Below are positions 1 to 41,524 of a DNA stretch of 41,524 nucleotides, piece by piece. Below the pieces are notes generated by a model that saw only the letters and a list, made by a program, of their open reading frames with translations, had not been told where the DNA came from and did not search any database. Position 1 is the first letter of the stretch, and each line of letters begins with the position of its first letter. The stretch covers positions 82,071 to 123,594 of the forward strand of contig JAFZKY010000037.1 in the NCBI GenBank assembly GCA_017551725.1, read 5' to 3'. The stretch comes from Bacteroidales bacterium (GTDB lineage: Bacteria; Bacteroidota; Bacteroidia; Bacteroidales; WCHB1-69). The position numbers and the translations under genes are program-made.

Positions 1-331
1 GCTGTGCATCCTGTGCCGTTTCCGTACCATAGATGTGCGGATGACGACGAATCAGCTTCTCGCAAATCTGGTTCAGCACAGCCGTGATGTCGAACAGTCC
101 CTTTTCCGATGCTATTTTTGAGTAGAAAACAATGTGCAACATGATGTCTCCCAGCTCTTTGCACATATCATCGGCATTCTGGTCCACAATTGCTTCCGAA
201 AGCTCATACGTCTCCTCGATGGTCAGGCAACGCAGCGTTTCGAAGGTCTGTTTGCTGTCCCAGGGGCACTTTTCGCGCAGCTCGTCCATGATGTCCAGCA
301 AGCGCTGGAAGGCTTCCAATCTCTTATCCAT
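1..331 (-). CDS. mazG: MazG nucleoside triphosphate pyrophosphohydrolase (3' end cut by window)
   Basis: N-terminal 110 residues of a MazG-type NTP pyrophosphohydrolase, which hydrolyses (d)NTPs to NMP and pyrophosphate as a house-cleaning enzyme. The visible part reads CPWDSKQTF near residue 22, then EETYEL and KELGDIM, the two acidic metal-binding motifs of the all-alpha fold, then RRHPHIYG; this order and spacing match the first MazG domain of E. coli MazG. The ATG at 331 lies 20 bp after the proS stop on the same strand, so the gene is probably the second gene of a proS-mazG operon. The C-terminal part lies outside the window, so I cannot tell whether it is a one- or two-domain MazG. Confidence 0.88.
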   Translation of the reverse strand, partial: MDKRLEAFQRLLDIMDELREKCPWDSKQTFETLRCLTIEETYELSEAIVDQNADDMCKELGDIMLHIVFYSKIASEKGLFDITAVLNQICEKLIRRHPHIYGTETAQDAQ

Positions 332-350
332 AGTAAAAATGGGCAATTTA

Positions 351-1826
351 TTAATACGAACGGGCGAACAGCACACGTTGTTTGGACGGTTTGCCCGTCA
401 GGATGCACTTGCCCTCCTCCAACGGGTTGTTGAAGGGGATGCAGCGGATGGTGGCTTTCGTCAACTCCTTGATTTTGGCTTCCGTTTCGGCCGTTCCGTC
501 CCAGTGGGCATAGATAAAACCCGGATGATTGTCCAACAAATCCACAAATTCATCCCATGTATCCGCCTTGCGGGTGTTCTCCTCGCGGAATTTCAACGCT
601 TTTTGGAACAGATTCTGCTGGATATCCTTCAAGAGCTGCTGCACATGTTCAACCAAACCGTCGAAGGAGACCTGCTCTTTCGTGAGTGTGTCACGGCGAG
701 CCACCTCTGCCTCATTGTTCTCCAAATCGCGCGGGCCAATGGCAATCCGCACCGGCACACCCTTCAGCTCATACTCGTTGAACTTCCAGCCGGAACGCTT
801 GGTGTCGTCATCATCAAATTTGACGGAAATGCGGAGGGCCTTCAACTGCTCAATCAGCGGCTGCACCTTCTCGGCAATCGCCTGACGTTGTTCTTCACTC
901 TTATAGATAGGAACAATAACTACTTGAATAGGAGCAAGATTCGGCGGAAGCACCAAACCATTGTCATCCGAATGGGTCATAATCAAAGCACCGATAAGAC
1001 GGGTGGAAACGCCCCACGAGGTAGCCCACACGTACTCCAACTGGTTCTCCTTGTTCAGATATTTCACATCGAAAGCCTTGGCAAAATTCTGTCCCAGGAA
1101 GTGGGACGTTCCGGCCTGCAACGCCTTGCCGTCCTGCATCAACGCTTCGATACAATAGGTGTCGATGGCGCCGGCAAAACGCTCATTCGGCGATTTCACG
1201 CCCTTCACAACCGGGATGGCCATGAAATTCTCGACGAAATCGGCATACACATGCAACATTCTTTCCGTCTCCTCCACCGCTTCCTCGCGGGTGGCGTGTG
1301 CGGTATGGCCCTCCTGCCACAGGAATTCGGCCGTGCGCAGGAACAGGCGGGTGCGCATCTCCCAACGGACCACATTGGCCCACTGGTTACAGAGAATCGG
1401 CAGGTCGCGGTAGGAATGGATCCAATCCTTGTAGGTATCCCAGATGATGGTCTCCGAAGTGGGACGCACAATCAGTTCCTCCTCCAGCTTGGCCTCGGGA
1501 TCGACCACCACGCCGCCGCCATTCGGATCGTTCTTCAAACGGTAATGGGTGACCACGGCGCACTCTTTGGCGAAACCCTCCACATGGCTGGCCTCACGAC
1601 TGAAGAAGGATTTCGGGATGAAAATCGGGAAATAGGCGTTGGTGTGGCCGGTTTCCTTGAACATCCCGTCCAATGTGGACTGAATCTTCTCCCAAATCGC
1701 GTAACCGTAGGGTTTTATAACCATACAGCCTCTTACAGAGGAATTTTCCGCAAGATCGGCTTTCTTTACAATATCATTGTACCATTGCGAGTAACTCTCT
1801 TCTCGTGTAGAAAAACTTTTTGCCAT
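351..1826 (-). CDS. proS: Prolyl-tRNA synthetase, archaeal/eukaryotic-like short type
   Basis: Class II aminoacyl-tRNA synthetase that charges tRNA-Pro in the cytoplasm. The 491 residues fit the ProS type 3 form that lacks the editing insertion. Motif 1 lies near residues 62-75 ([12 protein letters not shown]), motif 2 near 154-175 ([12 protein letters not shown]), motif 3 near 268-282 ([15 protein letters not shown]). An anticodon-binding domain follows at about 300-400. A C-terminal domain ends in LFARSY, the conserved C-terminal Tyr of this type. That domain shows only two Cys, so the four-Cys zinc site of archaeal members is incomplete here; I believe this occurs in other Bacteroidota but could not check. 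The gene is divergent from the 1920 lipoprotein gene and leads into mazG. Confidence 0.96.
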
Positions 1827-1831
1827 TATTT

Positions 1832-1864
1832 TTTGTTATTAGAATTAACTTTTTAGTATTTTTG
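1832..1864 (+). promoter_or_regulatory. Bacteroidota-type promoter for the Tyr/Ser-rich lipoprotein
   Basis: A -33 box TTTG (1832-1835) and a -7 box TATTTTTG (1857-1864, consensus TAnnTTTG) are separated by 21 bp. The start should fall near 1871, giving a leader of about 50 nt. This is the only promoter in the window where both boxes are convincingly spaced. It overlaps the first codons and leader of divergent proS. Confidence 0.65.
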
Positions 1865-1883
1865 CCGTCAATGAAAAGTTTTG

Positions 1884-1891
1884 CAAAAATA
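1884..1891 (-). promoter_or_regulatory. -7 box for proS-mazG
   Basis: The minus strand reads TATTTTTG, matching TAnnTTTG, about 58 bp upstream of the proS ATG. No good -33 box was seen. Confidence 0.4.
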
Positions 1892-1908
1892 CGAAAATAA
1901 AAAGATAT

Positions 1909-1914
1909 AGGAGG
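1909..1914 (+). promoter_or_regulatory. Strong Shine-Dalgarno AGGAGG
   Basis: AGGAGG sits 5 nt before the ATG at 1920. Near-perfect Shine-Dalgarno sequences are rare in this window, so this fixes the start and suggests efficient translation. Confidence 0.6.
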
Positions 1915-1919
1915 TTATT

Positions 1920-3506
1920 ATGAGAAAACTATTTTCCATTGTCCTAGGATGTGCAATTGGCTTGTTTACAGCATGTTCAACAGATTCGCTCGCCTATTAT
2001 GACGACATCTACACCACATCCTCCGATGCGCAATACAGCGCACCCGCCCCCAAACAGACCAAAAGTGCCCCTGCGGAATTGCAGCCCGACTCCATCGTTT
2101 ACGAATACGACGAGAACGGGAATCTGCTGGACACCAAGACGTATTATCCCGGCCAGGCCGAACCGACCGTCACCTATTATGAGATCCCCGTGGAGGGAAG
2201 CACCACCGCCATCACCGACTATGATGACGACTGCTACGACTATTATTACACTTCCCGTCTGCGCCGTTTCCACACAAATCTTTATTGTGGATATGGCTAC
2301 TACGATCCCTATTTCACCAATTTATATTGGTATGACAGCAATCCATATAATTGGGGATTAAGCATTTACATGGGTTACAACTGGTGGTGGCCAAGCTACT
2401 ACTATCGTCCGTATTATTATGATTACGGATGGTATCATTATGGCTTCAACTACGGATGGGGCTGGCATCATCCGTATGGAGGATGGTGGGATTACGGTTA
2501 CCACTCATGGCATCATCCGCACCATTACTTTGCCGCCGACTATTGGCACAACCATCTGGATCCCAATCACTCCTACTATTATGGCCACCGCAACAGCATC
2601 GGACCTTCCGTGGGCAACCACAACCCTGACCGTGAGGACAAACCCTTCAGTCCCGGTCTCAGCGGTAACAATGACAACAACAACCACTATTCGATCACAT
2701 CATCTGCTCCCACCTTCAATCAACGCTACGACAACATCGCAGCTCAATACACCACAAGCGGTGGTGGCGGCGGTTCTTCATCAGTGACACCTTCTGCTCC
2801 AACCAGCAGACCTACAGCACCTTCCCCGACTAACAATCGTGTAGTCCCCCAGAATGTTGAGAACCCATCCAGCAGCATGACACGTCAAAACCAATCGGTG
2901 CCAACCTCCACTTCGGTCAAGCCTACCGTGAACTCTCGCACTGAAACACAAGGCACCTCCCACATTAATACAAATACATCCAAAACCCCGACTGTCATCA
3001 ACCGGACCGTTCCTTCACAATCGACAACACGTCCGGCTAACAATTCCAGTTCGACGACATATCCCAGCCGCACCAACACGGCCAGTCCTTCCAGCACCCC
3101 TCAACGCTACAACTCCACACCGTCAAGAAGCACAGCCACTCCCAGCAGCACTTCTCGTCCGGCGACCTCTCCTTCCTCCTCATCTTCCACAAGAACCAAC
3201 TACTCAAATAGTTCGCATTCCTCCTACCCTGCCACCTCACCTTCTAACTCCAGCAGTAGCCGTTCCTCTTATAGCACTCCTTCCCGCAGTTCCTATTCTG
3301 GTAGCAGTTCACCATCCAGAAGCTCCTATTCCAGTGGAAGTTCATCTTCCAGAAGTTCTTATTCCGGCAGCAGTTCTTCCTCTAGAAGTTCTTACTCGGG
3401 TGGAAGTTCCTCTCACAGTTCATATTCTGGCGGAAGCTCGTCCCACAGTTCCAGTAGCAGTTCCTCCTCGCGCAGCGGTGGCTCGTACAGTGGAGGCAGA
3501 AGATAA
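1920..3506 (+). CDS. Tyr/Trp/His-rich, Ser-rich surface lipoprotein of unknown function
   Basis: A 528-residue predicted lipoprotein: Lys/Arg n-region, hydrophobic core and lipobox ending at Cys19. Residues 20-100 are acidic and polar. Residues about 105-225 are extremely rich in Tyr, Trp, His and Gly, starting at YYYTSRLRRFH. Residues about 230-528 are a Ser/Thr/Pro/Asn-rich low-complexity tail that becomes a short tandem Ser-Tyr-Gly repeat near the end. Similar proteins with an RLRRFH motif followed by an aromatic block are common, uncharacterised lipoproteins in Bacteroidota. Function is unknown; export to the envelope and an extended or adhesive tail are inferences from composition. It has its own promoter and a strong ribosome binding site. 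The next gene follows after 26 bp. Confidence 0.85.
   Translation: MRKLFSIVLGCAIGLFTACSTDSLAYYDDIYTTSSDAQYSAPAPKQTKSAPAELQPDSIVYEYDENGNLLDTKTYYPGQAEPTVTYYEIPVEGSTTAITDYDDDCYDYYYTSRLRRFHTNLYCGYGYYDPYFTNLYWYDSNPYNWGLSIYMGYNWWWPSYYYRPYYYDYGWYHYGFNYGWGWHHPYGGWWDYGYHSWHHPHHYFAADYWHNHLDPNHSYYYGHRNSIGPSVGNHNPDREDKPFSPGLSGNNDNNNHYSITSSAPTFNQRYDNIAAQYTTSGGGGGSSSVTPSAPTSRPTAPSPTNNRVVPQNVENPSSSMTRQNQSVPTSTSVKPTVNSRTETQGTSHINTNTSKTPTVINRTVPSQSTTRPANNSSSTTYPSRTNTASPSSTPQRYNSTPSRSTATPSSTSRPATSPSSSSSTRTNYSNSSHSSYPATSPSNSSSSRSSYSTPSRSSYSGSSSPSRSSYSSGSSSSRSSYSGSSSSSRSSYSGGSSSHSSYSGGSSSHSSSSSSSSRSGGSYSGGRR
3286..3470 (+). repeat. Degenerate in-frame Ser-rich tandem repeat
   Basis: About six imperfect units of 30-33 bp encode variants of SRSSYSGSSS and SHSSYSGGSS at the C-terminus of the lipoprotein. 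Units differ mainly by synonymous Ser codons (agc, tcc, tct), so the repeat is stronger at protein than at DNA level. Confidence 0.7.
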
Positions 3507-3532
3507 ATTAACGCAGTAAAAAATCAGCAACA

Positions 3533-4987
3533 ATGAAAAAAATAATCGGCATTTTCGTTTTATTGGCCTTTGCAGCATTTTCCTTTGCTCAAGGCGATTA
3601 CGAGGCTTTCCGTTTCTCCCAGACGGAGATTTCCGGCACGGCGCGCTTCATGGGTGCAGGGGGTGCCTTCAGCACCACCGGCGGTGACTTTTCCGCACTT
3701 AGCCTCAATCCAGCCGCCATCGGCCTGTACAAGCGCCACGAGGTGACCCTCACCCCCATGTCGCTGGCATTCTCGAACAACACGTCCAAATATTACGGGA
3801 ACGGCGACTTCGCGAAGAACCCCAAATACACGGTACCCGAGTGCGGTCTGGTCATTACCAGCAACCGAGAAGGCTCCAACTGGAAAAGCTGGCAGTTCGG
3901 CTTCGGATACAACCGACTCATGGACTACAACAACGCCCTCCGTGCCAGTGCGCCTAACGTACCCAACTCCATGGTTAACACCATCTTACGCCATGCCCAA
4001 GGTACACCTTACACAGCACTTGCCGGCGATGCGGGCCTGGCTTGGAGCACCTGGCTTATTGATACCGTAGCTGGCCACAACGACCTCTACTACAGCCCCT
4101 TTGAGAGAGCCAACACAGATCAGAACGCCCTCGTGGAACAATCCGGGGCCATTGACGAAATTTCGCTCACCTTTGGAGGCAATTTCCAAGACATACTCTA
4201 TATCGGAGCCAGTTTGGGCATTCCCATCATCGACTACAAGGAAAAAATAACCTATTCTGAAGTCGTTCCTGATGCTTTGGAGTCGGGCCTGTATTTGACA
4301 TCATTCCAGACTATATCCACCCAGCACGACGCGGGCGGCGGCATCAACCTCAAATTGGGTGTGATTTACCAGCCCGTGACCTTCCTCCGTTTAGGAATCG
4401 GATTCCAAACCCCAACCTATTTCTGGAAAATCAAAGACACATATGACCGAGAGATGCTGGCCCAATACTTTGATGGAACAAATTCCAAGACCTGGTCCTA
4501 CACCAATCGCAACAACTTCACCCTCACCACGCCTTTGAAATTCAACGTGGGAGCCACGTTCCTACTCAAAAAACGGGCTTTCATCTCCGCCGAATACAAT
4601 TTCTGCCACTATGGTATGGCCAACCTTTACTCCAACGACTATAACTATATAAATGAGAATCAGGCCGTCAAGGACAAATACGGCATCTGCCACACGTTGC
4701 GCGTGGGTGCGGAAGTCAACCTTTCCTCGCATTTCGCCCTGCGTGCCGGATACAACTTCAAGAGCAGTCCTTACAAGCTCACCTCTGGCCCGTATAACGG
4801 TTCTGCTCATTACGCCTCCCTCGGACTGGGCTTCAAGTCCAAATATTTCTTCGCAGATCTGGCTTACGTGCTGAAACTCAGCAAAGACAGCTTCTGGCTG
4901 TACGAAAGCAACAACCCTGCAGTCAGCGCCGTGGAGTATGAAAACACCACCCATAGAATTGTGGCCACCATCGGCTGTAAATTCTAA
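3533..4987 (+). CDS. OmpP1/FadL-family outer membrane porin-like protein
   Basis: A 484-residue outer membrane beta-barrel with a signal peptide (residues 1-19, ending SFAQ). The N-terminus has the arrangement typical of the OmpP1/FadL/TodX family: FSQTEISGTARFMGAGGAF, then LSLNPAAIGLYKRHEVTLTP. Alternating aromatic strands fill the rest and the protein ends in a barrel-closing aromatic, IVATIGCKF. FadL-type proteins let hydrophobic compounds cross the outer membrane; the ligand here cannot be told. Bacteroidota members are sometimes annotated as hemin receptors, without evidence here. The following gene starts 6 bp after the stop, so the two are probably cotranscribed. Confidence 0.85.
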   Translation: MKKIIGIFVLLAFAAFSFAQGDYEAFRFSQTEISGTARFMGAGGAFSTTGGDFSALSLNPAAIGLYKRHEVTLTPMSLAFSNNTSKYYGNGDFAKNPKYTVPECGLVITSNREGSNWKSWQFGFGYNRLMDYNNALRASAPNVPNSMVNTILRHAQGTPYTALAGDAGLAWSTWLIDTVAGHNDLYYSPFERANTDQNALVEQSGAIDEISLTFGGNFQDILYIGASLGIPIIDYKEKITYSEVVPDALESGLYLTSFQTISTQHDAGGGINLKLGVIYQPVTFLRLGIGFQTPTYFWKIKDTYDREMLAQYFDGTNSKTWSYTNRNNFTLTTPLKFNVGATFLLKKRAFISAEYNFCHYGMANLYSNDYNYINENQAVKDKYGICHTLRVGAEVNLSSHFALRAGYNFKSSPYKLTSGPYNGSAHYASLGLGFKSKYFFADLAYVLKLSKDSFWLYESNNPAVSAVEYENTTHRIVATIGCKF

Positions 4988-4993
4988 TCTTCC

Positions 4994-5785
4994 ATGAAGA
5001 AAATCCCCATATTGATCTATATCCTCGTCGCTCTGGGTGTCGCCAATGCCCAAGAGCGACGGTTGTTTATTGAAACTCCCGTTGAGCACTATACGGTCGA
5101 TTTATTCGACAACGTTTACGCCTGGTCTGGGGCCTCGTTGGTGCAATATGACCGTGCCGGAAATCCATTGCGTCATTACAGCAACCCTGCCCTTGGGACC
5201 ATCACACACGTGGATGCCTCCTATCCATCCAAAATCCTGGTCTTTTATCAGGAGGCAGCCTGCATCGTCCTGCTCGACAACCAGCTTTCACCCATCGGAA
5301 ACACCTTGAACCTACTGGATCACAATCTGTTCACCATCTCTTTAGCCGCAATGGCAGGCACCAGCAAAATCGCGCTGTACGACAATCAAAACCAGACGTT
5401 ATTGCTTTCCGACATGCAGCTCAACATCACCGGGACCACCCGATGCCAATTTGAAAGCGACTTTCACCCCACGTTTCTACAATCCACTCGGGAAGAAACC
5501 CTTATGCTTTTGGACACAGCAAAAGGAGCCTATTCATTCGACATTTTAGGTTCTTTCCGGCAAAAAATAATGTTACCGCATACGACATGTGCCCAATTGG
5601 TCGGAGATGAGCTTGTTTACCTGCAAAACGGTGTTCTCCGGTTTTACCATCTGCAACAGCACACCTATCACGACAGCGACTGGGCTGACGCTTCGTGCCG
5701 GAATTTCCACGTAGGAAGCCAATGTCTTTATTTTCAGGACACCACCGGCCATATCTATCAGATCCCCAAATCGTCCAAACCCTGA
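4994..5785 (+). CDS. Exported protein of unknown function, possibly beta-propeller-like
   Basis: A 263-residue protein with a clear signal peptide (MKKIPILIYILVALGVANAQ). The mature part has repeated short strand-rich segments of the kind L-x-x-Y/D-x-x-G-N-x-L, for example VQYDRAGNPLRHYSN and VLLDNQLSPIGNTL. This is consistent with propeller blades, but I do not recognise a named family. It starts 6 bp after the FadL-like porin, so it may act with that porin on the periplasmic side. No catalytic motif is apparent. Confidence 0.7.
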   Translation: MKKIPILIYILVALGVANAQERRLFIETPVEHYTVDLFDNVYAWSGASLVQYDRAGNPLRHYSNPALGTITHVDASYPSKILVFYQEAACIVLLDNQLSPIGNTLNLLDHNLFTISLAAMAGTSKIALYDNQNQTLLLSDMQLNITGTTRCQFESDFHPTFLQSTREETLMLLDTAKGAYSFDILGSFRQKIMLPHTTCAQLVGDELVYLQNGVLRFYHLQQHTYHDSDWADASCRNFHVGSQCLYFQDTTGHIYQIPKSSKP

Positions 5786-5844
5786 CGAGACAAGGAAGTC
5801 TCCGCAGTCATCCCTTATCATATCGTAAATTAGCGGATTTTTCA

Positions 5845-5852
5845 TACCTTTG
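5845..5852 (+). promoter_or_regulatory. -7 box TACCTTTG
   Basis: Exact TAnnTTTG match 21 bp upstream of the ATG at 5873, predicting a very short leader. No clear -33 box. Confidence 0.5.
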
Positions 5853-5872
5853 CACCCTCAAAAACCATTATC

Positions 5873-7135
5873 ATGAAGCGACTTGTTCTTAGTCTCTTTT
5901 TTACTATAACATGCGTCATATCCGCATTTTGCACCCATATCCTCATCCCGATGGACATGGGACAGACCAATCATTTGAAAGCTTACGGGATAGCCTACTA
6001 TGCCGTTTCACACCAGGTGGACATGAGTTGGCTGCTCAACTATCGGGGCGGCAGCTTCATGTGCCAATACAACTCGGACATCGAAAACGAATGTTCCGTA
6101 CGAGGGGTTTCGTACCAGATTATCGCCGACATCCAAGCCCAGCAGATTTTGAACGAGATTGCCGCCGTGGAGAACAACATGAACGAAATCCGGCTAACGA
6201 AAGAGCCCAAAATCGCCGTCTATTCTCCGAAAAACAAATTGCCTTGGGATGATGCCGTCACGCTGGTGCTGACCTACGCGGAAATCCCCTACACTGTCAT
6301 CTACGATGAGGAGGTCATTAAAGGGGAGCTTCCCAAGTACGACTGGCTGCATCTGCACCACGAGGATTTCACAGGCCAATACGGAAAATTCTGGGCCAGC
6401 TACCGGAATGCCAAGTGGTATCAGGATGACGTGAAGGAAAACGAGGAGCGGGCCGCGCAGCTGGGTTTCGCCAAGGTCTCGCAAATGAAGCTGGCCGTGG
6501 CAAAGGGCATCCGTGATTTCGTGGCTGGCGGCGGATACCTCTTCGCCATGTGCTCCGGCCCTGACAGCTACGACATTGCACTGGCCGCCGATGGCGTGGA
6601 CATCTGCGACGTCATGTTCGACGGCGACCCCATGGACCCGCAGGCACAAAGCAAACTGAACTATGACAACTGCTTCGCCTTCACCAACTTCAAGATTGAG
6701 ACAAACCCTTACGTCTATGAGGTGTCCGACATTGATGTCAATCCCACCTTGCACATGACCAACAAATCCAGTGATTACTTCACCCTGTTTGAATTTTCTG
6801 CCAAATGGGATCCTGTGCCCACCATGCTCTGCCAGAACCATCTGACCGTCATCCCCGGATTTATGGGGCAAACGACGGCTTTCCGCAAAGAGCTCATCAA
6901 GCCCACTGTCACGATTATGGGGGAGACACAACTGTTCAACGAGGCACGTTACATACATGGCGAGTACGGGAAAGGCACCTGGACGTTCTACTCTGGCCAC
7001 GACCCGGAGGACTATCAGCATCTGGTGAACGACCCGCCTACCGAACTGGATCTGTTCCCCAATTCAGCAGGATACAGACTTATTCTCAACAACGTCCTGT
7101 TTCCCGCCGCCAAGAAACAACAACAAAAAACATAA
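5873..7135 (+). CDS. Exported GATase1/DJ-1-like protein (commonly labelled asparagine synthetase B in Bacteroidota)
   Basis: A 420-residue protein with an N-terminal signal peptide. It carries motifs of a conserved Bacteroidota family often labelled asparagine synthetase B: ILIPMDMGQTNHLKAYGIAY near 23-42, WDDAVTLVLTYAEIPYTVIY near 125-144 and LHLHHEDFTGQYGKF near 159-173. The label is doubtful. There is no N-terminal nucleophile Cys2 and no ATP-pyrophosphatase loop. What is visible is a class I amidotransferase/DJ-1-like nucleophile elbow, GGGYLFAMCSGPDS, with Cys227, and a C-terminal GKGTWTFYSGHDPED stretch that could supply the His. I infer a GATase1-fold enzyme or binding protein in the periplasm; the substrate is unknown. 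It has its own -7 box and ends in a bidirectional terminator. Confidence 0.75.
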   Translation: MKRLVLSLFFTITCVISAFCTHILIPMDMGQTNHLKAYGIAYYAVSHQVDMSWLLNYRGGSFMCQYNSDIENECSVRGVSYQIIADIQAQQILNEIAAVENNMNEIRLTKEPKIAVYSPKNKLPWDDAVTLVLTYAEIPYTVIYDEEVIKGELPKYDWLHLHHEDFTGQYGKFWASYRNAKWYQDDVKENEERAAQLGFAKVSQMKLAVAKGIRDFVAGGGYLFAMCSGPDSYDIALAADGVDICDVMFDGDPMDPQAQSKLNYDNCFAFTNFKIETNPYVYEVSDIDVNPTLHMTNKSSDYFTLFEFSAKWDPVPTMLCQNHLTVIPGFMGQTTAFRKELIKPTVTIMGETQLFNEARYIHGEYGKGTWTFYSGHDPEDYQHLVNDPPTELDLFPNSAGYRLILNNVLFPAAKKQQQKT

Positions 7136-7140
7136 ACGAA

Positions 7141-7169
7141 ACAGACCTTAGATAATGCCTAAGGTCTGT
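7141..7169. terminator. Bidirectional intrinsic terminator between convergent genes
   Basis: An 11-bp perfect stem (7141-7151 with 7159-7169) and a 7-nt loop. T-rich DNA follows on the plus strand (TTTTATTTTA) and A-rich DNA precedes it, giving a U-rich tail on the minus strand. It lies between the 5873 gene and udk, and the udk stop codon (7148-7150) is inside the stem. Confidence 0.85.
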
Positions 7170-7762
7170 TTTATTTTAGAGGTAAGAATATCAATTCCCT
7201 TTTCATTCTGGGCACCCACGGGGATGATGATATCTGCCGAGCGTTTGGACGGCTCGATGAAAAGCTCGTGCATGGGCTTGACAAAATGCTGGTAATGGAT
7301 GATGGACTTGTCCAACCCACGACCTCTCTCGTTCACGTCCCGCTGGATAATGCGTATCAGACGCTCGTCCGCATCCGTATCCACGAACACTTTCAGGTCG
7401 AGAACATCCCGGAGGGCTTTGTCGGTAAAAATCAAGATACCCTCCACAATCAGCACATCGCAGGGGTTGACAGGGATGGTATCCTTGCCGCGGGCGCAGG
7501 TGACATACGAATAGGTGGGCATTTCCACGGGAATCCCAGCTTTCAATTTGTCGATGTGGTCCACCAGCAGGGTCCACTCGATAGCCGACGGATGGTCGAA
7601 GTTGATCTTCTCCTTCTCTTCCTGGGGCAGATGGCCGTTGTCTTTGTAATATGCGTCCTGGGAAAGCACGCTGACCTGTTCTTTGGGCAGGCTTTGGATG
7701 ATTTTCTTCACCACCGATGTTTTGCCGGAGCCGGAGCCGCCGGCGATACCAATTACGAGCAT
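7148..7762 (-). CDS. udk: Uridine kinase
   Basis: A 204-residue P-loop kinase that phosphorylates uridine and cytidine to UMP and CMP in pyrimidine salvage. The Walker A motif GGSGSGKT is at residues 8-15, followed by SQDAYYKD (nucleoside-binding region), FDHPSAIEW, MPTYSYVTCAR, the Walker B-like VLIVEGIL, and the lid region RIIQRDVNERGRG. Length and motif order match bacterial Udk. It is a single-gene unit: a tRNA terminator lies just upstream and its own terminator hairpin overlaps the stop codon. Confidence 0.95.
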   Translation of the reverse strand: MLVIGIAGGSGSGKTSVVKKIIQSLPKEQVSVLSQDAYYKDNGHLPQEEKEKINFDHPSAIEWTLLVDHIDKLKAGIPVEMPTYSYVTCARGKDTIPVNPCDVLIVEGILIFTDKALRDVLDLKVFVDTDADERLIRIIQRDVNERGRGLDKSIIHYQHFVKPMHELFIEPSKRSADIIIPVGAQNEKGIDILTSKIKQTLGII

Positions 7763-7787
7763 AGTGTCTGTGTTTTAAATGCGAACG

Positions 7788-7795
7788 CAAAGATA
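7788..7795 (-). promoter_or_regulatory. -7 box for udk
   Basis: The minus strand reads TATCTTTG, an exact TAnnTTTG match, 26 bp before the udk ATG. It lies between the tRNA terminator and udk. Confidence 0.5.
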
Positions 7796-7816
7796 CTATT
7801 TTTCGGATATTGGAAT

Positions 7817-7847
7817 AAAAAAAATCACGCTTTCCGCGTGATTTTTT
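7817..7847 (-). terminator. Intrinsic terminator of tRNA-Gln
   Basis: ATCACGC pairs with GCGTGAT around the loop TTTCC (7831-7835), with flanking A and T runs extending the stem to about 12 bp. On the minus strand it ends in a run of eight T, directly downstream of the tRNA. Confidence 0.8.
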
Positions 7848-7849
7848 GT

Positions 7850-7919
7850 TGCCCCGATAGGACTCGAACCCATACAAACAGAACCAGAATCTGCTGTGCT
7901 ACCATTACACCACAGGGCA
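7850..7919 (-). tRNA. tRNA-Gln (anticodon CUG)
   Basis: A 70-nt cloverleaf on the minus strand. The acceptor TGCCCTG pairs with CGGGGCA (one G-T pair). The D arm is GTGTAATGGTAGCAC. The anticodon stem GCAGA/TCTGT encloses the loop TTCTGGT, giving anticodon CTG. The T arm is ATGGG-TTCGAGT-CCTAT. CCA is not encoded: the 3' end is followed by ACA. A CUG anticodon reads only CAG, so a second UUG tRNA-Gln should exist elsewhere in the genome. A terminator follows immediately. Confidence 0.95.
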
Positions 7920-7924
7920 AAAGT

Positions 7925-7971
7925 TTGAGCGCGCAAAGATATACTTTTTTTCATATACCCAGCGCGCTCAA
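7925..7971 (-). promoter_or_regulatory. tRNA-Gln promoter bracketed by a perfect 10-bp inverted repeat
   Basis: TTGAGCGCGC (7925-7934) and GCGCGCTCAA (7962-7971) are exact inverted copies 27 bp apart. Between them lies the minus-strand -7 box TATCTTTG (7934-7941), 15 bp upstream of the tRNA. The repeat could be an operator, or a long-loop terminator for the 7985 gene, whose stop lies 14 bp away. Which one cannot be decided from sequence. Confidence 0.5.
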
Positions 7972-7984
7972 GCATTTTTTTTTT

Positions 7985-9184
7985 CTAACTTACGAAAACC
8001 ACTTCATACCAGATATATCCGCTCACTATAACTTCCTTGTAATAAACATTATCCACTTTGTAATAGACGTATCCGTCCAAAACGATTTCTTCATAGTTAC
8101 TCGGAAGTTCGGCCACGCGGGCACCGATCGGAGGGTTCACAACCACGTAATCTTTCTGTCTCGGGGTGTAAAATGTGCCATCATCGTAGTAATAAGTCAC
8201 ATTTCTATAGACGACCACCACAGGGCTCCAAGTGCGGAAGATGGAGTGAGCTATGACAGCTCCGACAGGCGGGCGGCAGATGATATAGTATCCGTTGATG
8301 TAGCGGCAGTAAACGCTGTTGTAGAAGTAGTAGGGAACGCCGTGATAGTAAACGGGACGGATACCGTGAGGAACGTGCATGTGGTGACCAAAGGAGTGGT
8401 GGTTCGGGTGTACGTAAGGCGCAGCAAGAGGAGCGTGGTGTCCGGGTGCCGGTTTTGCGTCAGGACTGGGAGCTGCTCCCTGACCCGAAGGACGACCGCC
8501 TTCATAGCGTGAGGATGCCGGCTGAGGAGTTGCTTGACCCGTGGAAGTATAACCCCGTTTGGTCTCAGACGTGCTGGACGTAGCGGCTGCCGGCGTTGAC
8601 ACGCGAGAATCTGTGGTTCTACTACTGACGGCAGAAGATGTCGTCGGACGGCTTGTCACGGACGTGGCAGGTTTTGCCACCTCGGAAGAGGCTGGTCTAG
8701 CCGTTGTTGAAGAAGCAGGTCTTGCCGTCGTAGAAGAGGAGGCCGGGCGGGACACCGATGAAGACGTGTTCGTGCGTGCAGCACTCGGGGTCACCGTGGA
8801 GCTGCTCGTGGAAGCAGGACGGGATACTGCGGTTGACGAAGTGTTCCGAGAAGAGGCCGGTGCAACCGTTGAAGAGGAAGCCGGACGGGACACGGACGAC
8901 GGTGCGGAAGTCCTGGACGACGTACTCGAAGACGTGGCAGGCGGTCTGCTTACCGAAGTGGAAGAAGTCGGTCTCGATGTTGTCTGTGCCTTTTGGTAAC
9001 TGCTGTTGGCCTTGCTCATCTGCGCGTCACCTTTCCGGACCTGACGATCCACCGAACTGCTGACAGTGGTTGCGGGCTTGCTGCTGGGTGCAGAAGCTCT
9101 GGATACAGGCGTCTGTCCCATAACCGAAGAAACGGCCAGACTACCTATCCATAAAAGGCTGATTAACAAAACTGACTTTTTCAT
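7985..9184 (-). CDS. DUF6515-like exported protein with long Ser/Thr/Pro tract
   Basis: A 399-residue protein with a signal peptide ending near SVMGQ (residues 1-24). Residues about 25-235 are a low-complexity Ser/Thr/Pro/Arg/Ala tract. Residues about 255-399 form a folded domain: HGVPYYFYNSVYCRYINGYY, IICRPPVGAVI, VVNPPIGARVAELPSNYEE and repeated YYK segments. The GARVAELP and VYYK signature matches what I know of DUF6515, whose function is unknown. The Ser-rich tract resembles the tail of the lipoprotein at 1920, but the order is reversed, with the tract before the aromatic domain. No promoter box was seen in the 81-bp gap after the C10 protease gene, so it may be cotranscribed with it. Confidence 0.8.
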   Translation of the reverse strand: MKKSVLLISLLWIGSLAVSSVMGQTPVSRASAPSSKPATTVSSSVDRQVRKGDAQMSKANSSYQKAQTTSRPTSSTSVSRPPATSSSTSSRTSAPSSVSRPASSSTVAPASSRNTSSTAVSRPASTSSSTVTPSAARTNTSSSVSRPASSSTTARPASSTTARPASSEVAKPATSVTSRPTTSSAVSSRTTDSRVSTPAAATSSTSETKRGYTSTGQATPQPASSRYEGGRPSGQGAAPSPDAKPAPGHHAPLAAPYVHPNHHSFGHHMHVPHGIRPVYYHGVPYYFYNSVYCRYINGYYIICRPPVGAVIAHSIFRTWSPVVVVYRNVTYYYDDGTFYTPRQKDYVVVNPPIGARVAELPSNYEEIVLDGYVYYKVDNVYYKEVIVSGYIWYEVVFVS

Positions 9185-9265
9185 GACATTGTGATTTTAA
9201 AAGTTAGTGAAAACGACAGGTAAGACGAGAAAATCCTCCCAATGTTTAAGACCTCCGAAAAAAAA

Positions 9266-11365
9266 TTATCGTTCCACGACAATCTTCCTCCGATACACAT
9301 TCCTGCCATCACATACCTTTAATATATATATGCCAGACGAAAGGGATGAAACATCCATAACACACTCCCGTTCGGATAGTGACGACATTTTCCGGACAAG
9401 TTTTCCGGACAAGTCATATATCTGCATATCCACTTTCTGTGAACCCAAAGGCATTGAAACATGCAGTTGATTGGAAACGGGATTCGGATATATGGTAACA
9501 ATATCCCCATCGGGTTCCTGTATGGAGGAAAACACGCTATCCGTGATCCATGAAAGTGTAAAACCGCCTGCATTCAGATAGTTGTCGGTTTCAAGCACCA
9601 CCATAAGTTTACTGGTGTTTACAGTTAACGGTGACGGGATCTGATTCCCCGAATAAGCGGCCACGAGCTTGCTGTTCTGCGATTTGACATCATAGACATA
9701 AAGAGCGTCACTGGGGTTGATATCCAATTCAGAAAAAGAGAGGATGATATACTGTGCATGATTGGGCCATATCCTCCAGACACAATAACTGTTAGGCTGA
9801 TAATACAAAGAGCCGCTACCGTCTGTTATCGTACCCTGATGGGTTCTGTACATCTCATAATTGCAATAATAGGTGTAATTCACCACCTCATACTCAAAAC
9901 GCCATCCCTGTCCGGTATCCGAATCATTGGTATTGAATGTAACATACAAAGTGTCCGTTTGAAATGAGTAATTCTTCTGTAGAGGCAGTTGGCCGGAGAA
10001 TGATTGCAGCAGACGACCATTTGACGGATGTCCATCCCAGAAAGAGAGCGTATCATGCCCGTCTTCCGTATCCATCATTTGCAACGAGATATTGATATAT
10101 TCCACATAATCATCCGTAATGGCCATCATACAATGGGTATTATTCTGATAAGGCAACGGGCCACTGCCATCCTCGATGGTGCCCCGGGAACATTTCACCA
10201 ATTTATCCAGACAATAGTATGGGTAATCGGAATCACCTGGATAGCAGTTGACAACAATTTGCTGGCTATGATAGAAACCTCCAACTGCCGAAGGACTTTC
10301 CGACGAGCTCAAGGTATAATATCCGTTGGAAGATCCTCCCCATCCAAAATTGAAATGGAAAAGGTTATTCGCATCATATCCATCACAGACAAACGCATGG
10401 CCACCATCCGAACTGTGTCCCGAATAGTAAACCGGACGGCCATTATTCAACTCTGTTTTCAACATCTGTTTCCATTGTGAACTCGAGTAGGAGTATCGGC
10501 TCACAATGGACGTGTTGGGACTGTAACCGAAATAGGTCTTCATGGCATCGGGCACATTGAACGAATAGGCACCAGATCCGGTCGCCCCATACATCATATC
10601 GACAGATGTGGCACAATGGAAAATGAGCTTGGCCACCTCATCATTCGGGCTGGAAAGTGCATCCTCCATTGCCTCATAGCAATAGTGCTGCTGGCTGAAA
10701 TTCACGTAAAAATCACCATAATCCGTATGATTGGTATGGCTGCCATAGCCGTGCATGGGGTAACGATAATAGTACATAATCATAGCCATGGCTACAGCCA
10801 CGCATCCGTTGGGTGTTCTGTGTCCGTATGCCGACGGCACACTGTCTTCTACTGGTGAATATTTGTTATAGTACTTTGTCTGATTCCATTTGGCCGTCAG
10901 AAGAGGTGATACAATCTCATTACTGTCGCCTTTCACGGCAATACCGTTTTTAAGGACGTTCCAATCTGGGTGCACGGAACGTTCCGGATTGCTGCGGACA
11001 AGGGCAATTTCCTGGGCATACTGGTCCAACCAAGCGCGGGCAGCAGGGGCCATGTCGGCCAAGTCCATGGATTCATCCAAAGAATAGGCCAGCACTGGGC
11101 TGACAGCGTCATCTGCCGCCAGCACCATGAAACCCTTGTTGAAATTTGTAATCAGCATAACAGTATCCTCTCCGTTTTTATAGAACGAGGTGGAACGTAC
11201 TGAAACATCACGGGTTCCAGGCGTGTGGTTATTCAATTTTTGGAGAAAAGCTTTTTTCGATAGAGCTATAAGAGAATCGGGAGCGACAGGAGCGGCGTTT
11301 GTCACGAAAGAGGCTAAAAAGAGACAAACAGCCAGCAGCCAGCATCTGTTACAAAATCGAATCAT
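9266..11365 (-). CDS. C10-family (streptopain-like) cysteine protease with CUB-like domains and T9SS type A sorting domain
   Basis: Secreted papain-like protease of family C10 (streptopain, interpain, PrtT). From the ATG at 11365 it has 699 residues. The order is a signal peptide, a Spi-like propeptide (KGFMVLAADDAVSPVLAYS), a catalytic domain with nucleophile Cys188 in TPNGCVAVAMAMIM and His323 in GGHAFVCDGYD, then NFGWGG. Two CUB-like segments follow, each with the pattern GTI-DGSG-x-L-Y-Q-N. The protein ends in a type A sorting domain with IYPNPVSNQLHV, IYDLSGKLV and GIYILKV. It is expected to cross the outer membrane by T9SS and be anchored or released. An ATG 21 bp upstream (11386) is possible, but AGGAGG at 11375-11380 fits the start at 11365. 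It overlaps the upstream four-helix-bundle gene by 17 bp. Confidence 0.92.
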   Translation of the reverse strand: MIRFCNRCWLLAVCLFLASFVTNAAPVAPDSLIALSKKAFLQKLNNHTPGTRDVSVRSTSFYKNGEDTVMLITNFNKGFMVLAADDAVSPVLAYSLDESMDLADMAPAARAWLDQYAQEIALVRSNPERSVHPDWNVLKNGIAVKGDSNEIVSPLLTAKWNQTKYYNKYSPVEDSVPSAYGHRTPNGCVAVAMAMIMYYYRYPMHGYGSHTNHTDYGDFYVNFSQQHYCYEAMEDALSSPNDEVAKLIFHCATSVDMMYGATGSGAYSFNVPDAMKTYFGYSPNTSIVSRYSYSSSQWKQMLKTELNNGRPVYYSGHSSDGGHAFVCDGYDANNLFHFNFGWGGSSNGYYTLSSSESPSAVGGFYHSQQIVVNCYPGDSDYPYYCLDKLVKCSRGTIEDGSGPLPYQNNTHCMMAITDDYVEYINISLQMMDTEDGHDTLSFWDGHPSNGRLLQSFSGQLPLQKNYSFQTDTLYVTFNTNDSDTGQGWRFEYEVVNYTYYCNYEMYRTHQGTITDGSGSLYYQPNSYCVWRIWPNHAQYIILSFSELDINPSDALYVYDVKSQNSKLVAAYSGNQIPSPLTVNTSKLMVVLETDNYLNAGGFTLSWITDSVFSSIQEPDGDIVTIYPNPVSNQLHVSMPLGSQKVDMQIYDLSGKLVRKMSSLSERECVMDVSSLSSGIYILKVCDGRNVYRRKIVVER

Positions 11366-11798
11366 CGAACTCGTCCTCCTTTTCATCTCGGTTCATGCTG
11401 TTCGAACTCCGTTGCAGGGAGGCGATCAGCGATCCGACCATTTTGGTTAATTCCATCAGTTGATTACGGGAATACTCCTTCGCATCCTCCGAAAAGAGGC
11501 CCAGTTTGTAGGCGATTTCGGTGAAGACGACGCACTCGCGAACAGAACTCTTGGCCATTTTAAGGTAGTACAAGAATTGGGTTTTGTTGCGGGAGGAGCC
11601 TTCCGCCATATTCAAGGCAATACTCTGCGCTGATTTCAGGAAGGAATCCCGCAGAACATTCTTACAGTCGGCAACTTCCAAAATAAAACCTGCTGTCTCC
11701 TGATAGAGCCAGGTTATGTAGTCCGTCGCCTTGGCATAAATCCTCAAGTCCTCAAACCTGAAAAAGCTCACATTGTTGTCTTGGTCATTCATAAACAT
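11349..11798 (-). CDS. Four-helix-bundle protein (23S rRNA intervening-sequence protein family)
   Basis: A 149-residue all-helical protein. Signature stretches FEDLRIYAKATDYITWLYQE, QSIALNMAEGSSRNKTQFLY, MAKSSVRECVVFTEIAYKLG and the C-terminal EYSRNQLMELTKMVGSLIASL are those of the S23-type four-helix-bundle family. Members are small pentameric proteins of unclear function, first seen in 23S rRNA intervening sequences and common as stand-alone genes in Bacteroidota. Either of two ATG codons six bases apart (11798 or 11792) may be used. Its 3' end overlaps the C10 protease start, so the two probably share a transcript. A functional link to the protease is not established. Confidence 0.9.
   Translation of the reverse strand: MFMNDQDNNVSFFRFEDLRIYAKATDYITWLYQETAGFILEVADCKNVLRDSFLKSAQSIALNMAEGSSRNKTQFLYYLKMAKSSVRECVVFTEIAYKLGLFSEDAKEYSRNQLMELTKMVGSLIASLQRSSNSMNRDEKEDEFDDSIL
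11375..11380 (-). promoter_or_regulatory. Shine-Dalgarno inside the upstream gene
   Basis: The minus strand reads AGGAGG, 9 nt before the ATG at 11365. It lies inside the 3' end of the four-helix-bundle gene, which suggests translational coupling and decides the protease start. Confidence 0.55.
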
Positions 11799-11820
11799 TA
11801 TTTTTAATTAAGATTGGGGA

Positions 11821-11828
11821 CAAAGATA
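11821..11828 (-). promoter_or_regulatory. -7 box for the four-helix-bundle/C10 protease unit
   Basis: The minus strand reads TATCTTTG, 23 bp before the ATG at 11798. A TTGTTGTTT stretch further upstream (around 11841-11849) could hold the -33 box. Confidence 0.5.
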
Positions 11829-11919
11829 ATTTTTTTTTTAAAACAACAACATTTTTATATTTTTTATTTTCAAATAGACTAATCCGTGAATTGATGAAGA
11901 AAAGAGCGTTTTTTTTTTG

Positions 11920-11927
11920 TATTTTTG
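11920..11927 (+). promoter_or_regulatory. -7 box for the M23-phoH-lpxK-PNP unit
   Basis: TATTTTTG, an exact match to TAnnTTTG, lies 21 bp before the ATG at 11948. It places the transcript start downstream of the TTG/ATG codons near 11891, so those cannot be the start of the M23 gene. Confidence 0.55.
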
Positions 11928-11947
11928 CGCCCAATAAAAAAACGCGG

Positions 11948-12865
11948 ATGGGCAAATTTCAAAAAATTAAGAAGTTTTGGAGCGTCATTGTGAGCGAATG
12001 GAAGACTCGTTACCGGTTGGTCTTCTCGAATGAGGAGACCCATGAGCAGAGTTTTGTCATCAAGAAAATCACCATTCAGAAGATGGTGGTTTTCATCATT
12101 TTGGCATCTTTTGTCCTCATCCTGCTGACCACGGTCATCATTGCGCTCACCCCTTTGCGGATGTACATCCCGGGATATACCACCCAGAAAGATTACAAGA
12201 TTTATAAGCAGACTGTCATGAAGATGGACTCCATGGAGCGAACCATCCGCTACAACCAGGAGTATATCGACCATCTGTCCAAGATGCTTTCCGGCGACGT
12301 GCCCACCACCGACGAGATGGACCGGGACGCCCAGACCTCCCCGCAGACGCATGAAACCCGGCGCGACAAGAAGCGGATAGCGGAATCGGAGGCCATTGAA
12401 AAGGAAGCGGAACGGATATTGGGACGCATCCGGAAAGACGATGGAGGCGGCAGCGACAATGTACCCGGCATTTCCCAAGCCAAAATCACAAACCTGTCGC
12501 TATATCCGCCAGCCCTTGGCTCCGTGGTACAGGTGTTCGACGCCACCCGCAAGCATTATGGCATCGACATCCTTTCCGTGCAGAACAGCATCGTCTCCTG
12601 CATCGCCGACGGGGTGGTCGTCTATGCCGGATTCACCGCTGACGACGGCTACACCATCATCGTGCAGCATCCGGGCAACCTAGTTTCCGTATATAAGCGC
12701 AACGCGGCCCTGATGAAGAAGACAGGTGCCCGTGTGCGTGCCGGCGAAGGCATCGCCAAACTGGGCAACAGCGGCACGTCCGAAGGGAAAACCAACCACC
12801 TGCATTTCGAGCTGTGGTACAACGGTTTCCCCATCAACCCCCTCAATTATCTAACCATTGAATAA
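11948..12865 (+). CDS. M23 (LytM)-domain membrane protein, probably catalytically degenerate
   Basis: A 305-residue inner-membrane protein: a short cytoplasmic N-terminus, one membrane segment (about 46-67), a periplasmic linker with coiled-coil character (about 80-165), and a C-terminal M23 domain. The zinc ligands are present: His203 and Asp207 in HYGID, and His286 in HLHFE, together with His284. The His that normally follows Tyr in the YxH motif is Arg251 (VYKRN, codon cgc), so one of the two catalytic His is lost. Related Bacteroidota proteins, as I recall them, read VYKHN here. Degenerate LytM proteins often regulate cell-wall amidases rather than cut; that role here is inference. The start at 11948 is set by the -7 box. 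phoH begins 1 bp after the stop. Confidence 0.85.
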   Translation: MGKFQKIKKFWSVIVSEWKTRYRLVFSNEETHEQSFVIKKITIQKMVVFIILASFVLILLTTVIIALTPLRMYIPGYTTQKDYKIYKQTVMKMDSMERTIRYNQEYIDHLSKMLSGDVPTTDEMDRDAQTSPQTHETRRDKKRIAESEAIEKEAERILGRIRKDDGGGSDNVPGISQAKITNLSLYPPALGSVVQVFDATRKHYGIDILSVQNSIVSCIADGVVVYAGFTADDGYTIIVQHPGNLVSVYKRNAALMKKTGARVRAGEGIAKLGNSGTSEGKTNHLHFELWYNGFPINPLNYLTIE

Positions 12866-12866
12866 T

Positions 12867-13886
12867 ATGGAAAGAATCATCGCCATAGAACCCGACAACG
12901 TGGTAGGTCTATACGGCAGTCATAACGCCAACATCGACCTTTTGACCCACATTTTCTCCAAACTCAAAATCATCGCCCGAGGCAACGAACTCAAAGTCAT
13001 GGGCGAGGAGCATGAGGTGCGCTTGTTTGAGGAGCGGCTGTACCTGTTGCAGAAACATCTCGAGGAGTATGGCAAACTGACGGAGACGGACATCCTCAAC
13101 ATCACAGCCATGGAAGACGACAGCTTCTATCGGATCAACAGCGGCGACAGCAACGTCATCGTACATGGGCGGGAGGGCAAGCCCATCAAGGCCATCACGC
13201 CGAACCAGAAAAAGATGGTGGCGAGCGCCGCCAAGAACGACATGGTCTTCATCATCGGGCCGGCGGGCACCGGCAAGACCTACACCGCCGTGGCCCTGGC
13301 CGTGCGTGCGCTCAAGAACAAGCAGATCAAGCGCATCATCCTGACCCGTCCGGCAGTTGAGGCGGGCGAGAACCTCGGCTTCCTCCCCGGCGACCTCCGC
13401 GACAAACTCGACCCTTACTTGCAGCCCCTCTACGATGCCCTCTGGGACATGATGCCCATGCAGAAACTCATGTCGTACATGGAGGACAAGGTCATCGAAA
13501 TCGCGCCGTTAGCCTTCATGCGCGGGCGCACACTGGACAATGCCTACGTCATCCTCGACGAGGCCCAGAACGCCACCTCCTCGCAGCTGAAAATGTTTCT
13601 CACCCGTATGGGAAAGAATGCCAAGTTCTTCATCACCGGCGACATCACACAGATAGACCTGCCGAAAAACCAGCAGTCGGGACTGATACAGGCCGACCAC
13701 ATTTTGAGCTCCGTTCCCGGCATCGACTTCATCTATATGGACACCAAGGATGTGGTGCGCCATCACTTGGTCACCAAGATCATAAACCGTTACGAAGCCT
13801 ACGAAAACCATCTTGCTGAATTGGCTAAAGAGCGCAAGGAGAGTAAGTTGAAAGACAAAGCCACGACTACCGACGACCATGAGTAG
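12867..13886 (+). CDS. PhoH-like P-loop ATPase
   Basis: A 339-residue PhoH-family protein. An N-terminal KH/RNA-binding-like region (about 1-100) precedes the ATPase domain with Walker [11 protein letters not shown] near residue 131, [19 protein letters not shown], and Walker [11 protein letters not shown] near 225, then [12 protein letters not shown]. PhoH proteins are putative RNA-linked ATPases or helicases related to the SF1 core, with roles in RNA metabolism and ribosome maturation that are still poorly defined. The ATG at 12867 is preferred over an in-frame TTG nine bases earlier that lies inside the M23 stop region. Its stop overlaps the lpxK start by 8 bp, indicating a tight operon. 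Confidence 0.94.
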
Positions 13887-14967
13887 GCCATTCAAGACAC
13901 GTCGCTTCCTCATGCCGCTGGCATGGATTTTCGGCAACATCGCCCGACTGCGTCGTTGGGCCTATCATAAAGGTCTTTTCCGCTCATACAAAGCGGACAT
14001 TCCTGTTGTTTGTGTGGGCAACATCGCCATCGGAGGCACGGGCAAGACGCCGCACGCCTCGTTCATCACGCGGTGCTTGTCCGGATGTGCGCACGTGGCC
14101 ATGCTGAGCCGGGGTTACGGGCGGAAATCCAAAGGGTTTGTCCTGGCCAATACCACGCCAGCAGCGGAGCTGAACGCCAACCTGATTGGGGACGAGCCGT
14201 TGCTGCTGCACCAGCGTTTTCCAGCACTGCCGTTGGCGGTGGCCGAGGACCGCGAGGAGGGCATCCGTCGTCTCCTCACCTTTGCGCCCGGCACCGATGT
14301 CATTGTGATGGACGACGCCTACCAGCATCTGTCGGTCACGCCGTCGTTGCGCATCATCCTGACCGAATACGCACGGCCGTACTTCCGCGACTATCCCTTG
14401 CCAGCGGGACGGCTGCGTGAGTTTCCCGATGCTGTGCGCGATGCCGACGCCGTGCTTGTCACCAAGGTTCCGGAACTGTCTGCTCCCATTGACCGTGACG
14501 ACTGGCGGCAGAAATTGGGACTTGCAGAGCATCAGCCGCTCTTTTTCACCCGCTACACCTACGCGCCACCGGAGCCCGTCACCGAGCAAGCGTGCAACAT
14601 TGTCCTTACCCCGGACTCCAACATCGTGCTGCTCACAGGCATTGCCAACCCCGCGCCACTTTATGAGCATATCCGGCAACAGTTCCGCCACATCCAGCAC
14701 GTGCGCTTCTCCGACCATCACAATTACTCCGAGAGCGACATCCAGCATATCCGGCAAACGTATTTTTCCAACAATTCAGGCCACCCCATTCTTCTCACCA
14801 CCGAGAAAGACTGGATGCGGCTGCAAACAGAGCGTTTGAAAAAAAACGTATCTTTGCTCCCAGTTTTCATTTTACCTATAGAGGTGGATTTTTTATTTGA
14901 AAACGACCGAAACGAATTCATTAACATTCTTGAGCATCATGTCAGAAGATCAGAAGAAAAAAATTGA
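13879..14967 (+). CDS. lpxK: Tetraacyldisaccharide 4'-kinase
   Basis: A 362-residue inner-membrane-associated kinase that adds the 4'-phosphate to the lipid A precursor disaccharide. The P-loop GNIAIGGTGKTP is at residues 47-58, preceded by an amphipathic N-terminal helix that binds the membrane. LSRGYGRKSKGF, IGDEPLLL, VAEDREEGI and the Walker B-like IVMDDAYQHLSV follow in the usual order. The common DDGFQH motif is DDAYQH here, a mild variation. Its presence shows a lipid A-containing outer membrane. It overlaps phoH by 8 bp and the next gene by 29 bp. Confidence 0.95.
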   Translation: MSRPFKTRRFLMPLAWIFGNIARLRRWAYHKGLFRSYKADIPVVCVGNIAIGGTGKTPHASFITRCLSGCAHVAMLSRGYGRKSKGFVLANTTPAAELNANLIGDEPLLLHQRFPALPLAVAEDREEGIRRLLTFAPGTDVIVMDDAYQHLSVTPSLRIILTEYARPYFRDYPLPAGRLREFPDAVRDADAVLVTKVPELSAPIDRDDWRQKLGLAEHQPLFFTRYTYAPPEPVTEQACNIVLTPDSNIVLLTGIANPAPLYEHIRQQFRHIQHVRFSDHHNYSESDIQHIRQTYFSNNSGHPILLTTEKDWMRLQTERLKKNVSLLPVFILPIEVDFLFENDRNEFINILEHHVRRSEEKN

Positions 14968-15763
14968 AGAAACCGTCCAATATTTGAATGAACGCAAGCC
15001 CAACAACCCACACATTGCCATCGTGTTAGGATCTGGTTTGGGTGGATTGACCAATGCCATTGACATTTTAGAGGAGATTCCCTATCAGGAGATTCCGAAT
15101 TTTCCTGTGTCAACGGTGAAAGGCCACAAGGGTACCATGATTTTCGGGAAACTGAACGACATTGACGTTGTAGTGCTCAGCGGCCGTTTCCACTATTACG
15201 AGGGCTACTCGATGGACACGGTGACCTATCCGCAGCAGGTGTTTGCCGGCCTTGGCATCAAAACCATCATCCTGTCCAACGCTGCCGGCGGCATGAACCC
15301 CACTTTTGCTGTAGGGGACATCATGATTATCCGCGACCACATCAACTTTTTCGGCACCAACCCGCTCATTGGGCCCAATGATGACAGTCTTGGAGAGCGT
15401 TTCCCCAACATGAGCGAGGTCTATTCGCACCGGCTTATCCATCTGGCGCATCAAAAGGCCAACGAACTCAATATCCATTTGCAGGAGGGTGTATATATGG
15501 GCGTTTCGGGGCCCTGCTTCGAGACTCCGGCGGAGTATCGTGCCTACCATATCTTGGGAGCCGATGCTGTGGGCATGTCCACCGTGCCGGAGGCCATCAT
15601 TGCCCATTACCGGGGCATGGAAATCTTTGCTCTGTCGGTGATCACCGACCTTGGCGTGATCGGCAAGGTGATGGATGCCTCGCACGAAGAGGTGCTGACC
15701 GCCGCCACTGCCGCCGGTCCGAAGATGGTGAAGCTGATTTGTGAAATGCTGCCGGAAATGTAG
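14939..15763 (+). CDS. Purine-nucleoside phosphorylase, trimeric type
   Basis: A 274-residue enzyme that splits purine nucleosides with phosphate to base and ribose-1-phosphate. Family motifs are in order: the phosphate loop VLGSGLGGL at about 29-37, SGRFHYYEGY, LSNAAGGMN, GPCFETPAEYR (base-binding Glu) and GADAVGMSTVPE. The base-recognition segment reads VITDLGV, with Asp237 where human and several bacterial trimeric PNPs have Asn; this residue governs 6-oxo versus 6-amino purine preference in human PNP. The ATG at 14939 (MSEDQ) is preferred over an upstream in-frame start deeper within lpxK. The 29-bp overlap with lpxK suggests coupling within the M23-phoH-lpxK operon. Confidence 0.93.
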   Translation: MSEDQKKKIEETVQYLNERKPNNPHIAIVLGSGLGGLTNAIDILEEIPYQEIPNFPVSTVKGHKGTMIFGKLNDIDVVVLSGRFHYYEGYSMDTVTYPQQVFAGLGIKTIILSNAAGGMNPTFAVGDIMIIRDHINFFGTNPLIGPNDDSLGERFPNMSEVYSHRLIHLAHQKANELNIHLQEGVYMGVSGPCFETPAEYRAYHILGADAVGMSTVPEAIIAHYRGMEIFALSVITDLGVIGKVMDASHEEVLTAATAAGPKMVKLICEMLPEM

Positions 15764-15781
15764 TCGGGGTATTCTGCTGGA

Positions 15782-16198
15782 TTAACTGTAAACCCTTAGT
15801 TTCATCCCGTCATAACGGGTTTTATACTTCCGGGCGGGCCACTTGGCTGGGCCGGAGAGGACGCTGCCGTCCAATATGTTGAATGTGGAGCCGCACAGCG
15901 AATCCACCAGACGCAAGCCATCTGGGGCAACAAAGAGCCACGAAGCCGGCTCCTCGTAATCATACGAGCAGGCGCGGTCGTAAGCCAGGAAAGTCCATTC
16001 ATCCAGGCGATACACGATGATGCCGTTCACGCCACCCGTGAAATACTCGTAACCGCCATACGTGTTGAGGCGATAATACATCACATCATTGGGATAAATG
16101 GTGAAATCCACCGGTCTGTTGGGGATGGTGGGATGATTGTAATAAGTACAGCCCGACAGAAAGGGCAGCAGGAGAACCAATACAAGTAGTTTTTTCAT
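15782..16198 (-). CDS. Small lipoprotein with Rieske-like fold lacking the His ligands
   Basis: A 138-residue lipoprotein with lipobox LLPFLSGC (Cys17). The body resembles small Bacteroidota Rieske-like lipoproteins: NGIIVYRLDEWTFLAYDRAC, then SLCGSTFNILDGSVLSGPA and KYKTRYDGMKLRVYS, the strand and loop order of a Rieske domain. Canonical CxH and CxxH pairs are absent: Cys77 is followed by Ser-Tyr and Cys102 by Gly-Ser-Thr, so a [2Fe-2S] cluster of the classical kind is unlikely. Two Cys remain and could form a disulfide. It is the last gene of a minus-strand unit, starting 3 bp after the 5-alpha-reductase-like gene. Function unknown. Confidence 0.75.
   Translation of the reverse strand: MKKLLVLVLLLPFLSGCTYYNHPTIPNRPVDFTIYPNDVMYYRLNTYGGYEYFTGGVNGIIVYRLDEWTFLAYDRACSYDYEEPASWLFVAPDGLRLVDSLCGSTFNILDGSVLSGPAKWPARKYKTRYDGMKLRVYS
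15806..15825 (+). terminator. Candidate terminator of the lpxK-PNP operon inside the convergent lipoprotein gene
   Basis: CCCGT (15806-15810) and ACGGG (15815-15819) form a short stem with loop CATA, followed by TTTTATA on the plus strand. It lies about 45 bp after the PNP stop, within the 3' coding end of the opposite lipoprotein gene. The stem is only 5 bp, so support is modest. Confidence 0.35.
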
Positions 16199-16201
16199 CG
16201 T

Positions 16202-16990
16202 TTAATAAATCCACGGGAAAATCTTATACCGTTTCAACGAGGTGAATTCTTCGCCGAAGAACTGGGTGTAGCGGCTATACACCTCTTTGGAGCGCGGGAT
16301 GATGTTGGCGCAGGTCCACAAGAGGAACACCAAACCGGAGATGGACCAAGTGAGGATGGCGAATCCCAGCCATTCAAGGATTTCGCCGAAATAGTTGGCG
16401 GAACTGATGCGCGTGAAGGGCCATCCTTGGGGGAGGTAATAGTTGTTGTCCATATCATCTTTCCGGAGGCCGCGGATGATGCGGTCAGCGTAGATGTTCA
16501 CCACCATACCGAAGATGAAGATCAGCGTGCCGATGATGAACTGCGGCGACCAGAACCAGGAGATCGGATAAGCGTCAACGGCGGAGAAGTAGAAAAGCCA
16601 TCCGCCCTGCATGATAGCGTTGAACGTGTTGAATATGAAGCCGATGATAATGATGGAGATGGGCATCTTGCTTTGGCCTTTCATCAGCAAGGGGAAGATA
16701 AACGACCGTTGGAAATAGTGGAACTCGAAGAAGATGAACATCACACAGGTGACGATATTGAAAGGCCGGATGTTGTAATACAGCGAGATGAAATAGAGCA
16801 CCAGCATCGTGAAAAACACGGGCGACTCCATGATAAACCAGCCGAGGTTGCTCCTCACGGACACGCCCCAGCGGTTGTTGAACGTCATGCCATAGGCGGG
16901 TGTTACAAACTGGAGCACCACGAAAACGGCCACGCCCAAAACGGACATCACAATGAGGAGGTACTCGTAAAATTGTGCGAATAATTCCAT
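16202..16990 (-). CDS. Steroid 5-alpha-reductase-like (DUF1295-type) integral membrane protein
   Basis: A 262-residue polytopic membrane protein with about six hydrophobic segments. The C-terminal half carries the conserved pattern of the 3-oxo-5-alpha-steroid 4-dehydrogenase and isoprenylcysteine methyltransferase-like superfamily: NYYLPQGWPFTRISSANYFG, EILEWLGFAILTWS, NIIPRSKEVYSRYTQFFGEE and the terminal RYKIFPWIY. Family members reduce a double bond of a lipid or steroid with NADPH; bacterial substrates are mostly unknown. It follows the GT2 gene by 23 bp and precedes the Rieske-like lipoprotein by 3 bp, so the three form an operon that may modify an envelope lipid or glycan. This is inference. 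Confidence 0.85.
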   Translation of the reverse strand: MELFAQFYEYLLIVMSVLGVAVFVVLQFVTPAYGMTFNNRWGVSVRSNLGWFIMESPVFFTMLVLYFISLYYNIRPFNIVTCVMFIFFEFHYFQRSFIFPLLMKGQSKMPISIIIIGFIFNTFNAIMQGGWLFYFSAVDAYPISWFWSPQFIIGTLIFIFGMVVNIYADRIIRGLRKDDMDNNYYLPQGWPFTRISSANYFGEILEWLGFAILTWSISGLVFLLWTCANIIPRSKEVYSRYTQFFGEEFTSLKRYKIFPWIY

Positions 16991-17013
16991 ATTAAAAGTT
17001 GTTTCTTTAAGGG

Positions 17014-18024
17014 TTAATCAAACTTGGTGCCGTCGAAAACCTTCTTTCTTTTAAAATAATGAAGAAAGACAACGGATTTCGGAAAAGTGTCGGCATAGGC
17101 CAGTTTGGGCATGGTATTGCGTTTGGCCTTGCAGTAGTTGTAGTTTTTGTAGAAGGCGGCCATGGCTTTGAACACGGCAGTGAAGTCTTTGAAGTGGCCT
17201 TGCAGCAGGAAAGAGCCGGCGGCCATGATGTCGAGGAAGAAGCGGATCACAAAGGTGCGGGTGAGGCGTTCTTCGGGCAGGTTCTTGAGGAGCAGGAACA
17301 GGTTGTTGCGGAAGTTGAGGAACGTCTTGTAGGAGTTTTGTTTAGGCAGTGTGCCGCCGCCGATGTGATAGACCACGGACTGAGGGCAGCATTTGATCTT
17401 GTAGCCGGCATTCTTGATGCGCCAGCAGAAATCGATTTCCTCCATGTGGGCGAAGAAGTCGTCGTCAAGGCCGCCCATGACGCGATACACGTCGCTGCGG
17501 ACAAAGAGGGCGGCACCGGTGGCCCAGAACACGTCGATGTCGGTGTCGTACTGGCCGTGGTCCTTCTCCACGTGGCCGAACACGCGCCCCCGGCAGAAGG
17601 GGTAACCGTATTTGTCCACGAATCCGCCGGCGGCGCCGGCATACTCAAAGGCGTCGCGTTGGTTGAAGGAGCGTAGCTTGGGCTGCACGGCGGCGATCTT
17701 GTTGTTGGCGTCCATCATCTCGATAATGGGCTCCACCCAATGTTCTGTCACCTCGATGTCGGAGTTAAGCAGGCAATAGTATTGGGCCTCCACCTGTTGC
17801 AGGGCTACATTATAGCCCCGTGCGAACCCCTCGTTGCGTCCGTTCTCGATGATGCGGACCGAGGGATGGTGTTCCCGCAGGAACGGGATGGAATCGTCGG
17901 TGGAGGCGTTGTCGGCCACCACCAGCTCGGCGTAGTCCGGCATGTGCCGGAGCAGCGTCGGCAGGAAACGTTCCAAGTAACGCTTTCCGTTCCAGTTCAA
18001 TATCACTATGGAGAGTTTGGTCAT
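17014..18024 (-). CDS. Family 2 glycosyltransferase
   Basis: A 336-residue GT-A fold glycosyltransferase. The N-terminus KLSIVILNWNG, VVADNASTDDS near 35-45, NEGFARGYNVAL, LLNSDIEV (DxD-like metal site), FWATGAALFVRSDVYRVMGG and DDFFAHMEEIDFCWR (catalytic ED region) are the hallmarks of the rhamnosyltransferase-like GT2 subgroup. The C-terminal region is helical with a hydrophobic stretch and positive charges, typical of membrane association. The ATG at 18024 is preferred over a GTG two codons upstream. It leads the GT2, reductase-like and lipoprotein unit; the acceptor is unknown. Confidence 0.92.
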   Translation of the reverse strand: MTKLSIVILNWNGKRYLERFLPTLLRHMPDYAELVVADNASTDDSIPFLREHHPSVRIIENGRNEGFARGYNVALQQVEAQYYCLLNSDIEVTEHWVEPIIEMMDANNKIAAVQPKLRSFNQRDAFEYAGAAGGFVDKYGYPFCRGRVFGHVEKDHGQYDTDIDVFWATGAALFVRSDVYRVMGGLDDDFFAHMEEIDFCWRIKNAGYKIKCCPQSVVYHIGGGTLPKQNSYKTFLNFRNNLFLLLKNLPEERLTRTFVIRFFLDIMAAGSFLLQGHFKDFTAVFKAMAAFYKNYNYCKAKRNTMPKLAYADTFPKSVVFLHYFKRKKVFDGTKFD

Positions 18025-18047
18025 AGGCACACTTCTTCAAAAGAGTG

Positions 18048-18055
18048 CAAAGATA
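18048..18055 (-). promoter_or_regulatory. -7 box for the GT2 operon
   Basis: The minus strand reads TATCTTTG, 24 bp before the GT2 ATG and directly after the stop of the large T9SS protein gene. This suggests independent transcription. Confidence 0.5.
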
Positions 18056-18072
18056 CGATTTTTTTTCATTCC

Positions 18073-20715
18073 TCATCTCACGAGCGTCACGGCCGCGCGC
18101 ACGATGTGTTCCGTGCCGTCCGGGTCGGTGTGGCGCACGCGCACCACATACACCCCCATGGGCGCGTTGCCGCCGTCCCAGCCCTCCGTGAGGCTACCCG
18201 TCACGAACAGCACACCGCCCCAGCGGTCGAAGACCTCCATGCGGAAGTCCTGCACCTGCTCCGGGTGCTCAAACACCGGCAAAAGCCTGTCGTTGAGGCC
18301 GTCGCCGTCCGGTGTAAACGCCGTCGGCAGGCGCACCTCCTGGCTGCAGTCTCCGTAGGCCACGTATATCCTGTCGCCGTGGCTGAAGCATTTGTTGCTC
18401 ACCACCACGCTGTACTCGCCCGCGTGGCGCACCACATACTCCGCCTGCGTGCTCCCGTCCTGCCAGCGGTAGTCCGCCCCCGGCGTGTAGGCCGACAGCC
18501 GCAGCTCCGCGCCTGTGCACAGGGTGGTGTCCTCGCCCAGTTCTATGTCGAAGTCCTCCAGGTATTCCACCGCTATGGTGTCGCTCACGCCCGTGCAGTT
18601 GTCGGTGACCACCACCCAGTAGGAGCCGTCGTCGATGACCGTGTATGTTCTGTTGGTGGAGCCGTCCTGCCAGAGGTAGGAGGCCGGGTGGGGCTGTCCC
18701 GCGTCCAGCAGCAGCGACACGGTGCCGCAAAGGGCGGTGTCCGCGCCGAGGTCCACGGCGCTGGAGGGGAAGAGGTCCACGAGCACGCTGTCGGCGTGTG
18801 CCGAGCATCCCCGGTTTGTGACGGTCACGGAGTAGAAGCCCGCCGTGTCGATGGTGACGGAGGGCGTGGAGGCGCCCGTGCTCCATTGGTAGAGGATGGC
18901 GTTGGGGTCCTCGGCGGAGAGTTCCGCGCCGCGGCACAGGATGGTGTCGGACGAGAAGCGGATGACCGGCGGGGGCAGCACCTGCACGAAGGTGGTGGTG
19001 GTGTCGGGGCAGTTGGGGTTGCCGTAGAGGACGAGTCGAGCCACGTGGCGGCCCGTGTCCAGCAGGGGCAGATCCACCACGGGCCTGTCAGGGTAGTCCG
19101 TGCCGTCAAAGGTCCAGAGGCAGGGGATGGAGTCCCACTGCGTGTTGGCGTCGAGGTGGAGGGTGTCGCCCACGCAGCGCCAGACGGTGGCCGAGTCGTG
19201 GGGCGAGAGGTTGGAATGCGCGAAGTCGAGGTCCTCGTATGCCTCGCCGGAGGAGGAGAGCAGGAAGCCCGTCACATCGATCTTGGAGGGGTCCGACGGG
19301 CGCGCGTGGTAGGCAATCTCGTCGAGGTCGGCGTGGAAGCCGCGGGGGTTCTCTATTTTGAAATAAGGGGGAATGTCCTGGTTGTAGTAGGCGAACTGTG
19401 CCACCCAGTACTCGCGGTTGGTATAGGGGAAGGAGTCGAAGGCGGTGGCGGGGATGGGCTGGCCGTTGAGGGTGGTGGAGTGGAGGCCGTCCTCATGCAC
19501 GTAGATGAGCAGGTCGGCGTAGTTGGTGTCGTCGGGCATCTCGTTGGTGGAGGTGGGGATCCAGCAGGAACGGACGAAGTAGTTGGTAGGAGGATCAGAA
19601 CGTGCATTGAAACAAAGGTCAAGGTGATTGGAAGCATTTAATGCTTCCACCCAAGGGTTCCCATTTGTATATACAGGGTTGACACCAAGTTTATATAAAT
19701 CATCACACAAGTTTCTATTGTCAGATTCCCGGCAATAGGCATATTCAGGGTCGGCCGAAAATGATGGAGCCTGTGCATAAGGATTATAAACCCCAAATCC
19801 CAGCAACATTATTCGAGTAAAATTACTGCCTGGAGGATTCATACCATCATAAAAAATTCTGTTTGACAAACCACCCATTAAATTCAGATGTTTATAAAAC
19901 TTTCGATTGGTGTATCTTTTAAACAGCCGGTCTTTATGATTATAGTAAGAATGATGCGCGATTTGAGGAAAAAAAGATGATGATGAGGTTCCAAACGTCA
20001 AGATTCTCTTGCAATTTGATTCGACATAAAAGATAGTATCCGAGTCTTGACTCCTGTCTTTGAAAATAAGGATCTCCCCCTCTTGAAGTGTTCGCTGCAA
20101 AATCGGACTTCCGAATTGATAAATGGTCACAGGAGTGTTGTTCTCTATTGCCAAAACACACAATGACATTGCAGTTTGTGCATCAAGAAACTGATATACA
20201 TTGGTATTTGAAGGATATAGAGATGTTGGCCAAACAGGTGTTTTATTTATGTATTCGAAATTGGAGAATAAATGTATAGGTATTATACCGAACATAGGTT
20301 GAACCGTAAGAGGAGAATTTGTCAGTTGATAGACGAAAACATCCTTGGTTGTGACAATATGGATTCCTGATGGGAATAGAGTATCAGCACGCAGCCCTGA
20401 ATTTATCGAAAACCACTGAAAAGGTAAGTTATTCATGATATGTTCGGAAGGAATTTTTACTTTTGTCGTCAGGCCAGGGATGACAGTGAATGTTTGAAAG
20501 AAGCCTGTATTAGGATTCTCAACATATCCTGTACAAGTTGTGTCCCCCATTATATATATCATACTGGTATCTGCTTGTGTCAGAAGCGTGTCTGCATAAA
20601 TATTATACAACGCTCTCGCTGTCGTCCAAAAATCGCGGCCTTTCAGGTACTCTTCCTGGGCGGAAACTGTCAGGGCCAGAAATAGAAGCAACAATATGTG
20701 AAAGAGTCGTTTCAT
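18073..20715 (-). CDS. Large T9SS-exported surface protein (IgGFc-binding-like N-terminus, PKD/Ig-like repeats, type B sorting domain)
   Basis: An 880-residue secreted protein with a signal peptide (residues 1-19). Residues about 25-470 resemble the IgGFc-binding-protein N-terminal domain seen in many Bacteroidota: KGRDFWTTARALY, TTKVKIPSEHIMN, IHIVTTKDVFVYQL. Residues about 500-780 hold PKD/Ig-like repeats with the pattern LG-D-T-LC-x(n)-Y-W-DGST-x-Y-V. The C-terminus is a gliding-motility/T9SS type B domain: LPTAFTPDGDGLNDRLLP, MEVFDRWGGVLF and GVYVVRV. It is expected at the cell surface, as adhesin or matrix protein. Base composition changes abruptly near 19580: the N-terminal third is AT-rich, the rest strongly GC-rich, unlike neighbouring genes. 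Confidence 0.9.
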   Translation of the reverse strand: MKRLFHILLLLFLALTVSAQEEYLKGRDFWTTARALYNIYADTLLTQADTSMIYIMGDTTCTGYVENPNTGFFQTFTVIPGLTTKVKIPSEHIMNNLPFQWFSINSGLRADTLFPSGIHIVTTKDVFVYQLTNSPLTVQPMFGIIPIHLFSNFEYINKTPVWPTSLYPSNTNVYQFLDAQTAMSLCVLAIENNTPVTIYQFGSPILQRTLQEGEILIFKDRSQDSDTIFYVESNCKRILTFGTSSSSFFPQIAHHSYYNHKDRLFKRYTNRKFYKHLNLMGGLSNRIFYDGMNPPGSNFTRIMLLGFGVYNPYAQAPSFSADPEYAYCRESDNRNLCDDLYKLGVNPVYTNGNPWVEALNASNHLDLCFNARSDPPTNYFVRSCWIPTSTNEMPDDTNYADLLIYVHEDGLHSTTLNGQPIPATAFDSFPYTNREYWVAQFAYYNQDIPPYFKIENPRGFHADLDEIAYHARPSDPSKIDVTGFLLSSSGEAYEDLDFAHSNLSPHDSATVWRCVGDTLHLDANTQWDSIPCLWTFDGTDYPDRPVVDLPLLDTGRHVARLVLYGNPNCPDTTTTFVQVLPPPVIRFSSDTILCRGAELSAEDPNAILYQWSTGASTPSVTIDTAGFYSVTVTNRGCSAHADSVLVDLFPSSAVDLGADTALCGTVSLLLDAGQPHPASYLWQDGSTNRTYTVIDDGSYWVVVTDNCTGVSDTIAVEYLEDFDIELGEDTTLCTGAELRLSAYTPGADYRWQDGSTQAEYVVRHAGEYSVVVSNKCFSHGDRIYVAYGDCSQEVRLPTAFTPDGDGLNDRLLPVFEHPEQVQDFRMEVFDRWGGVLFVTGSLTEGWDGGNAPMGVYVVRVRHTDPDGTEHIVRAAVTLVR

Positions 20716-21021
20716 TATTGTTCACGGGTATAGATAATACTTTTTTCGGCGGTAAAGATACGAATTTTTCAATAAACAGGATTTTACGATTTGGGAATTA
20801 GGAATTTGGGATTTGAGTCTTTAGTTCTTTATTCTCTGATCTTTGTTCTTAGTTTTTTAACTCTTTCACTTCCCTCCCTGAATCCTCTAAACGCCCATTC
20901 TCCGACCTCTAAAACCGCCATAAAAATAATTGCAGGCAAAGATTCCATCATATTAAAAAAAATAGTACCTTTGCCGCCCGAAAGAAGAAAAGTAAAAAGT
21001 ATTAAAAATTAGACGTTTATT
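20716..21021. other. 306-bp intergenic region between divergent genes
   Basis: AT-rich, with T-rich stretches such as TTAGTTCTTTATTCT and TTGTTCTTAGTTTTTT between about 20820 and 20870. It holds the rpsO -7 box and a weaker TATCTTTA (20753-20760) on the minus strand for the surface protein gene. I see no convincing gene, tRNA or riboswitch in it. Confidence 0.6.
20966..20973 (+). promoter_or_regulatory. -7 box for rpsO
   Basis: TACCTTTG, an exact match to TAnnTTTG, 48 bp before the rpsO ATG. This gives an A-rich leader of roughly 40 nt, too short for an obvious structured autoregulatory element. Confidence 0.55.
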
Positions 21022-21291
21022 ATGTATTTAACAACTGAAGTTAAGAAAGAAATTTTTGAACAGTACGGAAAAAATGCTACGGACACTGGTTCTCCGGAAG
21101 CACAAGTTGCCCTGTTCACCCACCGCATCAAGCACCTCACCGAGCACGTGAAGGCCAACGGCGGTGACAAAGTCACGAAGAGAGCGCTGATCAACCTTGT
21201 CGGAAAGAGAAAGAAAATGCTCGAATACCTCAAAAGACAGGATATCGAACGTTACAGAGCACTTATCAAGAAGTTAGGTCTCAGAAAATAA
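21022..21291 (+). CDS. rpsO: 30S ribosomal protein S15
   Basis: An 89-residue primary 16S rRNA-binding protein of the small subunit platform. Length and sequence are typical: FEQYGKNATDTGSPEAQVAL, FTHRIKHLTEHVK, RALINLVGKRKKMLEYL and YRALIKKLGLRK. The central DTGSPE loop contacts the three-way junction of helices 20-22. It is followed by pnp, the rpsO-pnp order kept in many bacteria. Here a strong terminator separates them, so pnp may rely partly on its own signals or on readthrough. Confidence 0.98.
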   Translation: MYLTTEVKKEIFEQYGKNATDTGSPEAQVALFTHRIKHLTEHVKANGGDKVTKRALINLVGKRKKMLEYLKRQDIERYRALIKKLGLRK

Positions 21292-21310
21292 TTCTCAAAC
21301 ACATTTTATA

Positions 21311-21344
21311 AAAAGGGGCAATTTTATAAAATTGCCTTTTTTTT
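21311..21344 (+). terminator. Intrinsic terminator after rpsO
   Basis: The perfect 20-bp palindrome GGCAATTTTATAAAATTGCC (21317-21336) is preceded by an A run and followed by eight T. Confidence 0.85.
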
Positions 21345-21350
21345 GATTAT

Positions 21351-21372
21351 GGCACATGTTGAATATTGTGCC
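21351..21372 (+). promoter_or_regulatory. Hairpin in the pnp leader
   Basis: GGCACA (21351-21356) pairs with TGTGCC (21367-21372) around a 10-nt loop, 30 bp upstream of the pnp ATG and just after the rpsO terminator. E. coli pnp is autoregulated through a leader stem-loop; whether this small hairpin has such a role is unknown. Confidence 0.3.
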
Positions 21373-21402
21373 GAACAGTTTATTATTTAATTTGAATTCA
21401 TC

Positions 21403-23760
21403 ATGTTAGGAATAAATACAACCTTTACATTACCCGATGGTCGTGAAGTGACCATCGAAACGGGCAAGTTGGCCAAACAGGCCGACGGTTCCGCCGTTGT
21501 GAGAATGGGCAACACCATGATTTTGGCCACCGTGTGCTGCAAGAAGGAGGCCGTGGAAGGCACCGACTTCATGCCGTTGCAGGTGGAATATCAGGAGAAA
21601 TACGGTGCTCTGGGCCGCATCCCCGGGGGCTTCTTCAGACGTGAGGCTCGTCCTTCCGAGTACGAAATCCTCATCGCACGCCTCGTGGACCGCGCCATCC
21701 GCCCGCTATTCCCGAAAGACTTTCACGCCGAGACGCAAGTCATTGTGACGCTCATCTCCGGCGACAAAAACCAGCTGCCTGATTGTCTGGCATGTCTGGC
21801 CGCCTCTTCGGCCATCGCCGTTTCCAACATCCCCTTCGAATGTCCCATCTCCGAAGTCCGCGTGGGCCGCGTGAACGGCGAATTCGTCGTGAACCCGACC
21901 GTGGAGCAGATGGAGAACTCTGATATCGACATGATCGTGGCCGCCTCCATGGACAACATCATGATGGTGGAAGGCGAGATGAAGGAGATTTCCGAGGACG
22001 ACATGGTTGCCGCCCTTAATTTTGCCAAAGATAACATCAAGGTGCAGTGCCAGGCCCAGTTGGATCTGGCTGCCAAGGTGCCCACCGCCAACCCGAAACG
22101 CGAATACTGCCACGAGACCAACGACGAGGAGATTCGCGAGCGCATCCAGAAGGAGACCTACGACAAAGTGTATGCCGTGGCCAAGTCCTTCATGGGCAAG
22201 CAGGCCCGCAACGAGGCTTTCGACCAGATTCTGGCCGACTTCATGGAGACGATTCCGGAAGAGGAGCGTGCCGAAAAAGAGGTGATGGTGAAACGTTACT
22301 ACAGCGATGTGCAATATCACGCCATGCGTAACATGATCCTGGACGAGCGCATCCGTCTGGACGGCCGCGACCTGGAGACCATCCGTCCCATCTGGATTGA
22401 GACCGACTACTTGCCCGCCGCTCACGGTTCTGCCATCTTCACCCGTGGTGAAACGCAGGCTCTGGCTTCCTGTACCCTCGGTACCAAGTTGGACGAGCAG
22501 ACCATTGACGGCGCCGTCATTGAAGGCTCCAGCCGTTTCATGTTGCACTACAACTTCCCGCCCTATAGCGTGGGTGAAGTAAAGCGTATCGGTAGCACGG
22601 GCCGTCGCGAGATCGGTCACGGCAACCTGGCCAAGCGTGCCGTCGCACCCATGATCCCGTTCGATGATCCCACATTCCCCTATACTGTCCGCATCGTTTC
22701 CGACATTTTGGAATCCAACGGCAGTTCTTCCATGGCCACCGTCTGCGCCAGTACTCTCGCCCTGCTCGACTGCGGCGTGAAACTCAAAAAGCCGGTGTCC
22801 GGTATCGCCATGGGCTTGATCACCGACGAAAAATCCGACAAATACGCCATCCTTTCCGACATCCTGGGCGATGAGGATCACCTTGGCGACATGGACTTCA
22901 AGGTCTGCGGTACGGAAGACGGTATCACCGCTTGCCAGATGGACATCAAGATCCACGGCCTTTCCGCCGAAGTGATGGCTGAAGCCCTCGCACAGGCCCA
23001 CCGTGGACGTATGTTCATCCTCGGAAAAATCAAAGAAGCCATGCCGGCTCCTCGTGAGGACTACAAACCGTTCGTCCCGCGCATCATCCAAATGCAAATC
23101 CCGCGCGAGTTCATCGGCGCCGTCATCGGACCGGGAGGCAAGATCATCCAAGAGATGCAGCGTGAAACCAATACCGTCATCAACATCGAGGAGGTGGGCG
23201 AGTTCGGCGTCATCGATATCGCCGCCCCGAATCTGGACAACATCAACGCCGCCATGGACCGCATCAAACTCATCTGCACAAAACCGGAAGTGGGCGAGAT
23301 TTACGAAGGTACGGTCAAGACCATCACCGCCTTTGGCGCCTTCGTCGAGTTCCTGCCCGGCACCGACGGCCTGCTGCATGTGACGGAGATCGCCTACCGC
23401 CGCATTGAAAATGTGGAGGATGTCTTGAAGGTGGGTGACAAGATCAAAGTCAAACTCATTGAAATCGATGAGAAGACCGGCAAGTTCAGACTTTCCCACA
23501 AGGTTCTTCTTCCGAAGCCGGAAGGTTATACGGATCCCGAGTCCAAGCCGAGAGGCGGCAACCGTGGACCTCGCAACGACCGTGCCCCGCGCGGCAACGG
23601 TGACGGTCCTCGCCGCAACAACGATCGCGGCGAACGCGGCCCGCGTCCGAACCACCGCAACGACCGTGGTCCTCGCAACAACGACCACGCTCCGCACACG
23701 CGTACGGAAAACGAGGCACCCAAACAAAACGACCTGCCCGACTTCCCCGAACTTGACTAA
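21403..23760 (+). CDS. pnp: Polyribonucleotide nucleotidyltransferase (PNPase)
   Basis: A 785-residue phosphorolytic 3'-5' exoribonuclease of RNA decay. The two RNase PH domains are visible: N-terminal with [18 protein letters not shown], and catalytic with [42 protein letters not shown] and [20 protein letters not shown]. The KH domain has the GPGGKII loop near 580. An S1 domain follows ([24 protein letters not shown]). The last 70 residues are an Arg/Gly/Asn/Asp-rich, RGG-like tail with repeated NDRGPR and NNDHAP, probably a disordered RNA-binding extension. The gene is bounded by the rpsO terminator and its own terminator. Confidence 0.98.
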
Positions 23761-23778
23761 CTACAACCATAATATTTG

Positions 23779-23808
23779 AAAAAGCAGGGTTCAATGCCCT
23801 GCTTTTTT
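23779..23808 (+). terminator. Intrinsic terminator after pnp
   Basis: AAAGCAGGG (23781-23789) pairs with CCCTGCTTT (23797-23805) around TTCAATG, followed by more T. Confidence 0.88.
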
Positions 23809-23827
23809 ATCAAAACCAATAATCAAA

Positions 23828-24706
23828 ATGCGAATCAGCGACATTCTCAAACAGAAAAAGACCTTCTCTTTCGAGGTCTTCCCGCCGAATCCCCAGAACA
23901 GCAGCATCCGCGACATCTTCAGCACCATCGATGCACTGCAGCAATATCACCCGGACTTCATCAGTGTAACATTCAAAGCCTCGGGAGATTACGCCCAGAA
24001 CACCATCGACCTGGCAGCCTACATCCAGCAGCACACCCAAGCCGAACCCTTAGTGCATCTTACATGCGGAGCCTTGGACAAGAAAGACATTGACCACGTG
24101 GCCGCCATTCTGGAGAAAGAGCATCTAGAGAATGTTTTAGCCCTGCGCGGCGACAAGCCCACTGACTTTGACGGTGCTTATCTTAAACATTTCAAGCACG
24201 CCTCCGAACTGATGCAGTATCTGTGCCAGAATCATAATTTCTGTCTGGGCGGAGCCTGCTATCCAGAAGGACATCTGGAGTGTGAAAGCCTGTACGAGGA
24301 CCTCAACAACCTCAAAATCAAGCAGGAGATGGGAGCCTCCTTTTTCATCACGCAGCTGTTTTTCGACAACAACTATTACTATCGCCTGGTGCGGGTGGCG
24401 CACAACATGGGCATCACCATCCCCATCATTCCCGGCATCATGCCGCTGACCAGTGCAGCGCAGTTCAACAAGATATTGAATATGGCCGGCGCCTCCATCC
24501 CCTTCGAGTTGCGCGTGCTCTTCGACCACTTCCGCAACGACAAGAAAGCTATGTACGAAATTGGCATCGCTTACAGCGTCAACCAGATTTTGGAACTGTT
24601 GGCCAACGATGCCGACGGCATCCACATCTACACGATGAACAACGCCAACGTGGCAGGCGACATCTACCGTCGCATTGAGAATGTCATTGAAAACGCATTG
24701 AGATAA
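23828..24706 (+). CDS. metF: 5,10-methylenetetrahydrofolate reductase
   Basis: A 292-residue FAD-dependent TIM-barrel enzyme that makes 5-methyl-THF for methionine synthesis. FSFEVFPPNP near residues 13-22 carries the catalytic Glu. VTFKASGD, HLTCGALDKKDID, NVLALRGDKP, GGACYPEGHLE, GASFFITQLFFDN and IPIIPGIMPL follow in family order. It overlaps the next gene by one base (TAATG), and that gene is a MetH reactivation domain. The pair therefore serves the cobalamin-dependent methionine synthase step. MetH itself is not in the window. Confidence 0.96.
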   Translation: MRISDILKQKKTFSFEVFPPNPQNSSIRDIFSTIDALQQYHPDFISVTFKASGDYAQNTIDLAAYIQQHTQAEPLVHLTCGALDKKDIDHVAAILEKEHLENVLALRGDKPTDFDGAYLKHFKHASELMQYLCQNHNFCLGGACYPEGHLECESLYEDLNNLKIKQEMGASFFITQLFFDNNYYYRLVRVAHNMGITIPIIPGIMPLTSAAQFNKILNMAGASIPFELRVLFDHFRNDKKAMYEIGIAYSVNQILELLANDADGIHIYTMNNANVAGDIYRRIENVIENALR

Positions 24707-25314
24707 TGGAAGAACTCATCCGTCAGATTTCCAGGCATATCGGCTATCCCGGCAACGCCGTCATTGACGATGCCATGCGGCAGCGCATCGAGGGAGCCTT
24801 GACGGAGATCGAGCGGGATGCCGCCTTCCTTTACCGGTATCTTCATTACGTACAGCCGGCGGATTTCATGCTGCAACACTCCTCCTACATGGAATATCTC
24901 TCCGGGGCAGAGGGTTATCTGCTATGCGCCACCACCTTAGGCATCCAAATAGACCGGCAGATCAAACGGTTGCAGACCATTGACTTGAGTTATGCCGTCA
25001 TTTACGATGCCGCCGCATCCGTCTATTTGGAACATCTGGCGGACACTTACGAGCAGAGTCTCCCCTACCCCAACCTCGGATTTCGATTCTGTCCAGGATA
25101 CGGCGACACGCCGCTATCCGACAACCGGATTATTGCCGATATGATAAAGGCCAACCGCATCGGGATTTCCTTTCTGGATTCCGGGCTCATGCTCCCGATG
25201 AAGTCCATGGTCGGCATAGTGCGGATTGGCGGCCACGCACGCAAAAGTTGCAAAGGCTGCATTGCCGCCGAATCGTGTTCGTATCGGGCATCAGGAACCA
25301 CTTGCTGGAAATAG
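24706..25314 (+). CDS. Stand-alone MetH reactivation (AdoMet-binding) domain protein
   Basis: A 202-residue protein matching the vitamin B12-dependent methionine synthase activation domain, which binds S-adenosylmethionine and remethylates oxidised cob(II)alamin. The key stretch is LGFRFCPGYGDTPLSDN (compare the RxxPGY motif of MetH), followed by IGISFLDSGLMLPMKSMVGI. In E. coli this domain is the C-terminal part of MetH; here it is a separate gene. The C-terminus carries four Cys (CKGC, ESC, TTC) that could bind metal, a feature I associate with stand-alone members. It is translationally coupled to metF (stop and start share one base). A MetH lacking its own activation domain is expected elsewhere in the genome. 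Confidence 0.88.
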   Translation: MEELIRQISRHIGYPGNAVIDDAMRQRIEGALTEIERDAAFLYRYLHYVQPADFMLQHSSYMEYLSGAEGYLLCATTLGIQIDRQIKRLQTIDLSYAVIYDAAASVYLEHLADTYEQSLPYPNLGFRFCPGYGDTPLSDNRIIADMIKANRIGISFLDSGLMLPMKSMVGIVRIGGHARKSCKGCIAAESCSYRASGTTCWK

Positions 25315-25348
25315 GTGACTCCTGAGTTAAACAAAAAATCTTGTAAAT

Positions 25349-27610
25349 CTACGCTTTCAGAAATTCGTCGATGGACTGGGCGGCCCGCTTACCCGCGCCC
25401 ATGGCCAGAATGACCGTGGCCGCCCCGGTGACAATGTCGCCGCCGGCAAAGATGCCCTTCCGTGAGGTGCGTCCGTCGTCATCGGCGGTAACGCAGCCAT
25501 GTCGGTTGATGTCGAGACCATCGGTGGTGGAGGCTATCAGCGGATTCGGGGACGTTCCCACCGCGATGATCACCATATCCACGTCCAGCGTGAACTCGGA
25601 ATCGGGAATGGGCACCGGACGACGACGCCCGGAGGCATCAGGTTCACCCAGTTCCATCCGGATACATTCCATGCCACTGACCCAGCCTTGCTCGTTACCG
25701 AGAATCTTCACTGGGTTGCAAAGCAGATGGAAGACCACGCCTTCCTCTTTGGCATGGTGCACCTCTTCGGCACGGGCAGGAAGCTCGGCTTCCGAGCGGC
25801 GATATACCACGTACACGTCCGCACCGAGTCGGATAGCGGTACGCGCGGCATCCATCGCCACGTTGCCACCACCAACCACCGCCACGCGCTTGCCGACGAA
25901 ATTGGGCGTTTCATGCTCTTTTTTGTAGGCGAACAACAGATTGTTGCGCGTCAGGAACTCATTGGCCGACACCACACCACACAGGTTCTCGCCAGGTATG
26001 TTCATAAAGTTGGGGAATCCGGCGCCTGTTCCGAGATATACGGCATCGAAACCCCACTTGTTCAACAGATCATCCACGGATACCGTTCGTCCAATCACCA
26101 CGTTGCTTTCAAAGCGCACGCCCAATTTCTTCACATTCTCCACCTCATGCTTCACCACACTCTCCTTAGGCAAACGGAATGAGGGAATACCATAGACCAA
26201 AACGCCACCAAACTCATGCAAAGCCTCAAAAATAGTGACATTATAGCCTTTCATGCGGAGTTCTTTGGCACAAGTCAAACCAGAGGGACCGCTACCGATG
26301 ACCGCCACCCTATAGCCGTTTTCGCCAGCACTCTTCGACATGGTGAAATTGTTTTCGCGGGACCAGTCGCCGACGAAGCGTTCCAGTTTCCCGATGGCAA
26401 TCGGCTCGCCCTTGCGACCTAACACGCATTTGCCTTCGCACTGCGTCTCCTGCGGGCACACGCGGCCACACACGGCGGGCAGGGCGGAATCTTCATTGAT
26501 GATGCGGGCAGCCTCGGCAAAATGGCCTTCCGCCACCTGCTGGATAAACGCGGGTATGTTGATCTGCACGGGGCATCCCGACACGCACTGCGGTTTTTTG
26601 CAATTCAAGCAGCGACGGGCTTCGGCCATGGCCTCCTCCTCATTATATCCCAGGCACACCTCATCAAAATTGTGCCGGCGGATCTCGGCGGGCTGCTCAC
26701 GCACGGGCACACGACGCGCCGGCGGGATGGAGAGCGGGGCCTGCTCTACAGCGGCATCCATACACTCGCAATGGTGCTCCGACTCCTTTCTGCCGTCAAT
26801 ATGGTCGTACATAGCCTGACGGCGCATACATTCGTCAAAATCAATCAGGGAAGCATTGAATTCGGGGCCGTCCACGCAGGTAAAGCGGGTCTGCCCGCCA
26901 ACCGTCACGCGGCATGCGCCACACATGCCCGTGCCGTCCACCATCAGGGCGTTCAGGCTCACAATGCAGGGAATATTGAGCTGTGCTGCCTTCTTTGCAA
27001 CGAACTTCATCATAATCATCGGGCCGATGGCCGTAATCTCATCGTAACGTTTCCCTTCTTTTTCCACCAAACGCGACAACACATCCGTCACGGTGCCTTT
27101 CTCCCCCATCGAACCATCGTCGGTGGCGATGTAGAGATTGTCGGAAACGGGACGCAGTTTCTCAATGTAAAACAGCAGCGATTTGGTGCGGGCACCGATA
27201 ATCACATCACAATCAAGACCATGCGCATACATCCATTTCACCAGCGGGTAGATGGGTGCAATGCCCACGCCGCCTGCGATGAAGCAGTAGCGCGTGCGAC
27301 GCAGCTCACCTATGGGCCGATGGATGAAGGCAGAGGGCCGCCCCAAAGGACCGACAATGTCGTGGTAGGACTCGCCCACCTGGAAATTCAGCATCTTGCG
27401 GGTGGAATAGCCTATCGTCTTCACCACCAAGGTGATCGTGCCGTCAAAAAGATCCGTGTCGCTGATGGTCAGCGGGATACGTTCGGCCTTCTCGTCCGCC
27501 TTCACAATGACGAACTGGCCCGGCAGCGCCGCTTGCGCAATCTTGGGGGCTTCCACTTCCAACAGATAGGTGTCTTGTCCGAGTTCTTCCTTCTTAATGA
27601 TTTTATACAT
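25349..27610 (-). CDS. Fused NfnA/NfnB-type NADH-dependent ferredoxin:NADP oxidoreductase (PyrK-like plus GltD-like)
   Basis: A 753-residue fusion. Residues about 1-270 are a ferredoxin-NADP reductase/PyrK-like domain: PGQFVIVKADEKAERIPLTI (flavin), FIAGGVGIAPIYPL (nucleotide), and a 2Fe-2S site in GTGMCGACRVTVGGQTRFTC. Residues about 320-753 are GltD/NfnB-like, with two 4Fe-4S Cys clusters (CLNCKKPQCVSGCPV, CGRVCPQETQCEGKC), the FAD motif GSGPSGL and the NADPH motif VGGGNVAMDAART. Such proteins link NADH, NADPH and ferredoxin pools and may bifurcate electrons; they are often misnamed glutamate synthase small subunit. The ATG at 27610 is chosen over an upstream TTG. A terminator separates it from fprA. 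Confidence 0.92.
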   Translation of the reverse strand: MYKIIKKEELGQDTYLLEVEAPKIAQAALPGQFVIVKADEKAERIPLTISDTDLFDGTITLVVKTIGYSTRKMLNFQVGESYHDIVGPLGRPSAFIHRPIGELRRTRYCFIAGGVGIAPIYPLVKWMYAHGLDCDVIIGARTKSLLFYIEKLRPVSDNLYIATDDGSMGEKGTVTDVLSRLVEKEGKRYDEITAIGPMIMMKFVAKKAAQLNIPCIVSLNALMVDGTGMCGACRVTVGGQTRFTCVDGPEFNASLIDFDECMRRQAMYDHIDGRKESEHHCECMDAAVEQAPLSIPPARRVPVREQPAEIRRHNFDEVCLGYNEEEAMAEARRCLNCKKPQCVSGCPVQINIPAFIQQVAEGHFAEAARIINEDSALPAVCGRVCPQETQCEGKCVLGRKGEPIAIGKLERFVGDWSRENNFTMSKSAGENGYRVAVIGSGPSGLTCAKELRMKGYNVTIFEALHEFGGVLVYGIPSFRLPKESVVKHEVENVKKLGVRFESNVVIGRTVSVDDLLNKWGFDAVYLGTGAGFPNFMNIPGENLCGVVSANEFLTRNNLLFAYKKEHETPNFVGKRVAVVGGGNVAMDAARTAIRLGADVYVVYRRSEAELPARAEEVHHAKEEGVVFHLLCNPVKILGNEQGWVSGMECIRMELGEPDASGRRRPVPIPDSEFTLDVDMVIIAVGTSPNPLIASTTDGLDINRHGCVTADDDGRTSRKGIFAGGDIVTGAATVILAMGAGKRAAQSIDEFLKA

Positions 27611-27642
27611 AGTCGGTTGTTGTATTTTGATTTTATTACAAT

Positions 27643-27669
27643 TCAAAAAATAACCGCCCCGCGGGCGGT
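27643..27669 (-). terminator. Intrinsic terminator after fprA
   Basis: On the minus strand ACCGCCC, GCG, GGGCGGT forms a GC-rich 7-bp hairpin followed by TTATTTTTTG. It lies 18 bp after the fprA stop and 33 bp before the NfnAB start, so the two genes are likely separate units or attenuated. Confidence 0.75.
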
Positions 27670-27687
27670 CTTGTACTTGTCGCTACC

Positions 27688-28893
27688 TTATGCCTGCAGC
27701 GAGGTCACGATGGCATCCGCCAGCTTCTCCAAATCCGTCAACTGATTCGCTTTCAGTGAGGATTTCAGCGTCACGACGGGTTCCAGCAGCGTGTTGGCTT
27801 TCATTTCCGCCATGATTTTGCGGATGATATTGGCGGCTTGCGGGGCCCACGTGCCGTTTTCCACCAGGGCAAAGGTTCTGCCCTGCAGGGCATGGGCCTG
27901 CAAATCCAGCAGGAAGGTCTCCATCGGCGGGAAGAGGCCGTTGTTGTAGGTGGGTGCGGCCATCACAATGTGGCTGCAGCGGAATGTTTCCGCCACCAAG
28001 TCCGACACGTGCGTCACGGAGACATCGTACATCTTGATGTCGCGAACCCCTTTTTTCGCCAGATAACCGGCCAAAATAGTGGCGGCATTTTCCGTGTGGC
28101 CATACGGGGAACCATATACAATCACAACACCCTTCTGTTCGGGTTCGTAACGGCTCCATTGGTCATGTTTATGGATAAAATACTCCAGATTCTCCCGCCA
28201 GATGGGTCCATGTAGCGGGCAGATCATCTGAATGTCCAGCGCAGCCGCCTTTTTCAGCAGATTCTGCACCTGGATGCCGTATTTTCCCACAATATTCGTA
28301 TAGTAGCGACGGGCATCGTCCAGCCAATCGCGGTCAAAGTCAACCTCATCGGCGTACAGGTTTCCGCTCAACGCGCCAAACGTGCCGAAAGCGTCGGCGG
28401 AGAACAGGATCTTGGCGGTGGCATCATACGAGACCAGCACCTCCGGCCAGTGTACCATCGCCGCCGACACAAACTGGAGCGTATGGTCGTTCACCGTGAG
28501 CGTATCGCCCTCCTTCACAATCTGCAGTTGGCCCGACAAGTCCATATCGAAAAACTGTCCGATAAACTTCGCCGCCTGCTGGCTGCACACTACCTTCACC
28601 TCGGGATAACGGATCAGTACCTCCTTCATCATGGCCAGATGGTCGGGTTCCACATGATGAACAACCATATAGTCCAATTTCTGCCCATTCAGAGTAGCAT
28701 CCAAGTTCTCAAGGAATTGGGCACCGACAGAATTGTCGGCCATATCCAGCAAGGCCGTCTGCACCCCGGTGTAGATATAGGAGTTGTAAGAAACGCCCCG
28801 AGGCACGGGCATGACGTTTTCAAAAAGGGCCAGCCGCCGGTCGGAGGCGCCGATGTACCAGAGATTCGGTTTTATTTCACGAGATGTATTCAT
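27688..28893 (-). CDS. A-type flavodiiron protein (FprA family)
   Basis: A 401-residue flavodiiron protein that reduces O2 and/or NO in the cytoplasm of anaerobes. The metallo-beta-lactamase-like domain (about 1-250) has all diiron ligands: HVEPD (His80, Glu82, Asp84), His148 in AAMVHWPE, Asp167 in LFSADAFG and His228 in CPLHGP. The flavodoxin domain (about 255-395) has the FMN loop VIVYGSPYGHTENAA and the later VENGTWAP. No rubredoxin domain is fused, so an external donor is needed. The adjacent NfnAB reductase could feed electrons to a rubredoxin or ferredoxin, but that is inference. Confidence 0.95.
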   Translation of the reverse strand: MNTSREIKPNLWYIGASDRRLALFENVMPVPRGVSYNSYIYTGVQTALLDMADNSVGAQFLENLDATLNGQKLDYMVVHHVEPDHLAMMKEVLIRYPEVKVVCSQQAAKFIGQFFDMDLSGQLQIVKEGDTLTVNDHTLQFVSAAMVHWPEVLVSYDATAKILFSADAFGTFGALSGNLYADEVDFDRDWLDDARRYYTNIVGKYGIQVQNLLKKAAALDIQMICPLHGPIWRENLEYFIHKHDQWSRYEPEQKGVVIVYGSPYGHTENAATILAGYLAKKGVRDIKMYDVSVTHVSDLVAETFRCSHIVMAAPTYNNGLFPPMETFLLDLQAHALQGRTFALVENGTWAPQAANIIRKIMAEMKANTLLEPVVTLKSSLKANQLTDLEKLADAIVTSLQA

Positions 28894-28927
28894 GTTTTGC
28901 TATTATATATTATTGTAAAAAACAACG

Positions 28928-29338
28928 CTACTTCTGGTCTTCCTGCTTTCCAATCTCCTCGTTCTCCTTTTTCAGCACCACCACTTCTATGATGGCGTAC
29001 ATGAAATAAATGATCAGGAACGCTATGGCAAAGCGCCACGCATCTTCCTTATTTAAAACCATATACAACACCAAAAACAGCAGACATGAGAGGAGTTTCA
29101 CCACGCGGGAGAGCATATAGTTGGACACAAAACGCTTGCCCTCTTTCCCTCCGCTGTCGCGCAATACGATGTAGAGAGAGAACAGCGTGATGACCAAAAA
29201 GAAAAGTACAATAAACGGCAGTGCCGGCGAAGCGTACTCGGGGCAAAGCCATTGGAAAATGACAGTCAGGGCGGCCACCACCGCCGAGAACAACAAGATA
29301 CGGAACGAGAATTTCCTAATGGGTATCTTCTGACTCAT
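28928..29338 (-). CDS. ATP-synthase-cluster-associated small membrane protein
   Basis: A 136-residue protein with four hydrophobic segments (about 14-32, 37-57, 78-96, 101-120) and a charged C-terminal tail. In Bacteroidota an uncharacterised membrane protein of this type often sits between atpZ and atpB. Its ATG at 29338 overlaps the atpZ 3' end by 23 bp; a GTG two codons earlier is also possible. Here the next gene downstream is fprA, not atpB. Function unknown; a role in F0 assembly is a guess from usual context. Confidence 0.7.
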   Translation of the reverse strand: MSQKIPIRKFSFRILLFSAVVAALTVIFQWLCPEYASPALPFIVLFFLVITLFSLYIVLRDSGGKEGKRFVSNYMLSRVVKLLSCLLFLVLYMVLNKEDAWRFAIAFLIIYFMYAIIEVVVLKKENEEIGKQEDQK

Positions 29339-29567
29339 GTTCACTCTTTTTTTTCGGAGTTACACCCTTAATCATCAAATAGATAGCCACCGCAACCGAG
29401 CCCAAGGAGCCTATCAGGGTAAGCAACGGCAAGGTTCCCAGCATCTTATCCAGCTTCACACCACCGAAAACACCTATCAGCACAATCACGCCCATTTCGA
29501 TGGCGAGATTGGAGTAATAGGCGTACTTTGCCAAGGGAGAATCCTTCTTGATGGGAGGCTGCGGCAT
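29316..29567 (-). CDS. atpZ: AtpZ/AtpI-family protein
   Basis: An 83-residue protein with two membrane segments (about 20-38 and 47-66). The pattern YSNLAIEMGVIVLIGVFGG, VKLDKMLGT and the second hydrophobic helix match the AtpZ/AtpI family, thought to help assemble the c-ring or to move cations (Mg2+/Ca2+) for the F-type ATP synthase. It starts 5 bp after the bactofilin gene and overlaps the following membrane protein gene. ATP synthase subunits, which normally follow in this order, are absent from the window. Confidence 0.85.
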   Translation of the reverse strand: MPQPPIKKDSPLAKYAYYSNLAIEMGVIVLIGVFGGVKLDKMLGTLPLLTLIGSLGSVAVAIYLMIKGVTPKKKSEHESEDTH

Positions 29568-29572
29568 CGGCG

Positions 29573-29953
29573 CTATTTCCTTTCAGGCTGGGGCGCAACG
29601 GGAGCCTTTGTGGTCTGCATCTTGCAATTGCCGGAAAATTCGGCACCCGGCTCGATGGCGATTTTGCCCACCACGATGTTGCCTTGCAGCTTGGCGGACG
29701 ACTTCAACGTCATGAGGTCGCTCACATTCAGGGTTTCGGCCTTCACCGTGCCCTCGATTTCAACGCTGTTGCAGGTAATGTTGCCCTCCACCAAACCGCT
29801 GCGTCCGATGATAATTTTGGATTTGGACGTGACATTCCCTTTCACGTGTCCGTCAATGCGGCAGTCGCTGTTGGTAACGACGCTACCCTCTACCTGCGTG
29901 CCTTGTGCAATCATGTTGACAGCACCTAAATCTCTGATTTCGTTGTCTTTCAT
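29573..29953 (-). CDS. Bactofilin (polymer-forming cytoskeletal protein)
   Basis: A 126-residue bactofilin (DUF583), a self-polymerising right-handed beta-helix protein. Short hexapeptide-like turns are visible: IAQGTQVEGSVVTNSDCRID, GHVKGNVTSKSKIIIGRSG, LVEGNITCNSVEIEGTVKAE and LQGNIVVGKIAIEPGAEF. Unstructured ends flank the core. The ATG at 29953 is used; an in-frame TTG nine codons upstream is less likely. It lies 45 bp after porW and 5 bp before atpZ. I recall the order porW/sprE, bactofilin, atpZ from other Bacteroidota. Confidence 0.93.
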   Translation of the reverse strand: MKDNEIRDLGAVNMIAQGTQVEGSVVTNSDCRIDGHVKGNVTSKSKIIIGRSGLVEGNITCNSVEIEGTVKAETLNVSDLMTLKSSAKLQGNIVVGKIAIEPGAEFSGNCKMQTTKAPVAPQPERK

Positions 29954-29998
29954 ACTATCTTTTTTTTCTGTTCGTAACAATTATGATTTCTATTTTTA

Positions 29999-32695
29999 CT
30001 ATTGTTTCAAATAATTCTCCTTGAAAAAGTTAGCATATGCAGCTCTTTCATCCTTGTTGTTATAAAAAGTTGTGTAGTTGGTAGCCGACATGGCATACAC
30101 CTCAATGTTGCCATTAGCTATATCGCCGGCAAAATCTTCATGTTTCACCAGCACATGGTAATAATCCATCACTGCAGCCTTGTTGGCAAACTTGGCCACC
30201 GTGACCATCTGCTGGGAATTGTTGATATAGAAACTGCTCATATTGAAACGCTGCAAGCTGAACAGGAGCTTATTGAAATTTGTCAGTTTGAGTTTAACGT
30301 CCTGCACAGGCAAATTTGCGGCCTTTACCAGCAGCACCATATAGTGCATCTCATCATCCTTGACTATAAAAGAATTTTTTACAACATTGGTTTGCGGCGC
30401 TTCCGTGACCGGTGCCTCCTGTGCCTTGGTGGAATCCGTCGTGGGTGGAAGGGTGGCGGCCAACTTCTGGGCATCAAAGGTGGAGAGGTAGATGCGTGCC
30501 AACTCGGCCACCTCATACTGGCCATATTGGCTGATCACGTTCCGCAAGCCTACGATAAGCGTGTCCTCGTTATATACCTGACCGGCAGCCACGGCACGCA
30601 GATAAGCGAACTTCGACGCTAGTTCCTTATCTTGACAATTCGACAGGGTAGCATCCGTTTTCTGAACCACAACACTCCACTGCCGGTTCTGGAAAGCATC
30701 ATACACCTCCTGATACATATTCTCCGCCATCTGCTCTTGGCTGGCCAGTTTCTTGTAGTAATCCGGATCCTGGATCAGCTTGGCATAGTCAGTGTCCGGA
30801 TATTTGGTCAGCAAAATCTGCTTGTAATGTTCGTATTTGGGATCGTTCTGTTTCAGATAGATGGAGTACAACAGGAACGTACACGGCAGGGCATACTCGG
30901 ATTCGGGATAACGTTTCAAAAGGGATTCGAACGAGGCACAGGTTCGCGGAAGGTCGTTCAAAAGATCCTGATAGATAAAACCCACCTCATACAAGTCCCT
31001 GGCGATGATGGCGTTGGAGGTGTCCATTGCCCCCTGGGTGAGCGGCAGGTCCTGCAGATAATACTCTTCCTTCTTGGGGTCGGTTTCCCGTTTCTTGATG
31101 GGATTGCCATCCTCGTCATACTCCACCGTATCCTTGGCATGATTGGGATCGTTCATCACAGCCATGTCCTCGAATGAGATTTGCACCTTGTTGCTGACGA
31201 ACCAGTTGTCTTCCAGTTTCCGGTTGCCCCAACGCCGGTAGAAGTCCTGTTGGCCGGCAGTCACCAGCGACTGGTTGTAAAAATACCACTTTCCGTTGGA
31301 AGAGGTGGTGTTGATGTTGGTGTAGGACGAGGCGTTCTGCAATGCCAACATCCGTTCAGCCTCCTCGGCAGCGGCTTTGCGCTCGGCCTCGGTGTAGTCG
31401 GCAATCATCTTGCGCACCCATGCTTTGCGTTGACCTTCCGGCATCTTGGCGATGCGTTGCAAGCTGTCCTGGAGGTCAATCTCGTCCAACTTGTCCACCA
31501 AGTCTTTCAACACGTTGGCTCTTTTCAGGATATTGTCATAATCCGGATAGTTTTTGGGAATGCTCATGACCGCCGTGTCATAGTAGGCTTGCGCCATGCG
31601 GTACTCATCCTGACTGAAAAAGAAATCGGCGAGCGTGAGGCTGGAGAACGTCTTCTGATAATAATTGTTCGTGGAAGTGGATACCGACTTTTTCAAATAA
31701 TCGATACGCAACGAATCGTCCTCGTCGATGCGGGCGATTTCCGAGCAGGCATAGTATATCTGGTCCTTGAAATCCTCGTTCTTCTTTTCGTTCAACATTT
31801 TGCGGAACTGCTTCATGATGGCGTTCCGGGATGATTCGCTGCCGTCGTAGTTGGAAGCCAGGTGCATCTGGGCGCAGAAAACCTGCTCATAGATGGACGA
31901 CTTTTTGATGACCTTCATGAAATTCTTCTGAGCCTCGGCCTGTTGTCCCATCTCCTCGTACAATTGTCCCAAGATCAGGTGCAGACGGGACTTGAAATCG
32001 CGCTTCGGGTGAGCATCGATGGTGTTTTGGATGAAATCGACGGCCTCTTGCTTGTCACCGTCGGGGGCGGTAAGGTGGTACTCGGCCTTCGCCGCGTTGA
32101 ACCAGACGTTGAACTTGTGGTTTTTCTTGTTGGTGGCCAGATAGTGCAGATTCTCCAACTGCTCGTCGGCACTGGCAAAATAGCCTTGACGCATGGCCGT
32201 GCGGGCCTGCAAGACAGCAGCCTCGTTGTATGTGTTCGACTTGGGGTAATTGTGCATGATGTAGTTGAACACCCGCTGCGCCTGTGTGTAGTCCTGCTTG
32301 TAGAAATAGGCCTTGCCCATGATGAGATAGGCATCGTCGATGGTCTTCACGTACTCCTTGCCCCGGATCAGCATCGAATGCTTGTAGATGGACTTGGAGG
32401 CTTTCTCAATGGTGCGGTCCAAGTGGGGCAGCGCCGAGCCAAGGTCCGACTTGCTAGGGTAGTTGTAGATCGGCAGCCGGACTGTATAATTGTCCTTGCC
32501 CATTTTAGCCATCTCCGCCTCGGCACTTTTCATGGCCTGTTGGCCGTTCCAAAGCACATTGTACTTGTTGGTTACATTATGATAAGCCCTGTTCGGAAAC
32601 GTGTTCTTGGAGGTGGAACAGGCCGCCAACCCGACCAGCAGAGCTGCCAGCAGGCCTATTGTGAGGAGAGGAAGAATGTTATGTTTCTGTTTCAA
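29999..32695 (-). CDS. porW: T9SS periplasmic lipoprotein PorW/SprE
   Basis: An 898-residue lipoprotein with lipobox VGLAAC (Cys26). Immediately after it comes the family N-terminus STSKNTFPNRAYHNVTNKYN, then many TPR helices (for example YLIMGKAYFYKQDYTQAQRV, ADEQLENLHYLATNKK), and a C-terminal domain with YMVLLVKAANLPVQDVKLKL. PorW/SprE is an essential T9SS lipoprotein that connects the PorLM motor side to the outer-membrane ring or translocon. No ATG exists before the signal peptide in this frame; TTG at 32695 is the only start that gives the n-region KQKHN. The next genes are bactofilin and atpZ. Cargo for this system is encoded at 9.3 and 18.1 kb. Confidence 0.9.
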   Translation of the reverse strand: MKQKHNILPLLTIGLLAALLVGLAACSTSKNTFPNRAYHNVTNKYNVLWNGQQAMKSAEAEMAKMGKDNYTVRLPIYNYPSKSDLGSALPHLDRTIEKASKSIYKHSMLIRGKEYVKTIDDAYLIMGKAYFYKQDYTQAQRVFNYIMHNYPKSNTYNEAAVLQARTAMRQGYFASADEQLENLHYLATNKKNHKFNVWFNAAKAEYHLTAPDGDKQEAVDFIQNTIDAHPKRDFKSRLHLILGQLYEEMGQQAEAQKNFMKVIKKSSIYEQVFCAQMHLASNYDGSESSRNAIMKQFRKMLNEKKNEDFKDQIYYACSEIARIDEDDSLRIDYLKKSVSTSTNNYYQKTFSSLTLADFFFSQDEYRMAQAYYDTAVMSIPKNYPDYDNILKRANVLKDLVDKLDEIDLQDSLQRIAKMPEGQRKAWVRKMIADYTEAERKAAAEEAERMLALQNASSYTNINTTSSNGKWYFYNQSLVTAGQQDFYRRWGNRKLEDNWFVSNKVQISFEDMAVMNDPNHAKDTVEYDEDGNPIKKRETDPKKEEYYLQDLPLTQGAMDTSNAIIARDLYEVGFIYQDLLNDLPRTCASFESLLKRYPESEYALPCTFLLYSIYLKQNDPKYEHYKQILLTKYPDTDYAKLIQDPDYYKKLASQEQMAENMYQEVYDAFQNRQWSVVVQKTDATLSNCQDKELASKFAYLRAVAAGQVYNEDTLIVGLRNVISQYGQYEVAELARIYLSTFDAQKLAATLPPTTDSTKAQEAPVTEAPQTNVVKNSFIVKDDEMHYMVLLVKAANLPVQDVKLKLTNFNKLLFSLQRFNMSSFYINNSQQMVTVAKFANKAAVMDYYHVLVKHEDFAGDIANGNIEVYAMSATNYTTFYNNKDERAAYANFFKENYLKQ

Positions 32696-32743
32696 TCTTG
32701 TAGAATCTAATAATAAAGACAGAATAACGTTCCGACTATGATT

Positions 32744-33355
32744 TTATTTTCCCTTCTGCTTGAAATATTCTTCCAACAGACGTTGAACATATTTTCCGAA
32801 AACGTCAAACTCGATGTTGACAACGGTTCCGGGTTTGAAATTGTGGAAATTGGTCACCTTGTGCGTGTAGGGGATGATGGCCACGGAGAACATGCCCCGT
32901 TCGGAGTCCACCACCGTCAGGCTCACCCCGTTGACGGAGATGGAGCCCTTGGGCACGGTGAAGTTGTTCTTTTCGGGGTCATACGAGAAATAGTAGCGCC
33001 AGCTGCCGTTCTCGTCCACCACCTTCTCGCACACGGCGGTCTGATCGACATGACCTTGGACGATGTGTCCGTCGAAGCGACCGTCCATGCGCATACTGCG
33101 TTCCAGGTTCACCTCATCGCCCACCTTCCAGGTTTTGAGGTTGGTTTTCAGCATGGTTTCCTCCATAGCGGTCACCACATATTGTTTCTTCTCCTTGTCC
33201 AACTTCACGATGGTCAGGCAGCATCCGTCATGGGCCATACTCTGGTCGATGGAGAGCTCGTCGGCGAAATCCACTTCCAGCGTAAAGTCAAAATTCGTCC
33301 TATCCTGTTTTATATCAACGATTCTGCCTGTTTTTTCAATAATACCCGTAAACAT
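32744..33355 (-). CDS. ribE: Riboflavin synthase, alpha chain
   Basis: A 203-residue enzyme that dismutates two 6,7-dimethyl-8-ribityllumazine molecules to riboflavin. It has the two tandem beta-barrels of the family: the N-terminal start MFTGIIEKTGRI, GCCLTIVKLD, GRFDGHIVQGHVDQ; and the second half with SISVNGVSLTVVDSE, FSVAIIPYTHKVTNF and VNIEFDVFGKYVQRLLE. The residues S, C and H of the active site region are in place. A -7 box lies 25 bp upstream. porW starts 48 bp after the stop. Confidence 0.96.
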   Translation of the reverse strand: MFTGIIEKTGRIVDIKQDRTNFDFTLEVDFADELSIDQSMAHDGCCLTIVKLDKEKKQYVVTAMEETMLKTNLKTWKVGDEVNLERSMRMDGRFDGHIVQGHVDQTAVCEKVVDENGSWRYYFSYDPEKNNFTVPKGSISVNGVSLTVVDSERGMFSVAIIPYTHKVTNFHNFKPGTVVNIEFDVFGKYVQRLLEEYFKQKGK

Positions 33356-33379
33356 TATTATCCTAGTTTAAAAAACGCG

Positions 33380-33387
33380 CAAAGATA
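33380..33387 (-). promoter_or_regulatory. -7 box for ribE (and possibly porW-bactofilin-atpZ)
   Basis: The minus strand reads TATCTTTG, 25 bp before the ribE ATG. There is no clear -33 box and no FMN riboswitch-like fold in the short leader. Confidence 0.5.
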
Positions 33388-33451
33388 CAAAAAATCAGGG
33401 AATAATGAATAGTTTAGAGTTGACAGTTTAGCGTAATTTGCCAACGGCCGG

Positions 33452-33943
33452 CTACTGGTTCTTGTATTTCACCACTTCGTCGGAGAAGAACTCCAGCTGC
33501 ACGCCGGCGGCCTTGAACATCTCCTCCGACTCGGCTCCGGCGTGGTATTTGTTGGCGCACACCACGCGCTTGATGCCGCAGTTGATGATGAGCATGGCGC
33601 ACACGCGGCAGGGGGTCATACGGCAATAGAGGGTGGCTCCGTCCAGCGAGATGCCCAGCTTGGCAGCCTGGCAGATGGCGTTCTGCTCGGCGTGAACAGT
33701 GCGCACGCAGTGCTGCGTCACGGTGCCGTCCTCATGGACCGTCTGCTTGAGCTGGTGGCCCACTTCGTCGCAATGGGGCAGCCCCTTGGGCGAGCCCACA
33801 TAGCCGGTGACGAGGATCTGGCGGTCGCGCACCACCACGCAGCCGCTGCGCCCGCGGTCGCATGTGGCCCGCTTGCTAACGGTATCGGCAATCTCCATGA
33901 AATATTCATCCCACGAGGGACGTATGTGTTTGGTTTCTTCCAT
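33452..33943 (-). CDS. dCMP deaminase family protein
   Basis: A 163-residue zinc deaminase that converts dCMP to dUMP for thymidylate synthesis; relatives are called ComEB in competence loci. Zinc ligands are visible in TVHAEQNAI (His, with catalytic Glu) and TPCRVCAM (two Cys). ATCDRGRSGCVVVRD, GYVGSPKGLPHC and VVCANKYHAG are typical of the family. Length fits. It is divergent from the rarA locus, with a -7 box of its own. Confidence 0.95.
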   Translation of the reverse strand: MEETKHIRPSWDEYFMEIADTVSKRATCDRGRSGCVVVRDRQILVTGYVGSPKGLPHCDEVGHQLKQTVHEDGTVTQHCVRTVHAEQNAICQAAKLGISLDGATLYCRMTPCRVCAMLIINCGIKRVVCANKYHAGAESEEMFKAAGVQLEFFSDEVVKYKNQ

Positions 33944-33966
33944 AATTTCCGTTTTTATTCAAAGTG

Positions 33967-33974
33967 CAAAGATA
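33967..33974 (-). promoter_or_regulatory. -7 box for dCMP deaminase gene
   Basis: The minus strand reads TATCTTTG, 23 bp before the ATG at 33943. Confidence 0.5.
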
Positions 33975-34023
33975 CAAAAAAAAGCAAATTTTATTCTGCA
34001 GCAAATCATATCGGAATATTATG

Positions 34024-34031
34024 TACCTTTG
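34024..34031 (+). promoter_or_regulatory. -7 box for the rarA locus
   Basis: TACCTTTG, an exact TAnnTTTG match. Transcription should start near 34038. That is just upstream of the GTG at 34051, which begins the ancestral RarA N-terminus, and 80 bp before the ATG at 34120. Confidence 0.5.
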
Positions 34032-34050
34032 CCAACTTGTTTTTATTGCC

Positions 34051-34095
34051 GTGCAGAAACCGCTTGCAGAGATATTGCGTCCCTGGACTTTGTAA
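34051..34095 (+). pseudogene. rarA: Detached 5' end of rarA, ended by an in-frame TAA
   Basis: From GTG 34051 the frame reads VQKPLAEILRPWTL, then TAA at 34093-34095, then SYIGQEHL running directly into the main RarA reading frame. Intact RarA proteins have PLAERLRPKTLDEYIGQEHL here, so the stop replaces one acidic residue, and two further conserved positions (R to I, K to W) are altered. The region is collinear with no length change, so it is a nonsense substitution rather than a frameshift. It might still act as a 14-codon upstream ORF before reinitiation at 34120. Confidence 0.75.
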
Positions 34096-34119
34096 AGCTA
34101 CATCGGGCAGGAGCACCTG

Positions 34120-36330
34120 ATGGGGCCGGGTGCCGTATTGCGCACGGCCATCGAGAACGACAATATCCAGTCCATGATCTTCTGGGGCCCGCCGGGCGTG
34201 GGCAAGACCACGCTGGCCCTCCTCATCGCCGAGCTCACCGGCTCCGACTTCTACATGCTCAGCGCCATCAGCAGCGGAGTGAAGGACATCCGCGAGGTGA
34301 TCGACAAGGCTCGGAAATCGGAACATAGGAGCTTACTCTTCATCGATGAAATCCACCGTTTCTCCAAGGCGCAGCAAGACTCTCTGCTCGGGGCCGTGGA
34401 ACAGGGCGTGGTCACCCTCATCGGGGCCACCACAGAGAACCCCTCCTTCGAGGTCATCTCCCCTTTGCTGTCGCGCTGCCAAGTCTATGTGCTGAAAAGC
34501 CTGAGCCGGCAGAATCTGGAGACCATCCTGCAAACCGCCATCAGCTATCTGGAGAATCATTTCCAATGCAAGATACAGCTGGAGGACACGGAAGCCCTCC
34601 TCCGCATCTCGGGCGGCGACGCGCGTAAGCTTATCAACGCTGTGGAATTAGTCACCTGGATGACCAAACCCGTTGACGGCGTCATCACCATTACCCGCCA
34701 GCAGGTCATCCACGTCATACAGCAGAATTTGGCCATGTACGACAAAAACGGGGAGCAGCATTACGACATCATCTCGGCGTTCATCAAGTCGATGCGGGGC
34801 AGCGATCCCAACGCGGCGGTCTATTGGATGGCCCGCATGTTGGTGGCCGGCGAGGACCCGCTCTTCATCGCCCGCCGCATGGTGATCCTGGCCTCCGAAG
34901 ACATCGGCAACGCCAACCCCAACGCCCTGTTGCTGGCCAACAACTGCTTCCAGGCAGTGAACGTAATCGGGATGCCGGAGGCGCGTATTCCATTGACACA
35001 GACGGCCGTATATCTGGCCTCCTCGCCCAAGAGCAATGCCGCCGTGGTCGCCATCGACAACGCCTACGCCCTCATCAAGCAGACCGGCGACCTGCCTGTG
35101 CCGCTGCACATCCGCAACGCGCCCACCAACCTGATGAAGGAGTTGGGCTATCACAAAGGCTACCAGTATGCCCATGATTTCGAGAACAACTTCGTGAACC
35201 AGGAGTTCATGCCCGACCCTATCCGCGGAACGAAGCTGTACGAACCGCAGAACAACCCTCGGGAAAACGAGTTGCGCAAATATCTGCGGAATTGCTGGAA
35301 AGAGAAATACCACTACATCCTCGTGCTGTTTCTGGCACTCACCCTCTTCTTCCGCATGGGACATGCCCAAGACTACCATTTCTCGCAGTTTTACAGTCAG
35401 CCCATCACATTGAATCCCTCCTTGACCGGCGCCTTCGACGGCGTATTCCGGGCCACTGTCACGGAGCGCACCCAGTGGCTGTCGGTCACCAAGCCCTTCC
35501 TCACCATCGGGGCGGGCATAGACGGGGCCATCCTCAAGGACAACCGACGGCAGCAACTGCTGGGCATCGGGGCAGCATTCACCGCCGACAAGGCCGGCGA
35601 TTTGCATTACACATCCCTGCAGGCTCTTGCATCGGTTTCCTACATCAAATACATCGGACGGCGCAGCCGCCACAAGATCGGCCTCGGGGCATACGCCGGC
35701 CTGATCAACAACTCCTACGATATCCTTTGGGCCATGTGGGGTTCCCAGTACCGGGATGGCCAATATAATCCGGATTTGCCCGGTGGAGAGGTTATTCCGC
35801 TGAGCCGCCAGCTTTTTTTTGACTGCGGGGCGGGGCTCTTCTGGAGCTACACGCCCAATAAGACCAACACCTTCCAGCTAGGGGCCGCCGCCGCCCACCT
35901 CAACCGTCCGTTCGATGATTTCGGAACACTCTCCTCCCGTCTGCCTATACGTTACACGGCCCACTTCCTGTCGCGCATCAGCCTCACCCGCGAGGTCTCC
36001 ATAGAACCTCTTCTGTATGGTTCTTGGCAACGGAATTTCAGCGAATATCTCTTCGGGGCCAATGTCGAGTATTTCCAGCGACAGAACAGCTACAAGACAC
36101 TGTTTTCCTTTGGCGGCGGACTCTTTTACCGATGGAACGACGCCATCGTGGTGGATTTCTTCTTCGACTGGCAGAATCTGCGCTTGGGTGCCAGCTACGA
36201 CCTCAACGTGTCGCGATTCATCCGGGCCACCAAGATACGCGGTGGATTTGAGGTCACGTTGTCTTATGTTTTCCGGAAAAAAAGTATCACACGATTAGGC
36301 AAAGAGCCTTGTCCTTTTGATGTTATGTGA
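34120..36330 (+). CDS. rarA: RarA (N-terminally truncated) fused in frame to PorP/SprF
   Basis: One 736-residue frame holds two unrelated proteins. Residues 1-399 are RarA/MgsA, the AAA+ ATPase that acts at stalled replication forks: Walker A GPPGVGKT (23-30), Walker B LLFIDEIHRF, GATTENPSFE (sensor 1), LLSRC, ISGGDARKLIN (sensor 2), and the C-terminal half ending RNCWKEKYHY, a normal RarA end. About 24 N-terminal residues are cut off by an upstream stop. Residues 400-736 are a PorP/SprF outer membrane protein, beginning directly with a signal-peptide core. No stop codon and no ATG separate the parts before Met413. An expressed fusion would place a secretion signal inside a cytoplasmic ATPase, so either PorP starts internally (GTG 35323) or the locus is decayed. 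An assembly error cannot be excluded. Confidence 0.85.
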   Translation: MGPGAVLRTAIENDNIQSMIFWGPPGVGKTTLALLIAELTGSDFYMLSAISSGVKDIREVIDKARKSEHRSLLFIDEIHRFSKAQQDSLLGAVEQGVVTLIGATTENPSFEVISPLLSRCQVYVLKSLSRQNLETILQTAISYLENHFQCKIQLEDTEALLRISGGDARKLINAVELVTWMTKPVDGVITITRQQVIHVIQQNLAMYDKNGEQHYDIISAFIKSMRGSDPNAAVYWMARMLVAGEDPLFIARRMVILASEDIGNANPNALLLANNCFQAVNVIGMPEARIPLTQTAVYLASSPKSNAAVVAIDNAYALIKQTGDLPVPLHIRNAPTNLMKELGYHKGYQYAHDFENNFVNQEFMPDPIRGTKLYEPQNNPRENELRKYLRNCWKEKYHYILVLFLALTLFFRMGHAQDYHFSQFYSQPITLNPSLTGAFDGVFRATVTERTQWLSVTKPFLTIGAGIDGAILKDNRRQQLLGIGAAFTADKAGDLHYTSLQALASVSYIKYIGRRSRHKIGLGAYAGLINNSYDILWAMWGSQYRDGQYNPDLPGGEVIPLSRQLFFDCGAGLFWSYTPNKTNTFQLGAAAAHLNRPFDDFGTLSSRLPIRYTAHFLSRISLTREVSIEPLLYGSWQRNFSEYLFGANVEYFQRQNSYKTLFSFGGGLFYRWNDAIVVDFFFDWQNLRLGASYDLNVSRFIRATKIRGGFEVTLSYVFRKKSITRLGKEPCPFDVM
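35317..36330 (+). other. PorP/SprF-family T9SS outer membrane protein segment
   Basis: The last 337 residues of the fused frame. They begin with the hydrophobic stretch ILVLFLALTLFFRMGHAQ, which looks like a signal peptide whose positive n-region would be the RarA tail (KEKYHY). The mature part QDYHFSQFYSQPITLNPSLTG is the PorP/SprF signature, and barrel strands continue to LSYVFRKKS. Full-length PorP/SprF proteins are about this size. PorP/SprF proteins bind at the outer membrane as T9SS or SprB-type surface partners. A candidate internal start is GTG at 35323; the only downstream in-frame ATG near the junction (35356) falls at the signal cleavage site. The PD40/OmpA gene follows 2 bp after the stop, its usual partner type. 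Confidence 0.85.
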
Positions 36331-36332
36331 TT

Positions 36333-37928
36333 ATGAGAAAGGCTCTGGCGTTCATATTATTCATCATCATCTGCGGGGTTTTGCCGGCCCAGGTGCGGTT
36401 GTCGGACCGCCAGCGGGACGAGCAGATCCGGTTTATCCGGAATGACACGCTCCCCGTGACCGTAAACGCCCTTCCTTCAAGCGTAAACTCCCGTTTTTCG
36501 GAATATTCGCCCGTGCTGCTGCCGGACTCCTCGTTCCTGTTCACCTCCATGCGTGCCGACCGCGAGGAGGATGCCGACCGCTATTTTGAGACCAGCTGGT
36601 ATTGCAACATTTACCGTTCGCAGCTACTCTCCGATGGAAACTATGAGCCAGCCGTGGCCCTGCCCTCCAGTATCAACAGCCGGCGCACCTTCAACAGCAA
36701 TTTCTGCTGGAATGTCGCCCAGAACGAGCTGATCTACTCGCGCTGTCTGCGCGACAATACGAACGAGCTGCGCTGTTCGCTATGGCGCACCGTCCGCAAC
36801 AGCCGGGGCTGGAGCACACCGCAGAAGCTGCCCACCGCCATCAACGCCGAAGCCTCCACCAACATGCAGCCCTGCCTCGTGACCTTGCCCGACTACGACG
36901 TGCTCTACTTCGTTTCCAACCGCAAGAACGGATTCGGCGGCCTTGACATTTGGTATTCCATCCGCAAAAACGGCAAATTCGATGTCCCTATCAATGCGGG
37001 TCCTCTCATCAACACTGAAGGCAACGAGATTACACCTTTTTACGATTCTGATAAGAAAATCCTCTATTTCAGCTCCGACGAGCACCTCGGCATCGGCGAT
37101 TACGACATCTTCTACGCGGAGGGGGCTTTGAGCCAATGGGGGGATGTCGCCAATATGGGCGTGCCGTTCAATTCGCCCTACAACGACTTCTACTTCCATC
37201 CGCTTTCAGACGGGGAGAGCGGCTATTTCTCCTCCAACCGTCCGCACGACGACCTCCAGCCGGAGGACACCTGCTGCAACGACATCTTCCACTTCCAAAA
37301 ACATTATCCGAAAGATACCATGGCCAAGCCAGCCGACACAATCACCTTCCGCGAGAAAATCGCCTCTGTGTTGCCCATCACCCTTTATTTCCAAAACGAC
37401 CAGCCCGACCCCAAAACGATCTCCGATACCACCAAGACGGATTATCCAGCCCTTTACAACCGATACGTGGCCGACATGCAGCATCATATAGCGCAGTCCA
37501 TCAGCGGATTGGATGACGACAGTATGCACCTTGTACGGCAGATGATGATCCGCTTCATGCGCGATTCGGTCGCTGCCGGCTATGGTCGTCTCCTGACCTT
37601 CACCCGTTACCTGAAAGAGGCCCTGGCGGCGGGCGACTCCGTGGGCATCCTCATCAGCGGGTACGCCTCGCCCCTGCACAATCCGGCATACAACCGCCAT
37701 CTCTCCGCGCGCCGAATCGTCAGCCTGGTCAACTATCTGCGCACGGCGGAAGGGGGCTTCTTCCGGCCTTATCTGGATGGCAGCCGCAGGGGACTCACCC
37801 TCCGCACCGACCCGCAGGGAGCTGTGGGGCCGGCCTTCACCACCGACGACACCCGCGAGACCGTTTACGGCATCCAGGCGGCCAAGGAGAGGAAAATTGT
37901 TGTCACCATCCTCTACGACCAGCCCTAA
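36333..37928 (+). CDS. PD40-repeat/OmpA-like protein (PorE-like T9SS partner)
   Basis: A 531-residue exported protein with a signal peptide ending GVLPAQ. Residues about 50-310 are PD40/WD40-like propeller blades: EYSPVLLPDSSFLFTSMRAD, QPCLVTLPDYDVLYFVSNRK, NGFGGLDIWYSIRKNGKF, NEITPFYDSDKKILYFSSDE, GIGDYDIFYAE and SGYFSSNRP. Residues about 340-530 form an OmpA-like domain starting ITLYFQNDQPDP and ending with GYASPLHNPAYNRHLSARRI, the peptidoglycan-binding pattern. The pairing with a PorP/SprF gene is common in Bacteroidota, where such proteins link the outer membrane T9SS part to the cell wall. The ATG at 36333 is preferred to a GTG two codons earlier inside the preceding stop. Confidence 0.85.
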   Translation: MRKALAFILFIIICGVLPAQVRLSDRQRDEQIRFIRNDTLPVTVNALPSSVNSRFSEYSPVLLPDSSFLFTSMRADREEDADRYFETSWYCNIYRSQLLSDGNYEPAVALPSSINSRRTFNSNFCWNVAQNELIYSRCLRDNTNELRCSLWRTVRNSRGWSTPQKLPTAINAEASTNMQPCLVTLPDYDVLYFVSNRKNGFGGLDIWYSIRKNGKFDVPINAGPLINTEGNEITPFYDSDKKILYFSSDEHLGIGDYDIFYAEGALSQWGDVANMGVPFNSPYNDFYFHPLSDGESGYFSSNRPHDDLQPEDTCCNDIFHFQKHYPKDTMAKPADTITFREKIASVLPITLYFQNDQPDPKTISDTTKTDYPALYNRYVADMQHHIAQSISGLDDDSMHLVRQMMIRFMRDSVAAGYGRLLTFTRYLKEALAAGDSVGILISGYASPLHNPAYNRHLSARRIVSLVNYLRTAEGGFFRPYLDGSRRGLTLRTDPQGAVGPAFTTDDTRETVYGIQAAKERKIVVTILYDQP

Positions 37929-37989
37929 TCTTTCGCCGGAATCTTGACCACCATCACAAAAATCATCCCGACCGCCCATTATTTTTTTG

Positions 37990-37997
37990 TATTTTTG
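37990..37997 (+). promoter_or_regulatory. -7 box before the AAA_28 gene
   Basis: TATTTTTG, matching TAnnTTTG, 21 bp before the ATG at 38019. It supports that start over an upstream in-frame codon. Confidence 0.55.
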
Positions 37998-38018
37998 CAG
38001 CTCATAAATACCTCACGT

Positions 38019-38630
38019 ATGCCTATAAGAATCGTCCTCACTGGCGGGCCCTGTGCCGGAAAATCCACTATTTTGAAACGTATTGTACAAAAATACAGAC
38101 AGTTGGGATATGCTGTCTATACCCTGCCGGAATCCGCCACCATGTTCATCCTGTCCGGTGCCGATTTTCTCACCCCTGACCCGCACCTCTCTTTCGTCAC
38201 GGAAACGGCCAAGCTGAAATTCCAGATACAGATGGAGGACAGTATGGCACAGATAGCCGAAGCCACTGGCAAACCTGCCATCATCGTGGGCGACCGCGGC
38301 ACGATGGACACCTTCGCCTACGTGTCCGAGAATACCCGCCGGAAGATTTTGGAGGCCGTGGGGATGACGGAACACAACCTGCGTGACGAGCGCTACGATG
38401 CCGTGCTGCACATCTGCACCGCCGCCAAAGGCGCCGAACAGTTCTACACCCTCGCCAACAACACCTGCCGCTCCGAATCCATCGAGAAGGCCCGCAGCGT
38501 GGACGACCATATCATGGCCGTGTGGCACCAGCACCCCTCTTTCCACGTCATCAACGCCGAAATCGACTTTGAAGTCAAAATACAGAACGTGCTCGACACC
38601 ATCGACAACATCCTTGCCAACTTGAAATAA
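38019..38630 (+). CDS. AAA_28 (NadR/Ttd14-like) P-loop nucleotide-binding protein
   Basis: A 203-residue P-loop protein. Walker A GGPCAGKST is at residues 8-16, followed by YTLPESATMFILSGADFL, a Walker B-like AIIVGDRGTMDTFAYVS, and VLHICTAAKGAEQFYTLANN. These fit the AAA_28 family, whose members include the kinase domain of NadR and the animal protein Ttd14. The reaction is unknown; nucleotide, GTP or phosphoinositide-related roles are described for relatives. It heads a plus-strand unit with acyl-ACP thioesterase, a GldL-like miniprotein and a tyrosine phosphatase at small gaps (9, 25 and 1 bp). Confidence 0.85.
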   Translation: MPIRIVLTGGPCAGKSTILKRIVQKYRQLGYAVYTLPESATMFILSGADFLTPDPHLSFVTETAKLKFQIQMEDSMAQIAEATGKPAIIVGDRGTMDTFAYVSENTRRKILEAVGMTEHNLRDERYDAVLHICTAAKGAEQFYTLANNTCRSESIEKARSVDDHIMAVWHQHPSFHVINAEIDFEVKIQNVLDTIDNILANLK

Positions 38631-38639
38631 CCCTCCCGT

Positions 38640-39380
38640 ATGGAGCAACGCGAACGCACCCATTTTGAAAAACACAGCATAGCCTCTTACATGGTGGACG
38701 GCAAGCGGAAGCTGATGCCTACCCTGATGTTCAACCTGTTGCAGGAGGTGGCCGTTAACCACGCCGACCTGCTGGGTGTGGGTTGGAATTATCTGCGCCA
38801 GTTCAACCAGTTCTGGGCGTTGTCGCGCATGGACGTGGAAATATTGCGAATGCCGGAATGGCTGGAACAGGTGGAAATTTTCACGTGGCCGAAAAAGAAT
38901 TCTTTTCTTATGCAACCCCGTGATTATCAAATCAAAACATTGGATGGGGAGATTTTAGTGCGTTCCACTTCCAACTGGGTGATTTTGGATGGGGAGGGCA
39001 AGCCCCAGCAGCTGAGTGCGTACGAGAACAATCTGGGCGTGGTGGAGGATTTGCACGCGATTAACGCACCCGCCTCACGCCTGCGCACGGGCGTGCCTTG
39101 CGAGAACCCGGTTTTCAAGCCTGTGGTCTATTCCAACATCGACATGAACCACCATGCCAACAATTCGGCCTACGTCACCTGGGTGATGGACAGTTTCGAC
39201 AACGAGTTCCACGACCGGCACACGTTGGCCTTCCTGTCCATCAACTACTTGCAGCAGACCCGCGCCGACGACCGCTATGCTATCATGAAGCAGGAAACCG
39301 CCCCCAACGACTTCCTTTGCTCCATCTATTCCGAGAAGGATCTGGTGGAAGTGTGCAGGGTGAGAACAGTATGGAAATAA
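38640..39380 (+). CDS. Acyl-ACP thioesterase
   Basis: A 246-residue double hot-dog thioesterase of the plant FatA/FatB-like (PF01643) type, which releases free fatty acids from acyl-ACP. N-terminal features are FNLLQEVAVNHADLLGVGW, FWALSRMDVEILRMPEW and FTWPKK. The catalytic region of the second hot-dog is VVYSNIDMNHHANNSAYVTW, with the conserved D, N and H. Bacterial members set the chain length of exported or recycled fatty acids. The start is 9 bp after the AAA_28 gene. Confidence 0.92.
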   Translation: MEQRERTHFEKHSIASYMVDGKRKLMPTLMFNLLQEVAVNHADLLGVGWNYLRQFNQFWALSRMDVEILRMPEWLEQVEIFTWPKKNSFLMQPRDYQIKTLDGEILVRSTSNWVILDGEGKPQQLSAYENNLGVVEDLHAINAPASRLRTGVPCENPVFKPVVYSNIDMNHHANNSAYVTWVMDSFDNEFHDRHTLAFLSINYLQQTRADDRYAIMKQETAPNDFLCSIYSEKDLVEVCRVRTVWK

Positions 39381-39405
39381 TATTAACATTTTAATACACA
39401 ACATA

Positions 39406-39615
39406 ATGTCCAATTTGAGAAACCTTTTCCAATCCAGCGGATACCAGGCATTCATGAAAAAATTAATATGGTATGCGGTCATCGAGATTGTCATCGGTCT
39501 GCTTTTCCTGTTCATGCACTGGCCGGGCGGCGAAACCATTACCATAGTGGGCGTAGGCACATTGGTAGTATGGGCAGTATTCGACATTTTAGAAAAGATC
39601 ATGATGCGCTCATAG
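39406..39615 (+). CDS. Two-helix membrane miniprotein with GldL-like motif
   Basis: A 69-residue protein with two membrane helices (about 21-38 and 43-62) joined by FMHWPGGETITIVG. The HWPG turn between two helices is the signature of the N-terminal membrane hairpin of the T9SS motor protein GldL/PorL (compare LHWPGA). There is no C-terminal periplasmic or cytoplasmic domain, so it is not GldL itself. It is 25 bp after the thioesterase gene and 1 bp before the phosphatase gene. Function unknown. Confidence 0.75.
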   Translation: MSNLRNLFQSSGYQAFMKKLIWYAVIEIVIGLLFLFMHWPGGETITIVGVGTLVVWAVFDILEKIMMRS

Positions 39616-39616
39616 T

Positions 39617-40081
39617 ATGGTCAGCATTCTTTTTGTGTGCCACGGCAACATCTGTCGCAGTCCGATGGCCGAGTTTGTGATGAAACGAAAGGTGGAAGAG
39701 CGCGGCCTCTCCGCCCAGTTCGAGATTGCCTCCGCTGCCACAAGCCGCGAGGAAATCGGCAATCCCGTCTATCCGCCCGCACGCAGGATGTTGCAGACGC
39801 ACGGCATCTCCTGCGCCGGCAAGACTGCCCGCCAGATGACGCGTGCCGACTACGAGCAGTACGACTACATCATCGCCATGGACCGCAACAACCTGCGGAA
39901 TATGCAACGCATTGTCGGCCAGGATATTGATGGGAAAATATCGCTGCTGATGGACTACACGGACACCCCGCGCGACGTAGCCGACCCCTGGTACACCGGC
40001 GACTTCCAAGCCACGTGGGATGACGTGCAGGAGGGATGCGAGGGGCTGCTGGAACGAATCCTGACAACAAAACAGGCATAG
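39617..40081 (+). CDS. Low-molecular-weight protein-tyrosine phosphatase
   Basis: A 154-residue LMW-PTP. The catalytic P-loop FVCHGNICRSPMAE lies near residues 6-19, with Cys8 as nucleophile and Arg14 binding phosphate. The general acid Asp is in VADPWYTGDF near 120, and YIIAMDRNN is the usual mid-protein motif. Such enzymes dephosphorylate tyrosine kinases of capsule export or arginine-phosphate proteins; no kinase gene is nearby. It is the last gene of the AAA_28-thioesterase unit. Confidence 0.94.
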   Translation: MVSILFVCHGNICRSPMAEFVMKRKVEERGLSAQFEIASAATSREEIGNPVYPPARRMLQTHGISCAGKTARQMTRADYEQYDYIIAMDRNNLRNMQRIVGQDIDGKISLLMDYTDTPRDVADPWYTGDFQATWDDVQEGCEGLLERILTTKQA

Positions 40082-40178
40082 ATTTCTTCCAAAAACTCGA
40101 CCAAAACATCTTCATCCATACAGTCAGCAAGCTGAAAAAGCGAGTATAACCTTAATGAGGAAACAAAAATCACCTGTT

Positions 40179-40203
40179 ATAACATATTGATTAATAACAT
40201 ATT
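40179..40203. repeat. Direct repeat ATAACATATT
   Basis: Two exact copies of ATAACATATT (40179-40188 and 40194-40203) with a 15-bp period, about 60-85 bp upstream of the GIN -7 box. The spacing suits a tandem protein-binding site, but no regulator is known. Confidence 0.45.
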
Positions 40204-40259
40204 ACACCCCCCCGATGCAAATCAAATTTTTGTATTAAAAATTAGTAATCTCCAATAAA

Positions 40260-40280
40260 TGTTGTAATTTTGCGACAACA
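40260..40280 (+). promoter_or_regulatory. -7 box within an inverted repeat, GIN gene
   Basis: TAATTTTG (40265-40272) matches TAnnTTTG. The exact arms TGTTGT (40260-40265) and ACAACA (40275-40280) flank and overlap it with 9 bp between, as an operator might. The leader to the ATG would be about 120 nt. Confidence 0.4.
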
Positions 40281-40399
40281 TTTTCAAGATCTTGTTTTAT
40301 GGACTGAAAAATGTCTTGGGGTATGACCTCATTATTTCTAAAGAGAAGTTCAATATAAAAAACCGATGGGCCGATGGGATATAACAGGCATATGTTTTT

Positions 40400-41185
40400 A
40401 TGAAAAGAAATTTGTATTTTTGTTTGTTTTTCGCTGTCATTGTCCTTTGCAGTTGTACAAAGCCTGCTGGCCAACTCATCACAAAAAGCCTTGATGTCGA
40501 AGGCTGTTACACCTACACATCGTTGGATGTGAGCGATGCATTTGATGTGTATGTTTCCGATACTGCGCACACCGTGTATGTTACCGCTGGCGAAAATATC
40601 ATGCCCAAAATCGTTGTAAAAATAGTTGACAACACCTTGAAGATTTATTGCGACAAAATCAACATTAATACGCAGGAAATGAAGGTAATAATCCCACACA
40701 GTGCTGAATTGAACTCCGTTGAGCTGTCGGGTGCCTCCACGTTTCAGTCCCCCTTCTCTATTGAGAACAACGAAGTGTTCATCCGTATGTCAGGTGCGTC
40801 CAACATGTTTGGCGACATTGTCTCGAATCGGGTGAGCATGGATTTGTCCGGAAGTTCCTACCTGGAAGGAAACTATGCAGCGGCAGCGACATACATGGAG
40901 CTCAGCGGAGCTTCCGGTGTCAAGCTGTCAGGCCATACTGGCAAACTCAATCTCGTATTGTCGGGTGGCAGCTACATTCAAAAAAACATCAGCGGAAATC
41001 AGTATGCCTTCTCGTGTGACGAGTGCGAGGCCACGCTTTCGGGTGCCAGCAAGGCATACATCCATTGCACCACAAGCATTAAAGCCAACCTGTCAGGCGG
41101 CAGCGGACTCCACTACACGGGCGATGCCAGCACGGACGGCAGCACGACTACGGGCGGATCGTACATCATCTACGACGTATTGTAA
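40400..41185 (+). CDS. GIN-domain (DUF2807) lipoprotein
   Basis: A 261-residue lipoprotein with lipobox IVLCSC (Cys19). The body is a DUF2807/GIN domain, a parallel beta-helix first called an autotransporter adhesin head: FDVYVSDTAHTVYVTAGENI, LKIYCDKIN, then the repeated turn sequence LSGAS or LSGGS (VELSGAST, RMSGASN, DLSGSSY, ELSGASG, VLSGGSY, TLSGASK, NLSGGSG). Each SG[AG]S marks one helix turn. GIN proteins are very common in Bacteroidota, often beside PspC or regulators, and their function is unsettled. This copy stands alone, with repeat elements in its promoter region. Confidence 0.9.
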   Translation: MKRNLYFCLFFAVIVLCSCTKPAGQLITKSLDVEGCYTYTSLDVSDAFDVYVSDTAHTVYVTAGENIMPKIVVKIVDNTLKIYCDKININTQEMKVIIPHSAELNSVELSGASTFQSPFSIENNEVFIRMSGASNMFGDIVSNRVSMDLSGSSYLEGNYAAAATYMELSGASGVKLSGHTGKLNLVLSGGSYIQKNISGNQYAFSCDECEATLSGASKAYIHCTTSIKANLSGGSGLHYTGDASTDGSTTTGGSYIIYDVL

Positions 41186-41278
41186 ACTCCCAACCTTTCC
41201 AACGACACTCTCCCGATAACGGGCATGATCTTGGAAAAAATAGTGACAACCTAAATCAGAAGCTCACTATTGGAGTAG

Positions 41279-41524
41279 TTATCTGCTCTGCCGCTGGATG
41301 AAGTCGAATGCGTACTTCCAGCAAGTTTCAAACTTTTTTTCGTCCAATTGATACATGTATAAATGCTTGAAATAAAAGGCATGAGGTTCCTGCTCATGTA
41401 AATGCAGATCAAACGAGCTGGTCCCTAACGTCCGTAGTCGGTCAGCCATCACCTGCGAGCCGTATGCATAGGGAAGTCCTGCCACTGAAAAGGCGTACCC
41501 CGAATCCACCGGCAGTATTTTGTC
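41279..41524 (-). CDS. Alpha/beta hydrolase, C-terminal fragment (5' part beyond the window)
   Basis: The open frame enters from the right edge and reads DKILPVDSGYAF, then MADRLRTLG, LHLHEQEPHAFYF and a final helix ending DFIQRQSR. D-x-x-[IL]-P-V-x-x-[GS], a small helix, then EPH with the catalytic His is the ending of alpha/beta hydrolases such as carboxylesterases and acetyl-xylan-esterase-like enzymes. Only about 81 residues are visible, so the subfamily cannot be assigned. It is convergent with the GIN gene. Confidence 0.7.
   Translation of the reverse strand, partial: DKILPVDSGYAFSVAGLPYAYGSQVMADRLRTLGTSSFDLHLHEQEPHAFYFKHLYMYQLDEKKFETCWKYAFDFIQRQSR

Follow-up and report, generated by a model that had tools for sequence, protein, structure and literature searches.

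The window, a stretch of 41,524 nucleotides from the MAG of a Bacteroidales bacterium (81.5% complete), carries on its forward strand a single open reading frame of 736 codons at 34120-36330 (744 codons from stop to stop), in which the coding sequence of the DNA-repair ATPase RarA continues into that of a PorP/SprF protein of the T9SS. The features of this region are as follows.

29999..32695, minus strand: porW/sprE, an adjacent T9SS gene (NF052312, 628.9 bits, cut-off 250)
34051..34119, plus strand: 5' end of rarA, with a GTG where relatives start, interrupted by TAA at 34093-34095
34120..35316, plus strand: RarA (MgsA) part, amino acids 1-399, ending in CWKEKYHY (Pfam AAA, PF16193, PF12002; 3pvs_A)
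35317..35367, plus strand: predicted internal signal-peptide core of 17 codons, ILVLFLALTLFFRMGHA (T9SS_PorP_fam match from amino acid 400)
35323..35325, plus strand: in-frame GTG, an earlier candidate for the PorP start, lacking conservation
35368..36327, plus strand: mature PorP/SprF barrel from the conserved Q, the predicted product of signal peptidase I (PF11751)
35813..35820, plus strand: T8 tract within the PorP half, with T8-T9 at the equivalent place in several genera
36333..37928, plus strand: PD40/OmpA-like gene (PF07676, 4.9e-11), its ATG 2 bases past the PorP stop

An earlier note on this DNA had described one stop-free frame that carries RarA to its CWKEKYHY end and goes on through a signal-peptide core into a full PorP/SprF protein, and the Pfam and NCBIfam searches confirmed this description. 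The domains AAA, AAA_assoc_2 and MgsA_C follow each other in order at amino acids 19-392, and E. coli MgsA (3pvs_A) matches the RarA half at 2.7e-100. PorP_SprF (PF11751) occupies amino acids 416-716 (1.2e-31, 110.7 bits against a curated cut-off of 22.3), and the alignment of T9SS_PorP_fam (TIGR03519; 134.4 bits, curated cut-off 90.55) begins at amino acid 400, the residue right after the KYHY of RarA. The RarA part ends at the same place as the unfused RarA of the window's genus (g1), in which KYxY is followed by a stop. Between the end of RarA at 35316 and an ATG at 35356 the window has neither a stop nor an ATG, and PorP has no N-terminal signal peptide of its own, its core being internal and immediately preceded by RarA. 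The fused frame is the sole full-length RarA match in the window's genome. In an AlphaFold2 model of the fusion, of medium quality (pLDDT 69.6, pTM 0.41), both folds are recognisable, with the RarA half matching E. coli MgsA and the PorP strands lying at 443-718; the junction, at pLDDT <50, was given no weight. A sequence-profile search (A1) of the Protein Data Bank with PorP returned no match at E <= 0.01.

The frame itself stands as it was first described, but its ATG at 34120 does not hold as the natural beginning of RarA. Upstream of it the rarA frame extends to a GTG at 34051 (VQKPLAEILRPWTL) and is interrupted by the TAA at 34093-34095, so that RarA lacks a complete N-terminus in the window's genome: the first 23 rarA codons are cut off, leaving ATG 34120 as the next start. 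None of the 28 relatives aligned has a stop at the position of this TAA; their codons there are sense codons, for E, D or other residues, and they read for example ...LRPRTLESYIGQEHL (L013 was left out of the printed alignment). Judged by this alignment, the natural rarA start is GTG 34051, and the TAA could be an error or a real mutation.

The fusion is widespread among relatives. A junction profile (A2) built from 14 fused sequences and run over 104 genomes of the window's family found the stop-free RarA-PorP junction, with one frame spanning both products, in 59 genomes belonging to 9 of 17 genera; 58 of these matches cover all 228 profile positions, and that of G007, at a contig edge, begins at position 12. 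By genus, the fused genomes number 26/40 in g1, 2/2 in g26, 1/1 in g28, 5/5 in g29, 1/1 in g31, 9/9 in g34, 2/2 in g35, 11/13 in g38 and 2/3 in g40, and no genome of g27, g30, g32, g33, g36, g37, g39 or g41 has a stop-free junction. Six of the 104 genomes gave no junction match at all, four of them in fused genera, and four loci in which the search for the junction motif failed (G066, G078, G079 and G116) were scored as unfused from the ends of their open reading frames. Among the fused genera other than g1, every genome with a match is fused (33/33). The intact fusion is missing in 13 of the 39 g1 genomes with a match and is thus dispensable; these include the three closest relatives of the window by RarA (G018, G019 and G029; 95%), in which rarA and porP are separate.

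The same profile was run over 393 sampled genomes of the order, with families numbered up to f120, up to seven candidates scored per genome and the best of them listed. Among the matches listed, three are full-length junctions, all from the window's family; matches not listed scored below about 166 bits, compared with 351 bits for the weakest fused match within the family. With the window fusion as the query, 21 of 35 genomes of the same genus gave one unbroken match of full or nearly full length, and one more did so at a contig edge. Of the 80 named loci returned, 33 are fused (one of these at a contig edge), and they come from MAGs of several projects and hosts; where the record title gives a source, the carriers are uncultured Bacteroidales of the rumen, other stomach compartments, the caecum and horse faeces. 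Some of the named fused loci are only 71-77% (RarA) and 38-47% (PorP) identical to the window. The arrangement is therefore kept in relatives, which the earlier note had considered conditionally. Its inference of a deletion of intergenic DNA, if taken as an event of the window's genome alone, finds no support, as 59 of the 104 family genomes share the junction. Nor is the window a sole fused case among relatives with separate genes, yet its three closest relatives are indeed unfused.

The junction has a highly uniform architecture. RarA has the ending W..KYxY in each of the 59 fusions, and a Q, located by a motif beginning with Q, occupies the predicted cleavage position at a distance of 16 residues in 32 genomes, 17 in 21 and 19 in 6. 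The Q column is likewise invariant in plain alignments made without that motif (14/14 in A2, 31/31 in A3), and the junction and the Q fall into one alignment column each in 56/56 aligned fusions. The P1 residue before the Q is A in 45 of the 59 genomes, G in 10, S in 3 and T in 1. The last 12 residues of RarA have a net charge of +2 to +4 and the first 10 positions past the junction hold no charged residue, both in 59/59, and the best 10-residue hydropathy at the junction is 2.4-3.5 versus <=2.33 in the RarA part. Bacteroidetes usually expose a Q after cleavage by signal peptidase I, the Q-rule, according to the sections of PMC5837995 and PMC10653852 that deal with it. Scored by these simple measures of charge, hydropathy and motif, the junction stretch of all 59 fusions resembles a signal peptide with its n-, h- and c-regions, followed by a Q-rule site. 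It had been supposed that such a fusion could not be exported normally; this finds no support, as in every fused protein a basic n-region precedes a hydrophobic core that is free of charge and a Q at the predicted cleavage position. The C-terminus of unfused RarA is also basic, with a net charge of +1 to +5 (28 rows), so the end of RarA was already suited to the role of an n-region.

Both halves are under purifying selection. In 17 hand-chosen pairs, with the partial G007, G076 and G086 left out, dN/dS is 0.00-0.08 in the RarA part (unsaturated in 16 pairs), and the PorP part gives 0.04-0.11 (unsaturated in 13). The signal-peptide stretch of 16-19 codons evolves faster than its flanks (0.39, 0.61 and 0.67 in three pairs). 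Since, in addition, the fusion is the only MgsA_C gene in 8/8 fused genomes tested, both halves are most likely working genes. The window's genome has two PorP genes besides the fused one, and porKLMN lie elsewhere in it, so T9SS genes exist there. At locus L209 one separate PorP gene precedes matches to PorK, PorL, PorM and PorN, all above their cut-offs; as the porPKLMN cluster has its own porP, the fused PorP is a paralogue outside the cluster. The PD40/OmpA-like gene follows porP also in several genomes whose porP is unfused. Against the PorE model NF052230, the window's copy (36333-37928) scores 140.5 bits, well under the cut-off of 600, and aligns only with profile positions 154-405 of 648.

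Given the single conserved frame, the common junction with its export-signal-like stretch, the selection on both halves and the lack in some genomes of an ATG, GTG or TTG that could give PorP a signal peptide of its own, we consider it likely that the locus encodes a RarA-PorP preprotein with an internal signal peptide, at which signal peptidase I would cut. On this view rarA and a porP paralogue became one gene in an ancestor shared by much of the window's family, and the translation of this gene would yield a single RarA-PorP preprotein. The RarA part would fold in the cytoplasm, and its basic C-terminus would serve as the n-region of a signal that directs the chain to the Sec translocon with the N-terminus inside. 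Signal peptidase I would then cleave before the Q, and the released PorP would proceed to the outer membrane, together with its PD40/OmpA-like partner. RarA would be left with a C-terminal tail of 16-19 residues with a hydrophobic core, and would thus probably be held at the inner membrane. In g1, a frame slip on a poly-T tract that lies within the signal peptide would additionally release RarA without PorP. RarA can tolerate a fused partner, as a RarA-YFP fusion is functional in B. subtilis in the experiments that the consulted part of PMC6374455 describes, and PorP binds PorE in P. gingivalis in the account given in extracts of PMC9143113.

The simplest reading of the history of this gene is one ancient fusion of rarA with a porP paralogue, followed by later splits. 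A RarA tree of 100 rows unites the fused genomes, together with unfused ones nested among them, in a group of 77 rows (SH-aLRT 99), and the genera outside this group have rarA and porP separate. The alternative is that the two genes fused repeatedly and independently, which we regard as rather unlikely. It would account for the 7 changes of the fused label that are needed on the RarA tree (31 for shuffled labels) and again on the PorP tree, and for the signal-peptide core FALLxxLC that is common to unfused g1 copies on separate branches of the RarA tree. The PorP tree also does not set early unfused copies outside the fused ones, in a deep part that is weak, long-branched and in disagreement with the RarA tree; both trees were built quickly, with SH-aLRT support only. 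Repeated fusion is opposed by the same junction column in every aligned fusion and by the gene order of the unfused genomes. In the earlier-branching g36, where both genes were found on the same contig, 7-10 kb separate rarA from porP and its PD40/OmpA partner, which are encoded on the opposite strand, whereas 11 of 12 unfused g1 genomes (G006 not counted) have porP 3' of rarA and in the same orientation. This is the order that a split would leave, and the intervening genes include a RelE/Gp49-HTH pair (L035) and a RhuM-like gene (L070). Finally, the porP genes of G013 and G020 are sisters (support 100) but their rarA genes, of which that of G020 is partial, are not; recombination may have carried a split allele from one species to another, or the fusion may have recurred.

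The poly-T tract occurs mainly in the window's genus. A run of T8-T10 lies inside the signal peptide in 22 of the 26 fused g1 genomes, 18 of which have T10, and it is kept beyond what the amino acids need. Fused g1 genes prefer TTC for Phe, but at tract columns +10/+11, which are Phe in all 26 fused g1 genomes, TTT makes up 48/52 codons versus 93/356 in 14 other all-Phe columns, and only 3/42 Phe triplets in other genes of the same loci are written as TTTTTTTTT. The excess of TTT and the rarity of all-TTT triplets elsewhere suggest that the nucleotide tract itself is selected. In the two genomes searched, T10 runs are scarce: overlapping matches number 16 on one strand and 19 on the other in G011, and 32 and 20 in G021. 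When the tract was slipped in the T10 genomes, one T more led to a stop by codon 12 past the junction in 17/18 and one T fewer to a stop by codon 13 in 18/18; programmed slippage at the tract would therefore end translation after RarA. An intrinsic terminator at the tract was also considered and rejected, as the 40 bases upstream hold no consistent hairpin (25 sequences, z-scores against simple shuffles; z < -2 in 3/25 and within 1 of zero in 18/25).

The same tract might instead act as a hypermutable switch in the DNA, by which phase variation turns PorP on and off in g1 while RarA is always made. Its conservation past codon need and the early stops after a gain or loss of one T suit such a switch, and so does G006, which has T11 and a frame that is broken at the tract ahead of a porP without further stops. 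The sample, however, holds one genome per species, all 18 T10 genomes are in frame, and the G006 sequence could be an assembly error. In the four g1 genomes with T8-T9 a slip reaches a stop only after 15-42 codons, and neither the window nor 3 other fused g1 genomes nor 31 of the 33 fused genomes of other genera have the tract. We therefore find phase variation a doubtful explanation of the arrangement. The absence of the tract from these same genomes also means that the tract, under the internally cleaved preprotein that we favour, is an addition and not the core mechanism. More tentatively, we can envisage that each export event of the polyprotein leaves RarA tethered to the inner membrane by its spent signal peptide and that in g1 the poly-T tract, as a selected slippage site, sets how much RarA is made alone relative to RarA with PorP, which would tie fork repair to envelope biogenesis; this extended model seems to us possible, and appreciably less secure than the internal cleavage on which it builds.

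Alternatively, the two genes could overlap, with the exported PorP starting near the junction, either at a GTG or ATG after KYxY or at a TTG within the ENEL motif of RarA, and with its translation coupled or not to that of rarA. Candidate starts are frequent. In g1, 18 of the 26 fused genomes have GTG and/or ATG at the first two codons past KYxY. Across all 59 fused genomes, 24 have the ENEL motif's TTG at -15, and in 45/59 a signal peptide of >=16 residues could begin at an ATG, GTG or TTG within -30. A precedent may be seen in the GeneTack cluster of RarA, which comprises 104 genes in 52 genera and is marked TC, taken here as translational coupling, in the portion of PMC3711429 that covers it. 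None of these starts is conserved across the fused genomes. In 30/59 there is no ATG from -60 to the Q, in 14/59 no start within -30 yields a signal peptide of >=16 residues, and three genomes (G067, G084 and G106; 3/59) have no ATG, GTG or TTG from 30 codons before the junction to the Q, so internal initiation is probably not a general route. A start right after KYxY would moreover give PorP a signal peptide without a basic n-region, and in the 12 unfused g1 copies the hydrophobic core is preceded by a different upstream stretch. The GTG at 35323, which the earlier note had put forward as the PorP start, was ruled out as a conserved start, since its codon is not conserved in relatives. Internal starts may add PorP in some genomes but are not a shared mechanism unless codons other than ATG, GTG and TTG are used; use of starts such as ATC or CTG is possible. 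Taken as the general explanation, the overlap of two separately started genes is in our view improbable.

The incompleteness of the MAG and the premature TAA in its rarA might point to an artefact of assembly or binning, or to a gene in decay in the window's genome only. This reading has a negligible probability and is refuted as a general explanation, since 59 genomes of 9 genera, drawn from several projects, share the junction and both halves are under purifying selection.

The predicted RarA-PorP preprotein can be compared with several known systems. In common with RarA/MgsA of E. coli (3pvs) and B. subtilis, the fusion has the RarA domains in order, the usual C-terminus and strong purifying selection, but it adds a hydrophobic stretch and an outer-membrane protein at this C-terminus. 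B. subtilis RarA is found mostly on the nucleoid, unlike membrane proteins, according to the available part of PMC6374455. Like other PorP/SprF proteins of the T9SS, the fused PorP passes PF11751 and TIGR03519 and has a PD40/OmpA-like gene directly 3', and F. johnsoniae likewise has its porP-like genes next to porE-like ones, as stated in excerpts of PMC9143113; the window's PorP differs in being made behind RarA, without its own signal peptide or ATG. A homopolymer in a clamp-loader-like AAA+ gene, with a frame change that leads to an early stop, is shared with dnaX of Thermus, in which slippage at a poly-A run gives two products, as related in the sections seen of PMC1088944; here the run is poly-T, lies in a signal peptide and occurs mainly in one genus, and slippage is putative.

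Fusions of RarA with another partner have been modelled before. The four models NF009880-83 (PRK13341), which we take to describe RarA fused to an unknown domain with a cyanobacterial range, concern proteins of similar total length with a C-terminal extension, but this extension is not PorP, and the window fusion matches only over amino acids 1-397 and scores far below the cut-off of all four. A parallel in principle is FbcH of Bradyrhizobium (cytochrome b/c1), in which one gene gives two envelope products from a precursor that signal peptidase cuts at an internal signal sequence. The two parts of FbcH are members of the same respiratory complex, with a membrane protein in first place, whereas here a cytoplasmic DNA-repair ATPase comes first. 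We found no report of a RarA-PorP fusion among the matches listed from the open-access literature on RarA/rarA and PorP/SprF. Gene callers and signal-peptide predictors may miss such a fused PorP, because there is no signal peptide at the N-terminus of the protein.

If the proposed preprotein is real, a cytoplasmic DNA-repair ATPase and an outer-membrane protein would be produced from one precursor in at least 9 genera. It would follow that a signal peptide can take its n-region from the C-terminus of a soluble enzyme, and that the work of a polyprotein protease can be done by signal peptidase I. RarA would then sit at the membrane, and T9SS biogenesis would be linked to replication in an unexpected way.

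In G006, a genome of the window's own genus (g1), the poly-T tract within the signal peptide of the junction reads T11 at its locus L062, near position 8000, whereas near relatives carry T10, and because of this T11 the frame is broken ahead of porP, while porP itself contains no further stops. Among the control genes, which comprise about 115,000 codons, T10 runs were found only in two further ORFs of the window, listed here as predicted:

7285-8509, ORF with a T10 run
11893-12862, ORF with a T10 run

A second T tract lies in the PorP half of the fused frame, and is present in some genomes of g1 and of the fused genera g29 and g38, as well as in 9/9 genomes of g34, another fused genus of the family:

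window 35813-35820, T8-T9 tract encoding L/F-F-F-D

The 5' part of rarA in the window is interrupted by an in-frame TAA at 34093-34095; at this position relatives encode an amino acid, most often E or D. This stop represents either a real truncation with a restart at ATG 34120 or a consensus error of the MAG.

Where rarA and porP are separate genes in relatives, either RelE/Gp49 toxin-like and HTH genes or a RhuM-like gene stand between them:

L035 6497-7106, RelE/Gp49 toxin-like and HTH genes
L070 5477-6601, RhuM-like gene

Upstream of rarA, the split locus L035 also encodes a protein that bears a C-terminal sorting domain of the T9SS type (PF18962; gene at 3409-4716).

The g41 genomes of the family (G123-G127) have an unfused RarA and two or three other PorP genes; a PorP of the junction type gave no match in them at E <= 1e-20. 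These genomes have probably lost the junction-type PorP paralogue.
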